Assembly (NCBI GenBank): GCA_905235445.1
Contig: CAJOLJ010000013.1
Coordinates: 1-64,000 of the forward strand
Source: an uncultured Bacteroidales bacterium
GTDB lineage: Bacteria; Bacteroidota; Bacteroidia; Bacteroidales; UBA932
Length of the DNA: 64,000 bases
Reading direction: 5' to 3'
Shown: piece by piece, positions 1 to 64,000 of the stretch
Numbering within the stretch: position 1 is the stretch's first letter
How the letters are laid out: each line of letters starts with the position of its first letter
Translations under genes and position numbers: made by a program
Notes under the pieces: model-generated
What the model saw: only the letters and a program-made list of their open reading frames with translations
Database searches by the model: none
What the model was told of the DNA's origin: nothing

Positions 1-144
1 TAATTGTGCAAACCTTTTCTTTACTATTTTACACCTGATTATCAACTTATTTTATGATTTGTTCACATTATTGCGTACAAAATAAAATAAAACTAGGATC
101 CATAATCATTGCCCCATTTCATCTTGCAGGTGCCCCACTCGCCT

Positions 145-705
145 TTACCATTCTATTACCGCATCCTTGAACAGCGGTCCCACCCTGTCCTTCGGGGAAA
201 GGATAGCTTCCTCCTCGGGAATCATCCAGTCGATTCCAAGGGAGGGGTCATTCCACAGGACCGAGGCTTCCGAAGCCTTGCAGTAGTAGTTGTCGCATTT
301 GTACTGGAAGACGGCTTTCTCGCTCAGGACGCTGAACCCATGGGCGAAGCCCCGTGGAATGAACAGCTGCAATTTGTTGTCGGATGAAAGAATGGCCGCG
401 TAATGCTGCCCGAATGTCGGGGACTGGGGCCGTAGGTCCACTGCCACGTCCAGTATCTCCCCTTCCACTACCCTCACAAGTTTTGCCTGGGCATGTTCTC
501 CCCTCTGGTAATGAAGTCCCCGCACCACTCCCCTCGTGGACATGCTCTCGTTGTCCTGGACAAAGCGAGGGAGCGTCCCCTCGCTGAAGTGGGTCTCGAA
601 ATCCCTCAGGGAGTAGGACTCGAAAAAATATCCCCTCTCGTCGGAAAACACCCTGGGACGCACAAGAAGAAGCCCCTGAATGGGAGTCGGAATGAATTCC
701 AGCAT
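145..705 (-). CDS. rfbC: dTDP-4-dehydrorhamnose 3,5-epimerase
   Basis: 186 aa; RfbC-type motifs (VFSDERGYFFESY, GVVRGLHYQ, FIPRGFAHGFSVLSE); adjacent to rfbA and rfbD. Confidence 0.95.
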   Translation of the reverse strand: MLEFIPTPIQGLLLVRPRVFSDERGYFFESYSLRDFETHFSEGTLPRFVQDNESMSTRGVVRGLHYQRGEHAQAKLVRVVEGEILDVAVDLRPQSPTFGQHYAAILSSDNKLQLFIPRGFAHGFSVLSEKAVFQYKCDNYYCKASEASVLWNDPSLGIDWMIPEEEAILSPKDRVGPLFKDAVIEW

Positions 706-783
706 GGTAATCTACTATTATCCAATTGTAGTATAACTACTTTTAAATCAATCCTTGAAGGTTGCACTCTACCTGAATTTCCC

Positions 784-1689
784 CTACACAGGGAAATCCC
801 TGATCCCGCTGTCGGCAAGTTCCTTGAGATACTGCCCATAGGGGTTCCTAATCATAGGGGCTGCAAGGGAGCGGAGCTTCTCCGCATCTATCCAGCCCTT
901 GGAGAAGGCTATAGCCTCTGGACAGGCGACCTTGAGGCCCTGCCTTTTCTCGATCACCTCGATATAGGTCGAGGCCTCAGATAGGGAATCATGGGTCCCG
1001 GTATCGAGCCATGCGAAGCCACGACCCAGCGTACACACCCGAAGGTTCCCTTCCGAGAGGTAATGCTGGTTCACGGAGGTAATCTCCAGTTCCCCCCTCG
1101 GGGAAGGACGCAGGTTCTTTGCCACTTCAACCACATCGGACGGGTAGAAATAAAGTCCGGTGACCGCATAGTTGCTCTTGGGGTGGGCGGGCTTCTCCTC
1201 AATGGAAATGCACCTGCCCGTGGAATCGAACTGGGCCACGCCGTATCTGCCGGGGTCCGCGACCCAGTAACCGAACACGGTGGCCAGTCCCTTTGCGGTA
1301 TCCCCCGCGGCCACGGCCGTAAGTTCCCTCAGTCCGTTCCCGTGGAAGATGTTGTCCCCGAGAATGAGGCACACCCCTTCGTCGGGACTGTCGCGGCGGA
1401 TGAAGCCCTCCCCTATTATGAAAGCCTGGGCAATCCCGTCGGGGGAAGGCTGCACTGCGTAGGAAATGTTTATCCCCCAGTCGCTCCCGTCGGAAAGAAG
1501 CCTCCTGAATGCGGGGGTATCCTCCGGGGTTGAGATGACAAGTATATCCCGGATGCCGGAAGCCATCAGAACGGCAAGGGGATAGTAAATCATCGGCTTG
1601 TCGAAAATGGGAAGGAGCTGCTTGCTCACTCCCTTGGTTATGGGATACAGCCTGGTGCCGGTCCCGCCGGCAAGTATTATTCCTTTCAT
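784..1689 (-). CDS. rfbA: glucose-1-phosphate thymidylyltransferase
   Basis: 301 aa; [38 protein letters not shown] nucleotidyltransferase signature. Confidence 0.97.
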
Positions 1690-1720
1690 GATCCTATGTG
1701 GTTTTGACCTTTGGGCCGCC

Positions 1721-2662
1721 CTAGTCCACTATCCTTTCCATGCAGTCCCGAAGGCTGGTGAGCCAGTGGGGGATGCTCACGGAGAAAGTGTCCTTGACCT
1801 TGGTCTTGTCAAGAAGGGAGAAAAGGGGCCTCTGGGCCTTCGTGGGAAATTCAGAGGAGTGGCAGGGGATGACGGTGCAGGTGCGGGGCATTCGGTTTCT
1901 TTGCCGGTCCCTCTGGGCCGCCAAATCGCAGATGCACGATGCGAAATCATACCACGAGGCCACGCCCTCGTTCGAGAAATTGTATATTCCGCTGTCGCTC
2001 TGGGGGTCTCCCCTCTTTCCGAAAGCGGAAAACTGCCTCTCCGATATCACCTTCACTATGAAAGAGGCCAGGTCATGAGCGTAGGTGGGAGTGCCAATCT
2101 GGTCGCAGACGACTTTGACAGAGGGGCGCTCGGATGTGAGCCTGAGCATGGTCCTCAGGAAATTCTTCCCGAAAGGAGAGTACATCCAGGAAGTGCGGAT
2201 TATCATGAAGGAGCAGCCTGAGGAGATTATATCCTTCTCGGCGTTGGCCTTGGTCATGCCGTAGTAATTTAGCGGCCCCGCTTCGTCGTACTCCCTGTAG
2301 GCCTCGGAACGGGTACCGTCGAAGATGTAGTCCGTGGAAATCTGGATGAGCCTGAGCCCCCGGTCCCTGCATATGCGGGCAAGGCCCAGCACCGCAGTCC
2401 TGTTGAGCAGGTTCGCTTCCACTCTATTGTCCTCGGCCCCGTCCACGTTGGTGTAGGCTGCGCAGTTGATGATAATGTCCACCTGCTCGGAGTCGCACAC
2501 AAGGGAGAGAGCTGCAGGGTCCGTCATGTCCAGGAAAATGGTTTCCTCCCCGGGAAGCTGGAGGACATCGCTGAAGATGTAGCGGTCCTCTCCTCCGTGC
2601 GGGACCACTTCCCTGAGTTCGCGACCCAGCTGGCCTGAGGCTCCTGTAACGAGAATATTCAT
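1721..2662 (-). CDS. rfbD: dTDP-4-dehydrorhamnose reductase
   Basis: 313 aa; [16 protein letters not shown] Rossmann motif, [18 protein letters not shown]. Confidence 0.95.
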
Positions 2663-2784
2663 TTAGTTGTAATTTGAATCAGCATAAGGAGGGTCCATAG
2701 ACCCAATATTTGACAAATTTAGTGAAATTAGTCATAAGTATGGAGGATTTTGAGTATTTTCGCACTTTACATTGACAGACGAAA

Positions 2785-3909
2785 ATGCCTCCCCAGACAA
2801 GTCAACACCCTACTGCGACACCTGCCCGTCCACCGATATTCCTCTATACGGACGGAGCCTCCAGCGGCAATCCCGGTCCCGGGGGCTGGGGCGTGGTCCT
2901 GGTATGCGGCTCTCTTCGCAAGGAGATGAGCGGAGGCTTCCGTCGCACCACCAACAACAGGATGGAGCTTCTGGCCGTCATCATGGGCCTGGAGGCCATA
3001 AAATGGGAAGGGGCCACGGTGGAGGTTTACTCGGACTCCTCCTACGTAGTCGACGCAGTCTCGAAAGGATGGCTCTGGGGTTGGGTCAAGAAGGATTTTG
3101 CCGGAAAGAAAAACCGGGACCTATGGACAAGGTTCATAGACATTTACCGGAAGCACAAAGTTACCTTCCACTGGCTTAAAGGCCACAACGGGCATCCCGA
3201 GAACGAGAGGTGCGACCAGATGGCGGTATACAGCGGACAGGGAGCGATAGAAAGGGGCGAGACCCTCCCAGCCGATGAATATTTCGAGAAGTATTACGAT
3301 ACGGACTCCGTACCGGTAGGGACTGTCCTTCAGAGTGCGCCATCCCCTTCGTCCGCCCAGGGGGAGACGAATGGTTCCTCCGCCCCCAGGAGGGCCATCC
3401 TCTACACAGACGGGGCCGCCAGCGGAAACCCGGGTCCCGGTGGATGGGGTGCGGTACTGGTGATGGGAAGCAAGCGGACCGAGATGAGCGGAGGGTTCCG
3501 TCTCACGACCAACAACCGCATGGAGCTTCTCGCAGTCATTAAAGGTCTCGAGGCCATACCCGCCCAGATATTCCCTGTGGTGGAAGTGTACTCCGACTCT
3601 TCGTATGTCGTGAATGCAGTGGAGAAAGGATGGCTCTGGAACTGGGTGAGGAGCAGCTTCGACAAAAAGAAAAACGCGGACCTCTGGATGAGGTTCGTGC
3701 CCCTTTACAAGGAAAGGAGCGTACGTTTCCACTGGCTCAAGGGCCACAGCGGACATCCCGAGAACGAGAGATGCGATGCACTGGCCGTAGACGCAGGGGC
3801 CGGGGCCACCTCGAGGGGAGAGATCCTGCCCTCGGACGTACCCTTCGAGCAGAGCCTACATAGTGAGGCCACCGCCGAAGAGGGACTTTTCGGGGAGAAC
3901 ACAGACTGA
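2785..3909 (+). CDS. tandem ribonuclease HI (two complete RNase H domains in one polypeptide)
   Basis: Two copies of YTDGASSGNPGPGGWG...NNRMELLAV...YSDSSYVV...HWLKGHxGHPENERCD. Confidence 0.93.
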   Translation: MPPQTSQHPTATPARPPIFLYTDGASSGNPGPGGWGVVLVCGSLRKEMSGGFRRTTNNRMELLAVIMGLEAIKWEGATVEVYSDSSYVVDAVSKGWLWGWVKKDFAGKKNRDLWTRFIDIYRKHKVTFHWLKGHNGHPENERCDQMAVYSGQGAIERGETLPADEYFEKYYDTDSVPVGTVLQSAPSPSSAQGETNGSSAPRRAILYTDGAASGNPGPGGWGAVLVMGSKRTEMSGGFRLTTNNRMELLAVIKGLEAIPAQIFPVVEVYSDSSYVVNAVEKGWLWNWVRSSFDKKKNADLWMRFVPLYKERSVRFHWLKGHSGHPENERCDALAVDAGAGATSRGEILPSDVPFEQSLHSEATAEEGLFGENTD

Positions 3910-3965
3910 AGAGATAAATATACTTCACAACAATTTATTGGAATTCAATACAAAGGACATAAGAT

Positions 3966-5054
3966 ATGCAGAACAATAAGACAGTCGTAGGCATCACCCA
4001 GGGCGATGGCAACGGCATAGGATACGAAGTAATAATCAAGGCCCTCTCCGATGCCAGGGTCCTGGACTCTTTCACACCGGTAGTGTACGGTTCCTCCAAA
4101 CTGTGGGGCTACTACCGCAAGCTCCTTCACAACGTGGAGCAGATGGACACTTATGTCATCACATCCCCCAAGGACCTCAAGCCCAAGAAAATAAACATCC
4201 TCAACTGCCTTCCCGACAATGCCTATGTCGAGCCGGGACAGAGCACTCCCGCCTCCACCAAGGGAGCCATCATCTCCCTGGAGAGAGCCGTGGCGGACCT
4301 CAAGGCAGGGCTCATCGATGTCCTTGTGACAGCCCCCATCAACAAGAAGGCGATGAACGAGGGCGGGTTCCAGTTCACGGGTCACACGGAGTACCTCGAG
4401 AAAGAATTCGGAGTCGAAGACGCTGTCATGATTATGGTGAGCGACGCCCTGAAGGTTGCCGTAGTCACAGGGCACATCCCCCTCAAGGACGTCCCTTCCT
4501 CCATCACCAAGGAAAAGATCCTCGGGAAGCTTCGCATCATGAAGGAGTCGCTGGTGAAGGATTTCGGGATAGTGGACCCGAAGATAGCAGTGCTCGGGCT
4601 CAATCCCCACTGCGGGGACGGAGGGCTCCTGGGAACCGAGGAGAAGGAGATAATCCTTCCCGCCGTGGAGGAGGCGGTAAAGGAGGGCATCACCGCATTC
4701 GGGCCCTACTCCCCCGACGGGTTCTTCTCCCTTGGCAACTACAACCGCTTCGATGCCACCCTTGCCATGTACCATGACCAGGGACTGGCTCCCTTCAAGG
4801 CCCTGGCCTTCGAGAGGGGCGTGAACTTCACCGCGGGTCTTCCCGTCGTGAGGACCTCCCCAGACCACGGCACGGCATACGAACTCGCCGGCAGGGACGA
4901 GGCGGATCCACGTTCCATGATGTCGGCGATCTATGCCGCCATCGACATCTTCAAGAGCCGTTCTTCCTACGATGCCCTGATGGAGGGACGCATGATTGTG
5001 GAGCCAAGCAGTGATGACAATCATCCCCGCCCTGGAAGGCCTCAGATAGCATAG
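3966..5054 (+). CDS. pdxA: 4-hydroxythreonine-4-phosphate dehydrogenase
   Basis: 362 aa; VGITQGDGNGIGYEVI, TAPINKKAMNEGGFQFTGHTEYL, AMYHDQGLAPFKALAF, TSPDHGTAYELAG. Confidence 0.95.
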   Translation: MQNNKTVVGITQGDGNGIGYEVIIKALSDARVLDSFTPVVYGSSKLWGYYRKLLHNVEQMDTYVITSPKDLKPKKINILNCLPDNAYVEPGQSTPASTKGAIISLERAVADLKAGLIDVLVTAPINKKAMNEGGFQFTGHTEYLEKEFGVEDAVMIMVSDALKVAVVTGHIPLKDVPSSITKEKILGKLRIMKESLVKDFGIVDPKIAVLGLNPHCGDGGLLGTEEKEIILPAVEEAVKEGITAFGPYSPDGFFSLGNYNRFDATLAMYHDQGLAPFKALAFERGVNFTAGLPVVRTSPDHGTAYELAGRDEADPRSMMSAIYAAIDIFKSRSSYDALMEGRMIVEPSSDDNHPRPGRPQIA

Positions 5055-5186
5055 GGCACCTTCCATAAGACCGGAAATCCCACGCCTTCCCTTTCACCAA
5101 ATGGGAGGGTGTCTTTCATTTTTCCCAGCGTTTTGTGTATCTTCGCAGAAGGGGGAAGAGCCCCTCTCTCCCCCTCCCCAGCGGCA

Positions 5187-7298
5187 ATGAGAAGCAGAAG
5201 CATACTTTCGGAACCTCTCCAGTACCTGGAGGGAGTGGGCCCCAAGAGGGCTGCACTTCTTTCCAGGGAGCTTGGCGTGGAGAAGATTGAGGACCTTCTG
5301 TATCTATTCCCCCACCGTTACGAGGACCGAAGCACCATCGTACCCATCGCATCCATAAGGGACGAGGGAGTGAACGTGCAGTTCATGGGAAAGGTGAAAA
5401 GCGCCGAGGTGTCTTCTGACAGGAAGAGGCTGACTGTTATTGTGGAAGATGAGAGCGGGAGTATGGAACTGGTGTTTTTCAAGGGCCTTAAGTACACTCT
5501 CGAGAGACTGTCCCCGGGATCTCGTTTCCTCTTTTTCGGAAAGCCTTCCTCCTTCCAGGGCAGAGTGAACTTCGTGCATCCGGAGATAGACGCCCCTCCG
5601 GGCCCCGGACAGAGCATCCCCACGGGGGTCCTCACCGGAGTCTATCCTTCAACCGAGGCCCTCAGAAATGCAGGGGTCACCAACAAGGCCATGATAAAAA
5701 TGGTAGGTGCAGCCATAGGTGTGGGACTTCGTGACGTAGTGGACCCCCTGCCCGAGTACATACTCAAGGAAAGGGGCCTCGTGAACATCCGCACCGCCAT
5801 CTACAACATCCACTTCCCCTCCGACGGCAACGCCCTTTTCAAGGCCACGGGCAGGATGAAGTTCCAGGAACTCTTCCTCCTTCAGCTGAACCTCCTCAAG
5901 CAGAAATACATCCATAGCAGAAACGACAAGGGCTTCGTGATGCACAGCGTAGGGGCTCCCTTCCACGAGTGCTACAAGTCCCTCCCCTATGACCTCACCG
6001 GGGCCCAGAAGCGTGTCATCAAGGAAATCCGGGAGGACATGCAAAGCGGAATCCAGATGAACCGTCTGCTGCAGGGAGATGTAGGAAGCGGAAAGACACT
6101 TGTTGCGGTGCTTTCCTGCCTCATTGCCGTGGGCAACGGCTTCCAGGCCTGCATCATGGCACCTACGGAAGTACTTGCCCGCCAGCACTATGCCAACATC
6201 AGGAAGTACCTTGCCCCAACAAAAGTGAAGGCGGCGATCCTCACCGGCAGTTCCAAGAGCGGCGAAAGAAGGGAAATCGACGAGGGACTTCGCAGCGGGG
6301 AGATATCCATAATTGTGGGAACACATGCCCTGCTGGAGGACAAGGTGGTATTCCGCAGCCTCGGCCTTGCCGTCATAGATGAGCAGCACCGTTTCGGTGT
6401 CGAGCAGAGAAGCCGCCTCTGGTCCAAAAGCCCGGGTGGCATCCCTCCCCACGTACTCGTGATGACGGCAACCCCCATACCCAGAACCCTTGCCATGACC
6501 CTCTACGGGGACCTCGACGTATCGGTCATAGATGAGATGCCTCCTGGCCGGAAGCCCGTCAGAACCATCCAGATAGATGAGAGCAAGCGATATGCCCTCA
6601 ATAAGTTCATCAAAAGTGAGATTGACAGCGGAAGGCAGATATTCGTTGTGTATCCACTTATTTTCGAGAGCGAGAAATCCGACCTGCGCAACCTTGAAAT
6701 CGGTTATGAGAACATGGTGAGGGCGTTCCCATTCCCGCCGTATAAAGTTGTCGCAGTCCATGGGCAGCAACCCCTCGAGGAAAAGAACTTCAACATGGAG
6801 GCTTTTGCGGCCGGAAGGGCTCACATCCTTGTCTCGACAACAGTAATCGAGGTCGGGGTCGATGTTCCCAATGCATCCGTCATGGTGATAGAGAATGCCG
6901 AGAGGTTCGGACTCAGCCAGCTGCACCAGTTAAGAGGCAGGGTTGGACGGGGTTCCGACAAATCTTATTGCATACTCGTCCGTGGTGACAAGGTGGGAGA
7001 GGAAGGCAAAAAGCGCCTGGACCTCCTTTGCAGCACCGAGGACGGGTTCGTCCTCTCCGAGGAGGACATGAAAATGAGAGGCCCCGGGAACATGGAAGGA
7101 ACCCAGCAAAGCGGTCTGCCCGTGGAACTGAACATAGCCTCCCTCACCCATGACGGTCCCCTTCTGACGGATGCCAGGAACTATGCCCAGAAGATACTGG
7201 ACGATGATCCGCAGCTGAAGGAAGAGAAGAACGCCCCTCTGCTTGAGGAACTCTCCCGCCAGAAATACCATAAAGAAGACTTCAGCAAAATAAGCTGA
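5187..7298 (+). CDS. recG: ATP-dependent DNA helicase RecG
   Basis: Helicase motifs LLQGDVGSGKTLVA, VIDEQHRFGVEQR, TATPIPRTLAMTLYGDLDVS. The track ORF starts at 5109, but a promoter-like TATCTTCG lies inside that extension, so ATG 5187 (MRSRSILSEP) is preferred. Confidence 0.95.
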   Translation: MRSRSILSEPLQYLEGVGPKRAALLSRELGVEKIEDLLYLFPHRYEDRSTIVPIASIRDEGVNVQFMGKVKSAEVSSDRKRLTVIVEDESGSMELVFFKGLKYTLERLSPGSRFLFFGKPSSFQGRVNFVHPEIDAPPGPGQSIPTGVLTGVYPSTEALRNAGVTNKAMIKMVGAAIGVGLRDVVDPLPEYILKERGLVNIRTAIYNIHFPSDGNALFKATGRMKFQELFLLQLNLLKQKYIHSRNDKGFVMHSVGAPFHECYKSLPYDLTGAQKRVIKEIREDMQSGIQMNRLLQGDVGSGKTLVAVLSCLIAVGNGFQACIMAPTEVLARQHYANIRKYLAPTKVKAAILTGSSKSGERREIDEGLRSGEISIIVGTHALLEDKVVFRSLGLAVIDEQHRFGVEQRSRLWSKSPGGIPPHVLVMTATPIPRTLAMTLYGDLDVSVIDEMPPGRKPVRTIQIDESKRYALNKFIKSEIDSGRQIFVVYPLIFESEKSDLRNLEIGYENMVRAFPFPPYKVVAVHGQQPLEEKNFNMEAFAAGRAHILVSTTVIEVGVDVPNASVMVIENAERFGLSQLHQLRGRVGRGSDKSYCILVRGDKVGEEGKKRLDLLCSTEDGFVLSEEDMKMRGPGNMEGTQQSGLPVELNIASLTHDGPLLTDARNYAQKILDDDPQLKEEKNAPLLEELSRQKYHKEDFSKIS

Positions 7299-7322
7299 CC
7301 CGATCACACCCCCCTTCCCACC

Positions 7323-8024
7323 ATGACCACCGACCGCACAACCCTTCCCCAAATCGTTGAAATCTGCTGCCCTTCCCCGGAAGCGGCCTTTTGCGCATAC
7401 AGGATGGGTGCTGACAGGATAGAGCTTTGCTCGGATCTTGAGAAAGACGGTCTGACCCCCAGCCATGAGGACATCCTAAGCGTCGGGAAAGCGGTTATCA
7501 CAGGGGAAAGGCCCATGCGAATGAATGTCCTCATCCGTCCACGGGAAGGGGACTTCGTCTACAGTGAAGGGGAAAAGAGGGAGATTCTTGAGGACATAGA
7601 ATTCTGTGCCTCCAGCGGTGTAGTGGAGAGTGTTGTCATAGGGGCCCTTACCAGGGAAGGGGACATAGACATCCCATTCTGCAAGGAGGCTCTCTCCCTT
7701 GCAAGAAGCCTTGGACTCGGGGTCACTTTCCACCGGGCAATTGACCATTGCAGGGACATCCTTTCCGCCACCGCCCAGGTCCTTGGTCTCGGGGTGGACA
7801 GGATCCTCTCCTCCGGCGGAAAGCCTACCGCATGGGAAGGCCGGGAAACTCTTCGGGCGATGGTCCGCCTATCCTCCCTTGCAGGTTCAGGGGGCCGCAT
7901 AATGGCGGGCTCCGGCGTCAAGGCATCCAATGTCCTTGAGATTGTGCGTTTCACGGGGGTACGGGAAGTGCACGGTTCCAGGACTGAAATTCTCCCCGCG
8001 ACACAGAGAGTCCCAAGAGCCTGA
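7323..8024 (+). CDS. cutC: copper homeostasis protein CutC family
   Basis: 233 aa; ADRIELCSDLEKDGLTPS, VLIRPREGDFVYSE, VTFHRAID, RILSSGGKPTAWEG. Confidence 0.92.
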   Translation: MTTDRTTLPQIVEICCPSPEAAFCAYRMGADRIELCSDLEKDGLTPSHEDILSVGKAVITGERPMRMNVLIRPREGDFVYSEGEKREILEDIEFCASSGVVESVVIGALTREGDIDIPFCKEALSLARSLGLGVTFHRAIDHCRDILSATAQVLGLGVDRILSSGGKPTAWEGRETLRAMVRLSSLAGSGGRIMAGSGVKASNVLEIVRFTGVREVHGSRTEILPATQRVPRA

Positions 8025-8080
8025 CCTTCCCCTGCAGTCCACTCCCACCGGACACTTCCCCTAGCCGCAGAAAAAGGCTC

Positions 8081-9193
8081 TCAGCTCTCCTCGTCAAAGA
8101 AAATGCGGTAGAAAGACTTCCCGCTCTCGGGGTCATAGCCCTTCTCCATCAGGCCCTGTCCACCGTGGACATAGATATGGAAGTTGCGGTCAAGCTTGAT
8201 TACCGACCTATAGGTGCGGGCATGGCGCTTGACAGCGTCGGAATTCAAGTCAAAACTGTCCTGGAGTTCAACTCCCCTCTCCTGCTGCCAGCTCTGGGCA
8301 AACTTCCCGAAGCAGTCCCCTATCATCTCACCTTCTGGCGAGTCGTCCGCCCCGAAAACTTCCCGGGCGAACTCACCCATGTCATAGGACTCCTTCTCAC
8401 GGAAGTACTGCTCCCCCTTCGCGAGGATCGAAGCCTTGTCGCCCTGGTCCAAGCTGAAAGTCTTGGGCAGTTCCTCGGTCACGAACTTCTTTGTCATGTC
8501 CATCACATTCTCGGTATGGAAGTAGGCATCCGCAACGGGTAGTGTCCCCAGGAAATCCACGCTCCAGTACTGGGCCTCGGTACTTCGTGAGGTATTGTCG
8601 ACTATGAGGATCCTGTACCCGTCCCCCTTCTCGCTTTCAAGGATGAGGGCCCCCTTGTCCAGCTTCTTGACATCGATCCCGGTCTTGGCCTGCACGGTAA
8701 TCACCCCTCCTTTGCTCCCTACCTCAAGGAACGTATCCGAGCTCTCCGACTTGAACAGTCCCACCGCCCGGTAGTTGCAATCATTCAGGGAACATCCTTC
8801 CAGGAGGGCCACATACAGTTCCCCACCCTTGATCCTCGGATGGGAGCAGCAGCCATAGAGGTACTTGGCCAGGTCGACGGACCGGGAGTGAAGCGAGGAC
8901 GGGTCCTCGAAAATCCCTCTCACGCACTCATAGACAGTGTTCTGGGCAAGGGATATGTCATGGCTGAAATGGTACCACTGCTCATTCTTGAAGGATGAGA
9001 GGAAGTAGCGAAGAAGGGCGGCCGTAGTGTCAGTGTCCACCCGAAGTGGGGAACTGCTCAGAATCAGGGACTCCTCGGCTGCCTTGTTCCCCACATGGTG
9101 GACTGATACCGGAGCGGCTATCCATGAAGATGAAAGTGTAAGCATCTTGGTGTTTTTGGCCCGTAAGGGCTGGTATACATTTATTTTATGCAC
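8081..9193 (-). CDS. nucleoid-associated protein (NdpA/YejK-like); true start may be at 9145
   Basis: 370 aa; VHHVGNKAAEESLILS N-terminus and overall pattern of the 37-kDa nucleoid-associated family; minus-strand TAAATTTG at 9237-9244. Confidence 0.7.
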   Translation of the reverse strand: MHKINVYQPLRAKNTKMLTLSSSWIAAPVSVHHVGNKAAEESLILSSSPLRVDTDTTAALLRYFLSSFKNEQWYHFSHDISLAQNTVYECVRGIFEDPSSLHSRSVDLAKYLYGCCSHPRIKGGELYVALLEGCSLNDCNYRAVGLFKSESSDTFLEVGSKGGVITVQAKTGIDVKKLDKGALILESEKGDGYRILIVDNTSRSTEAQYWSVDFLGTLPVADAYFHTENVMDMTKKFVTEELPKTFSLDQGDKASILAKGEQYFREKESYDMGEFAREVFGADDSPEGEMIGDCFGKFAQSWQQERGVELQDSFDLNSDAVKRHARTYRSVIKLDRNFHIYVHGGQGLMEKGYDPESGKSFYRIFFDEES

Positions 9194-9287
9194 GCGCCTA
9201 TGCGCATCCCAAGCCCCCCTTTGGGGCTAGGCAGTGCAAATTTACTAAAAAAAGACCCTCCGGCACTCCGTTAGGTGCCCCCCCGGG

Positions 9288-9320
9288 CAAAAAGAAAGGG
9301 AAGGGCGGCATTCCCCTTCC
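9288..9320 (-). terminator. intrinsic terminator downstream of nifJ
   Basis: Minus strand GGAAGGG-GAATGCCG-CCCTTCC followed by CTTTCTTTTT. Confidence 0.6.
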
Positions 9321-9386
9321 AGGGAAACCGTCCTTCCGTCTCTTGTGGCTACTCCCCTACGGGAGTGAGCCTCCTTTCATGGACCA

Positions 9387-12300
9387 CTACTTGCCTGCAA
9401 GCCTCTTGTAGGTTGCGTAGCGGATCTTCGCAAACTCCTCGGTCTTCTGCAGGAGCTCGGCAGCCCTGTCGGGGAAGAGCTTGTAGAGGGATGCGAAACG
9501 TACCTCACCCTTCAGGAAGTCCTGGAACTTGGTCCAATCGGGCTCCTTGGCCATATCGAGGGTGAAGGGGTTCTTGCCCTGCTCCTCGAGGGTCGGGTTG
9601 TAGCGATACAGATGCCAGTAGCCGCACTCCACTGCGAGCTTCTCCTCCTTCTGGCTCAGACCCATACCGGCCTTCAGGCCGTGGTTGATACAGGGAGCGT
9701 AAGCGATTATGAGAGAAGGTCCGTCATAAGCCTCAGCCTCCTTGATGGCGTTCAGATACTGGACGGGGCTTGCACCCATGGCGACCTGTGCGACATAGAC
9801 ATATCCGTAGGACATTGCCATCATTCCGAGATCCTTCTTGCGGATCTTCTTGCCGGAAGCAGCGAACTTGGCGATGGCACCTGCAGGGGTGGACTTGGAT
9901 GACTGGCCACCGGTGTTGGAATACACCTCGGTATCGAGAACGAGCACGTTCACGTTCTCGCCGCTTGCGAGGACATGGTCGAGTCCGCCGTATCCGATAT
10001 CGTAAGCCCAACCGTCACCTCCGAATATCCACTGGCTGCGGGAAGGAATGAAATGACGGTACTCAAGGAGCTTGGCGCAGGCAGCGCCCTTCTGGGTCGT
10101 CAGGATGGGAACGAGCTTGTCAGCCACTTCCCTGGTGACGGCGGCATCCTGGGGAGCCTCAAGCCACTTCTTCATCAGATCCTTGGCCTCGTCGCTGACA
10201 CCTTCCTCCTCGATGGCTGCTGCCATCGTAGCGGCGACAGTCTCGCGGGCCCTGTCGGATCCGAGTTTCATACCGAGACCGAACTCGGCGTTGTCCTCGA
10301 ACAGGGAGTTCTGCCAAGCGGGACCATGGCCCTGTGCATTGGTGCAGTAAGGAGATGCAGGGAAGGATGCACCGTAGATTGAGGAGCAACCGGTAGCGTT
10401 GGCGATCATCATGTGGTCACCGAAGAGCTGGGTGATGTTCTTGATGTAAGGAGTCTCACCGCAACCTGCGCAAGCGCCGCTGAACTCGAACAGAGGCTGT
10501 GCGAACTGGGAGTTCTTCAAGTTGGCGGCCTTGTTGACTGCGCCTTCCTTGTAACCGACCTTGGTATTGAGGTAGTTGAAGTTGTCCTGCTCGCTCTCGT
10601 GTCCGACGTAGGGAACCATGCTGAGAGCTTTGTTCTTGGCGAGGCAAACATCGACGCAGTTGCCGCAACCGGTACAGTCGGCAACGGAGATGCTGAGGGC
10701 GTACTTGTAAGCCTTGAGAGGTCCTATGGCCTGTTTCATCTTGATGGTGGCGGGAGCCACTGCGGCCTCCTCCTCGGTCAGGAGGAACGGACGGATAGCT
10801 GCGTGAGGGCAGACGAAGGCGCAGGTGTTGCACTGGATACAGTTGACCTCGTCCCACTGGGGAACGGTCACTGCCACACCCCTCTTCTCGTAGGCGGAAG
10901 TGCCGGCAGGCATCGTACCGTCTGCGTAAGGGAGGAAGGAGCTGACGGGAAGGGTGTCACCGGCCTGGGCGTTGACGATGTCGGCGACCTTCTTCACGAA
11001 CTCGGGAGCGAAGCGGTCCTTGTTGGGGTTCTCGAACTTGGCAGTGAGCTCAGCCCACTCGGCGGGAACGTGAACCTTGGTGTACTCGCCACCGCGGTCA
11101 ACTGCTGCATAGTTCATGTTCACCACATTCTCGCCCTTCTTGCCGTAGGACTTCACGATAGCGTCCTTCATGTACTTGACGGCGTCCTCGTAAGGGATGA
11201 TGCCGGTGATCTTGAAGAATGCGCTCTGGAGGATTGTGTTGGTCCTTCCGCCCAGTCCGATCTCGGCTGCGATCTTGGTGGCATTGATGATGTAGAGGTT
11301 GATGTGCTTGGCACCTATGATGGCCTTCACATTGTCAGGGATCCTCTTCACTGTCTCCTCCTCGTCCCAGAGGCTGTTCAGGAGGAGGGTGCCTCCTTCC
11401 TTGATGCCCTTGAGGACGTCATACTTCTGGAGATAAGAAGGAACGTGGCAAGCCACGAAGTCGGGGGTGCTCACCAGGTATGGTGCCTTGATGGGCTTCT
11501 CACCGAAACGCAGGTGCGAGCAGGTGTAACCGCCGGACTTCTTGGAGTCATAGTCGAAGTATGCCTGTGAATACAGAGGAGTGTGGCTACCGATGATCTT
11601 GATGGTGTTCTTGTTGGCACCGACGGTTCCGTCTGAGCCGAGGCCATAGAACTTGCACTCGGTGGTGCCGGGCTTCACGATGGAGATCTCCTCTTTCAGG
11701 GGGAGGGACTTGAAGGTGACGTCATCGACGATGCCGATGGTGAAGTCAGCCTTGGGCTCCTTGAGGTCGAGGTTGTCGAATACGGCGACGATCTGTGCGG
11801 GGGTGGTATCCTTGGAGGAGAGGCCATAACGTCCGCCGATCACCAGAGGCTGGAACTCCTTGCCCTGGAAGAGGGCCTTGACATCCAGGAACAGGGGCTC
11901 TCCGAGAGCTCCGGGCTCCTTGGTGCGGTCAAGCACGGCGATCCTCTTGACGGTCTTCGGGAGAACCTTGAGGAAGTACTTCTCAGCGAAAGGACGATAC
12001 AGGTGAACGGTGACAAGACCTACCTTGCGGCCCTTGGCCTCGAGGTAGTCGATGGTCTCCTTGATGGTCTCGGTTACGGAACCCATTGCGACGATGATGT
12101 TCTCGGCATCGGGTGCACCGTAATATGTGAAAGGACGATATTCCCTACCTGTCACCTCACTTATCTCACCCATGTAGCGGGCTACGATGTCGGGGAGGGC
12201 ATCATAGAACTGGTTGCGCACCTCCTGGCCCTGGAAGTAGACATCACCGTTCTGGGCGGTACCGCGGGTAACGGGAGCGTCAGGGTTGAGGGCACGTGCA

Positions 12301-12917
12301 CGGAAGTTCTCGAGGGACTTCGTGCTTACCATCTTCTTCAGGTCTTCCTCATCGAGGGCCTCGATCTTCTGGATCTCGTGGGATGTGCGGAATCCGTCGA
12401 AGAAGTGGAGGAAAGGAAGGGAGGACTTGATGGCGGAGAGGTGTGCCACGGCTGCGAGGTCCTGGGCCTCCTGGACCGAACCGGAAGCCAGCATGGCGAA
12501 GCCGGTCTGGCGGCAGGCCATGACATCCTGGTGGTCACCGAAGATGGAGAGGGCATGGGTGGCGAGGGAACGGGCCGAAACATGGAACACGCCGGGGAGC
12601 ATTTCACCAGCGATCTTGTACATGTTCGGGATCATCAGAAGCAGACCCTGGGATGCGGTGTAGGTCGTAGTGAGGACACCGGCCTGGAGGGAACCGTGAA
12701 CAGTGCCGGAGGCGCCTGCCTCGCTCTGCATCTCGGTCACCTTGACAGTCTCTCCCCAGAGATTCTTCTTGCCGTGGGCAGCCCATTCGTCGATGTTCTC
12801 GGCCATGGGAGAAGAAGGAGTGATGGGATAAATCGCGGCATGCTCGCTGAAGAGGTAAGCGATATTGGCAACCGCGGTATTACCGTCACAGGTAATGAAT
12901 TTCTTTTCTTTTGCCAT
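9387..12917 (-). CDS. nifJ: pyruvate:ferredoxin (flavodoxin) oxidoreductase
   Basis: 1176 aa; N-terminal PFOR domain, two 4Fe-4S motifs (CIQCNTCAFVCPH, CTGCGNCVDVC), TPP domain GGDGWAYDIGYGGLDHVLASG...NTGGQSSKSTPAGA. Confidence 0.97.
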   Translation of the reverse strand: MAKEKKFITCDGNTAVANIAYLFSEHAAIYPITPSSPMAENIDEWAAHGKKNLWGETVKVTEMQSEAGASGTVHGSLQAGVLTTTYTASQGLLLMIPNMYKIAGEMLPGVFHVSARSLATHALSIFGDHQDVMACRQTGFAMLASGSVQEAQDLAAVAHLSAIKSSLPFLHFFDGFRTSHEIQKIEALDEEDLKKMVSTKSLENFRARALNPDAPVTRGTAQNGDVYFQGQEVRNQFYDALPDIVARYMGEISEVTGREYRPFTYYGAPDAENIIVAMGSVTETIKETIDYLEAKGRKVGLVTVHLYRPFAEKYFLKVLPKTVKRIAVLDRTKEPGALGEPLFLDVKALFQGKEFQPLVIGGRYGLSSKDTTPAQIVAVFDNLDLKEPKADFTIGIVDDVTFKSLPLKEEISIVKPGTTECKFYGLGSDGTVGANKNTIKIIGSHTPLYSQAYFDYDSKKSGGYTCSHLRFGEKPIKAPYLVSTPDFVACHVPSYLQKYDVLKGIKEGGTLLLNSLWDEEETVKRIPDNVKAIIGAKHINLYIINATKIAAEIGLGGRTNTILQSAFFKITGIIPYEDAVKYMKDAIVKSYGKKGENVVNMNYAAVDRGGEYTKVHVPAEWAELTAKFENPNKDRFAPEFVKKVADIVNAQAGDTLPVSSFLPYADGTMPAGTSAYEKRGVAVTVPQWDEVNCIQCNTCAFVCPHAAIRPFLLTEEEAAVAPATIKMKQAIGPLKAYKYALSISVADCTGCGNCVDVCLAKNKALSMVPYVGHESEQDNFNYLNTKVGYKEGAVNKAANLKNSQFAQPLFEFSGACAGCGETPYIKNITQLFGDHMMIANATGCSSIYGASFPASPYCTNAQGHGPAWQNSLFEDNAEFGLGMKLGSDRARETVAATMAAAIEEEGVSDEAKDLMKKWLEAPQDAAVTREVADKLVPILTTQKGAACAKLLEYRHFIPSRSQWIFGGDGWAYDIGYGGLDHVLASGENVNVLVLDTEVYSNTGGQSSKSTPAGAIAKFAASGKKIRKKDLGMMAMSYGYVYVAQVAMGASPVQYLNAIKEAEAYDGPSLIIAYAPCINHGLKAGMGLSQKEEKLAVECGYWHLYRYNPTLEEQGKNPFTLDMAKEPDWTKFQDFLKGEVRFASLYKLFPDRAAELLQKTEEFAKIRYATYKRLAGK

Positions 12918-12968
12918 ATTGTTAAAAAAATAAATGTTGTGATATCGGATTGGCGATAGTGATCAGTG

Positions 12969-13874
12969 TTATTCTTCGGTGGGTGCAAGGGAACTGATGC
13001 CCTCGATGAGTACGTCGGGACCGGCTGTCCTCTTCACTAGGCCCTGCAGGACCTTCCCGGGACCTATTTCCATGAAATACGTCGCCCCGTCACGGAGCAT
13101 GGCCTCGGTATCCTGGGTCCAGCGGACCGGGCTGGTGAGCTGCAGGAGCAGGTTCTCCTTGATCCTGGCGGGATCGGTCTCACCCTGGGCTGAGACATTC
13201 TGGTAGATGGGGCACTTCGGGGCACAGATGCGGGTTCCCTCAATTGCCTTGCCCAGCTCCACCCTGGCAGGCTCCATAAGGGGAGAGTGGAAGGCACCGC
13301 CCACCATCAGGGGAAGGGCCCTCTTGGCACCTGCCTCCTTCGCAAGGACGCAGGCCTTGGCCACTGCCTCCTTCTCGCCGGATATGACCACCTGGCCATT
13401 GGAATTGTAGTTGGCGGGAACGACTATTCCCTCGACACAGGCGCAGACCTCCTCGACCTTTTCATTGGGAAGGCCTATTATGGCTGCCATCGTGCCGGGG
13501 ACCTTGTCGGTGCATTTCTGCATCTCGGATGCCCTCAGGGCTACAAGACGAAGTCCATCCTCGAAACTCACCGCACCGCTGGCGCAAAGGGCACTGAACT
13601 CCCCGAGGGAGTGGCCCGCGACCATATCGGGACGGAAATCGGGATAGACTGCCGCTAGAATCGTGGAGTGGAGGTAGATTGCCGGCTGGGTCACCCTTGT
13701 GGCCCTCAGGTCCTCGTCGCTGCCTTCAAACATTATTTCAGTTATCTTGAAGCCAAGGATGGAGTCGGCGAGGTCGAACATCTCCTTGGCCGTGGAGCTT
13801 CCTTCGTAGAGGTCCTTGCCCATAGTGGGGTATTGGGATCCCTGCCCCGGGAAAATATAAGCTTTCTTCATCAA
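12969..13874 (-). CDS. fabD: malonyl-CoA:ACP transacylase
   Basis: 301 aa; YIFPGQGSQYPTMGKDLY, VAGHSLGEFSALCASGA, GGAFHSPLMEPA. Confidence 0.96.
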   Translation of the reverse strand: MMKKAYIFPGQGSQYPTMGKDLYEGSSTAKEMFDLADSILGFKITEIMFEGSDEDLRATRVTQPAIYLHSTILAAVYPDFRPDMVAGHSLGEFSALCASGAVSFEDGLRLVALRASEMQKCTDKVPGTMAAIIGLPNEKVEEVCACVEGIVVPANYNSNGQVVISGEKEAVAKACVLAKEAGAKRALPLMVGGAFHSPLMEPARVELGKAIEGTRICAPKCPIYQNVSAQGETDPARIKENLLLQLTSPVRWTQDTEAMLRDGATYFMEIGPGKVLQGLVKRTAGPDVLIEGISSLAPTEE

Positions 13875-14170
13875 AAAAAAATTTAGTGTGTGCTACTGGG
13901 ACCATGACTTCCATGGTCAGATATCCAAGTGCGTGACCATGTGATGCGTGTACATCCACACCGCAAAGTAGCCGGTAAGGTGGCACTTCACTTGATATAA
14001 CATGCAAAATTAACAAAATCGCTTGAAAAAACATAGTTTTTGCAGGTCCCTAAGTTTTGATTTGCCACGATTTGGGGGGTGAGGGAGAATTTTGCGGTAT
14101 TGTACCCACCCGGAGGGGAAAGCGTACCTGGGGGGACGGGCCCTGGGGGCAGTCCCCAAAATGTATGAAA

Positions 14171-14202
14171 TTTGCTTGGTAATGGTTTTTTGCCTAAATT
14201 TG
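14171..14202 (+). promoter_or_regulatory. Bacteroidota-type sigma promoter for tRNA-Arg
   Basis: TTTG-N20-TAAATTTG ending 30 bp before the tRNA. Confidence 0.75.
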
Positions 14203-14232
14203 CGGTGCACATTTAAAAATACGTGTCTCTTT

Positions 14233-14304
14233 GCCCCCGTAGTTTAACGGATAGAATTTGGGATTCCGGTTCCTACGATAGGCGTTCGATTCGCCTCGGG
14301 GGTA
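14233..14304 (+). tRNA. tRNA-Arg (anticodon CCG)
   Basis: GCCCCCG/CGGGGGT acceptor (one G:U), anticodon stem TGGGA/TCCTA with loop TTCCGGT, T stem AGGCG/CGCCT with loop TTCGATT; no encoded CCA. Confidence 0.92.
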
Positions 14305-14309
14305 CAACA

Positions 14310-14334
14310 AAAGCCAAGCTTCCCGCTTGGCTTT
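14310..14334 (+). terminator. hairpin terminator after tRNA-Arg
   Basis: AAAGCCAAGC-TTCCC-GCTTGGCTTT perfect 10-bp stem; could act on both strands. Confidence 0.65.
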
Positions 14335-14354
14335 GTCCGTTTCCGGGGGCAGTG

Positions 14355-16745
14355 CTAGAGGTCGATTTCCAGCTTGTGCACTCCTGGCTCGTAGGGAATG
14401 AAAACTTTGCCTCTTCCTCCCCCCTGACGTATGGTAAGGTCATACTCCGCATCACGGAAACGACGATGGATCCTGTATGTACCGATAGGTATGCAAGGTT
14501 CCACGAGAAGCCCGTCAAACTGGGGCTTGATGCCAAGGAGGGCCTCGCTTACCGCCTTCCAGGTCCAGGCTGCGGTACCGGTGAGCCAGCTGTTCTTGCC
14601 CTCACCCGGCCTTGCCGCATCCTTTCCGGCAACCATCTGGCAGAACACGTAGGGTTCCACTTTCCTGAGCTGCTGGTCTTTAACGAAAGCGGGGGTTATC
14701 TTGCGGTAATGCCTCCATGCGTCCTCGGCACGTCCTGCCATGGCCTCCCCTATTATGACCCAGGGGTTATTGTGGCAGAAGATGCCGGCGTTTTCCTTGT
14801 ACCCCTCGGGATAGGAACTTATCTCGCCGTACTCCTTGAGATAACGGGTATAGGCGGGATTGTTCAGAACCAGTCCGTGCTCGCACTCGAGGTACTTGAC
14901 TGCGGAGTCCAGGGCCTTGTCGCAGAGTCCCTCGTCGGCACCGATCCTGGCCATGGTACACCAGCCCTGGCTCTCGATGAACACCTTTCCTTCCTCGTTC
15001 TCGGAGGATCCGATCTTCCTTCCGTAGTAGTCATAGGCACGAAGGAACCACTGCCCGTCCCAGCCGTATTTCTTGACGGAGTCTTCCATCCGGGCGACTG
15101 CCTTCAGGACTTCCTCAATGTACGGCTTGTCCTCAGCTACTGCGGGATGGGAGAGAAGCTCGGCGAAATCCCTGCCCTGGGCAACGAACAGCCCCGCTAT
15201 CATCAGGGACTCGGCCCTACTGCCCTCGGTCTTGTTCTCGGTGGTCTGGAAGGACTCATCGGGATTGTCGGAGAAACAGTTGAGGTTCAGGCAGTCATTC
15301 CAGTCAGCCCTGCCGATGAGGGGAAGGCCGTGGGGGCCGAGATTGTCGGTCACGTGCTTGAAGCTTATCTTGAGATGGTCCATAAGGGACACTTCCGTAC
15401 CGGGCTTGTTGTCGAAGGGGACAGGTTCCTTCAGGATGCTGAAATCCCCGCTTTCACGGATGTAACCTATGGTTCCGAACAGCAGCCACAGCGGGTCATC
15501 ATTGAACCCACCGCCGATATCATTGTTGCCACGCTTGGTAAGGGGCTGGTACTGATGGTAGCAGCCTCCGTCCGGGAACTGGGTGGCCGCTATGTCCAGT
15601 ATGCGCTGACGTGCCCTTTCCGGGATTAGGTGCACGATACCTGCGAGGTCCTGGTTTGAGTCACGGAATCCCATTCCACGTCCAATGCCGCTCTCGAAGT
15701 AGCTGGCGCTACGGCTCATGAAGAATGTGATCATGCACTGGTACTGGTTCCAGATATTGACCGTACGGTCAAGTTCGGGAACATCCGATTCCACAGTGAA
15801 CCGGCCAAGGAGGTCGTCCCAGAAGGCCTTGAGATGTGCGAATGCTGCATCCACCTGCTCTGTAGTCGCAAACGCCTCCATCATGGCCCTGGCCTTGGTC
15901 TTGTTGATTACTGCAGGAGCCTCGAACTTCTCCTCGGGAGAATTCTCGACATAACCGAGGACGAATACCAGGTCCTGGGTCTCCCCCGGAGAGAGAGTGA
16001 GGTCGAAGCGGTGTGATGCCACAGGGCTCCAGCCGTGGGAGCGGGTATTGCCGGAAGTTCCGGCGAGTACCTGCCCGGGGGCCTCGAACCCGTTGTACAT
16101 GCCGATGAAAGTCTCCCTGTCGGTATCGAACCCGTCGAAGGGGCGGTTGACCCCGAAGAAAGCGTAGTGGTCACGGCGCTCGCGGTACTCCGTCTTGTGG
16201 TAGATGACGCCACCCTCGATTTCAACTTCGCCGGTGGAAAGGTTGCGCTGGAAGTTCTCCATGTCGGTGGATGCGTTCCACAGGCACCATTCCACGAAGG
16301 AATACAGCTGTATGGACTTGGGGGCACCTCCGGTATTGGTCAGGCGCAGACGGTGGACTTCGCAGCGGTGTCCGATGGGGACGAAGAAGAGGGTCTCGGC
16401 CCTTAGGCCATTCTTCTCGCCCGCAATGCGGGTGTAGCCCATCCCGTGACGGCACTCGTAGGAGTCAAGCGGGGTCTTGGTGGGTTTCCAGCCGGGGTTC
16501 CAGATGACCTCTCCGTCCTTTATGTAATAGTAACGCCCGCCCGCATCCATGGGCACGCCATTGTAGCGGTAGCGCAGGATCCTGCGGAACTTGGCGTCCT
16601 TGCAGAAGCAGTAGCCGCCTGCGGTATTTGATATAAGTGAAAAGAAGTCCTCCGTCCCCATGTAATTGATCCATGGCCACGGGGTGGCCGGATTGGTAAT
16701 CACATACTCGCGAAGGTTGTCATCGAAATGTCCGTATGTCTTCAT
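14355..16745 (-). CDS. GH94-family glycoside phosphorylase (cellobiose/chitobiose phosphorylase-like)
   Basis: [30 protein letters not shown]; catalytic-region motif [14 protein letters not shown]; start corrected from 16817 to 16745. Confidence 0.9.
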
Positions 16746-16879
16746 GGTCAAATTGATTGGGTCACACAAAGGTAAGTACAGATTTTCTGAGTTGCAAAAA
16801 AACGGGGGCGGGACCATCTCTTTCTCTTTTAGCAGACCCTGGGATGACCGGTGAGAGAACCTCTTTTCAATCTTAATCC

Positions 16880-16910
16880 TTTGCCGTTGATGGAATAATT
16901 GCTATTTTCG
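16880..16910 (+). promoter_or_regulatory. Bacteroidota-type promoter upstream of the ABC exporter
   Basis: TTTG-N19-TATTTTCG. Confidence 0.6.
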
Positions 16911-16975
16911 CATCTTTACCAAAACATCTGGACGGACATCACAAATTTCCCACTTCTTCCCCTCCTTCTTCTTCC

Positions 16976-18814
16976 ATGAACCTATTCCAACTGTTCAAAC
17001 GGATTATTCCGTACATCAAGCCTTTCCGCTTCCTGCTTGTTGCGACACTCACCCTGACTTTGCTCGGTTCCCTGCTGGCCCAGGTCAACGCCATCGTGCT
17101 GGACAGGACAGTTGACGCGATAAACGCCCTGGTAGGCTCCCCTACCTTTACCTGGGCAAAGGCTGCCAAGATTCTCACTATCGTAAGTGTCGTGCTCCTT
17201 GGCAAGGAAATCCTCCGTGCGGGGATTTCATTCGGACAGAACATCTTCGGTGAGAAACTGCGCATAAACATTTCCCAGAAACTGTCCCTGGGGGTCGTTG
17301 AGCGCATCCTCAAGTACCGCATGGCCTTTTTCTCCCGCAGCGAGAATGCCCCTGGAATGCTCCAGGCAAGAATAGACCAGGGGGCGAGCAGCATCTCGAG
17401 GACCATCCAGAACTTCTTCATCAACCTCCTTCCGATGGTGGTCAGTTCCGTCCTCGCCCTTATCCTCATATTCGCCGCAAACGTCTACGTCGGACTCGTC
17501 GCACTGGCGGTGGTTCCCGTCTACTTCTGGATTACCGCCCTCCAGGGGCGCAAGCTCAAGAGCTCCCGGAAGAACATGAGAGGGTTCAATGAAAAGAAAA
17601 GCGGCAGTATCATGAACATCCTCGAGAGCATAAACGTCATCAAGTCTTTCAACCGCGAGGAGATAGAGTTCGGCAAACAGACCGAACTGCAGTACGGGTT
17701 CTACGGCAGCCAGCTCAGCATCCGCAAGGCCTCCTTCGGGTTCGATGCCCTCAAGAGCTTCGTCAACCAGACCGGTACGGTTCTCATCATAATCCTCACC
17801 TCCTACCTGGTCCTGAGCGGTTACCCCGGGATGACTATCGGAAAGATCATGTACCATATCATGCTCTTCTCGAACGTCACCGCCCCGATTTCCCAGTTGC
17901 AGAGGATCTTCGATGACCTCAACGATGCCCTAGTCTATGCCGAAGGGTACTTTGACATAGTGGATGCGGAGGGTGAACTGGAGCCCACCGGCGGATACAA
18001 GCCCGAGAAGGTGAGGGGCAACTTCGAGATGAAGGGTGTGGACTTCACTTATCCCAACGGGACGAAGGCCCTGCACAATGTATCCCTGAAAGTCGACAGC
18101 GGCGTCATCACCGCCCTCGTCGGACTTAGCGGTGCCGGTAAATCCACCATCGTAAACCTTCTGGACAAGTTCTATGAACCGGACTGCGGTTCCATCACCC
18201 TGGACGGGGTGGACCTGAAGGAGTGGGATACGCACTACCTGAGGGAGCACATCGGCCTTGTTCTCCAGAAGAACCACATCTTCAGCGGCAGCATCGAGGA
18301 GAACATCCGCTACGGAAGGCCAGATGCCACCTTCGAGGAAGTGGAGGAGGCAGCGAAAAAGGCAAGCGTCTATGACCAGATTGTCGGCCTTCCGAACGGG
18401 TTCGACAGTCCCGCCACCCTCCTGTCGGGAGGCCAGCAGCAGCGCATTGCCATTGCCCGCATGTTCCTGAAGAACCCGCCGATCATCTTCCTGGATGAGC
18501 CTACGGCCTCGCTCGATGCTATAGCGACGGAGCAGATCAAGGCCGCCATCGATGCCATCAAGAAAGACCGCACCGTCATCATCATTTCCCATTCGATATC
18601 ACAGATCATCGACAGCGAGATGGTCTACGCCCTCAAGAATGGCAGGGTCGAACAGAGCGGCGACCCCGACAGCCTGTACCGGGAAGGAGGCGTGTACAAG
18701 GATATCGTGGATGCATCCGCAAGAAGCCTCAATATCGAGAAACTGGCCCAGACGATAGACTCAGAGGGAAGAAGAGGCCGAAGGGAAGAAGAACTCGGGG
18801 ACAGCGGGCAGTAG
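16976..18814 (+). CDS. ABC transporter, fused permease/ATP-binding protein (exporter type)
   Basis: 612 aa; N-terminal TM domain, Walker A GLSGAGKSTIVN, signature LSGGQQQRIAIAR, Walker B PPIIFLDEPTASLD. Confidence 0.95.
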   Translation: MNLFQLFKRIIPYIKPFRFLLVATLTLTLLGSLLAQVNAIVLDRTVDAINALVGSPTFTWAKAAKILTIVSVVLLGKEILRAGISFGQNIFGEKLRINISQKLSLGVVERILKYRMAFFSRSENAPGMLQARIDQGASSISRTIQNFFINLLPMVVSSVLALILIFAANVYVGLVALAVVPVYFWITALQGRKLKSSRKNMRGFNEKKSGSIMNILESINVIKSFNREEIEFGKQTELQYGFYGSQLSIRKASFGFDALKSFVNQTGTVLIIILTSYLVLSGYPGMTIGKIMYHIMLFSNVTAPISQLQRIFDDLNDALVYAEGYFDIVDAEGELEPTGGYKPEKVRGNFEMKGVDFTYPNGTKALHNVSLKVDSGVITALVGLSGAGKSTIVNLLDKFYEPDCGSITLDGVDLKEWDTHYLREHIGLVLQKNHIFSGSIEENIRYGRPDATFEEVEEAAKKASVYDQIVGLPNGFDSPATLLSGGQQQRIAIARMFLKNPPIIFLDEPTASLDAIATEQIKAAIDAIKKDRTVIIISHSISQIIDSEMVYALKNGRVEQSGDPDSLYREGGVYKDIVDASARSLNIEKLAQTIDSEGRRGRREEELGDSGQ

Positions 18815-19050
18815 GCTATTTCAGGACAATCCGAGAGGATTTCCTCAGAGGGGAGGGCCGGGATCATCCAGCTCTCCCCTATTCGTCTGAACTTTGCAGG
18901 ACATCATCCAGCCACCGCAAAATCCCATTATCGTTCCATATTGTTCAAGAATTCGGTCAGTGGGACAATTTCGAAAGAAGACGCTCTCCCTCCCTGCCAC
19001 GGACGGATTCATATTGTTACTTTTGCGCTTGATGCAATAAACCACCAATC

Positions 19051-19977
19051 ATGAAAAAGGCTCTTTTCACACTTGTTTTCCTCGCCGCATCCTGTGCAGG
19101 CCTCTTCGCACAGGCCTTCGGCGGATGGCAGATGCCCAAGATCGAGATGCGCTATTCGCAGAAGTTCGAGGACGTAAACTACGCTTCCGACTCCCAGGTA
19201 TACCACAACATGGACATCTATCTGCCCAAAGAGGAGAAAGAATCCTATCCCGTCGTCATACACATCTACGGCAGCGCCTGGTACAGCAACAATTCCAAGG
19301 CAGTGGCAGACCTGGGAACCATCGTGCAGGCCCTGCTCGACGGGGGTTATGCGGTGGTGACGCCGAACCACCGTTCCAGTTCCGATGCCACCTTCCCCGC
19401 ACAGATAAACGACATCAAGGCAGTGGTGAGGTTCATCCGCGCAAACGCAGGGACTTATCACCTCGATACGTCTTTCATTGCCACCTCCGGATTCTCGTCG
19501 GGTGGGCACCTGGCTTCCCTCGCGGCCACTTCCGGCGGGGAGAGCGACCTTGAGGGGGATGTAGGCGGAAACCTCGGGTTCCCAAGTTCCGTTGACGCAT
19601 GCTGCGACTGGTCAGGTCCGATCGACCTCCTCAGGATGGACTGCGGAGGGGTACGGGGCGAAGGGGCCACAGCACCGGAGGAAGCCCTGCTGGGATTCCC
19701 GGTGAAAGGGAACGAGGCTGCGGTCGCGGCGATTTCCCCCATAACCTACGCAGACCCCAATGACCCTCCGGTAATCATCTTCCACGGCACTGCCGACAAC
19801 GTGGTCCCCTCATGCCAGGGGACCTGGCTGTACGAGAACCTCCGTTCAGCGGGCGTTACAGCCGAACTGCACATGATAGCAGGCGGAGGGCACGGGTTCA
19901 GGATGTACACCAAGTCCACCCTCGGAAGGATGGTGGAATTCCTGGATGAAGCCAGGGAGGCGAAATCAAAACCATAA
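19051..19977 (+). CDS. secreted alpha/beta-hydrolase (esterase/lipase)
   Basis: Signal peptide MKKALFTLVFLAASCAGLFAQA; nucleophile elbow TSGFSSGGHLA; HGTADNVVP and GGGHGF. Confidence 0.85.
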   Translation: MKKALFTLVFLAASCAGLFAQAFGGWQMPKIEMRYSQKFEDVNYASDSQVYHNMDIYLPKEEKESYPVVIHIYGSAWYSNNSKAVADLGTIVQALLDGGYAVVTPNHRSSSDATFPAQINDIKAVVRFIRANAGTYHLDTSFIATSGFSSGGHLASLAATSGGESDLEGDVGGNLGFPSSVDACCDWSGPIDLLRMDCGGVRGEGATAPEEALLGFPVKGNEAAVAAISPITYADPNDPPVIIFHGTADNVVPSCQGTWLYENLRSAGVTAELHMIAGGGHGFRMYTKSTLGRMVEFLDEAREAKSKP

Positions 19978-19988
19978 AACAAGCCGTA

Positions 19989-20014
19989 ATCCTTCTATAG
20001 CAAAAAAGAAGGAT
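19989..20014. terminator. possible bidirectional hairpin between convergent esterase and trpA
   Basis: ATCCTTCT-N10-AGAAGGAT. Confidence 0.4.
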
Positions 20015-20049
20015 GACAGCGAATGTACCGATAAATCGCACTTTCAGCC

Positions 20050-20829
20050 CTACGAGGAGGAGAGTGCTTCGAATAGTTTGTCCAGAGCCTCGTCCGGTCC
20101 GCCGCTCTCCTCCAGAAGGGTGACGAACTTACTGCCGATGATGGCGCCGGCAGCATGGGCCACTGCGGCCTCCAGAGTCTGGCGGTTGCTGATTCCGAAG
20201 CCTATCATACGGGGATGCTTCAGGTTCATCGCATCGATGCGGCGGAAGTATTCCTGCTTCCGCTCGTCAAAGCTCTTCTGGGCGCCGGTTATTGACGCTG
20301 AACTCACCATGTAGATGAACCCGTCGGTATTGTCGTCGATGAAACGGACCCTCTCTTCCTCGGTCTCGGGCGTGATGAGCATTATGACGTGGATACCGAA
20401 CTCCCCCGCTATTGGCTTCACTTCTTCCATATAGTCCTTGAAGGGCAGGTCCGGAATGATTACGCCACTTACCCCGCTGTCCTTGCAGCTACGGAAAAAG
20501 TTCCTGTAACCATACTGCATCACCACGTTCAGGTATCCCATCAGCACCAGGGGAATGGACACCTCGTCCTTGATTTCAGTGAGCTGGGCGAAAAGTTTGG
20601 AGATGGTCATCCCATTCCTGATGGCACTTGTTGCCGCACTCTGGATTACCGGACCGTCCGCCAGGGGGTCCGAGAAGGGAAAGCCAACCTCCACCATGGC
20701 GATACCTCGCCTTTCCATGGCGCGGATCACCTCGGCAGTTCCTTCCAGGCTGGGATCGCCCGCACAGAAATAGAGGGAGAGAAGTTTCCGGTCCCCCCGC
20801 TGCGCAAATAATTTGTCTATCTTGTTCAT
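20050..20829 (-). CDS. trpA: tryptophan synthase alpha chain
   Basis: MNKIDKLFAQRGDRKLLSLYFCAGDPSLEGT, MVEVGFPFSDPLADGPVIQ; start overlaps trpF stop (ATGA). Confidence 0.95.
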   Translation of the reverse strand: MNKIDKLFAQRGDRKLLSLYFCAGDPSLEGTAEVIRAMERRGIAMVEVGFPFSDPLADGPVIQSAATSAIRNGMTISKLFAQLTEIKDEVSIPLVLMGYLNVVMQYGYRNFFRSCKDSGVSGVIIPDLPFKDYMEEVKPIAGEFGIHVIMLITPETEEERVRFIDDNTDGFIYMVSSASITGAQKSFDERKQEYFRRIDAMNLKHPRMIGFGISNRQTLEAAVAHAAGAIIGSKFVTLLEESGGPDEALDKLFEALSSS

Positions 20830-21443
20830 GATCGTAGTGTTTCGATGAATGTCCCTAGGGCCTCCACGTCCTTGAGTCCGGGAGCGGTCTCGAAGCGGCT
20901 GTTGAGGTCGACACCGATGCACTGAGGGAGATCCAAGGAGCGGATGCGCATCCCGTCACCGGGCCCGATTCCCCCGCTGAGGAGAAAAGGAAGGGAGCCA
21001 TTGTAGTGCCGAAGCACGTTCCAGTCAAACTGCCGGCCGTTCCCACCCGGCAACTTCCCCTTGGTATCGAAAAGGAAGCCGTCGCAGATGTTCTCATACT
21101 CCCGGGCCTGTGCCAGGTCCCCAGGTCCTGAAATAGCCAGGCTCCTTAGGACTTGTACGGAGGGAAGCCGCTCCTTCAGTTCCGTGATTGCCTCCGGGGA
21201 CTCATGCCCGTGGAGTTGTATGATGTCAAGGCCAAAGCCTTTCACGGCGGAGAGGATATCCGGCAGGGCGGAATCGACAAAGACCCCCACCCTCCGGCAG
21301 CTACCGGGCAGATATGAGGGCACCTCCACTCCGACGTAGCGGCTCGACCCAGGCCAGAAGATGAATCCCATGAGGTCGACACCGAGGGCCTCCACGGCTC
21401 GGATGTTCTCGGGATAGCGCATCCCGCATACCTTGATAATCAT
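20826..21443 (-). CDS. trpF: phosphoribosylanthranilate isomerase
   Basis: MIIKVCGMRYPENIRAV, GFIFWPGSSRYV, LLSGGIGPGD; ATGA overlap with trpC stop. Confidence 0.94.
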   Translation of the reverse strand: MIIKVCGMRYPENIRAVEALGVDLMGFIFWPGSSRYVGVEVPSYLPGSCRRVGVFVDSALPDILSAVKGFGLDIIQLHGHESPEAITELKERLPSVQVLRSLAISGPGDLAQAREYENICDGFLFDTKGKLPGGNGRQFDWNVLRHYNGSLPFLLSGGIGPGDGMRIRSLDLPQCIGVDLNSRFETAPGLKDVEALGTFIETLRS

Positions 21444-22228
21444 AGCTTTGCGATGAATTGCCCCAGGACTGCGCCCGGGTCCGGTTCTTTCATGAAGCGC
21501 TCCCCTATCAGGAATCCCCGGAAACCGCACTGCCGAAGAGATGAGATGGTTTCAGGATGCCCAATCCCGCTCTCGCTCACTTTCACGGCGCCCTCAGGCA
21601 GTTTCCCTGCCAAGCGGAAACTGTTTTGTACGTCGGTGAGGAAGGTGCCGAGGTTCCGGTTGTTGACCCCGCACATGTCCGGTTCAAGGTCCGCATATGA
21701 GAGTTCCTTCTCGGAATGCATTTCCAGCAGGACCTCCATGCCCAGGGAATGGGCGGTACCCAGAAGAAGGCGGCACTCTTCCTTGCCAAGTTCGGAGGCT
21801 ATCAGAAGCACCGCCGAGGCTCCGCTCAGGCGCGCCATGTACAGTTGGTACTCATCCACCACGAATTCCTTGTAGAGGATGGGGAGGGTGACCCCGCTCC
21901 CCCTGGCTTTCGAGATGAAGTCAGGACTGCCCCCGAAGTACTTCCCGTCGGCGAGGATGCTCAGGGCAGCCGCCCCGTTCCTCTGGTATCCAAGCGGAAT
22001 TACCGCAGCGTCGCCATCTTCCCGGATCCAACCCTTTGAAGGGGACTTGCGCTTGAACTCAGCGATGATTCCGCTGGGGGAAGAGAGCAAGGCCTCAGCC
22101 ATCGAAGGTTGCCCCCCACCGTCCAGGAGGGGTTCGACCCGCTCCGCCAGGGTGCGAAGGGGCACCTCCCGCTTCAGGGCGGCGACTTCCTGCCGCTTGT
22201 GGGCGGTGATTTCGTCCAGGATATCCAT
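21440..22228 (-). CDS. trpC: indole-3-glycerol phosphate synthase
   Basis: MDILDEITAHKRQEVAALK, IIAEFKRKSPSKGWI, CGVNNRNLGTFLTD, VSESGIGHPE. Confidence 0.95.
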   Translation of the reverse strand: MDILDEITAHKRQEVAALKREVPLRTLAERVEPLLDGGGQPSMAEALLSSPSGIIAEFKRKSPSKGWIREDGDAAVIPLGYQRNGAAALSILADGKYFGGSPDFISKARGSGVTLPILYKEFVVDEYQLYMARLSGASAVLLIASELGKEECRLLLGTAHSLGMEVLLEMHSEKELSYADLEPDMCGVNNRNLGTFLTDVQNSFRLAGKLPEGAVKVSESGIGHPETISSLRQCGFRGFLIGERFMKEPDPGAVLGQFIAKL

Positions 22229-22230
22229 CT

Positions 22231-23226
22231 CTAGCTGTTCAGTTCCACGAATTTCCTGAAATTCGAGAGGGCCTTGCCGCTTTCCAGGCTCTCCCTTGCA
22301 ATATCCAGGGCATGCAGGATGTCCAGGCTCTGGTCCATGCACTGGATGGCGACGGCGGCATTGGCAAGAACGGTGTTCTTCTGCCCCTCCGTGGAGCGGT
22401 TCTCCAGGACAGAGTCGAAAATGGCCGCGGCCTCCTGGGGAGTCCTGCCTCCGAAGAGGTCGTAGTCTTTCGTCAAGGGCAGGTTGAAATCGGACGGGTC
22501 GAACACCTTCTCATACTTGTTGGTGCATATCTTGAAAGTCCCCGTCAGGGAGATTTCATCGTAACCGTCGGTGCTGCTAACCAGGGCATAGTCCACACCC
22601 ATCTTCTGGAACACATTGTTATAGAGGCGCATCTGCTCCAGGGTGGCGGTCCCCATCACGTTGCATTTCGGCTGGGAGGGATTCACAAGGGGGCCGAGCA
22701 GGTTGAAGAAAGTCATGAAAGGGAGGACCTTGCGGACCGGGCCGACGAACTTCATCGCCCGGGCATAGACCTGGGCATGGAGATACACCATGTGAGTTTC
22801 AGCCATGGAGCGGTTCAGGCGGTCCGCATCGAAGGTGAATTTCACCCCGTGCCGGGCCATCACGTCGCTGGCCCCGGAGGTGCTGGTGCTGGCATAGTTG
22901 CCGTGCTTGGCCACATTGTAACCCGCCCCGGCCACAACGGCGCAGGCGCACGTGGAAATGTTGAAAGTGTTCTTCATGTCTCCGCCGGTCCCGACGATAT
23001 CGACATACTTGTCAGCGTCGAGTTTCACGGAAAGTCCGGTCTCGAGGATGCCGTCACGGAAGCCCAGGAGTTCATCGACGGTGATGCCGCGCAGTTGCAG
23101 CATGCTCATAAGGGCGGCCAACTGCTCGTTGGGATACTTTTCCTGGGTGATGTTGATAAGGATGTCGCGGGTCTCCTCGCGTGACAGATACTCGTGATTG
23201 AGAATCTCTTCTAGATACTTTTTCAT
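22231..23226 (-). CDS. trpD: anthranilate phosphoribosyltransferase
   Basis: 331 aa; VDIVGTGGDMKNTFNISTCACAVVAGAGYNVAKHGNYASTSTSGASD. Confidence 0.96.
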   Translation of the reverse strand: MKKYLEEILNHEYLSREETRDILINITQEKYPNEQLAALMSMLQLRGITVDELLGFRDGILETGLSVKLDADKYVDIVGTGGDMKNTFNISTCACAVVAGAGYNVAKHGNYASTSTSGASDVMARHGVKFTFDADRLNRSMAETHMVYLHAQVYARAMKFVGPVRKVLPFMTFFNLLGPLVNPSQPKCNVMGTATLEQMRLYNNVFQKMGVDYALVSSTDGYDEISLTGTFKICTNKYEKVFDPSDFNLPLTKDYDLFGGRTPQEAAAIFDSVLENRSTEGQKNTVLANAAVAIQCMDQSLDILHALDIARESLESGKALSNFRKFVELNS

Positions 23227-23262
23227 AGTTTACATTATTTAATTTCAATTATTTCCGTTATT

Positions 23263-23823
23263 TCAGCTGATCCAATTCCCGAGGATGGCAGCCCCCTGGG
23301 GCGTCAGGACGCTCTCGGGATGGAACTGGATGCCGTGGATGTCGAACTTGCGGTGTCGTAGGGCCATGATCTGCCCCTCATCGCTTACGGCGGTTACCTC
23401 CAGGGTGTCGGGGAAGCCTTCACGGCTGACCACCCAACTGTGGTAGCGGCCCATCACTATCCGCTGGGGCAATCCCCGGAAAATGGGGTCCACCCCGAAC
23501 TGCGTGCCCTCAGTGGCCACCCCGTGAAAAACGTCGCTGAGGTTCTCCAGGCGGCCACCGAACACTTCGGCAATGGCCTGATGGCCAAGGCAGACGCCAA
23601 GAATGGGCTTTCTCCCTGCATAGGTTCGGATGACGTCTATCAGAAGTCCGGCCTCCGAGGGAATGCCGGGACCTGGCGACAGGATGATCCTGTCGAAAGA
23701 CTCAAGTTCCTCCAGCGCGAAGCGGTCGTTTCGCAGGACGGTGACCTCCGCACCCAAAGACTTCACCAGATGAGAGAGGTTGTAGGTGAAGCTGTCATAA
23801 TTGTCAATGATAACGATATTCAT
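23263..23823 (-). CDS. trpG: anthranilate synthase component II (glutamine amidotransferase)
   Basis: 186 aa; NYDSFTYNLSHLVKSLGAEV, LSPGPGIP, PILGVCLGHQAIAEVFGG, HGIQFHPES. Confidence 0.96.
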   Translation of the reverse strand: MNIVIIDNYDSFTYNLSHLVKSLGAEVTVLRNDRFALEELESFDRIILSPGPGIPSEAGLLIDVIRTYAGRKPILGVCLGHQAIAEVFGGRLENLSDVFHGVATEGTQFGVDPIFRGLPQRIVMGRYHSWVVSREGFPDTLEVTAVSDEGQIMALRHRKFDIHGIQFHPESVLTPQGAAILGNWIS

Positions 23824-23827
23824 GGTC

Positions 23828-25228
23828 TTACATTTGTTCGGCCATCAGGATGGCACGGCGCAGGGCGTTCAACTTGTTATTGACTTCCTGGAGTTCGTAT
23901 TCTTCATTGCTGCGGGCCACGATGCCCCCTCCGGCCTGGAACCACAGTTCGTTGTTCCGGCTCACGAAAGTGCGGATGGTAATGGCCTGGTTGAGACTGC
24001 CGTCGATGCCGATGTAGCCGATGCAGCCGCCGTATGCGCCACGGTTGTGGGGCTCGTACTCACTGATGAGCTGCATCGCACGCACCTTGGGAGCCCCGCT
24101 GAGGGTGCCGGCGGGGAAGGTGTCCATGAAGGTCTTGACGGGATCCGCATCAGCGTCAAGCTCTCCGCTCACACGGGAAACGAGGTGGATCACATGGCTA
24201 TAGTACTGGAGATCCTTGTAGAAATCCACCCTTACGTCGTGACAATTGCGGCTGAGGTCGTTGCGGGCCAGGTCGACGAGCATCACGTGCTCGGCATTCT
24301 CCTTGGGGTCACTGCGCAGGAACTCTGCTCCACGGGCATCCTCCTCCCTGTTTCCGGTGCGTTTGGTCGTGCCGGCGATGGGGTCGATGTAGGCCCGGCC
24401 GCCCTCAATGCGGCAGTGCGTCTCCGGGGAAGAGCCGAAGATGCGGAAGCCCCCGAAGTCGAAATAGAACAGGTACGGGCTGGGATTGATGCTACGCAGG
24501 GCCCTGTATAGTTTGAAGTCATCCCCTTCGTATTTCTGGATGAAGCGACGCGACAGGACGACCTGGAAGACATCCCCGCGAAGACAGTGCGCGATTCCCC
24601 TTCGGATGTTGGCCTTGTGCCCTTCGTCCGTGAGGGTGGAGGAGGTTTCCCCGACGGGATGGAAACCGTAGGGGTTGACATTGGTGCGGTTCATCTCCTG
24701 CTCAATCCTCGCAAGAGAGCTCCGCTCACCCTCCTCCAGCAGTTCCACAAGGACCATCGTGTTGTTGAAATGGTCGAACATGATGATGTACTTGTACAGG
24801 ATGTACAGGACATCGGGCGCATCGTTGCGCTCCTGGGTCTCGTCCTTGACCGGGATATTCTCGAGATAACGGACAGCATTGAAGGTCATGTAGCCGTACA
24901 GGCCGCACATGCTTCGGCATTCTCCCCCGACTTCGAAACTGTGGATGAACTCGTTGACGGCCCTATCCAGGGTATAGTCCGCCGACAGAGGGCGCCGCAC
25001 CCTCCTTCCGTCGGGATAGCTGTGCACCGCAACCCCATGTTCCACGGCTACGCTTCCGATGGGAGCGATGCCTATGAAGGAGCGGGAATTCTCTCCCCCG
25101 TGGTAGTCGCTTGACTCCATCAGGGCGGACTGCGGATAAAGGTCACGGAGTTTCATGTACACCGAAACCGGGGTGTGAAGGTCCGCCAGCCGCCTGCGGA
25201 CGGCGGTAGTGTATTTAGAAGTCGCCAT
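23828..25228 (-). CDS. trpE: anthranilate synthase component I
   Basis: 466 aa; RIFGSSPETHCRIEGGRAYIDPIAGTTKRTGN, TLSGAPKVRAMQLISEYEP; 14-nt overlap with trpB. Confidence 0.96.
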   Translation of the reverse strand: MATSKYTTAVRRRLADLHTPVSVYMKLRDLYPQSALMESSDYHGGENSRSFIGIAPIGSVAVEHGVAVHSYPDGRRVRRPLSADYTLDRAVNEFIHSFEVGGECRSMCGLYGYMTFNAVRYLENIPVKDETQERNDAPDVLYILYKYIIMFDHFNNTMVLVELLEEGERSSLARIEQEMNRTNVNPYGFHPVGETSSTLTDEGHKANIRRGIAHCLRGDVFQVVLSRRFIQKYEGDDFKLYRALRSINPSPYLFYFDFGGFRIFGSSPETHCRIEGGRAYIDPIAGTTKRTGNREEDARGAEFLRSDPKENAEHVMLVDLARNDLSRNCHDVRVDFYKDLQYYSHVIHLVSRVSGELDADADPVKTFMDTFPAGTLSGAPKVRAMQLISEYEPHNRGAYGGCIGYIGIDGSLNQAITIRTFVSRNNELWFQAGGGIVARSNEEYELQEVNNKLNALRRAILMAEQM

Positions 25229-26417
25229 ATTCCTTCGCCATTTCCTTGTTTTTCAGATAGGTCTCGACATCCTTGTCGCCACGCCCGCTGACTGTGAGGA
25301 CTACGATGTCGTCGGGAAGAAGTGTCATCTTGCCCAGCGCCGCAACGGCATGGGCGCTTTCGATGGCAGGGATGATGCCTTCGAGCCGGGTCATTTCATA
25401 TCCTGCATGGATGGCCTCGTCATCGTTTATGGCGAGGACCTGGGTCCTCCCGTGTTTAGCCATGTTGCTGTGCATCGGTCCCACCCCTGGATAGTCCAGG
25501 CCGGCAGAGATGGAGAATGCTTCCTCGATCTGGCCGTCGGGAGTCTGCATGACAAGCATTTTGGAGCCGTGCAGGATGCCGGTCCGGCCACGGTGGATGG
25601 TCGCAGCGGTATAGCCGGAATCGACGCCATGGCCGCCGGCTTCCGCCAGGACGATCCGGACTCTCTCATCGTCCATGTAATGATAGACGGTACCGGCCGC
25701 ATTGCTTCCCCCGCCGATGCAGGCGACCAGGTAGTCGGGATAGTCCCTCCCGACCTGATCCTGCAGCTGGACTTTGATCTCCTCCGAAATGACGCTCTGT
25801 AGCCTGGCCACGAGGTCCGGATAAGGGTGAGGCCCCATGGTGGAGCCGACCAGGTAATACGTATCGGAAGGGTGGCAGCACCAATCCCGGATGGCGGCGG
25901 AGCAGGCGTCACTCAGGGTCATGTTGCCGGTGGTGACCGGATTTACCTTCGCACCCAGCATACGCATCCGCTCGACGTTGGTATGCTGACGCTCTACATC
26001 GGTCTTGCCCATGAAAATCTCACACTCCATGCCCATCAGGGCGCAGACAGTGGCGGTCGCAACCCCGTGCTGGCCGGCACCGGTCTCCGCAATGACCCTG
26101 GTCTTTCCCATCTCCCTTGCCAGGAGGATCTGGCCTATGGCATTGTTGATCTTATGGGCGCCGGTATGGTTGCAGTCCTCGCGTTTAAGGTAAAGACGGC
26201 AGCCATACTTGCGGCTCATGCGCTGGGCATAGTACAGGGGAGAGGGCCTTCCGGCATAGTCCCTCAGCAAGCGACGGTATTCCTGCTGGAAAGCGGCGCT
26301 TTCGATGACTGGGAGGTAGGCCTGACGCAACTCCTCGACGCATTTGTAAAGGATCTCGGGGATGTAGGCTCCGCCAAACTCCCCATAGAATCCGTTTTCG
26401 TCCACTTGGTAACTCAT
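25215..26417 (-). CDS. trpB: tryptophan synthase beta chain
   Basis: 400 aa; KREDCNHTGAHKINNAIGQILLAREMGKTRVIAETGAGQHGVATAT; GGGSNAAG. Confidence 0.97.
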   Translation of the reverse strand: MSYQVDENGFYGEFGGAYIPEILYKCVEELRQAYLPVIESAAFQQEYRRLLRDYAGRPSPLYYAQRMSRKYGCRLYLKREDCNHTGAHKINNAIGQILLAREMGKTRVIAETGAGQHGVATATVCALMGMECEIFMGKTDVERQHTNVERMRMLGAKVNPVTTGNMTLSDACSAAIRDWCCHPSDTYYLVGSTMGPHPYPDLVARLQSVISEEIKVQLQDQVGRDYPDYLVACIGGGSNAAGTVYHYMDDERVRIVLAEAGGHGVDSGYTAATIHRGRTGILHGSKMLVMQTPDGQIEEAFSISAGLDYPGVGPMHSNMAKHGRTQVLAINDDEAIHAGYEMTRLEGIIPAIESAHAVAALGKMTLLPDDIVVLTVSGRGDKDVETYLKNKEMAKEYGDF

Positions 26418-26443
26418 ATCGTGCGTGTTGTTTATTCCTGTAT

Positions 26444-26474
26444 AAAAAATGGCCCGTCGTGATTACGACAGGCC
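26444..26474 (-). terminator. intrinsic terminator in the trp leader (attenuator)
   Basis: Minus strand GGCCTGTCGT-AATC-ACGACGGGCC-ATTTTTT: 10-bp stem with one G:U, then a T tract, 27 nt before the trpB ATG. Confidence 0.85.
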
Positions 26475-26512
26475 TTATCTTGTAAGTTGATTGTTTTACA
26501 CGGCTGCGCTTC

Positions 26513-26566
26513 TCACGAATTTTCAATCCTTGAGCAACGCCACCATCCTGCAAAACGAGTCATCAT
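26513..26566 (-). CDS. putative trp leader peptide MMTRFAGWWRCSRIENS
   Basis: 17-codon ORF ATGATGACTCGTTTTGCAGGATGGTGGCGTTGCTCAAGGATTGAAAATTCGTGA with tandem TGG TGG (26540-26545), 18 nt after the predicted TSS. Confidence 0.82.
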   Translation of the reverse strand: MMTRFAGWWRCSRIENS

Positions 26567-26590
26567 TGTATTTCAATTCTTAGTCCGGGG

Positions 26591-26598
26591 CAAAGGTA
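26591..26598 (-). promoter_or_regulatory. -7 box of the trp operon promoter
   Basis: Minus strand TACCTTTG (TAnnTTTG); no clear -33 element. Confidence 0.5.
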
Positions 26599-26910
26599 TA
26601 TTAAATTTCAATAACGTGCATCATTTTTCAAAAAAACTATTGCAAATATTTCAATTGCCCTTGAGGGGACTCTTTTTTGCCGGAAGACCAAGTGATTGGA
26701 CCAAAGTATGAAGGGAAGGGACCTCCGGGCTTTTTTGCCTCCTGTCCCTCCCCCCGGGTGGCATCCCCACGCACAACTTTTTCCCGGGAAAGATGCCCAT
26801 ACTGGGAGATTATTTTGTATATTTGATGTGCCTTGGATGTGCGGCAGCGATGCCTCCCTCCCCGAGGTCCCAATCCGGCTCACACAGTACGCCACCCACA
26901 TAATAGCACT

Positions 26911-28821
26911 ATGAAAAGAATCATCCGTCATTGCCTGACTGCCCTGAGCGTTGTGGCAGCGGCCTTTTCGGCTTCTTTCTGTACTACTTCATCCCCCGGT
27001 ATCTGCTCCCCTGTCATAGGGGATGACGGCGCCATTACCTTCAACTATTATGCTCCGGATGCGGACAGCGTCAGCGTGGACGTGCAGTTCGCAGGGACCC
27101 ATCCCATGACCAAGGGGAAGGACGGGGTATGGTCTCTCACCCTCGGTCCCGCGGTCCCGGATATCTATCCGTACAGGTTCATCGTGAACGGGAACTCCGT
27201 CATGGACCCCCTGAACGTCGAATACTTCCCCAACGAGGGCTTCAAGAACAGCCTCCTGGACATGCCGGGGAGGGACGGCGGGCTGATTCATGAACTGAGG
27301 GACGTCCCCCACGGGAGCGTCGACTATGTCCGATACTGGAGCTCCTCCCTGTCCCTTTTCAACAATGCGATAGTGTACACGCCTCCCCTCTACGATGCGA
27401 ATCCCGGGAAGAGCTATCCCGTCATGTACCTCATAAGCGGCACAACCGACACCGAGGAAGTGTACTATAAGGTCGGCAGGATGAACCTCATTATGGACAA
27501 CCTCCTCGCCGAGGGGGCAGCCAAGGAGATGATAATCGTTCTCCCCTACGGCAACCCCGCCGCCCTCTATCCCAAGGGCACGAGGCTGCCCATGCGGATG
27601 GACTACTTCGGAAATGACCTCCTGGATGACCTGATGCCCTATGTGGAAAGCCATTACAGGACAATCCCGGAAGCCCATCACCGTGCCATCGGAGGGTTCT
27701 CGAGGGGTGGCAACCAGGCCCTGGCCACCGGGCTTATGAACCTGGAGAGGTTCTCCTGGCTGTGTTCCTACAGTTCCTTCACCATGACCACCCTGCCGGA
27801 AGTGTATGACAAAGCGGAACAGACAAACTCCAGGATAAATCTCTTCTGGCTGGGAGTCGGGACCGACGACTTCCTCTATGGCAACGCCCTGGAGTATATG
27901 GATTTCCTGGACAGCAAGGGCATACGCAACATGAAGGTCTTCACCGACGACAAGTTCGGTCACACCTGGATGAATGCCAGGTATTTCCTGGACAGGTCGC
28001 TTCGCCTTCTCTTCCAGGATGACCCCTACTCCATGGACAGGAGCGAGACAACCGACAAGCTGCCCTCAAGCGGACAGATGTTCACCTCCGAGGTGAGCAG
28101 GCGTCTTTTCCCGATGGGGGTGATTTCCCCGCAGTTCGAGGAAGGCGGGAGCGTCACCTTCCGCTACATTGCCCCAGGGGCAAAGGCAGTCTCCCTCGAA
28201 GGGGACCTGTCCTCCTCCGCACTCACCATGACAAAGGACGACAAGGGAGTATGGAGCGTGAAGGTCCCGACGGATGGCCTTGACGGGACGTACAAGTACA
28301 ACTTCAACGTCGACGGGATAAAGGTAGCCGACCCCCAGAACGTGGCCATAGCCCCGGGTGAAGGGTTCAAGAGCAGCCTCGTTGAAATCTGGAAGGACTC
28401 ACCCCTTGACGCCAAAGTCCCCAACGGCAAGATGGCCTTCAGGTACTACAGGTCCTCCGTCACCGGGAAGGACAACCTTGTCTGCATATACACTCCGACA
28501 GGCTACGACCCCAATGGGAGCGAGTCCCTGCCGGTTGTGTACCTGTCCCACAAGAAGGGCGATGTCCCGGACTCCTGGCTCAAGTGCGGCCATGTGAACC
28601 TGTTGATGGACAAGCTCATATCCGAGGGGAAGGCCCCGAGGATGATTCTAGTGATGCCTTATGTACCCTCCTCCAAGATGGAATCTTCCATCCGCAGGGA
28701 CCTAGTCCCTTTCATGGCGGAGAACTACAAAGTCGAGGAAGGTCCCTTCAATCTCATACGGGGACTTGACTGCACCGACCATTCCCTCTTCATGAAAAAA
28801 ATAGAAGCCGCCTTCAAATAA
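26911..28821 (+). CDS. secreted esterase with two E-set plus CE1-like esterase modules; second esterase module degenerate
   Basis: Starts MKRIIRHCLTALSVVAAAFSASFC (likely signal/lipobox region); first module has GGFSRGGNQA; second E-set (SPQFEEGGSVTFRYIAPGAKAVSLEG) followed by a truncated esterase fold without GxSxG. Confidence 0.8.
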   Translation: MKRIIRHCLTALSVVAAAFSASFCTTSSPGICSPVIGDDGAITFNYYAPDADSVSVDVQFAGTHPMTKGKDGVWSLTLGPAVPDIYPYRFIVNGNSVMDPLNVEYFPNEGFKNSLLDMPGRDGGLIHELRDVPHGSVDYVRYWSSSLSLFNNAIVYTPPLYDANPGKSYPVMYLISGTTDTEEVYYKVGRMNLIMDNLLAEGAAKEMIIVLPYGNPAALYPKGTRLPMRMDYFGNDLLDDLMPYVESHYRTIPEAHHRAIGGFSRGGNQALATGLMNLERFSWLCSYSSFTMTTLPEVYDKAEQTNSRINLFWLGVGTDDFLYGNALEYMDFLDSKGIRNMKVFTDDKFGHTWMNARYFLDRSLRLLFQDDPYSMDRSETTDKLPSSGQMFTSEVSRRLFPMGVISPQFEEGGSVTFRYIAPGAKAVSLEGDLSSSALTMTKDDKGVWSVKVPTDGLDGTYKYNFNVDGIKVADPQNVAIAPGEGFKSSLVEIWKDSPLDAKVPNGKMAFRYYRSSVTGKDNLVCIYTPTGYDPNGSESLPVVYLSHKKGDVPDSWLKCGHVNLLMDKLISEGKAPRMILVMPYVPSSKMESSIRRDLVPFMAENYKVEEGPFNLIRGLDCTDHSLFMKKIEAAFK

Positions 28822-28829
28822 TCTTCATC

Positions 28830-30500
28830 ATGTTTCTTTCCACCCTCCTCTCCCTTGCCCTCTCCTCGGCAGTGCAGGTCCACAACCCGCAGATTCCCGT
28901 GATAGTGGACCGTCCCTGCAATGTCCTCTCTGAAATCACCATCACCTGTCACTCCCCCGCTACCCTTGTGGACGGGACCCTGGAAGTGGAACTTGATGGC
29001 ATTGACAGGAAGGCCGTCAAATCCGTGCGACTGTTGTACACGGGGACAGCCTCACCCCTGATATCGAGGACGCAGTCAAATATCTTCAAGGCCCACTTCA
29101 ACAAATGGGCTGGAGGATGGATGGACTGGTGTGACGGGGCCTATGCCAAGGAGCTTTCCAGGGTGAAGCCACCCAAAAGCGGCAATGTCCTGCTTCCTTT
29201 CTCAACCCCGCTCGTCTCGGACAGGAACATCTTCTACCTGAGTCTCGAAATCGACTCCCGCCGGGTGGACCTTTCCTCGACTTTCAAATGCAGGGTCGTG
29301 TCCCTTACGGTGCAGGGTCCGGACGGCAAGGAAAAACTCTCCCTGAAGGAGGATGGCCCAGTCCTTCGCCGCATGGCCCTCTCCCTTCGGACCCACGGGG
29401 ACGACGGTGTGGACTCCTACAGGATCCCGGGCATTGTGAGAACCCCCAAGGGGACGCTCCTTGCGGTATATGACATCAGACGTGACGACTCCTATGACCT
29501 CAACGGGGACATTGACATAGGAGTAAGCCGCTCCACCGACGGAGGAAAGACTTGGGAAAAGATGAGGGTGGCCCTTGACATGGGAGAGGCCGGGGGCCTT
29601 CCCGAGGGCCAGAACGGGGTCGGTGACCCCTGCATCCTCGTGGATGAGAGCACGGGGGAAGTATTCATCGCGGGAATATGGGCCCACGGAAGATACGGAG
29701 GCACTGCCATATTCACTTCAAGGACAGGCACGGACCCCATAGACGTAGCCCAGATGGTACTCACGAAAAGCTCCGATGACGGAAAGACGTGGTCAAAGCC
29801 CGTGAACATAACTTCACAGGTAAAGGACCCCTCCTGGTCCACGGCATTCCAGGGTCCAGGCAACGGCATCTGCATGAAAGACGGCACCCTGGTGTTCCCC
29901 TTCCAGTGGTGGGACAAGGACAAGGTGCCCACCTCGGGCATAATCTACAGCAAGGACCATGGGGTGAGCTGGCAGAGAAGCGAAGGGGCAAGGAGCAACG
30001 TCTGCGAGGACCAGGTCGTGGAAACGGAGGACGGTGTGCTCATGCTCAACATGAGAAACCACGCTACTTCCGACAGGTTCAGGAAAGTCAGCGTCACTTC
30101 GGACATGGGGAAGACATGGAGCGTGCACTCCTCGGACAGCACCCTGGTAGAGCCCGTCTGCCAGGCGAGTCTCGTGAAAGTGGAAGCCAAGGACAACAGC
30201 ACAGGGAAGGACCTGCTTCTTTTCTGCAACCCCGCATCCAGCAAGTCCAGGGACCGGATGACCCTGCGCCTGAGCGATGACATGGGGAAAACCTGGAAAC
30301 GTTCCATCCTCCTTGACGAGGAGTCAGGTTGGGGCTACTCCTGCATCTGTCCCATAGACAAGGACCATGTAGGGGTACTCTATGAGGGAAGCACCGCCCA
30401 GCTGGTCTTCCAGACAGTAAGGATTGATGACCTCATGGACGCCTACGGGACAGGGCCATCCCCAAAGCCCTCGATACCGCATCGTCCGGTGCCGAGATAA
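28830..30500 (+). CDS. exo-alpha-sialidase (GH33, BNR repeats)
   Basis: YRIPGIVRTPKGTLLAVYDIRR (RIP motif) and five Asp-box-like repeats (STDGGKTW, SSDDGKTW, SKDHGVSW, TSDMGKTW, SDDMGKTW). Confidence 0.93.
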   Translation: MFLSTLLSLALSSAVQVHNPQIPVIVDRPCNVLSEITITCHSPATLVDGTLEVELDGIDRKAVKSVRLLYTGTASPLISRTQSNIFKAHFNKWAGGWMDWCDGAYAKELSRVKPPKSGNVLLPFSTPLVSDRNIFYLSLEIDSRRVDLSSTFKCRVVSLTVQGPDGKEKLSLKEDGPVLRRMALSLRTHGDDGVDSYRIPGIVRTPKGTLLAVYDIRRDDSYDLNGDIDIGVSRSTDGGKTWEKMRVALDMGEAGGLPEGQNGVGDPCILVDESTGEVFIAGIWAHGRYGGTAIFTSRTGTDPIDVAQMVLTKSSDDGKTWSKPVNITSQVKDPSWSTAFQGPGNGICMKDGTLVFPFQWWDKDKVPTSGIIYSKDHGVSWQRSEGARSNVCEDQVVETEDGVLMLNMRNHATSDRFRKVSVTSDMGKTWSVHSSDSTLVEPVCQASLVKVEAKDNSTGKDLLLFCNPASSKSRDRMTLRLSDDMGKTWKRSILLDEESGWGYSCICPIDKDHVGVLYEGSTAQLVFQTVRIDDLMDAYGTGPSPKPSIPHRPVPR

Positions 30501-30607
30501 CTGATTTCCACAAACTGCCAAGCGTAAGTCCTTCCCATAAGGACGACTTAGTAAACGCCCCGGGCCTGAGGGTCCGGGGCAGAGTTTCTCCATATGGAAG
30601 AAAGAAC

Positions 30608-32125
30608 TTATTCGACGTTAATGTACCACTGAGTGGGAGAGGATATTTCAAAGATGTCACCTTCCTGATGGAGGAGCAGCTCAGTGGAACTCTCCGGTGC
30701 GGGATGCACCAGGTAGATGTCCACCCCTCCGTCAGGTCTCCTGGCAATGGTCACGACGTTGGGGATACCGTAGTCCCCATCATCATCCACGTTCCAGACG
30801 GAGGAGCCTTCCTGCACTGACTCGGCAGAGACTTCCTCGTCAATGTTCCCCATGGCGCATATCGCGCCGTTCTCATACCATACGAATACTACCGTGGCCT
30901 TGTTGCCCTTGACCTCCAGCTCGTACATTGTAAGCTCACCGTCACCGTCCCTGAGGTTGGCCACCTTGCGGCTATACTTCAGTTTCCTGCGGAAAATGGC
31001 CTCGACCTGCTCTTCCAGGGTTCTGTCCGCACTCACCTGGGGCTCGGGATACTTCCAGCGGCTGAAGGACGGGAATTCCCTTACGGCAGCCCACTCGGAA
31101 GAGGCCACCAGGAGTTCCACTTCATATGCCTCATAACCCCGGAACATTTTACTGGCGATGTCGCCTTTGTCCGTGGCCTCATACCTGAGCGCATAGGACT
31201 TCCCGGGGGAGGCGTTCGCCCTTCCCCAAAGGCTCCCCTCATCCGGGTTCCCCTGCACGGAGGGCTTGCCCAGAAGGGTATAGTTCTGCTTGAAGATGGC
31301 CCAGCGGCTATCCTCCTGTTTTGAGAAGTCCATGATACTGGCCTTCAACTCCGTTTCCTCGAAATCCAGCGGAATCAGGAACGTATTCATGTTAAACATG
31401 GGATAGGCAAGGAAGGGCTGGGCTACGGAAGTGTCATCGAACGGGATTGAAGTGCGGAAACACGCTCCCGGGGTTATGTACTGGGTGGGAAGGGATAGTT
31501 TCACGCCAGTGACTGCAGTGTTGCCGACCATGGCACCGGGCCCAACTCCCGCAACTTGGACTACCCCGAAAAGAGGAGACTCGACCCTCTCGGGGACGTT
31601 GACGGTACCTTCATAGGCTCCCCCGAAGACAAGTTCGCATTTATCCGGGCCTATCATCCGGTACATGTACCCATCCTTGTCGGTGAAGGTGGACATCACC
31701 TTGGTATAGAGGCCGCCAATGTCGAACCCCTCAGGCACCCCTGCGCCTCCGCTGCCCTTGATTTCCCGGACCCGGACAGCGTAAAGCTGCCCTCCGTCCC
31801 CGTCGGTGGGATACATGTCGAATTCAAGCTTGGCTCCCGACTTGGAATCGGGATAGCCACAGACAATCTTGCCTCCGTCAGTCCCGGCCTTTACCGAGAA
31901 AGACATCTTGGTCCCGTCAGCCTTGACGGACGAGAGATTGATCAGATACTCCCCTTCCCAGTCCATGGTGACCAGGATGGTCGAAGTACATAGAGTATTG
32001 CCGCCAGAGTCCAGGGTATACTTCACGTACTGTCCGCCGGGAGTGATCTGGGCGAAAGCAAGAAGGGAGCCGCCCATCCACAGAAGGAAGGCGGTAAAGA
32101 TGGGGAATAGTTTCTTTCTGAACAT
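30608..32125 (-). CDS. secreted protein of unknown function
   Basis: 505 aa with N-terminal signal peptide (MFRKKLFPIFTAFLLWMGGSLLAFAQ); no family recognised. Confidence 0.7.
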   Translation of the reverse strand: MFRKKLFPIFTAFLLWMGGSLLAFAQITPGGQYVKYTLDSGGNTLCTSTILVTMDWEGEYLINLSSVKADGTKMSFSVKAGTDGGKIVCGYPDSKSGAKLEFDMYPTDGDGGQLYAVRVREIKGSGGAGVPEGFDIGGLYTKVMSTFTDKDGYMYRMIGPDKCELVFGGAYEGTVNVPERVESPLFGVVQVAGVGPGAMVGNTAVTGVKLSLPTQYITPGACFRTSIPFDDTSVAQPFLAYPMFNMNTFLIPLDFEETELKASIMDFSKQEDSRWAIFKQNYTLLGKPSVQGNPDEGSLWGRANASPGKSYALRYEATDKGDIASKMFRGYEAYEVELLVASSEWAAVREFPSFSRWKYPEPQVSADRTLEEQVEAIFRRKLKYSRKVANLRDGDGELTMYELEVKGNKATVVFVWYENGAICAMGNIDEEVSAESVQEGSSVWNVDDDGDYGIPNVVTIARRPDGGVDIYLVHPAPESSTELLLHQEGDIFEISSPTQWYINVE

Positions 32126-32216
32126 GATAAGATTTTGTTTGATAGGTTATTGTCTATGAAAGGACCTTTTCTGTGTCCTTCGTACCGATTCCTTCCCCCG
32201 GTAAGGGGGAGGAGGG

Positions 32217-32984
32217 TCATTTGGCAGCCTTGAGTCCCTTTATGACAGCGCTCGTGAATCCTGCGTGCTCCATCTCGTTGAGGCCCCGGATGGTTATGCC
32301 ACCGGGAGTGCAGACCTTGTCTATCTCAGCCTCGGGATGGTTCCCGGAGCGAAGGAGAAGCTCCGCCGCCCCCTTCACGGTCTGCAGGACTATTTCCGTG
32401 GCCTCGGGGGCCTTGAACCCCAGTTCCACTCCCCCTTCGCTTGCAGCCCTGATGTATCTCATGGCATAGGCTATCCCGCAGGAAGCGAGGGCCGTGGCTG
32501 CACCCAGGTGCCCCTCGTCCGTGAGGGTGGCCTTGCCGAGAGTGGAGAAAAGCTCAAGCAGTACGTCTGTTCTATCCTCGGTCCCCCTTACCGGGACTAT
32601 GAATGTCATGGACTGACACACGGCTATGGCCGTATTGGGGATCACTGTGAAAAGTGGATTAGTCCCCGGGAGCATCCGCTTTAGGTCATCCCCGGGAATG
32701 CCTGCAGCAAACGAAATGACAATCTGCCGTTCCGTCAAGTGCGGGTATATTTCCTCGGCAACCGACGGAAGGATCCATGGTTTAACGGCAAGAACCACGA
32801 TATCCGCCCCTTCCACTGCCCTGCGGTTGTCGGTGCCTGTCCGAACACCCCTGTCCGCAAGGGAGGACAGAAGTTCCGCCCTGCGTCTTGTCGCATATAT
32901 GTCCGAAGCGGGGAACCCGCTTTCCAGAAGTCCCTCTATGAATGCCCCACCCATGGCGCCGGCACCTATGACTGAAATTTTCAT
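32217..32984 (-). CDS. proC: pyrroline-5-carboxylate reductase
   Basis: 255 aa; MKISVIGAGAMGGAFIEGLLESG, VLAVKPW, CTPGGITIRGLNEME. Confidence 0.94.
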   Translation of the reverse strand: MKISVIGAGAMGGAFIEGLLESGFPASDIYATRRRAELLSSLADRGVRTGTDNRRAVEGADIVVLAVKPWILPSVAEEIYPHLTERQIVISFAAGIPGDDLKRMLPGTNPLFTVIPNTAIAVCQSMTFIVPVRGTEDRTDVLLELFSTLGKATLTDEGHLGAATALASCGIAYAMRYIRAASEGGVELGFKAPEATEIVLQTVKGAAELLLRSGNHPEAEIDKVCTPGGITIRGLNEMEHAGFTSAVIKGLKAAK

Positions 32985-33154
32985 AATAGCGGTTTTTACT
33001 TCGCAAATTTAACAAGAGTGTCGAAACATGAAAATACCGCGGGACATTTTCTTCACATTCCCCGCAAAAAAAGGAGGACCCCCGCCTCAATTCACACGGA
33101 AGCGGGAGTCCCAGGATATCCAATGCCCCCGAGGGGGACGGCCCAGACAAATTT

Positions 33155-33733
33155 CTACTGCTCGTCGACGGGTCTTGTCAGAGCATCCTTGATACCGTCC
33201 AGTCTTTTGCGGAAACGGTTCAAGGCGGCCATTGCCACGAGGTAGGAGAGGCCGGTGGAGATGACTGCCAAGCCGATGAGCAGGGAAAGGGTCTTGCCGG
33301 CGGCAACAGGGTTGCGAAGTCCGAGAACGCCAAGCACCCCTGCACAGAGCCCAAGCACCATAATGACCCACCACAGCGGGAATCCAGCCCTCTTGTAGTC
33401 GAAGGAATTCACGGCGATGATGACCCCCTGTATCAATACCCACATGGCAAACACCACGGGAAGGGACGTCGACAGGAAGAACTTGTTGGAAAGGAACACG
33501 CAGCCAAGGATTATCTGGAGGAGGGCCGATAGCATCCTGGAGCCGCTGTTGGGTATGTAGGCCTGGGTCCGGATGGTGAACACAAGAAGGGAGATACCGC
33601 TGAGGAGAGTGAAGAGTCCGATGAGCCAGGCGGTGGCGAAAAGGGTCCCGGTAGGCTTTGCAATGCACAGCACACCGAGGACAACGAGAAGGACCCCGGT
33701 AATGCAAATCCAAATTCTAGTACTTTTTTTCAT
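33155..33733 (-). CDS. HdeD-like (DUF308) membrane protein
   Basis: 192 aa, repeated hydrophobic helices, VLGVLCIAKPTGTLFATAWLIGLFTLLSGI pattern. Confidence 0.7.
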   Translation of the reverse strand: MKKSTRIWICITGVLLVVLGVLCIAKPTGTLFATAWLIGLFTLLSGISLLVFTIRTQAYIPNSGSRMLSALLQIILGCVFLSNKFFLSTSLPVVFAMWVLIQGVIIAVNSFDYKRAGFPLWWVIMVLGLCAGVLGVLGLRNPVAAGKTLSLLIGLAVISTGLSYLVAMAALNRFRKRLDGIKDALTRPVDEQ

Positions 33734-33802
33734 TGTTTATGTGATTATTATGTTATATCAATTGGGCGGGGGTGGTCGTATGAGGGTGTCCCCTTACCTA
33801 TA

Positions 33803-34621
33803 CTAGGAACCATCCGGGATGCCCATCTCATCCATTGCCTTGTCCCTGTCCCTATAGGCGGAGGGAGAGACCCCCACGTACTTCCGGAACCATGTCCCGA
33901 AGAATGACGCATTAGGGAACCCCAGCTCCTCGGAGATCACCTTGACGGGCTCGTCGGTATAGCGGAGCATGCGGACGGCTTCCCTCACCGTGAAATCATG
34001 TATCCATGCGGACGGGGTCATCCCGCTGACGTCCTTCACCGTCTTGGCTATGTACTTTGGGGAGACACATAGGTGTTCCGCCACTTCGGAAACGCTCCTT
34101 ATGCGTCCCTTGCCTTTCTCCAGGATGTCAACGAAAGAGAGGAACATGCGCTTGGAGGAATTGTTCGCCGGGGAGCGGCCGGCGTAGTCAATACGCCTCG
34201 CCACGAGATTGAGGACCTCATACAGCATCACATCCATCATCAGCCTCCTCTGATAAGAGGCATAAGGCCTCGGAAGAGTGTCCTCCTTTATGAGGTTCGA
34301 CATCTCCTCCAGTGCGGTGAGCTCCCTGATCTCCAGGTCGGTAAGAGTGATGAGAGGATTGTCCCTGACATGGATCATGATGTCCCACGCCTGCCTGTCT
34401 ATGACTATGGAACGATAGTTCCTCTCCTCCAGATTAATCTGAGCCACGGAATCGGCTTTCCCGGATTCTTCCTCAATGGAGAAGACGGAGCCAGGTATTA
34501 TGATGAGGGCCTGCTTGGGCTTAAGGTTATAGCGCTTCCTGTTAACGGTGCAATTGGCCTCCCCCTCCATGCAGAGGACAACGGAACCGTAAAGGGAGGA
34601 GTTTTCAATCTTTGCATTCAT
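33803..34621 (-). CDS. AraC-family transcriptional regulator
   Basis: 272 aa; C-terminal double HTH (VSEVAEHLCVSPKYIAKTVKDVSG, VKVISEELGFPNASFFGTWFRKYVGVSPSAYR). Confidence 0.92.
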   Translation of the reverse strand: MNAKIENSSLYGSVVLCMEGEANCTVNRKRYNLKPKQALIIIPGSVFSIEEESGKADSVAQINLEERNYRSIVIDRQAWDIMIHVRDNPLITLTDLEIRELTALEEMSNLIKEDTLPRPYASYQRRLMMDVMLYEVLNLVARRIDYAGRSPANNSSKRMFLSFVDILEKGKGRIRSVSEVAEHLCVSPKYIAKTVKDVSGMTPSAWIHDFTVREAVRMLRYTDEPVKVISEELGFPNASFFGTWFRKYVGVSPSAYRDRDKAMDEMGIPDGS

Positions 34622-34634
34622 TGGCGCAGATCAT

Positions 34635-36569
34635 TTAGATGGACTCCCCGGAGAGGATCTTCATGAACTCCTCGCCGGTAATTGTCTCCTTTTCAAGGAG
34701 ATAGGCGGTGACGGAGTGCATCTTGTCCATGTTTTCAGTTATTATCTTCTCCGCCTTGGCTTTCGCCTCGGCAATGACCTCACGAACCTCGTCATCTATT
34801 TCCTTGGCGGTGAGTTCCGAGCAGGCGCGGGAAGATGCCCCTCCGAGATAGGCGTTGCCCGAGGTTTCCAGAGCCATCATGCCGTACTTGTCTGACATCC
34901 CATAGCGGGTAATCATCCCACGGGCGAGGTTCGTCGCCTGCTCTATGTCATTGGAGGCCCCGGTGGTGCAGGTCCCGCAGATTATTTCCTCGGCTACACG
35001 GCCTCCCGTGAGGGTTGCGATCTTATTGAGAAGATACTCCTTGCTGTAGAGGAACTTCTCACCTTCGTCCACCTGCATGGTGTAACCCAGGGCACCGCTG
35101 GTTCGGGGAATGATGGTTATCTTATGCACAGGGGCAGAGTTGCCCTGGACAGCGGCAACCATGGCGTGGCCCACCTCGTGGTAGGCTATTATCCTCTTCT
35201 CCTCTGGGGATATGACAGCATTCTTTCGCTGTTCCCCGGCCATTACGGTCTCTACGCTCTCCTCTATATCTGAGGTGCTTACGGCTTCCTTTCCTGCCCT
35301 GACCGCACGGAGGGCGGCCTCGTTCACTATGTTCGCAAGGTCCGCACCGGAGGATCCGGCAGTGGCCCTTCCGACAATGTCAAGGTCGATGTCCTCGTGC
35401 TTCACTTTCCTGAGGTGAACCTGGATTATTGCCTTCCTGCCCTCCAGGTCAGGGAGTTCCATCTGGATTCGACGGTCGAATCTTCCCGGTCTGAGAAGGG
35501 CCTTGTCCAGTGAATCCGGTCGGTTTGTCGCGGCCAGGATTATAACACCCTTGTCCCCCTCGAAGCCGTCCATCTCGGTGAGGAGCTGATTGAGAGTCTG
35601 CTCCCTCTCGTCATTGGTGCTGAACTGGTTCTCACGGCTCTTTCCGATGGCGTCGATCTCGTCTATGAAAATGATGCATGGAGCCTTTTTCCTGGCCTCC
35701 GAGAAGAGGTCACGGACCTTGGCGGCTCCCATGCCGACGAACATCTGCACGAACTCAGCCCCGCTCATGGAAAAGAATGGGACATGGGCCTCTCCGGCGA
35801 CAGCCCTGGCTATGAGCGTCTTTCCCGTTCCGGGAGGGCCCACGAGAAGGGCGCCCTTCGGGATCTTTGCCCCAAGGGAGGAGTACTTCCCGGGATTGTT
35901 CAGGAAATCCACCATCTCCCGCAGGGACTCCTTGGCCTCGTCCTGTCCCGCCACGTCGGTGAAGCGTGTCTTGACATCGTCCTCCGCATAGACCTTGGCT
36001 CCGCTCTTCCCGATGTTCAGGAAGTTGCCAAGGCCACCTCCCTGGAGTGAGGAGTCATCTCCTTTCTTACCGCCGATCATCCTTCCGATGAGGGCCCTGT
36101 ACAGCATGAAGAAAATAAGGCCAGGAAGCACCCACCACAGGAAGAACTCAAGCAGGGGCGAGGTCTGTTTGGGGGCTTTCTTTACGAACTCAATCTTTCC
36201 GGCCTCATTGGGGCTCCCCGCCTCCAGCAGACGGTCCACAAGGCCGGGGTCATCCACGGTCCCCGTGCGGTAATTCTGAGAGGGGGTGGAGTAGAAAATC
36301 TGTCCCTCCTCGATTACGACTTGCTTGACGGAGTCCTGTTCCACCTTGGAAATGAAAGTGCCATAGTCGGTATCGACTATCCTCTTCTTGAGGGAAAGGG
36401 GCTGGAGAAGCGCATTGATGACTACAAGAAAGAGGGCGGACCAAAGCATGGCACGAAGCCAGTAGCCACCGTTTCCTCCACCTCCCCAGAAACTCTTCTG
36501 GGTGGGATTCTTCCCCTCTTCCTGTCCTTTTCCATCTTCTCCCCTATCGGGGAATTCAACGTAATTCAT
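34635..36569 (-). CDS. ftsH: ATP-dependent zinc metalloprotease FtsH
   Basis: 644 aa; [28 protein letters not shown], zinc site [12 protein letters not shown]. Confidence 0.97.
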
Positions 36570-36836
36570 ATGTCCAATTTTTCTATCAGAATGTTTATTC
36601 GGTAAAGATAGACATTACGTTGAAGGATTCATTCACATGACGTTAAACTGAACAACTAAAACGAAAGATTGAACACCACAAAGAAATGACGGCAGTTCCC
36701 GGTGAACTCTTTGCAAGGAGCTTGGCAAGAGGCAAACGGGAGCGGGGACAGAGGTGGTCTTGCATCCTGGGTTGCTACAACCAGGGGGGAGCACTTGCAA
36801 CTGATTTCAGGAAGGGTCTGCAGTATCTGGAAAGCC

Positions 36837-38126
36837 CTACTTTCCCACTGGGCGGGTCCTGGCCCAAGGGATCACCGCAGAAGGGGGAAGGTCCCTTGAA
36901 AGAAGGTCCCTCATGTAATCCATATAGGGAGCCACATGGCTGTAGAAGAGCCTATAGCCACCGCAAAGGGCGCTAAGTCCCCTCTCCCCTCCCTCGGCAG
37001 AGTTGAAGCGGTGCTTGGGACATTCCCCGTTGCATGCAAAAAGCCATTTGCACTTGCGGCAAGTGCCGGGAAGGGAGTTTCTCTTGTTTATGCCGAAGGA
37101 TGTCTGGGCGGGTGAGAGCATCATTTCCTTGATGCTCCTTTGGGCGATGTTTCCGAGAAGATACTTCGGGTACACGAAATGGTCGCAGGGATACAGGTCG
37201 CCGTTGTGTTCCAGCACCGAGTTCCCCCCGCAGGTCTGGGCGTAGACACAGATCCCCGGCGGCACCCCGCACCAATTGGCCAAAGCGGCATCGAACTGAC
37301 CGACAAAATAGTTGCCGACATCATTCCGAACCCAATAGTCGAAGATATCGCACATGAACTTCCCGAAGGCCATCTCCCCGACCGACCACAATGCTATCCT
37401 GGCATCGGGGGTATCGGGATCCACAATGAAGGGACGGGCCTTCCTGTGGGGCTTGCCATCTTTGCCGGGAGGATACTTTATGTGCTCGACTACGGGCATG
37501 AACTGCATGTAATGAGACCCAAGGGACTTCAGGAACCCATACACTTCCAGTCCCCTTCCCTCGGAGGCCCTGTTTACGGTGGACATCGTGTTGAACTGGG
37601 TTCCCACCCTGTTCATCAGGGATATGGCATCGACAACCTTTCTGAAAGTGGGGGCGCCTCCCTTGTCACGGCGATATTTGTCGTGGATATCCTCCGGGCC
37701 GTCAAGGGATATCCCCACCAGGAAATCATTGTCCCTGAAAAACTCCGCCCATTGGCGGGTCATCAGGGTCCCGTTGGTCTGGATGCTGTTATGGATGATT
37801 TTCCCGTTCGAGTACTTCCTCTCGAACTCTACCGCCCTTTTGTAGAAGTCAAGTCCGAGGACAAGGGGTTCCCCGCCGTGCCAGTTGAACTGGACCTCAC
37901 TGACCTCATTGGCCTCGATGTAGTCCTTCACCGTCTTTTCCAGCATCGCCAGGCTCATCCGGGGTTCGTGACCGCCATAGATTTCCGACTTGTCAAGATA
38001 ATAGCAGTAGTGGCAGTCCAGATTGCACAGGGAACCTGCCGGCTTCAGCATTATGTTGAAAGCCAGCGGACCGGACAGCCTCTGTGCGTCAGCGAGGGTG
38101 AGGGTTTTACTGAAAGAGTCGCTCAT
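36837..38126 (-). CDS. anaerobic sulfatase-maturating enzyme, radical SAM/SPASM
   Basis: CNLDCHYCYYLDK radical-SAM motif, NWHGGEPLVLGLDFY, SPASM cysteines (CGGNSVLEHNGDLYPCDHFVYPKYLLGN...CRKCKWLFACNGECPKHRF); start corrected from 38240 to 38126. Confidence 0.88.
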   Translation of the reverse strand: MSDSFSKTLTLADAQRLSGPLAFNIMLKPAGSLCNLDCHYCYYLDKSEIYGGHEPRMSLAMLEKTVKDYIEANEVSEVQFNWHGGEPLVLGLDFYKRAVEFERKYSNGKIIHNSIQTNGTLMTRQWAEFFRDNDFLVGISLDGPEDIHDKYRRDKGGAPTFRKVVDAISLMNRVGTQFNTMSTVNRASEGRGLEVYGFLKSLGSHYMQFMPVVEHIKYPPGKDGKPHRKARPFIVDPDTPDARIALWSVGEMAFGKFMCDIFDYWVRNDVGNYFVGQFDAALANWCGVPPGICVYAQTCGGNSVLEHNGDLYPCDHFVYPKYLLGNIAQRSIKEMMLSPAQTSFGINKRNSLPGTCRKCKWLFACNGECPKHRFNSAEGGERGLSALCGGYRLFYSHVAPYMDYMRDLLSRDLPPSAVIPWARTRPVGK

Positions 38127-38343
38127 GTCGATGCTTGATGTGCGAAGGTACGAATGATTCCCGAGAAGACAATCCGCGGCCTTCTTTTTCGCAGCATGTT
38201 CCCAAGGGCTGGAGAGGGGCCGAAGATAAAGCATTTTCAATACTTATCACCCATGGCGGATTGCCCCATTTATTTTCCTCACAGCTCCAGGACAAACAGA
38301 AAAAGCATAAAACGATAAAAAGCGATACCCTCCCTCCAGAGGC

Positions 38344-38375
38344 TTTGCAAATCCCGGGTAAATGGACTATCTTCG
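38344..38375 (+). promoter_or_regulatory. Bacteroidota-type promoter upstream of the PurF-like gene
   Basis: TTTG-N20-TATCTTCG. Confidence 0.65.
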
Positions 38376-38410
38376 CAACTTCAAACGGACTTAAAGACTA
38401 CTTACTACAC

Positions 38411-39844
38411 ATGGGTGGAATATTCGGAACCATTACAGGGAGGCCATGTGCCTGCGACCTGTTCTACGGAACGGACTATAACAGCCATCTCGGCACGAAG
38501 AGGGCAGGTCTTGCCACCTTCCACCGGGAGAAGGGTTTCTTCCGCAGCATCCACAGTATCGAGAACACTTATTTCAGGACCCGTTTCGAGGCAGAGCTTC
38601 CCAAGTTCATCGGCAACTCAGGCATAGGAGTCATTTCGGACACCGATGCACAGCCACTGCTGGTCAACTCCCATCTCGGGCGCTTCGCCATCGTGACCGT
38701 TGGCAGGATAAACAATGCGGAGCCCCTTTCAAGACGTCTTCTTGAGGAGGGCATGCACCTCACGGAATTCAGCTCTGGGAAAATCAACCCCACCGAGCTT
38801 GTAAGCCTGCTCGTTATCAAAGGCAAGACCTTCGTGGAGGGTGTGGAGAATGTTTTCAGGAACATCCGCGGATCCTGCACCATGCTCATCCTGACCGAGG
38901 ACGGGATCATCGCAGCGCGGGATGCCTGGGGAAGGACCCCGCTTGTCATCGGCAAGAGGGATGACGGATGGGCGGTCACATCCGAGACCACTTCCTTCAT
39001 GAACTTGGGTTTCGAAGTGCACAGTTACCTCGGTCCCGGGGAAATAGTCCTTCTGAAAGAGGACGGGGGCGTCCAGCTCCGTAAGCCAAATCCCCACAAC
39101 CAGATATGTTCCTTCCTCTGGGTCTACTACGGGTTCCCCACCTCGAGCTACGAGGGGAAGAACGTGGAGCAAGTAAGATACAACTGCGGAAAGGAGATGG
39201 GACTGACCGACGACGTGGAAGTCGACTTCGCAAGCGGCATACCCGACAGCGGTATCGGAATGGCCCTCGGCTATGCAGCGGGACACGGCATTCCCTACAT
39301 GAGGCCCATTTCCAAGTACACTCCCACCTGGCCCCGTTCCTTCATGCCCTCCAACCAGGAGCAGAGGGACCTCGTGGCTAAGATGAAGCTGATCCCGAAC
39401 ACAGCCATATTGAAGGGACGGAAAGTCCTCTTCTGCGATGATTCCATAGTGAGGGGGACGCAACTGCGTGACACCGCCCACGCCCTTCATGAACTTGGAG
39501 CCAAAGAGGTCCACATGAGAATTGCATGCCCGCCGCTCGTGTACGCATGTCCTTTCGTCAACTTCTCGGCAAGCAAGAACGAGATGGAACTCATTTCCAG
39601 GAGGGTAATAGCGGAGAGGGAAGGAGAGAACTGCTCCGAGGAGGCTCTGAAGGAGTACTCCACCACAGGTTCCACCAGGTACAATGAACTGGTGAGCGAC
39701 ATATCGGAACACCTGAATCTGGACTCGCTCAAGTTCAGCACCATGGAGACACTCGTCAAAAGCATAGGGCTCCCAAAGTGTGACATCTGCACACACTGTT
39801 TTGACGGATCGTCATTCCATTCGCTGGAAGAAGAGAACAAGTAG
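38411..39844 (+). CDS. amidophosphoribosyltransferase-like (PurF family) protein without the N-terminal Cys
   Basis: MGGIFGTITGRPCACDLFYGTDYNSHLGTKRAGL; PRPP motif VLFCDDSIVRGTQLRDTA; C-terminal KCDICTHCFDG. Confidence 0.85.
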   Translation: MGGIFGTITGRPCACDLFYGTDYNSHLGTKRAGLATFHREKGFFRSIHSIENTYFRTRFEAELPKFIGNSGIGVISDTDAQPLLVNSHLGRFAIVTVGRINNAEPLSRRLLEEGMHLTEFSSGKINPTELVSLLVIKGKTFVEGVENVFRNIRGSCTMLILTEDGIIAARDAWGRTPLVIGKRDDGWAVTSETTSFMNLGFEVHSYLGPGEIVLLKEDGGVQLRKPNPHNQICSFLWVYYGFPTSSYEGKNVEQVRYNCGKEMGLTDDVEVDFASGIPDSGIGMALGYAAGHGIPYMRPISKYTPTWPRSFMPSNQEQRDLVAKMKLIPNTAILKGRKVLFCDDSIVRGTQLRDTAHALHELGAKEVHMRIACPPLVYACPFVNFSASKNEMELISRRVIAEREGENCSEEALKEYSTTGSTRYNELVSDISEHLNLDSLKFSTMETLVKSIGLPKCDICTHCFDGSSFHSLEEENK

Positions 39845-39872
39845 ATTCCTCATTCGGTAATTGCGAACTTTA

Positions 39873-39897
39873 GGTCCTGTTCCCACACGGAACGGGA
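39873..39897 (+). terminator. possible terminator hairpin after the PurF-like gene
   Basis: GTCCTGTTCC-cacac-GGAACGGGAC. Confidence 0.4.
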
Positions 39898-40111
39898 CTA
39901 TTTGATTATACACATATGGCTTTGATTCAGTGAGCAGTCCGAATTTGCAAAAAGCGCTATTTCATCCTCGATTTTCCAAATCAAAATGGGATTTTTTGCA
40001 GAAAACATGCAAAAAGTGCTTTTCAGTTGCGATATCACCAATAGCAGGTCCATTAGCTGCAAAGCGTATTTTTCTATCGTTGCGACCTTTGGCTGACAAA
40101 ACAAAGCCGGT

Positions 40112-40420
40112 CAGTTAAGCGGGGATTTCAGGAAGTGAGGGGAAATCACTTACTTTACATCCGGGAAATCCCACCTACCATGACAATCGAACAGAAAACG
40201 CCTATTTCAAGGAAAGGATAAAGAACCTGGAAGATGAACTGGCCACACTTCGTCCAGCGACAGGCGAACCTGCCGCAACCGAAGCCATGCCTCAGCAACC
40301 AGCTCTTCCCCATCATCCTACGGCGAATGCTGCAACAAGTGAAGCAAAGGCTGCCCGGATATCCCTGTTGGCCTTTGTATTCAGGTTTGAACTTGCCAAG
40401 CTTCAAGTCAATCGCTAAAA
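40112..40420 (+). pseudogene. coding-like remnant of unknown gene abutting the DUF1016 fragment
   Basis: Open frame reading GSEGKSLTLHPGNPTYHDNRTENAYFKERIKNLEDELATLRPATGEPAATEAMPQQPALPHHPTANAATSEAKAARISLL. Confidence 0.35.
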
Positions 40421-40950
40421 GTCGGCGAAGGCGGCGGTGATAGAAGAGTAGATCTAGTTTGTAGTCGATAGAATCGACGGGGATCTTTTTCTGACGCTTC
40501 AGGAAGGCGAAGTCCTGCCCCCAGTTCCATGATGAACTTCTCCAACTGTTCCACCACGGCATCTTCCAAGTCACTTTCCGAGTAAGCACCCTCGAGACCA
40601 AGAAAATCAACCACGTAGCTGTTCCTGAGAACAAGATCCGGGGTGATTTCTCCTTCGGTGGCTGCAGCAAGGTCCTGCACCTGTTCTTCTTCGGATTTGG
40701 CGGCAATTAGCGTCCGTTCGTACACCATAGCGTCCTCCTGATCCCGAAGCTGACGGACGCTCCAATGGTTGACGATTGACATCTGGTGGTAGAAAAGACG
40801 CTTGGTGGGGTCTGGGACTTCAGTCAACTCGATAAGATGGCTCCATGTTAATTGTCGGGACAGTATCCCGACTATGTCCTCATTCGGATAAGTTCTTGCG
40901 ACTTTGACCATACGGAAGAGGGCATTGCGGAATCCGGAGCATGGTACCAC
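40369..40950 (-). pseudogene. frameshifted and truncated DUF1016 (YhcG-type) PDDEXK nuclease
   Basis: Frame 1 ...LSRQLTWSHLIELTEV...DLEDAVVEQLEKFIMELG; continuation FAFLKRQKKIPVDSIDYKLDLLFYHRRLRRLLAIDLKLGKFKPEYKGQ is in another frame; shift falls at a 5-nt C(+)/G(-) run 40518-40522. Confidence 0.82.
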
Positions 40951-41147
40951 ACTTTAGATGAATATTCAAACATTTAGGGATATATATACCTTTATGTTAA
41001 AATAGCACTACTACACTAAGAGGTATACTTGCTATCGATGAATATAATAATCGGGTTAAGTAAGTATGTATAAAGATGTTAGTCCAGTATTATTAGTTAG
41101 GAAAGTATCAACGCATGTGCGCGCGAGGGGCGCCCGCATCCCTCGAA

Positions 41148-41331
41148 TCCGGACCATCATGCTACACCCACGGGAAGTGGTGCAAAAGGCCCCTCGCGCA
41201 CGCGTTCAAATCCGGACCATCCTGCCACAAAAACGTTTTATGCGGCCAAGGTTGCAATTTATACTTAAACAAATCTGGGACAACGGTTTGCGCCGTGCCC
41301 AGGGCCCCTCCATCCTGACCATCCTACCACA
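41148..41331. repeat. three imperfect 19-bp repeats TCCGGACCATCcTGCcACA
   Basis: 41148-41166 TCCGGACCATCATGCTACA; 41211-41229 TCCGGACCATCCTGCCACA; 41313-41331 TCCTGACCATCCTACCACA. Confidence 0.6.
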
Positions 41332-41405
41332 GTAGAAGATAATTGTAGTGGGATTAACTGATAAAGCGATTCTTCAAAAGAAACCAGCGCTTCGCCAAGG
41401 CCGAG

Positions 41406-41648
41406 ATGAACGAGCGTTTTGCCCGGGCATACCGGAAATATGAGGACGGTGAGAGCGTTTCCTATGCCGCAAGGGTGAACGAGGGGAATGTATTCCTAAA
41501 GCTCTACAGCGGGTATATCGTCCTTTGCAAGACCATCCTCTCGGACGAGATGCTGCAGGACGAGCAGGTTGAGGCCTTCGGAGAACTTAAAGCCCTATAC
41601 GAGGAAGTGAAAGACATACGTCTCGAACGCTTCAAGGATGTGTTCTAA
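41406..41648 (+). CDS. small protein of unknown function (80 aa)
   Basis: Normal amino-acid composition (MNERFARAYRKYEDGESVSYAARVNEGNVFLKLYSGY...EEVKDIRLERFKDVF); no family recognised. Confidence 0.5.
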   Translation: MNERFARAYRKYEDGESVSYAARVNEGNVFLKLYSGYIVLCKTILSDEMLQDEQVEAFGELKALYEEVKDIRLERFKDVF

Positions 41649-41687
41649 GGAATAAAACGATATGCATAGATCCCTATAAATCCGAAT

Positions 41688-41868
41688 TCAAAGGTATTTC
41701 CCGGTGATACTATCTTCGTTGTCGGCTATCTCCTTCAGGAGCTCCAGCAGTAATGATTTACCATCCATCGCCGCTCTCTACCGGTCACATGTCCACAATA
41801 TAATCGGCCTGTCGGATGACATCCTGGTCATGCTCGAAAACCGTAGCCCCGTTTTCTATCAACTTACA
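41688..41868 (-). pseudogene. degenerate C-terminal remnant of a UvrA-like excinuclease ATPase
   Basis: Minus-strand translation KLIENGATVFEHDQDVIRQADYIVDM(stop) then, after a frameshift, DGKSLLLELLKEIADNEDSITGKYL(stop), matching the UvrA C-terminal pattern (..VEHDLDVI..AD.IIDLGP..SLTGKYL). Confidence 0.75.
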
Positions 41869-41874
41869 GACTCG

Positions 41875-42537
41875 TCATCGAAGTAGGCCTGCTTGCTTGT
41901 CCTTTTTCCGATAAGTGACAAGCAGGCCGATATACACGAGGTCGAAGACGCTGCACAGGGCACCGGTCACCAGCACCAGTGCGTCATAGTGTATGATACC
42001 CATCAGTATGGTCGGTGCAAGGGTGCCGATCCACTTGGAGACGGCCAGCAGCAGCGATTGCCCTTCCATCGAGCCACGGCGGACGAACATCGAGATGAAC
42101 AGCACCGACATCAGCAGGTTCTGCAGGAAGGCGGAATACTCCGCATCCATCGGCGTGCCGAACTCCTTCTTGAAGACCAGCTGGAGGGCAAAGCAACTGG
42201 CAAGGACGAGAAGGCTCCAAGGGATGAACCATTTCTTGTCGATGCCTTCGGGCCACCAGCGCCTGCCGAAGCGGAAATAAGTAAGGAGAATCACAACGTC
42301 AAGACAGAGCCATGCAGCGTTTGCGATGCTCTGCACGAGGGTCATGCCCACCAGCGGGCCGTGCTCTCCCAGGAAAAAGTCGGAGTAGGTGTAAACGGCT
42401 TCCCAAGCCACATTCAGGCCCAGGGCGAAAAACGGCATCGCATAGGTTTTCTGTTTGAATCCCAAGCGGATGCACTCTTCATACACCAGAATCCAGCCGA
42501 GGCCGCTGAGGACAGTTAGCAAGGTTTCCATATCCAT
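41875..42537 (-). CDS. multi-pass membrane protein, PaxB/Pyr4-like terpene cyclase fold candidate
   Basis: About 7 predicted TM helices; KTYAMPFFALGLNVAWEAVYTY and ALCSVFDLVYIGLL match the acidic motifs of the transmembrane cyclase family; start taken at MDMETLL. Confidence 0.6.
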   Translation of the reverse strand: MDMETLLTVLSGLGWILVYEECIRLGFKQKTYAMPFFALGLNVAWEAVYTYSDFFLGEHGPLVGMTLVQSIANAAWLCLDVVILLTYFRFGRRWWPEGIDKKWFIPWSLLVLASCFALQLVFKKEFGTPMDAEYSAFLQNLLMSVLFISMFVRRGSMEGQSLLLAVSKWIGTLAPTILMGIIHYDALVLVTGALCSVFDLVYIGLLVTYRKKDKQAGLLR

Positions 42538-42584
42538 TTTCAAGTTGATCGTGCGAATTTCGCTAACTTTGCGCCGACGAGCCG

Positions 42585-42598
42585 TTAACAATTGTTAA
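42585..42598. promoter_or_regulatory. perfect palindrome in divergent intergenic region, candidate operator
   Basis: TTAACAATTGTTAA; TAACTTTG -7-like box at 42564-42571 just upstream. Confidence 0.6.
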
Positions 42599-42601
42599 GA
42601 A

Positions 42602-43144
42602 ATGACCTATCAAGACATCATCGCCTCCATTCCGCACACCGTCAGGGAACTGCCCGCAAAAGCGGTTTTCCTGCGGGAAGGCGAGGTGGATGACCGCTAT
42701 TTCTTCATCGAAGAAGGTGCCGTGCGGCTCTGGTTCGATCAGGACGGAAAGGAAATTACTTTGAACTTCTTTTTTGAGGGGGAAGGTGTCGCGTCAATGG
42801 AGAGCCTGCTGAAGGCGGAGCCCAGCCGGTACTATCTGGAGACTATGAAGCCCTCGCGCCTGCTGGTGTTCCAGAAGAAAGAGATGGATGCCTATCTGGA
42901 CACCCATCCCGATGCAGGCGCCATCGCCGAAAATGCCCTACGGGATATGCTGTTTGAATATTCCGGCCTGTTCCTCTCCCGCATAAAGGACGATCCGGCC
43001 GAGCGCTATGCCACCCTGCTGAAAGACCGACCGGACATTCTCCGGAGGGTTCCCCAACACTACATTGCTTCCTATCTCGGCATTACGCCCGTCTCCTTAA
43101 GCCGCATCCGCCGCAGGCTTGTAGAGGTGCAGGAAATTGTGTGA
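42602..43144 (+). CDS. Crp/Fnr-family transcriptional regulator (cyclic-nucleotide-binding fold)
   Basis: 180 aa; KAVFLREGEVDDRYFFIEEGAVRLWF and C-terminal HTH VPQHYIASYLGITPVSLSRIRRRL. Confidence 0.9.
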   Translation: MTYQDIIASIPHTVRELPAKAVFLREGEVDDRYFFIEEGAVRLWFDQDGKEITLNFFFEGEGVASMESLLKAEPSRYYLETMKPSRLLVFQKKEMDAYLDTHPDAGAIAENALRDMLFEYSGLFLSRIKDDPAERYATLLKDRPDILRRVPQHYIASYLGITPVSLSRIRRRLVEVQEIV

Positions 43145-43289
43145 AATTGCGTCCGATGAAGGCATCATAATTGTTTTATTATCATTACCATCACGGATGA
43201 CAGGGCTTAAACTATACCAATAAATGGGAGTTTAAGGAGTAATATCACCTTACACCTATGGCAATAAAGGCTGTTAAGAGATCGACAGT

Positions 43290-44798
43290 CTATCCCTTCC
43301 TCCTCGCAAACAACGGTATATCCCACTTCCGCGTAGCGGCAACATAGATGCTTTGGATGAGCGGAACCGAGCTGTGAATCTGACGCTTAAAGCGAGATGC
43401 CGCAATAAGTGCGAGAACAAAAACGCCGAATATGACACTGTATCCATAGAGTTCCCTGATAACCAGTTCAAGGTCCGGTCGAAGGTTCATGAGTCCTGTC
43501 AGGGCAGTGCTGTAAATGGTATCGCCGATGGGAGCACCCAACCCGGTACGGATGAATCCCAACAGGGCCAGTATTTGAAAATAATACGTGAAATTCGCTG
43601 TCGCCTGGGCATAGACCGTCAAGACAATAAACACGCCCACATGGCCGAATCCGCAAAAGATGAGCGGCAGGTAGAGGGCTTTCGAGGGCATCCCGTAAGA
43701 AACGACCGACGTCATGCCCAGGGCATAAAGGACGATGGCGCCAAAGCTGATGAACAGCACCAGCTTGGAGGACCAGTGCCGCTTGGTGAGCGCCCACCAG
43801 CAGAAGATTGCGCCCAGACTCTGGCCGATGAAATCCAGCCACTTCATGTCGGCAGCATGGATCTGGTCCATCCCAAGAAAATCTGTAACCACGATGTTCT
43901 GCATCACTGTCTGCGAGGAAAGGAGTATATCCAGACAGAGGAAAAGGAACATGATGAGCCAGAAGTTCCTGAGGGAGAACGCTCCCCTGTCGATAAAAGG
44001 ATGTCTCAGGTGGTACATGGCCCAGATGCCATATGCCAGGCAGAAGGTTGCCACGCAGAGCCCGGCCCGGATGTAAGGCGAAGATAGCCAGCCGTACTGC
44101 TCACCATATTGGGCGACAAAGATAAGGCTCAGGATAAACAGGGACCAGGTAATGAATCCCAGCCAATTGATGCCGTAGAGCGGCGCCTTGGGCTGCGGCC
44201 GGAAGGGGCGCATGGTGACGATGACCAGGACTGCCGTCGTTAGCGTCAGGCAAATGGCGGTAATGTGAACATACGACCATCCGAACGCATAGATAATATG
44301 CGTGGAAATGATGTCAAAGACATTGATGAATCCCAGTACAATCCAGAATACGAATGACAGGAACACCGCATAATTATACGTTATCTTCGGAAGCAGATTG
44401 GAAAAGCACTCGAAGGTGCCGTAAAGGCGGAAGAATCCGCCCAGGAAGCACACGATGAGCATCATCGGAAGGTTGCCTCCCAAATGCGGAAACACCAAGT
44501 TGCAGCAACATTGACCGAGAGCCGCTATGAGCAGGCTGGTCTGGTTGGTGAAACGGAATTTGAGCCGGAAGGCCAGCGGGAAGTACATCGTCAGGCCGAT
44601 AAGGACGGTCTGCCCCATCATCGCTACGTCGTTCTGCGTGATGGAGAAAGCGCCCTGCATCTGGGCGAAGGCGGTGAAATACATCCCGTTGGAGAACTGG
44701 AACGAGCACAGGAACAGGAGATACAGGACCACCCTGGCCCAATCCGGCACCCAGTCGCGGAAATTCATCAGCCTGGTTTTTTCGTTACTCCAGGCCAT
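43290..44798 (-). CDS. MFS efflux transporter (EmrB/QacA-like)
   Basis: About 500 aa polytopic protein; start MAWSNEKTRL overlaps the hlyD-like stop (TGATG). Confidence 0.85.
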   Translation of the reverse strand: MAWSNEKTRLMNFRDWVPDWARVVLYLLFLCSFQFSNGMYFTAFAQMQGAFSITQNDVAMMGQTVLIGLTMYFPLAFRLKFRFTNQTSLLIAALGQCCCNLVFPHLGGNLPMMLIVCFLGGFFRLYGTFECFSNLLPKITYNYAVFLSFVFWIVLGFINVFDIISTHIIYAFGWSYVHITAICLTLTTAVLVIVTMRPFRPQPKAPLYGINWLGFITWSLFILSLIFVAQYGEQYGWLSSPYIRAGLCVATFCLAYGIWAMYHLRHPFIDRGAFSLRNFWLIMFLFLCLDILLSSQTVMQNIVVTDFLGMDQIHAADMKWLDFIGQSLGAIFCWWALTKRHWSSKLVLFISFGAIVLYALGMTSVVSYGMPSKALYLPLIFCGFGHVGVFIVLTVYAQATANFTYYFQILALLGFIRTGLGAPIGDTIYSTALTGLMNLRPDLELVIRELYGYSVIFGVFVLALIAASRFKRQIHSSVPLIQSIYVAATRKWDIPLFARRKG

Positions 44799-45817
44799 CA
44801 GCGGCGTACTTTGCAAGTGACATTCATCCCGGAAGCCAAAAGATCAACAGGGCCTTCCGTAAAGCTGATTTTCACGGGGATACGCTGCTCAATCTTGACG
44901 AAGTTGCCCGTGGCGTTGTCCGGAGCCATCGGCGAATACTGGGCTCCGGTGGCATCGGCAATGGCTTCAACCCTCCCGGTGAACTTTTCTCCCTTCAGGG
45001 CATCGACATTGATTTCCACCTTATCGCCGACGTGGATATGCCCCAATTGGGATTCCCTGAAATTGGCTATCACAAAGGGCCTCTGGTTGGAGACAATGGA
45101 CAGAAGCCGCTGTCCCGGCATCAGGAGTTCACCGTTCTGGATACTTTTGGCCGACGTGACGCCATCACAAGGGGCCGTAATCACGGTATAGGACAAATTC
45201 AGCCGGGCAAGGTTCAAGGCAGCTTCGGCGAGTTCGATTCCGCCTTTGGACTGCTGCCGATGGATTTCCTGTTCACTGCGGGCGCTGCGTGTGGTCCTGA
45301 TCTGGCGCTCCATGGTAGCCACCTTTGCCTTCAACCCTTCGTATTGAGTTTTTACCCCATCGAACTGCTGCTGCGTGACAGCTCCTTTTGCCAGAAGATT
45401 GCTGTAGCGGCGGTAGTTGGCCTCGGCATCGGCCAGTTGAATCTTCACCTCCTCAATGGCGGCTTCCGTTACCAGAATATTGTTGTCCGTGGTGGCAAGG
45501 CCAGCTCCGGCGGCGCTCTCTCCGGCTAGGGCATTGCGGTAGTCGGCCCCGGCCTGCGCAAGGCGCAGGCGGAATTCTGCGTCTTCAATCAGTAGGAGCG
45601 TATCCCCGGCGCAGACTTTTTGGAATTCCGAGAAACGGATTTCCTTCACAAATCCCTGCACACGGGAGGACACGGGGACGATGTCCTTTCGGACCTGGGC
45701 ATTGTCGGTATATTCTACGCCGGGATGCCAGAAAAGGGAGGCGAACCAGCCTGCGGCACAGACGAGAAGGAGAACGACGACAGTATTGACAATGATTTTT
45801 TGTGTATGCTTATTCAT
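44798..45817 (-). CDS. HlyD/EmrA-family membrane fusion protein
   Basis: 339 aa; N-terminal TM, YTDNAQVRKDIVPVSSRVQGFVKEI, TVITAPCDGVTSAKSIQNGELLMPGQRLLSIV. Confidence 0.93.
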   Translation of the reverse strand: MNKHTQKIIVNTVVVLLLVCAAGWFASLFWHPGVEYTDNAQVRKDIVPVSSRVQGFVKEIRFSEFQKVCAGDTLLLIEDAEFRLRLAQAGADYRNALAGESAAGAGLATTDNNILVTEAAIEEVKIQLADAEANYRRYSNLLAKGAVTQQQFDGVKTQYEGLKAKVATMERQIRTTRSARSEQEIHRQQSKGGIELAEAALNLARLNLSYTVITAPCDGVTSAKSIQNGELLMPGQRLLSIVSNQRPFVIANFRESQLGHIHVGDKVEINVDALKGEKFTGRVEAIADATGAQYSPMAPDNATGNFVKIEQRIPVKISFTEGPVDLLASGMNVTCKVRR

Positions 45818-47109
45818 ATGGTTCCAGCGATATATTGAAGTTTGTAATAATTGTAGGCGATATTCATCCGGGCGTTGACTTCCTGGATCTGGGCGTCAAG
45901 AAGCTGGGAAGAGGCATCCAGCAGATCTGTCACCGTGACAAGGCCTTCCTCATAGCGGAAACACACCAGGTCATAGCTTTCCTGAGCTAGGGCTACGCTC
46001 CGCGTTTTGGTATCCAGAAGGGTGAAAGCATTCCGGTAATCCGTAGATGCCGCACCGATGGCGAGGGTAATCTGTTCCCTTGCCACATCCAGCTGCGCCT
46101 GCGCACTCTGCCATTCCAGATGGCTCTGCCGGATAGTCTTGGGGCTTTTATAAAGGTTGGCAAGATTATAGCGGATACCTACACCCACCGCCCAATAATT
46201 GAAATTCTTGTCAATGGCGGGAATGTCTATTACGATGGGGCCGTCCAGATACTCCCCGGCGAACAGGGCTATCTGCGGCAGGCGCCCGGCGCGGGCGATC
46301 TTTTCCTTGTGTGCCGACATCTGCACGGCGGCATCGGCCAGTTTCAGTCCGGGAGCATTCTCAAAGGCAATTTCCATCCAATCTTCCTCCAGAAGGAACG
46401 GGCCGATGTCCTCCACCGGTGCAGGTGGAGTCTGCATCTTCAAGGCATTGCAAAGCTCCTGAGAGACAATCTGAATGGCGCTCTCGATCTGAAGCCGGGA
46501 ATACGACAGGTTCTCAATCAGGAGATCCAGGCGGGTGAGGTCTGTTTTCAGGGCCACGCCATTCTCCACCCTGGCCTCCATCCGCACCTTCACCTGGCGG
46601 GCATGGTCGATATTTGCATCCACAACTTTCAGTTGTCCGGAGAGTTTGCACAGTTCGATATAATCTCCGGCCATCAGGAAACGGACCTCATTCCGGTTTT
46701 TATCGGCCTCGAAAGTGGCCATTTCCGTACCGAGCTTCGCGAGGGAGACCCCGTGGGAGATGGCTCCTCCGGCGAAGATGACCTGCGATACTTCCAGCTT
46801 GAAATTGTTTCCGAAAGACGGAATCTCGGCCGTGAAGCCATTACTGAAATTCCGGTCCATGATGTAACCGTCACCATAGTAATTGAGCGAGAGTGATACA
46901 TCGACCGAGGGAAGGTAAGCATTCCTTGCCACTGACTCGCCGCTACGGGCGCTTTCCACGGACAGACGGCTGGCCTGAAGGCTGGTGTTCAGCGAATCCG
47001 CACGCTCGAACATCCATCTGAGGGGCATCGTGGTCTGAGCCGAAGCACACACGCCCCCTAATGCTATTGCAGATAGCATCGTCAGAGAAAATAATTTCCT
47101 CATCCACAA
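45814..47109 (-). CDS. TolC-family outer membrane efflux protein
   Basis: 431 aa with signal peptide; ARNAYLPSVDVSLSLNYYG, FRYEEGLVTVTDLLDASSQLLDAQ. Confidence 0.92.
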   Translation of the reverse strand: MWMRKLFSLTMLSAIALGGVCASAQTTMPLRWMFERADSLNTSLQASRLSVESARSGESVARNAYLPSVDVSLSLNYYGDGYIMDRNFSNGFTAEIPSFGNNFKLEVSQVIFAGGAISHGVSLAKLGTEMATFEADKNRNEVRFLMAGDYIELCKLSGQLKVVDANIDHARQVKVRMEARVENGVALKTDLTRLDLLIENLSYSRLQIESAIQIVSQELCNALKMQTPPAPVEDIGPFLLEEDWMEIAFENAPGLKLADAAVQMSAHKEKIARAGRLPQIALFAGEYLDGPIVIDIPAIDKNFNYWAVGVGIRYNLANLYKSPKTIRQSHLEWQSAQAQLDVAREQITLAIGAASTDYRNAFTLLDTKTRSVALAQESYDLVCFRYEEGLVTVTDLLDASSQLLDAQIQEVNARMNIAYNYYKLQYIAGTI

Positions 47110-47416
47110 TTATTTAAGATTTAACAACAAGAGAGAGGTTTCTTTGCTGCGCATTTTAACCGGCTCTCATACACTACAACCAGTTATACGCACGACATGT
47201 CTTGTTGTCAAAAGGAAGAAACAAATCTGTACGGCTGAGGTTTTGCGGTGCAAAGATACAAATTTTTCGACTCCAATTCATCTTGAGTCATATCTGAAAG
47301 AAGTATTAGAGATTCCTGGCACAACTGGTAGTCTCATTATGTTTTCGTTGGCTCATAATACCCCTATCTCATTGTAAAGCCATAATTTGAGCCAACCTTT
47401 TATTGTTCCTGATCCC

Positions 47417-48316
47417 TCAATGAAGTGACTTCCTGAAAGCCGACGGACTCATCCCTGTCCTTCGGCCAAAGAGTCTCGTGAAATGGTTCGGATATGAGAA
47501 TCCCAGTCTGTCAGAGACCTCATCAACTGAAAGTGAAGGGTCCGCGAGAAGAGTCTTAGCCCTGCTCACTATCTTGTCCTGGATGTACTCCTGAGCAGAA
47601 AGGTGCATCTCCCGCCGGACGATTCCCCCGAAATAGTTCGCGGACAGGTTGAACTGGGAGGCACACCACCCCACTGTCGGATAACCGAGTTCCCTGGGAA
47701 GGTCGCTTCCCGGTGAATAGTAAGTCTCGAGGAGGGCATCCAGCCTTCTTATGAAATCCGAGCTTCGCAACTTCCTCATGTCGAACTGCCTTTCGTAGAA
47801 CCTCTTGCAGTAGCTCAGCAACTGTCCGATCCCGAGGCGCAGCATGTGGTCTGTGAGTTCATCTTTCGAGGAGTGGAGTTCAGCGTTGATGTTGGAATAG
47901 CAGTTCACGATTATCCTTCTTTCCGAGTCAGTGAGTTCGAGAGCCTCGAACACTTCGTAGTCGAAGAAGTTGAACATGTAGAAGTCACGTCCGAGACCGG
48001 TGTTGCGGATCATCTCCTCCCGGAATACGAGCATCTTCCCCGCCGGTCTTACCGAGGGGTCCAGGTTCATGGATATCACCTCGCCAGGTTTGGCGGTGAA
48101 CATGGTTCCGGCCCTATAGCGCATGCACGTATCCTGCTTTATGAGTTCACCGAAGTTAGCATCCATGAGAACGACGCAGTAGGCCTGGAAGTCCGTGGGC
48201 TCGAATATCCTGAGGTCCACCTTGCCCAGGTCCCCTATCGATACCAACGGATGGGCAGTCCCCTGGGAAAAGAGGGCGTTGAACTCATCGATATTCTTGA
48301 TGACTCTATTTTCCAT
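47417..48316 (-). CDS. AraC-family transcriptional regulator
   Basis: 299 aa; LSVDEVSDRLGFSYPNHFTRLFGRRTGMSPSAFRKS. Confidence 0.93.
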   Translation of the reverse strand: MENRVIKNIDEFNALFSQGTAHPLVSIGDLGKVDLRIFEPTDFQAYCVVLMDANFGELIKQDTCMRYRAGTMFTAKPGEVISMNLDPSVRPAGKMLVFREEMIRNTGLGRDFYMFNFFDYEVFEALELTDSERRIIVNCYSNINAELHSSKDELTDHMLRLGIGQLLSYCKRFYERQFDMRKLRSSDFIRRLDALLETYYSPGSDLPRELGYPTVGWCASQFNLSANYFGGIVRREMHLSAQEYIQDKIVSRAKTLLADPSLSVDEVSDRLGFSYPNHFTRLFGRRTGMSPSAFRKSLH

Positions 48317-48349
48317 GACTCTATTTTGGTATGTAATTCAGGTACAAAA

Positions 48350-48435
48350 GTAGATAATTCCATCCAATAACGATAATTTTGGTAGATAGAATTGGTCGTT
48401 TTAAGGAGAATCGTTGAAAGTGGTAGAAATTGGGC
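48350..48435. repeat. three direct repeats of GTAGA(TA)xAATT in the araC/tnaA-like intergenic region
   Basis: GTAGATAATTCC (48350), GTAGATAGAATTGG (48382), GTAGAAATTGGG (48423). Confidence 0.5.
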
Positions 48436-48569
48436 GGATTCAGTTAGGTCATAGTGATGGAGGTGTGAATATCTTTGCAGGCAAAGGTCCCCTGGACCGC
48501 CGGGTGGATCTTCCTCGGAAGAGAATTCGTAAAAACTTCATAGATACATTAAAACACCTCCAAAGCCAA

Positions 48570-50018
48570 ATGCCAGTAAAATTCTACAAACCTGAAAATC
48601 AGGTTCCCCTTGAAATGCACAAAGTGCGTGTCGTACAGAAATTGAACCTTCTCAAAGTGGAAGACCGCCTGCGCGCGATCCAGGAAGCGGGCAACAACAC
48701 TTTCCTCCTCCAGAACAAGGACATCTATATGGACATGATAACGGACTCCGGCGTGAACGGCATGTCCGACAAGCAGACCGCCGCCATGATGACGGCGGAC
48801 GACTCCTATGCCGGTTCCGAGACCTGGAACAGGATGAAGGCTGCGGTGAAAGAAGTGTTCGGGGTTGACAACCTGCTTCCCGCCCACCAGGGAAGGGCCG
48901 CCGAGAACATCCTTGCCGAGGCTTTCGTGAAGCCGGGCATGAAGACGCTGATGAATTTCCACTTCACCACGACCAAAGCCCACATCACCCGTCTCGGAGG
49001 AGAGGTCATTGAACTGGTTGACCCGAAGGGTCTCATCCCCCAGTCGGACGACCCCTTCAAGGGGGACTTCAACCTCCAGAACCTGCGTGATGCCATTGAC
49101 AAGTTCACTCCCGAGAAAGTCGCTTTCGTGAGGGTGGAGGCCGGGACCAACCTCATAGGAGGCCAGCCGGTATCCCTGGAGAACATGCTGGCGGTGACCG
49201 ACATCTGCCACGAGAAGGGAGTCGTCAGTGTACTTGACGCTTCCCTGCTCCAGGACAACGTCTACTTCATGAAGACCCGCGAGCCCATGTGCAAGTACAT
49301 GGAGGTCAAGGAAATCTATCGTCTCCTGGCAAGCCGCTTCGACATCATATACTTCTCTGCCCGCAAGCTCAGCTTCAGCCGCGGCGGTTTCATCCTCTCG
49401 TCCGACCCCAAGTGGACCGACATGATGATGGAGTTCGTGCCCCTGTACGAGGGCTTCCTCACCTACGGAGGAATGGAGGTCCGTTCCATAGAGGCTGCAG
49501 CCCAGGGACTTCTCGAGTCCCTCGACATGGAATACATCAACCAGGGTCCCGAGTTCATTGCATATCTCGCAAAGGAACTGGACGATTACGGTGTGCCCGT
49601 GATCCTTCCTGCCGGAGGCCTTGGCTGCCACCTCAACTGTACGGAGTTCGTACCCGACATGCCGCACAACCAGTACCCTGCGGCAGCCGTGGGAGCTGCA
49701 GTGTTCATCGCCGGAGGCATCCGGGGAATGGAGAGGGGTACGGTATCGGAGCAGAGGGAGCCTGACGGAACCGAGAGGTACGCAGAGCTTGAGCTCCAGA
49801 GACTCGCAGTCCCCAGGCGTGTATTCACGCTCAGCCAGATCAAGTACTGCGCCGACAGGGTGAAATGGGTCTGGGACAACCGCAGCCTCATCGGAGGCCT
49901 CCAGTGGACGATGGAGCCTAAGGTGCTTCGCTTCTTCTTCGGAAGGATGAAGGAGATCGGTTACTGGCAGGAGCAGCTAGTCGAGAAATTCAAGGCTGAC
50001 TTCGGGGACAGTCTGTAA
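48570..50018 (+). CDS. tryptophanase/tyrosine phenol-lyase-like beta-eliminating lyase (divergent)
   Basis: DSGVNGMSDKQTAAMMTADDSYAG, LLPAHQGRAAENIL, GGQPVSLENM, PLP-lysine region FSARKLSFSRGG; start MPVKFYKPENQVP at 48570. Confidence 0.87.
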   Translation: MPVKFYKPENQVPLEMHKVRVVQKLNLLKVEDRLRAIQEAGNNTFLLQNKDIYMDMITDSGVNGMSDKQTAAMMTADDSYAGSETWNRMKAAVKEVFGVDNLLPAHQGRAAENILAEAFVKPGMKTLMNFHFTTTKAHITRLGGEVIELVDPKGLIPQSDDPFKGDFNLQNLRDAIDKFTPEKVAFVRVEAGTNLIGGQPVSLENMLAVTDICHEKGVVSVLDASLLQDNVYFMKTREPMCKYMEVKEIYRLLASRFDIIYFSARKLSFSRGGFILSSDPKWTDMMMEFVPLYEGFLTYGGMEVRSIEAAAQGLLESLDMEYINQGPEFIAYLAKELDDYGVPVILPAGGLGCHLNCTEFVPDMPHNQYPAAAVGAAVFIAGGIRGMERGTVSEQREPDGTERYAELELQRLAVPRRVFTLSQIKYCADRVKWVWDNRSLIGGLQWTMEPKVLRFFFGRMKEIGYWQEQLVEKFKADFGDSL

Positions 50019-50046
50019 AATCTTAGCCATAGTATTATACTCCGAA

Positions 50047-50101
50047 GGAACCGCTCCCGTGGATATGGCCATCCATCGAAGGGGCGGTTCCCGTGTTTTT
50101 T
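50047..50101 (+). terminator. intrinsic terminator after the tryptophanase-like gene
   Basis: GGAACCGCTCC...GGGGCGGTTCC (11 bp) then a T6 tract shortly after. Confidence 0.7.
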
Positions 50102-50191
50102 GTCCCGGATGGTGTTGCTCTTTTCAGGCGTAAAGATTATTTTTGCCTCTTGAGGAATCAATAATCCGACATACACACAGTCACTCCCGTC

Positions 50192-50659
50192 ATGGAAGAA
50201 CCCCAACTCAACGCCCACAACAAGGAAGAACATCGTCCAAGCCATAGCGCCGAGCACATCCTCAACCGGACCATGGTTGACATGTTCGGCTGCCCTCGTT
50301 CCCGTAATGCCCACATCGAGAGGAAAAAGTCCAAGTGCGACTACCTTCTTTCACGCTGCCCCACACCTGAGGAAGTGAAAGCGATAGAGGACAAAGTGAA
50401 CGAGGTCATAGAAATGGCGCTTCCCGTAAAAATATCCTTTGTCCCCAAAGAGGAGGCCGCCCACATGGTGGATCTCACGAAACTTCCCGAGGATGCCTCC
50501 CCCACTATCAGGATAGTCAGCATCGGGGACTATGACGACTGCGCCTGCATCGGGGCCCATGTCGGGAACACTTCCGAAATCGGTTCCTTCAAGATCCTCA
50601 GCCATGACTTTGGCGACGGGGTCTGGAGAGTCAGATGGAAAGTAACGCCAAAACCGTAG
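50192..50659 (+). CDS. free-standing AlaX-like tRNA-editing domain protein
   Basis: Zinc motif HSAEH (HxxxH) and CIGAH (CxxxH) in DDCACIGAHVGNTSEIGSFKI. Confidence 0.75.
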   Translation: MEEPQLNAHNKEEHRPSHSAEHILNRTMVDMFGCPRSRNAHIERKKSKCDYLLSRCPTPEEVKAIEDKVNEVIEMALPVKISFVPKEEAAHMVDLTKLPEDASPTIRIVSIGDYDDCACIGAHVGNTSEIGSFKILSHDFGDGVWRVRWKVTPKP

Positions 50660-50663
50660 CATC

Positions 50664-51083
50664 ATGAGACACAGACACCCCAAGGGCACGGACCGGTGGA
50701 AAACCGACAACGAGAATTTCCTTGCCGAAAAGGCAAAGGAGGAAGGTGTGACCGTGCTGGAAAGCGGCGTCATAATGAAACCCCTTGAAAAAGGGCACGG
50801 GACCAAGTGCCCCACTCCATCAAGTGTCGTATATGCCCACTACACCGGTAAACTCATCGACGGGACCATCTTCGACTCCTCCAGGGGGGAAGCACTCCCT
50901 GCCCTTTTCATCGTAAGGGAACTCATAATGGGATGGCAGATAGCCCTCGTAAGGATGCATGAAGGAGACAGGTACGAGGTGACGATCCCCGCCAAGTGGG
51001 GCTATGGTTCCATGAAGACCGAGGGCATTCCCGCCAACAGCACGCTCATATTCGACCTGGAACTGATAAAGATAGAAAGGTGA
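50664..51083 (+). CDS. FKBP-type peptidyl-prolyl cis-trans isomerase
   Basis: VYAHYTGKLIDGTIFDSS...GWQIALVRMHEGDRYEVTIPAKWGYG...IPANSTLIFDLELIKI. Confidence 0.92.
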   Translation: MRHRHPKGTDRWKTDNENFLAEKAKEEGVTVLESGVIMKPLEKGHGTKCPTPSSVVYAHYTGKLIDGTIFDSSRGEALPALFIVRELIMGWQIALVRMHEGDRYEVTIPAKWGYGSMKTEGIPANSTLIFDLELIKIER

Positions 51084-51139
51084 CCCTCCCCCTTTGACAC
51101 TGCATACAGCGAACGATAACCGACAATAAATCAACTTCC

Positions 51140-52078
51140 ATGAAAATAAGAGCCCTACAGTTCCGCGAAGGCGGATTCTCCACCCAGCCTTTCGCCTTCG
51201 GCGGAGAGGAAGGACCCGAGAGGTTCGACATCTCCGTCAAGTACCGCTCCTGCCTTGCCAACTATCTCATCGACACTGGTGAAGAGGTCATACTGGTCGA
51301 TACCGGCATCCCCGCGGGGACTCCCGAGGAGGTCCCGGACGAAAAGACCCTCATCTACACTGGCAAGGACATAGCAAGTTACATGGACGTTTTCGCCGCC
51401 CAGGGATACAAGCCTTCTGATGTCACGAAGATTCTCCTGACACACAAGCATCTTGACCATTCAGGTGAACTGAGGTCATTCCCAGGGGCAAAGATCTACG
51501 TCAATTCGGAAGAGTGTGGTGCAGCGGAACTCCAGGGCATAGGGAACATAGTACCCGTGGACTTCACCGACGGCCCCTACTGCAACTTCCCCGAGAGCCA
51601 GAAAATAGCCGAGGGCATTTACCTCATCAAGGCCAAGGGCCACACCAAGGGAAACAGCATCGTGATAGTTGAGGACGGGGGACTTTTCTACATGATTCAC
51701 GGTGACATCACATACACCGACGAGGCCCTGTACGAGAACAAGCTCTCGGTCGTGTACGATGACCTTCCCGCAGCAAGGGAGACCCTGGACCGGGTGCGGG
51801 AATTCATCTCCCACCATCCCACAGTCTACCTTTCCACCCACACCCCGCTGGGGCCCGAGAACCTGGAAGCAAAGAAGATAATAGACCTGGGTAACCCGTC
51901 AGAGACAATCCCTGTCGGCGAGGTGATTTTCAAGACAGCCTCAGGCAAGTATGTCTGCTCAGTGTGCGGCTACGTCTATGACCCAGGGGAGCATGACGGG
52001 GTTCCCTTCGAGAGCCTCCCCGATGAGTGGAAGTGCCCTCGCTGCAAAAGGCCGAAGGACAAGTTCAACAAGGCATGA
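51140..52078 (+). CDS. metallo-beta-lactamase-fold hydrolase fused to C-terminal rubredoxin
   Basis: [36 protein letters not shown] plus [37 protein letters not shown]. Confidence 0.9.
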
Positions 52079-52135
52079 CCCCACTCCCATCCTTCGGGGG
52101 TCGCCCCGCAATTTCACCGAAAATTCCCCACTGCC

Positions 52136-52927
52136 ATGGACATCACTGAAATGATACTTACCCGAAAGAGTGTCCGCACCTTCGACGGGACCCCTCTTCG
52201 CAAGGAAGACATGCAAGATCTTCTGTCCTTTATGGAAAACATTCCCAACCCCTGGGGCATCCCGGTCAGGTTCGTCTATCTTGACTGCGAGAAGCACGGC
52301 CTCTCCAGTCCCGTAATCCGCGGGGAAGGGGCCTATGTTGCCGCCATGGTCCCGGAAGTGGAGCACTGCGAGGAGGCCTACGGCTACAGCTTTGAGAAGT
52401 TCGTCCTGCATGCCTGGTCCATGGGGATAGGCACGACATGGATTGCAGGCACGATGAAAAGGGAGAAGTTCGAGAAGGCGGCGGGAAAGAAGGACGGGGA
52501 GATGATGATTGCCGTGACCCCGATAGGCTATCCTGCCCCTAGGAGGTCCACCGTGGAAAAGATTCTCCGCCAAAGCGTCAAGGGTGACGAGAGGAAGGCC
52601 CCCAGTGAGCTTTTCTTCGAGGGCGACTTCTCCTCTCCCCTTGCCGATGCCCCCGCCCTTGAACTTCTGGAGGTGGTCAGGTGGGCCCCCTCGGCTGCGA
52701 ACAAACAGCCCTGCAGGGTAGTGAAGGTCGGAGGGAAGTACCATTTCTTCTGCTGCCACACCCAAGGGAAGCGGGGATCCTCACCCTGGGACATACAGAT
52801 GGTCGACGTAGGGATAGCGATATGCAACCTCATGGAAGTGACGGAGGGGTCGGTGAGCTTCGAAGACCCCGAAGTAGCCGCACCCGAGGACACCGAGTAC
52901 GTGGCCACCGTATCGGTAAAGCGGTAG
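52136..52927 (+). CDS. nitroreductase-family protein
   Basis: MDITEMILTRKSVRTFDGTPLRKED, VVRWAPSAANKQPCRVV. Confidence 0.82.
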   Translation: MDITEMILTRKSVRTFDGTPLRKEDMQDLLSFMENIPNPWGIPVRFVYLDCEKHGLSSPVIRGEGAYVAAMVPEVEHCEEAYGYSFEKFVLHAWSMGIGTTWIAGTMKREKFEKAAGKKDGEMMIAVTPIGYPAPRRSTVEKILRQSVKGDERKAPSELFFEGDFSSPLADAPALELLEVVRWAPSAANKQPCRVVKVGGKYHFFCCHTQGKRGSSPWDIQMVDVGIAICNLMEVTEGSVSFEDPEVAAPEDTEYVATVSVKR

Positions 52928-53026
52928 ACGGCCCTGCCAACAGGCAAGCATAAGGACTTCCCCCGATGATGCGCTCCATCAAAAGGGAAAGTCCTTTTTC
53001 TTGTGTGTGCGAGATGCTTCGGGCAC

Positions 53027-54781
53027 CTACTTCGATGCGTACCTTGCGGCGCTCTCCCCCGCAATCTTCCCGAACACCACTATATCGGCCACGCCGTTCC
53101 CTCCAAGGCGGTTACCGCCGTGGACCCCGCCGGTAACCTCACCTGCCGCAAACAGTCCCCCTACAGGCACTCCTCCTGTAGTGAGCACAGATGCGCGGTC
53201 GTCTATGTGGATTCCTCCCATAGTATGGTGGATAGCAGGCTTTACCTCAACGATATAGTATGGAGCAGTGGAAATGGGCCTGGGCATCTGGGTGGACGTT
53301 CGTCCGAAATCCTCATCTTCCCCCTCGCCCTGGAAGGCGTTGTACCTCTCGACGCTCTGCTGGAGGGCCCCAGGGTCGATCCCTACTTTCCCGGCCAGTT
53401 CCCCGAGGGTGTTTCCTTCCGTCAAGAGTCCTTGGCTTACATAGGTTTCAATGGAGGAGAGGGATTTTCGAAGGTCCTGGTCGAAAAGGAGGAAAGCCGT
53501 GCCTCCCCTCTGCGAGAGGATTGCCCAGGACACGACATCCCGGGTCTGCAGTTCATTGACAAAGCGGTAGCCGTCCCGGTTCAGGAGTATCGCCCCGTTG
53601 CCACGGACAGCCTCTGTTATCATCAGGTTGTTTTTCACTTCCACGGTAGGATGAACCTGGATCTGGTCCATCTGGTAGAGCTCGGCGCCGAACTTGTCCA
53701 CCCACTTGAACGCATCCCCGGTAGCCCCGATGTGGTTCACCGTAGAGAAGCCGACAAGGTCAGAGCGGTATTCCGTCACCATGGAAAGGTTCGCCCCGAA
53801 TCCCCCCGTGGCCAGAACGACGGCCTTGGAAAAGATGGTATATCTCTTCCCGTTCTCCAGCCTTACCGTGACTCCGCCTGCGGAACCGTCACGGCGGCGT
53901 TTGACGTCCGTCACGGTATTGCCGGTACGGATTTCAATGCCGAGTTCCGTGGCCTTGGCACTGAGCATTTTCATAAGATGGGGTCCTATCGCGGTACCGC
54001 CCTGGGGACGGTGGGTACGCGGAACGGAGCTTCCACCCATGAGGCCGACGCTAGTGAGGTCCGTCCCGAAGGAGGAGAGCCACTGCAGCGTAGGGGAGGC
54101 GCCCCGGACCAGGGTGCTGACAAGAAGGGGGTCATTCAGATAATGCCCGCCCTCCATTATATCCTTGTAGAACAGTTCCTCGCTGTCCTCAATTCCGAGA
54201 GCCTGCTGGAAAGGGGTACCGGCGGCGTTGATCCCGCCGGTGGAACTGTTGGTGTTGCCACCTATGTAGCTTCGCTTCTCAAGGACAATGACATGGCATC
54301 CCTGCGATGCAGCCTCGATTGCGGCGCTGAGGCCTGCACCTCCCGCCCCGACCACAACGACATCGCACGAAGTGTCCTCGTAATCCTTCACTTCCCGGTG
54401 CCTCCCGTAGGCCGCGTCAATGGCCATTCCCATGGCCTGCATGACTCCGTTGGAAGTTAGGGTCGCACCCGAGACGGCATCCACACCGTCCACCCCCTGG
54501 GCGGCTACGATCCGGTTCACCATCTCTAACAGGGCCTCCTGGGCGAAGGAGGACTCGGACTGGGTCACGACCCTGGCACTTGCTATCGCATGGTCTTGAA
54601 CGGTGAGGGCTACTTTTATCATGCCGCTTCTCCCTTCACCTATCCCTTCGTAGACCCCGTCGAACATCATCTCCTCCCCCTCTGTCACCTCATTCCCTGA
54701 GACGCAGCCAACGAGTGTAGCCGTCACTGCCACAAGGCAGCAAAAGCATGATGTCAAATGACGGGTAATCCTATTATTCAT
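53027..54781 (-). CDS. lipoprotein FMN-binding/FAD-dependent reductase (fumarate/urocanate reductase-like)
   Basis: Lipobox TATLVGC; FMN-binding motif GVDAVSGATLTSNGV; FAD motif VVVVGAGGAGLSAAIEAASQG; C-terminal GGIHIDDRASVL...GLFAAGEVTGGVHGGNRLGGN; no heme CxxCH. Confidence 0.9.
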   Translation of the reverse strand: MNNRITRHLTSCFCCLVAVTATLVGCVSGNEVTEGEEMMFDGVYEGIGEGRSGMIKVALTVQDHAIASARVVTQSESSFAQEALLEMVNRIVAAQGVDGVDAVSGATLTSNGVMQAMGMAIDAAYGRHREVKDYEDTSCDVVVVGAGGAGLSAAIEAASQGCHVIVLEKRSYIGGNTNSSTGGINAAGTPFQQALGIEDSEELFYKDIMEGGHYLNDPLLVSTLVRGASPTLQWLSSFGTDLTSVGLMGGSSVPRTHRPQGGTAIGPHLMKMLSAKATELGIEIRTGNTVTDVKRRRDGSAGGVTVRLENGKRYTIFSKAVVLATGGFGANLSMVTEYRSDLVGFSTVNHIGATGDAFKWVDKFGAELYQMDQIQVHPTVEVKNNLMITEAVRGNGAILLNRDGYRFVNELQTRDVVSWAILSQRGGTAFLLFDQDLRKSLSSIETYVSQGLLTEGNTLGELAGKVGIDPGALQQSVERYNAFQGEGEDEDFGRTSTQMPRPISTAPYYIVEVKPAIHHTMGGIHIDDRASVLTTGGVPVGGLFAAGEVTGGVHGGNRLGGNGVADIVVFGKIAGESAARYASK

Positions 54782-54893
54782 GGAAAATCACTTTTGGTTT
54801 GGTTCACAGGACCGCCTATCGCGGGCTGATACATAAGGAAACTCTTCCCGCTGAGCGGTGAACCGTGCACGTCAGCTCCTGGAGGGCAGGGTA

Positions 54894-56354
54894 TCAGTTG
54901 TCCCAGTTATCGGACCTGAAAGGAAGGAGCGGGAAGCCAAGGGCATTGGCGCAGTTGCCTATGAGCCAGTTGCGGAAGCAGTAGCGAACCGCCACGGGTT
55001 CGGGGACCTCGGGGGAACTTACCCTCAGGGCCTGCCAACGGCCTGGAGCCTCCACCGCGGTGGCGGGATGGAAGACCCTGTCCTCCCCCGCGACCTCGAA
55101 ACCTTCCAGTCCCTCCGTCCTGGCGAACCCGTCATTCATATTCTCAAAGGTGACGGTCAGGAATCCATCCCCCTTCTCCATGGCCTTGAACTCGGGGCAG
55201 AGTCCGCCGAAGGTGGTGATGGAATAGGTCTTGTTTAGGGCGAGGAAAGCGAGCCTCTCCCCTACCTTCCTCTTCTGGCGGGGATGGATCTGGTGCTTCT
55301 CGAAAGGATAGACGCAGTCGTTTGTCGTGATGATGCCGCTGTTGGGGATCTTCTTGGATGCCTTGTACTGCTGCTCACGGAGAAGGGCTCCCGAGATGCC
55401 CATTTCTCCGCCGTAATCGGCAAAGGGTGCGATTTCCACGATATAGAACGGGATATCCCCCTCCCCTTTCTGCTCCCTCCACTGGGATGCCAGGATGGCA
55501 AGACGATCGGAATACATGTCACCCGGATTGCCGACATTGGAGCAGCCCTGGTAGAAGATGATGCCCTTGACGGTGTAGTTGATGGTAGGATGGAAGGTGG
55601 CGTTGCCCCAGACCATGGAACGGTGATAGTCCATTGGGAACCTTTTGTTGATGGCCTCCTCGGTCAGTTCCTCATCGGTGTACTTCTCAAGGTTCTCCTT
55701 TGTAAGCCAGCTCTCGACGCGGGTTCCGCCCTTGTGGGCCTCGACTATTCCGACGGGAATGTCAAGCACGCTGTTGAGCACCCTGGCAAAGTAGTATGCC
55801 GTAGCACTGGACCACTGGACATTCTCAGCAGTGCCTTTCTTCCACTGGCAATCCGCATCCTCCAGGGGGACCATCGAGGTCTTGGACTGGACACGGCAGA
55901 TGTGGATCCCGGGATAGTTCTTTGCCTCAAGCAGGGTCTCCTGAAGTCCTTCCACGGGACAATTGCCGAACCCGCGCACCGGCATCTCCATATTGCTCTG
56001 GCCCGTTGCGAGCCAGACTTCACCGACGAGAACGTCCTTGAGCGTAATCTTGTCCTTGCCCTGCACGAAATCGATCGTATAGGGAATGTAGCTTCCCTTG
56101 GGAGTGGGGACCCCGATCTTGAAGGCTCCGTCCTTGCCGGGAGTGACGCTGTAGGTCTTGCCGTCCCAGGAGGTCGTGACTTTGAGGGTCTTTCCCGGGG
56201 AGGCCCAGCCCCAGAGGTTCACATTGGAATTCTGCTGAAGAATCATATCGTCCCCCATGAGGTGGGACAGGCGGATCTGGGCATTGGAGAGAGTCGAGGC
56301 GCCCAGAAGTGCCGCCACGGCTACAAGTGAAAAGTGAAGAAGGAATCTTCTCAT
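54894..56354 (-). CDS. sialate O-acetylesterase family protein, secreted
   Basis: Signal peptide; LSHLMGDDMILQQNSNVNLWGWASPG, LVGEVWLATGQSNMEMPV, GIIFYQGCSNV. Confidence 0.9.
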   Translation of the reverse strand: MRRFLLHFSLVAVAALLGASTLSNAQIRLSHLMGDDMILQQNSNVNLWGWASPGKTLKVTTSWDGKTYSVTPGKDGAFKIGVPTPKGSYIPYTIDFVQGKDKITLKDVLVGEVWLATGQSNMEMPVRGFGNCPVEGLQETLLEAKNYPGIHICRVQSKTSMVPLEDADCQWKKGTAENVQWSSATAYYFARVLNSVLDIPVGIVEAHKGGTRVESWLTKENLEKYTDEELTEEAINKRFPMDYHRSMVWGNATFHPTINYTVKGIIFYQGCSNVGNPGDMYSDRLAILASQWREQKGEGDIPFYIVEIAPFADYGGEMGISGALLREQQYKASKKIPNSGIITTNDCVYPFEKHQIHPRQKRKVGERLAFLALNKTYSITTFGGLCPEFKAMEKGDGFLTVTFENMNDGFARTEGLEGFEVAGEDRVFHPATAVEAPGRWQALRVSSPEVPEPVAVRYCFRNWLIGNCANALGFPLLPFRSDNWDN

Positions 56355-56400
56355 AGCTTCGTCTGTTAAATTATGTGAGTGTGTAAATTATTCGTTTCCA

Positions 56401-57240
56401 TCATTTTCCCTGAAAATCCCCGGAGGAGAACTCGAGCTGACCGATGAGGCCCTGATTCTTTTCCCGGTATACATACCCGATGGTGTACCCAAGTTCGATG
56501 GCCCGTCTCTCATAGACGGAAAGGACTAAAGAAGAGAGCATTCCCTCCCTGTCACGGAGCATTTCCCTGAAATTGTCCAAGCTGTCCTTGGGCAGGGTGC
56601 ACAGGAAATAAAAGATTATTCTCCTCTCCCCCTCAAGCACCTCTATCCTCTGGATGCGGACCTGGGAATCGTTCTGTTCATCCTGGGCGGAAAGGGCTTC
56701 ACTAATCGAGCGTAAAGAGGCGAGAAGTTCCTCCTCACCAAGTTCCGCCTCCACTTCGGCGGGATGCACCTCCAGGGCTTTGAGAAGGTCCTCCCCGCTG
56801 TCCGAGGCATCAGTGCCCAAGGTGAAGAAAGTCACCTGCCGTCCGCCCTCCTCGAAGAACCAGACCTTGCCGCTGGAGCCTTGAGATGTGAAAGTGGTGA
56901 ACAGGGTCTGCCGCTTCCCCACGGAGCGCCACTCAAGTGGACCTGTCCCCTCCGAGAAGGTCCTGTTGGAGAGAAGGGCTGTGCGGGCATAGTTCCCGAG
57001 GTCGTCCGCCTTGGGGGTCGACATCACCATGGCCATCCCCTTGCCGTCCGAGAGGAGAAGTCCGGAATAGAAGTATCCCTGGACAGGAGGCACGCTTTCC
57101 CTCCCGAAAGAGAACTCCTTCCAAAGGGAGGGGTCATAGTTCAAGGTGAAAGCATCGTTATGGATTCTTCCCTGCGCCCACAAAGGAGTGAATGCACAGA
57201 GAAAAAAGCCAAGGAGCAGGAATGCTTTCCTCATTCTCAA
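56401..57240 (-). CDS. secreted protein of unknown function
   Basis: 279 aa with signal peptide MRMRKAFLLLGFFLCAFTPLWAQ; no family recognised. Confidence 0.65.
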   Translation of the reverse strand: MRMRKAFLLLGFFLCAFTPLWAQGRIHNDAFTLNYDPSLWKEFSFGRESVPPVQGYFYSGLLLSDGKGMAMVMSTPKADDLGNYARTALLSNRTFSEGTGPLEWRSVGKRQTLFTTFTSQGSSGKVWFFEEGGRQVTFFTLGTDASDSGEDLLKALEVHPAEVEAELGEEELLASLRSISEALSAQDEQNDSQVRIQRIEVLEGERRIIFYFLCTLPKDSLDNFREMLRDREGMLSSLVLSVYERRAIELGYTIGYVYREKNQGLIGQLEFSSGDFQGK

Positions 57241-57335
57241 AGGAGTTGATTAGAAAGACAAAAAATGCACGCCCCACCGGGGACATGCAAATATAACTAT
57301 TCTGAGTGAAAATAAACTTTGATGGGACAAAGGGA

Positions 57336-59297
57336 TTATTTCGTCATCACCTCGCAGCACTTGTCCAGGAGCAGGTCGTCCGCCGTGGATCTACCGACCC
57401 CGGTGTACTGGACCTCGTCCACTCCGTCCAGTTTGGAAATGGACTGGATGGTTTCCAGCAGTTCATTGTAGTCATGGACCTCATAATCTATGACGAAAGT
57501 GACGATTTCCTCCGTCTTCTGGGCGTTGAGGCCTTCAAGGGAGATATGGAAGTTCTCCACCAGGCAGTCAGCCACGTCCCGAAGCAAGTGGAAGCGGTCC
57601 ACCGCTATGACTACTATCCTGACAGGATAGGAGATGTCATCCAGTCTCTTGAAATTCACCGATATCAGCTGGTCCCCCTCCGCGGAGGCCTGGCGGATGA
57701 CCTCGGAACAGCTCCTGGAATGGAGCACCGTGGTTCCGTCCGGTTGCTTGAACCCGATGATCGCATCGCCCGGAAGAGGATGGCAGAAACGGCACCTTCT
57801 CCACTTGGACGCTCCCCTCTCCCCGAAATAGCCCTTCAGGGCTTTGCGGGCCTTGTATGTCCTGACGTATTCCATCCAGGAAGTGTTGGGGTCCACCTCA
57901 TCGGACTTCTCGATGTAGACCATGTCCCCGCGGTGAAGTTCCGTGGAGAGCGGGGAAAGCTTCTTGTTTATGCGGGCGTACTTGGCATGCAGTCCGATCT
58001 CCGTATGCATCTCGAACGCGAAATCCAGTGCGGTTGCCCCTTTCGGGAGGATGACAGGCTGCCCCTGGGGAGTGAAGACCAGGGTGTCCTCACTCGTGAG
58101 GGATGCGCTAATGCCTTCCATCAGTGCGAACTGGTCCGAATTGTCGGCTATGTCCTTGAGGACCGTCGTGAACCTTTCCAGCCAGCTTCCGTCCCTTTCC
58201 ACGATGCATCCCAGGCGGGAGTTCTTCACCATCCTCTCGGAGGAGATGTGCAGCTCCTCCCAGTTTCCCGAAGGGTTCAGGAACTTCACATGGAAACTCT
58301 GGTACCCGTTGTCCTTGGGGTTGTCGATATAGTTCGTAACGCTCCCGGCCCTTTCCTTGAAGACAGAGGAAAGCAGGGAATAGATGAGAATGGCGGTCTC
58401 CTTCTCGCTCGTTCCCGGCAGCGGGTCATAGATGACCCTTATCCACCTCTTGAACTCGACGCTCTGGAAATCCGCCCCTTCCTCCTGCATGTTGCGCCAG
58501 ATGCTGTATGGCTTCCTCTGACGGACCTGCGTGTGCGCGGAAAATCCCCTGGAAGAGAGGAGAAAGTCTATTTCATTGGTGAAGGCATCCACGGAGTTGC
58601 GGGAACTCAGGTCCTCCTCCTTCAAGGCCGCCTCAATGCGGGCGTACTCGTTGGGACAGCGGTAGCGGAAGGAAAGGTTCTCAAGTTCGCTCTTAATCTT
58701 GTACAGGCCCAGTTTGCCGGCCATCGGGGCATAGAAAAAGTCGGTCTCCCCCGCTATCTTCATCTGCTTGGCCGGGCTCATGCTGGAGAGGGTCCTCATG
58801 TTGTGGAGGCGGTCCGCCAGCTTGATGAGCAGGGCACGGATATCATAGTGGACGGAATCGAGTATCTGCTTGAAATTGTCTATCTGCTTGGAGGCACGGT
58901 AACGTTCCTTCTGCTTCTTGGTGACTGCGTCAACGATGAACTGTACCTCCTCGCCAAACTCCTCACCGATTTCCTCGATGGTGGTATCGGTATCCTCGAC
59001 AACGTCATGAAGGAGGGCGGCAATTACCGGATAGGTGTCCAGTTCCATATCCCCGGCGACAATCCTCGCAACGGCGAGGGGGTGGATGATGTAGGGCTCC
59101 CCGGAATGACGTTTCTGTTGGCGGTGCTTTGTGGCGGCATAGACGAATGCATAGCGAAGCAGGCCGATCTCCTCCTCGTTGGGAATCCGCATTCGCATAA
59201 TAGAGAACAGTTCCACCGCATCCTGGTAGATGTGATGTGGAAGGTCAAGGTCCCTTGTCGCCTGGAGGACCTCCCGTTGTGTTAAGCTGCGTACCAT
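57336..59297 (-). CDS. RelA/SpoT-family (p)ppGpp synthetase/hydrolase
   Basis: HD region AALLHDVVEDTDTTIEEIGEEFG, ALLIKLADRLHNMRTL; synthetase and TGS domains (LVFTPQGQPVILPKGATALDFAFEMHTEIG). Confidence 0.95.
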   Translation of the reverse strand: MVRSLTQREVLQATRDLDLPHHIYQDAVELFSIMRMRIPNEEEIGLLRYAFVYAATKHRQQKRHSGEPYIIHPLAVARIVAGDMELDTYPVIAALLHDVVEDTDTTIEEIGEEFGEEVQFIVDAVTKKQKERYRASKQIDNFKQILDSVHYDIRALLIKLADRLHNMRTLSSMSPAKQMKIAGETDFFYAPMAGKLGLYKIKSELENLSFRYRCPNEYARIEAALKEEDLSSRNSVDAFTNEIDFLLSSRGFSAHTQVRQRKPYSIWRNMQEEGADFQSVEFKRWIRVIYDPLPGTSEKETAILIYSLLSSVFKERAGSVTNYIDNPKDNGYQSFHVKFLNPSGNWEELHISSERMVKNSRLGCIVERDGSWLERFTTVLKDIADNSDQFALMEGISASLTSEDTLVFTPQGQPVILPKGATALDFAFEMHTEIGLHAKYARINKKLSPLSTELHRGDMVYIEKSDEVDPNTSWMEYVRTYKARKALKGYFGERGASKWRRCRFCHPLPGDAIIGFKQPDGTTVLHSRSCSEVIRQASAEGDQLISVNFKRLDDISYPVRIVVIAVDRFHLLRDVADCLVENFHISLEGLNAQKTEEIVTFVIDYEVHDYNELLETIQSISKLDGVDEVQYTGVGRSTADDLLLDKCCEVMTK

Positions 59298-59647
59298 GAC
59301 ACCAAAAGCAAAATGAATAAATATTCATAATGGTAAATCCACGATCGCTAATGGGAAAATACGTAGGAAAGAGCATACATTATGCCCTGAAATGCCCCTG
59401 AACAGGGTTCTGCGTAGTCTGAAGTCCCGTTTCCAGAAAATGGATTTCCACAAAGTTAACGCTTTTTATTCATTTTTACCCCATGATTGGCACTACTTGA
59501 AGTTAATTTTTGCCGAAAAAACGGCTCTTTCATGCCGATAATGCATGACAAGGCCAAAAAAGAAATGCCCCTTCCCGATGCAACCAGGGAAAGGGCACAA
59601 ATAAAAAATCAAATAGGAGGAAACGTGGGTGAATACCTCTGCACTGC

Positions 59648-61462
59648 TCAGATCAGGTACCCGTATCCTTTCAGGATCTTTTTGAAGGCGGACATCTGGG
59701 TGCGCGGGATCAGTACGAGTGAGCCATCCGCCCGAAGGATTATTTTGCGAAGGGAGGCATCGCCCGTGAGGAGGCGCCTAAGTTCCAGATTGTCCTCGGG
59801 TATCTTGTACATCACGTAATCATTTGCCATCGCCTCCAGAGGATAACAGCGGGCACTGATTTCCTTGAAGAACTCCGCCCAATTGGCAGGCATCTCATTC
59901 GGCACTAACTCCCTAAAGAACTTGACCTTCTTCTCGAACTCCTCCCTTGAGTCGCACCCGGAAAGGAAGGACTGGTAGGTAATCAGGTACTTGCCTCCCC
60001 CTATGGGGACAGACATGTCCGAAAGAATCGACAGGTAGGGATTGTCCTGGGTGAGGGACTGGACAATGAGCCTCTGCCCGTCCAGTTCGAAGTAGGGCAC
60101 CTTCTCCTCCTTGGGAAGTTCATATTTCCTGTCAATCCCGAGGGCATATCTGCCGAGGGCGGTCAGGCGGATGTACTTGAGGCCTTCAAGTGGTGTTGTC
60201 GGCACTCCTTCGGGATAGTGCGTTGCGATTTGCAGGAATCCCATCCCGTACATGGCCATGCAGATTCCTTTGATGATCTCGGTATCGAAAAGGACAGAGC
60301 CGGAGACGAGCCCAATGACATCCCCTGTGAAACTGTTCACAATGTAATTGTCATGATGGTCGATGATATTATTCTTGAGCAGCCATGTTTTCAGATGTTC
60401 TTCATACTTGTCCGCATGGATTATCTGCATCAGTTTTTCCACCGAAACCCACTTTGACAGGCCTTTGGAGAGGGCATCCGATATTGCCTTTGTCCATCCG
60501 CCAAGGTCATTCTCCACGATCTTGTTTTTCCTGAGACCCGTAAGGAAAGGCATGAACACCCCGATGTAAGTCTGCAGGGAAAGGCTGCGGCACAAGCTTG
60601 AGAAAGCTTTCCTGGCGCACTCAGCGATATCGCCCTCGTCACTGGTACGGTAGCCTTCAATAAGGAACGGTAGGGAGTACGAGAAAGTATATACCTTCCT
60701 GTCCTGGACCTCGGCAGGCAGGTGCTCGGGAACCGAGAGCTGCTGCTGGATGGTGAGGACTTTCTTCGGGGCTATTGCGGTGGGCTTCGCCACCACGGAA
60801 TACTTGTCCTGCCGCAGAATGCCCTTGAGGAGGGTATAGCTCCTGACGATATCAGCCTCGATGCTATGGACCTGCATCCCGGCGGGAAGGGAAGCTGTCA
60901 AAGCCTTCTGCATCTCGAATTCCCCCGGGAAAAGGGCATCGGCCAAAGAACGCTGGAACCCGTTTGGCATCTCCATGACATACTCGAATTCAAGCGAGTA
61001 ATGACCGAACGGCTCTATTTTGCATAGTTCGCACAGAGGCCCCTTGTCAAAGTCCCGATCGTATGAATAACTGCTGCTTTTTTCGGGCATGAGGTTCCCT
61101 GCACCTACCTCCTTCAGTTCCTCGGGGGTGACCCAGCCCTTGAGGGCTAAGAGCCCAAGTCCTTTCCTCTGCCACGCTGGCACATTTTCAAGGATGTTGG
61201 CCAGATTGCCTTTGCCCAGGATTACGAGGGCGATAAGCCTCTCGCAATCTACCCTGCACAGTCTGGAAGCCTTCCCGTCAAAGAAATAATCGGTAATTAC
61301 CTCCCCGGGCCGTCCACCTACGAGAACAGCCCCGGGCCGGTAGTTCTTCATGATCTGCACGCAGAACTTCTTGAGAACATCAGCTGTAAATCGGCCCAGT
61401 ACGTCTCTGCAGAAACTGAATGCCTTGTCACGGTCGGGAACGTTGAATACCTGTGAACTCAT
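59648..61462 (-). CDS. unknown 604-aa protein co-encoded with SNF2 helicase
   Basis: Long ORF 11 nt downstream of the helicase; no domain confidently recognised. Confidence 0.75.
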   Translation of the reverse strand: MSSQVFNVPDRDKAFSFCRDVLGRFTADVLKKFCVQIMKNYRPGAVLVGGRPGEVITDYFFDGKASRLCRVDCERLIALVILGKGNLANILENVPAWQRKGLGLLALKGWVTPEELKEVGAGNLMPEKSSSYSYDRDFDKGPLCELCKIEPFGHYSLEFEYVMEMPNGFQRSLADALFPGEFEMQKALTASLPAGMQVHSIEADIVRSYTLLKGILRQDKYSVVAKPTAIAPKKVLTIQQQLSVPEHLPAEVQDRKVYTFSYSLPFLIEGYRTSDEGDIAECARKAFSSLCRSLSLQTYIGVFMPFLTGLRKNKIVENDLGGWTKAISDALSKGLSKWVSVEKLMQIIHADKYEEHLKTWLLKNNIIDHHDNYIVNSFTGDVIGLVSGSVLFDTEIIKGICMAMYGMGFLQIATHYPEGVPTTPLEGLKYIRLTALGRYALGIDRKYELPKEEKVPYFELDGQRLIVQSLTQDNPYLSILSDMSVPIGGGKYLITYQSFLSGCDSREEFEKKVKFFRELVPNEMPANWAEFFKEISARCYPLEAMANDYVMYKIPEDNLELRRLLTGDASLRKIILRADGSLVLIPRTQMSAFKKILKGYGYLI

Positions 61463-61473
61463 AATCTATGCGT

Positions 61474-64000
61474 TTATGATGTGAGAGAGTCTCCCAGCAT
61501 GAATTCTATATCCTCCTCGCTCAGGGACTTGGGCGAAAGTCCGTCCGAGGTGATGAGTCTGTCGAAAAGGTCCGCCTTCCTCTGCTGGAGGATGCGCATC
61601 TTCTCTTCGATGGTGCCCCTGGTCACGATGGAAAAAGTCTGGACGGAGAACTTCTGGCCTATCCTGTGGAGGCGGCCAATCGCCTGCTCCTCGGCAGCCT
61701 TGTTCCACCATGGTTCCGCTATGAATACGGTATCCGCCGCGGTAAGATTCAGTCCCACTCCCCCAGTCTTGAGTGTCATCAGAAGCACCTTGCAAGTGGA
61801 AGAGTTCTGGAACTTGTCGACCACCTCCTTTCTCGAAGTGGTTGCACCAGTCATGACGGCATACTCGATGCCTTCATCCGAGAGCCTTTCACCGAGAAGT
61901 TCAATCCCTGCAATGTAATTGAAAAAGACCACGCACTTGTGGCCGTTCTCCACGGCCTCGACAAGGGCGTCTCCGATAAAGGGTATCTTAGATGAATGAA
62001 TGGTTCCCTCGCTTAGGCTCTCGGGGATGGATGCTATCCTCCGCAGTTCACCAAGTGCCTGCAGTATCTCGAAGCGGTTCCCCTCGATGCCACCTTTCTT
62101 GATGCTTTCCTTGATGCTACGGCTGAAATACCTCCTTTTCATCTCATAGAATGCGGCATGCTCCTCGTCCATTTCCACTATCATGGTCTGGTCCACTCTG
62201 TCGGGAAGGTCCTGGAGGACATCCTTCTTGAGTCGCCTCATGATGAATGGATAAATCTTTCGCCTCAGCTGGGCTGCGGCCTGGGAATCAAACTCTTTTT
62301 CGATGGGAAAGCCGTATCTTGACTCAAAGTCGGCGGGAGTGCCGAACATACCCGGAAGCAGGAAACGGAACAGGGAATAAAGTTCCCCGAGGTTATTCTC
62401 TATAGGGGTTCCGCTCAGGGCCAGACGATGCTCCGCCCTAAGTGACATCACCGCCTGGCTCGCCTGTGAAGTCATGTTCTTTATGTTCTGTGACTCATCC
62501 AGAATGACATAGTGGAACTTCTTTCCGGAAAGCAGCTCGATGTCGTTTCTCACGATGGCGTAGGTAGTGAGCACCACCTGGGAGCTCATGGCATCGTCGA
62601 GGTTCCTGCCCTGCCCGTAGTAGAGGGATACTGAAAGCGAGGGGGCGAACTTCGACAATTCTGATTGCCAGTTGAAAAGAAGGCTCCGTGGCATGACAAT
62701 GAGGGAAGGAGCCTTGACGCGGGGGTATACCGAACAGAGGACGGCAATGGTCTGTATGGTCTTTCCGAGTCCCATGTCATCGGCGAGGCATCCTCCCATA
62801 CCGTTGTCATAGAGGTACTTAAGCCACTTTACGCCCTCCTCCTGATACGGACGGAGCTTTCCCGAAAGTGACTTTGTCGGGACCTTTACGCTGGTAGATA
62901 AGCTGTTGAACCCTTCATAGAAAGCCCTGCTTCGACGGATGATATCGCAGTCTGGCACCTCCTCCAGGAGGGATATGGTCTCCGGAAGGTCGAAGAACGA
63001 TATGCCGCCCTCGGGGGTTTTCGGGCCGCGTCCGGCAAGGAGCCTCTCCACTCTTTTCACCCACTGCGGGTCTATGATTGCCCTGTTCCCGTCCGACAGG
63101 GAGATGTAATGGTCCTTGTTGTACTGGGATAGGAAAAGGGTGAGAGGGAGCGTGTCACCCCCACCCAGCGATACGGTGCAGTCCCCTTCCAGGAAATCTA
63201 TCCCGGAGGCTTCGGTAATCCTGAGTTTCGGGGAGAGGGGCTTCACCTTGAACGAAGTGAGTTTGTCGGTTCCGACAAGAACGTACTGACGTGCAAGCTC
63301 GGCCAGGCTTCCCAGGAGGAATGGGGAGGCGATCTTCCCATGAATCACAAAGAAGTTCCCGTCCTTGTACACTTCCTCCTTGGCCTCTGCCTTCCCATGG
63401 GTGTAGGAGAGAATTCTTTTCAGAAGTCCTGCCCCGTCAAGAAGTTCGGAGGCGTACTGGACTTTGCGGATGCCAATGCCCCCGCCAGGGAGTCGGACAG
63501 CCACCGTGGTCGGGGCGAAGTCATCCATGAAATTGGAGGGAACCTCCTCTATCGTCTGGGCCAGGTGAAGGAAAAGGGAACCTTCCCGGTCCACCTTCTC
63601 GAACACGATGGTCGGCCGCGTCGGTATCGCCGTATCCGAGTATACGGGAGGGACTCCGTCAATGCAGAAAGAGACATTCTCAAAATTGGAGAGGAACACG
63701 GACAGATAGGGAAGAAGCACTTCCGAGGAGAAGGGCTGAAGCATAAGTGGAAGCTTCGGGTAGTTCTCCCCGATGGGAAGAATCTCGACTATCCAGTCTC
63801 CCGCAATGGCATAACTGTCCGTCAGAAGGCAGATGTCCTCCTCATCCACCTCGAGAGGTTCCCCCTCCACTGGTTCAAGGGAGAGCGAGGATAGGGCCCT
63901 TCGCTCCGAAGTGTGAACGATGTCCACATGGCAGCGGTACTTTCCCGGGGCCGGGCTAAGAAGACCCATTGCACAGTCCACCACATTCCTGCAGCGAAGC
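61474..64000 (-). CDS. SNF2-family DEAD/DEAH helicase, 5' end beyond window
   Basis: CLADDMGLGKTIQTIAVL, VILDESQNIKN, LALSGTPIENNLGELYSLF, TGGVGLNLTAADTVFIAEPWWN, QAIGRLHRIGQ; frame stays open to the window edge (LRCRNVVDCAMG). Confidence 0.93.
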   Translation of the reverse strand, partial: LRCRNVVDCAMGLLSPAPGKYRCHVDIVHTSERRALSSLSLEPVEGEPLEVDEEDICLLTDSYAIAGDWIVEILPIGENYPKLPLMLQPFSSEVLLPYLSVFLSNFENVSFCIDGVPPVYSDTAIPTRPTIVFEKVDREGSLFLHLAQTIEEVPSNFMDDFAPTTVAVRLPGGGIGIRKVQYASELLDGAGLLKRILSYTHGKAEAKEEVYKDGNFFVIHGKIASPFLLGSLAELARQYVLVGTDKLTSFKVKPLSPKLRITEASGIDFLEGDCTVSLGGGDTLPLTLFLSQYNKDHYISLSDGNRAIIDPQWVKRVERLLAGRGPKTPEGGISFFDLPETISLLEEVPDCDIIRRSRAFYEGFNSLSTSVKVPTKSLSGKLRPYQEEGVKWLKYLYDNGMGGCLADDMGLGKTIQTIAVLCSVYPRVKAPSLIVMPRSLLFNWQSELSKFAPSLSVSLYYGQGRNLDDAMSSQVVLTTYAIVRNDIELLSGKKFHYVILDESQNIKNMTSQASQAVMSLRAEHRLALSGTPIENNLGELYSLFRFLLPGMFGTPADFESRYGFPIEKEFDSQAAAQLRRKIYPFIMRRLKKDVLQDLPDRVDQTMIVEMDEEHAAFYEMKRRYFSRSIKESIKKGGIEGNRFEILQALGELRRIASIPESLSEGTIHSSKIPFIGDALVEAVENGHKCVVFFNYIAGIELLGERLSDEGIEYAVMTGATTSRKEVVDKFQNSSTCKVLLMTLKTGGVGLNLTAADTVFIAEPWWNKAAEEQAIGRLHRIGQKFSVQTFSIVTRGTIEEKMRILQQRKADLFDRLITSDGLSPKSLSEEDIEFMLGDSLTS

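Follow-up and report, generated by a model that had tools for sequence, protein, structure and literature searches.

A putative ribosome-mediated tryptophan attenuator upstream of trpBEGDCFA in an uncultured Bacteroidales bacterium, and related leaders before trpB2

Our analyses of the window, the whole stretch of 64,000 nucleotides of DNA from an uncultured Bacteroidales bacterium that was studied here, lead us to conclude with high confidence, on the strength of sequence comparison, that the leader lying upstream of the trpBEGDCFA operon on the minus strand is a ribosome-mediated tryptophan attenuator controlling this operon. An earlier note on this DNA had proposed such an attenuator; the observation is real, the reading given to it is in general terms very probably correct, and the element belongs to a kind that is already known. 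The present work adds two things to the known kind, viz. a better-supported antiterminator and an extension of the device to the gene trpB2. Information regarding the parts of the leader, their conservation in related genomes and the pairing that would prevent termination is presented below.

Organization of the trpB leader

The features of the leader and of the operon downstream of it are as follows.

26591 to 26598, minus strand: promoter box of the -7 type (TAnnTTTG), TACCTTTG, read from the sequence
26513 to 26566, minus strand: leader peptide ORF of 17 codons, MMTRFAGWWRCSRIENS, read from the sequence
26493 to 26556, minus strand: pause hairpin 1:2, spanning the Trp codons together with the segment around the stop codon, from the minimum free energy (MFE) fold
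26545 to 26540, minus strand: tandem Trp codons TGGTGG of the leader ORF, read from the sequence
26513 to 26518, minus strand: region 2, the putative outer antiterminator strand UCGUGA, which includes the stop codon; complementary to 26462 to 26457, with permutation and loop-swap tests
26515 to 26513, minus strand: stop codon TGA of the leader ORF, read from the sequence
26502 to 26509, minus strand: GCGCAGCC, predicted in the window to be able to pair with the terminator left arm, forming an inner helix that would prolong the outer one
26451 to 26474, minus strand: intrinsic terminator hairpin 3:4 of 10 bp, GGCCTGTCGT-AATC-ACGACGGGCC, with the loop AATC, from sequence and fold
26457 to 26462, minus strand: UCACGA, loop of the terminator together with the upper part of its right arm, candidate partner of region 2, from the fold and pairing tests
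26444 to 26449, minus strand: U6 tract (T6) of the terminator, with one A between hairpin and tract, read from the sequence
20050 to 26417, minus strand: trpBEGDCFA operon downstream of the leader, from NCBIfam matches to all seven genes
25215 to 26417, minus strand: trpB, the first gene of the operon, with its ATG at 26417, from NCBIfam

The succession of promoter box, ORF with tandem Trp codons, terminator with its T6 tract and trpB that the earlier note had described is correct to the base, and the gene order trpB-E-G-D-C-F-A is borne out by the NCBIfam matches. The promoter assignment stood in part. The proposed box TACCTTTG is present, and a TANNTTTG box is common among homologous leaders, 109 of 153 having one no more than 60 nt before the leader ATG, against 4.3% of shuffles; however, no good -33 element is seen at the usual spacing upstream of the box in the window. 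The transcript probably starts just downstream of TACCTTTG.

The MFE fold of the leader consists of the pause hairpin and the terminator, with a fold z-score of -3.6. When the 181-nt leader was subjected to 5,000 dinucleotide shuffles, a short ORF with two consecutive Trp codons (WW) arose in 14 and a terminator stem of 8 bp or more in 10 of the shuffled sequences, and the two occurred together in the proper order in none of the 5,000.

Conservation in related genomes

Loci from related genomes were fetched by means of TrpB. In most of the relatives whose operon starts with trpB, a leader with two or three consecutive Trp codons (WW or WWW) and a terminator are found just upstream of this gene, in genomes drawn from across the order, and the four relatives with TrpB 91–94% identical (L031–L033 and L039) have a WWW leader. 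A lack of conserved Trp codons and terminator among relatives, which the earlier note had held to speak against its reading, is thus not what is seen: both recur at the orthologous place. In an alignment of 40 relatives, the terminator carries compensatory changes in 10 of its 12 pairs, and 97.5% of its cells are paired in comparison to 34–59% in slid controls. The upper part of the pause stem is likewise conserved, with compensatory changes at alignment columns 32:51, 33:50 and 37:46. The leader therefore has the general make-up of a trp attenuator, viz. an ORF with tandem Trp codons ahead of Trp genes and a terminator with compensatory changes ahead of the first of them, and the retention of the Trp codons, the pause hairpin and the terminator in dozens of relatives strongly supports ribosome-mediated attenuation by tryptophan. 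The covariation that had been called for is present in the 1:2 pause stem and the 3:4 terminator stem, whereas the 2:3 pairing with the left arm is at the level of shuffled sequences (see below).

A pattern scan of all of the fetched loci yielded 185 instances of a WW leader followed by a terminator, with a trp gene coming next in 181 of them (trpB, 85; trpD, 43; trpE, 37; trpB2, 15; trpG, 1). The scan required TGGTGG and therefore cannot itself prove the conservation of the Trp codons; the position before trp genes and the pairing tests lie outside this criterion and hence provide independent evidence. Redundancy was removed to give a set of 155 leaders before trpB, trpE, trpD and trpB2, of which 122 have WWW, and the residues flanking the Trp codons vary.

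In many Prevotella-type loci, including those of the Prevotellaceae L035, L047, L051–L052, L061 and L063, the leader and terminator precede trpD rather than trpB; hence the position of the attenuator tracks the first gene of the operon. Six other loci (L183, L197, L209, L214, L218 and L220) contain two WW-leader and terminator units about 130–160 nt apart, arranged in series before a single trpE or trpB gene, as putative tandem Trp attenuators.

Relationship to known RNA families

Among leader families, Rfam RF01692 scores highest on the window, matching positions 26586-26467 with 22.4 bits, far below its cut-off of 49 bits. This family, Bacteroid-trp, bears the name "Bacteroidete tryptophan peptide leader RNA" and was listed among the cis-regulatory motifs of Bacteroidetes by Weinberg et al. 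(2010; PMC2864571). Like the element described here, this motif is found before Trp genes in Bacteroidota and presents, in order, an ORF with Trp codons, a pause stem and the left arm of a terminator. As the same kind of element has already been described, the view that it is under-described in this phylum does not hold. The motif paper (Weinberg et al., 2010) was the only relevant work on tryptophan attenuation in Bacteroidota found in the open-access literature, an absence that carries little weight. The RF01692 model stops within the left arm of the terminator, whereas the supported antiterminator partner, consisting of the loop and right arm, lies outside of it.

A search of the window's own genome with RF01692 found nothing. 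However, orthologous trpB leaders of relatives reach the cut-off (L009, 50.2 bits; L007, 49.7 bits; L005, 49.2 bits; L107, 55.4 bits). We also constructed a covariance model (R1) on the 40-sequence alignment, extended to the full terminator, and a second model (R2) that excluded the window as well as the four relatives closest to it (those with 91–94% identical TrpB). Model R2, the training set of which includes some RF01692-scoring leaders of relatives, recovers the window with 65.6 bits (E = 6e-15). Because the orthologous trpB leaders pass the cut-off and R2 recovers the window, the leader is treated here as a diverged homologue of the RF01692 kind that fails the strict cut-off. At E ≤ 0.01, R1 matches 239 of the 395 genomes of the order, weak matches being counted as scored; RF01692 at E ≤ 0.1 matches 38 of 199 genomes, both the threshold and the sample being other than those of R1. 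The leader also drew a match to 5.8S rRNA (E 0.005; 19.1 bits, the cut-off being 42); this match and those to Thr_leader were rejected as chance or terminator-driven.

These comparisons also bear on other explanations of the leader. Tandem codons are a hallmark of codon-starvation sensing in trp attenuation. A peptide that senses free tryptophan in the exit tunnel by TnaC-like stalling, instead of charged Trp-tRNA, would superficially fit a short Trp-containing leader before genes of Trp metabolism; however, the two or three consecutive UGG codons (three in most of the non-redundant leaders), the variability of the flanking residues and the fact that the controlled genes make tryptophan and do not degrade it make this very unlikely. 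It is highly improbable that the ORF plays no part and that the hairpin serves as a constitutive terminator with some leakage, or as an element of mRNA stability: lone intrinsic terminators are common and the support for regulation here is sequence comparison, but the WW codons, their frame, the spacing and the match between region 2 and the loop recur in 155 non-redundant leaders before Trp genes. Tryptophan-binding riboswitches, T-boxes and TRAP-type elements do control trp genes elsewhere, yet no such family matches the leader, a T-box is absent up to E 10, Bacteroid-trp is the best leader family, and no repeated (G/U)AG tract was noticed on reading the leader sequence, so that the probability of an element of this type is next to nothing.

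Identification of the antiterminator

The trp leader of Escherichia coli comprises a leader peptide with tandem Trp residues, a pause hairpin, a terminator and an alternative antiterminator, and in it the partner of region 2 is the left arm of the terminator. The element described here resembles this attenuator (RF00513, Trp_leader) in all of these components, while RF00513 itself has no match in the window. It is unlike that of E. coli in that the conserved pairing involves the loop and upper right arm of the terminator, and in that trpB comes first and the gene order differs.

In the window, UCGUGA of region 2 (26518-26513) is complementary to UCACGA (26462-26457). Across 154 non-redundant leaders, the pairing of region 2 with the loop and upper right arm has a mean energy of -12.15 kcal/mol in comparison to -6.93 for shuffled sequences, and to -10.19 (sd 0.18) when the partners are permuted among loci, a comparison in which, as in the other tests below, shared ancestry partly remains. 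This locus specificity is seen in the trpB, trpE and trpB2 groups, where 0, 2 and 0 of 3,000 permutations, respectively, were as good; in the trpD-first Prevotella group, the match is not locus-specific (1,760 of 3,000 permutations), because its sequences are near-uniform. The cleanest evidence is provided by exchanging the loops alone, at equal length and with the arms kept, since the 3:4 stem leaves the loop bases unconstrained: among 77 distinct loops, a leader's own loop gives -10.40 and swapped loops -8.92, and none of 1,000 permutations was as low. In the 40-sequence alignment, this helix is paired in 87.2% of cells against 24.7–49.6% in slid controls, and its covariation is above that of all shuffles, with two-sided changes on two pairs only. 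The outer helix of the window is only 6 bp long, and the loop and right arm alone give -7.9 kcal/mol.

The earlier note had placed the antiterminator in a pairing of GCAGCC, just after the leader stop, with GG(C)CTGT of the left arm. This pairing does form in the window, as the inner part of the alternative hairpin, and some relatives have purely left-arm pairing of the textbook 2:3 kind: a perfectly complementary strand is seen in the trpB leader of L014 (UCGAUGGC:GCCAUCGA) and in the trpB2 leader of L122 (UCGGACAGC:GCUGUCCGA), although most relatives differ. Family-wide support is nevertheless lacking, since over the 154 leaders the downstream segment matches the left arm only at shuffle level (-6.12 vs. 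-5.82; p = 0.35), and left-arm pairing in general is not locus-specific (own, -7.54; permuted, -7.60). That the same attenuator relies solely on left-arm pairing is hence unlikely. An alternative pairing that is mutually exclusive with the terminator is supported for the loop and upper right arm, and not for the left arm.

With moderate confidence, we propose that in the trp attenuators of Bacteroidota the stop-codon segment pairs with the loop and upper right arm of the terminator, the left arm not being the main target; that this pairing acts as a kinetic trap masked by the terminating ribosome; and that the same device on the stand-alone trpB2 of Trp auxotrophs serves Trp-regulated indole salvage.

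Proposed mechanism

We infer the dependence on tryptophan, the stalling of the ribosome, the kinetics and the actual readthrough from the arrangement of these parts. With an ample supply of charged Trp-tRNA, the ribosome would pass the two UGG codons and arrive at the UGA stop, where it would mask region 2; hairpin 3:4 would form, and transcription would not continue into trpB. Under a shortage of Trp-tRNA, the ribosome would stall on the UGG codons and melt the pause hairpin 1:2, and region 2 would be left free. UCGUGA of region 2, which contains the stop codon, could then capture the loop of the terminator and the start of its right arm (UCACGA) as they emerge, and in the window GCGCAGCC would extend this pairing onto the left arm; the terminator would form too late to prevent transcription of the operon.

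The geometry of the leaders is consistent with these steps. Counted from the first Trp codon, the outer helix starts at a median distance of 28 nt (5–95%: 23–33), just past the footprint of a stalled ribosome, and the stop codon is placed where a terminating ribosome would cover the region 2 strand in 93% of the leaders; in the window, the distances from the first Trp codon are 27 nt to the helix and 30 nt to the stop. In a nested-fold series with the footprint of the stalled ribosome removed, the antiterminator is predicted for the window as long as the exposed part of the right arm measures only 4–8 nt, and beyond about 8 nt the terminator is more stable. As full-length thermodynamics favour the terminator, such a switch must be kinetic.

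A second leader before trpB2

The window's own genome contains a second WW leader with a terminator (L121:1601-1730, G000:C2 about 129601-129730), which precedes a stand-alone trpB2 gene (TrpB-like, NF009057; L121:1783-3150) and encodes the peptide MTRTSAYFFWWRTYKYTL. It is matched at G000:C2:129609-129726 by both R1 (E 1.4e-6) and R2 (E 1e-7), the training sets of which contain no trpB2 leaders. Among 20 members of the genus, 14 have no match to trpA (PF00290) and trpC (PF00218), in assemblies that are 70–97% complete. An R1 leader, in some cases a weak one (E up to 0.02), lies directly upstream of trpB2 in 13 of these 14, and in the remaining one (L027) a WW leader and terminator before trpB2 are identified by pattern. 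TrpB2 is known to turn external indole into tryptophan in Thermococcus kodakarensis (as cited in PMC11085991), and the presence of the attenuator before trpB2 in the genus mates without trpA and trpC suggests a Trp-regulated salvage of indole. We found no report on the tryptophan attenuation of trpB2 in the open-access literature.

Significance

The sequence evidence indicates that a textbook mechanism would run the trp operon of this organism. The current Rfam model misses diverged copies of the element, identifying none in the window's own genome as compared with two leaders by the full-terminator model R1, and the comparative data lead to a specific and testable antiterminator. A trpB2 gene under putative tryptophan attenuation in species without the rest of the pathway would, in addition, bear on the indole-derived tryptophan of gut and rumen Bacteroidales.
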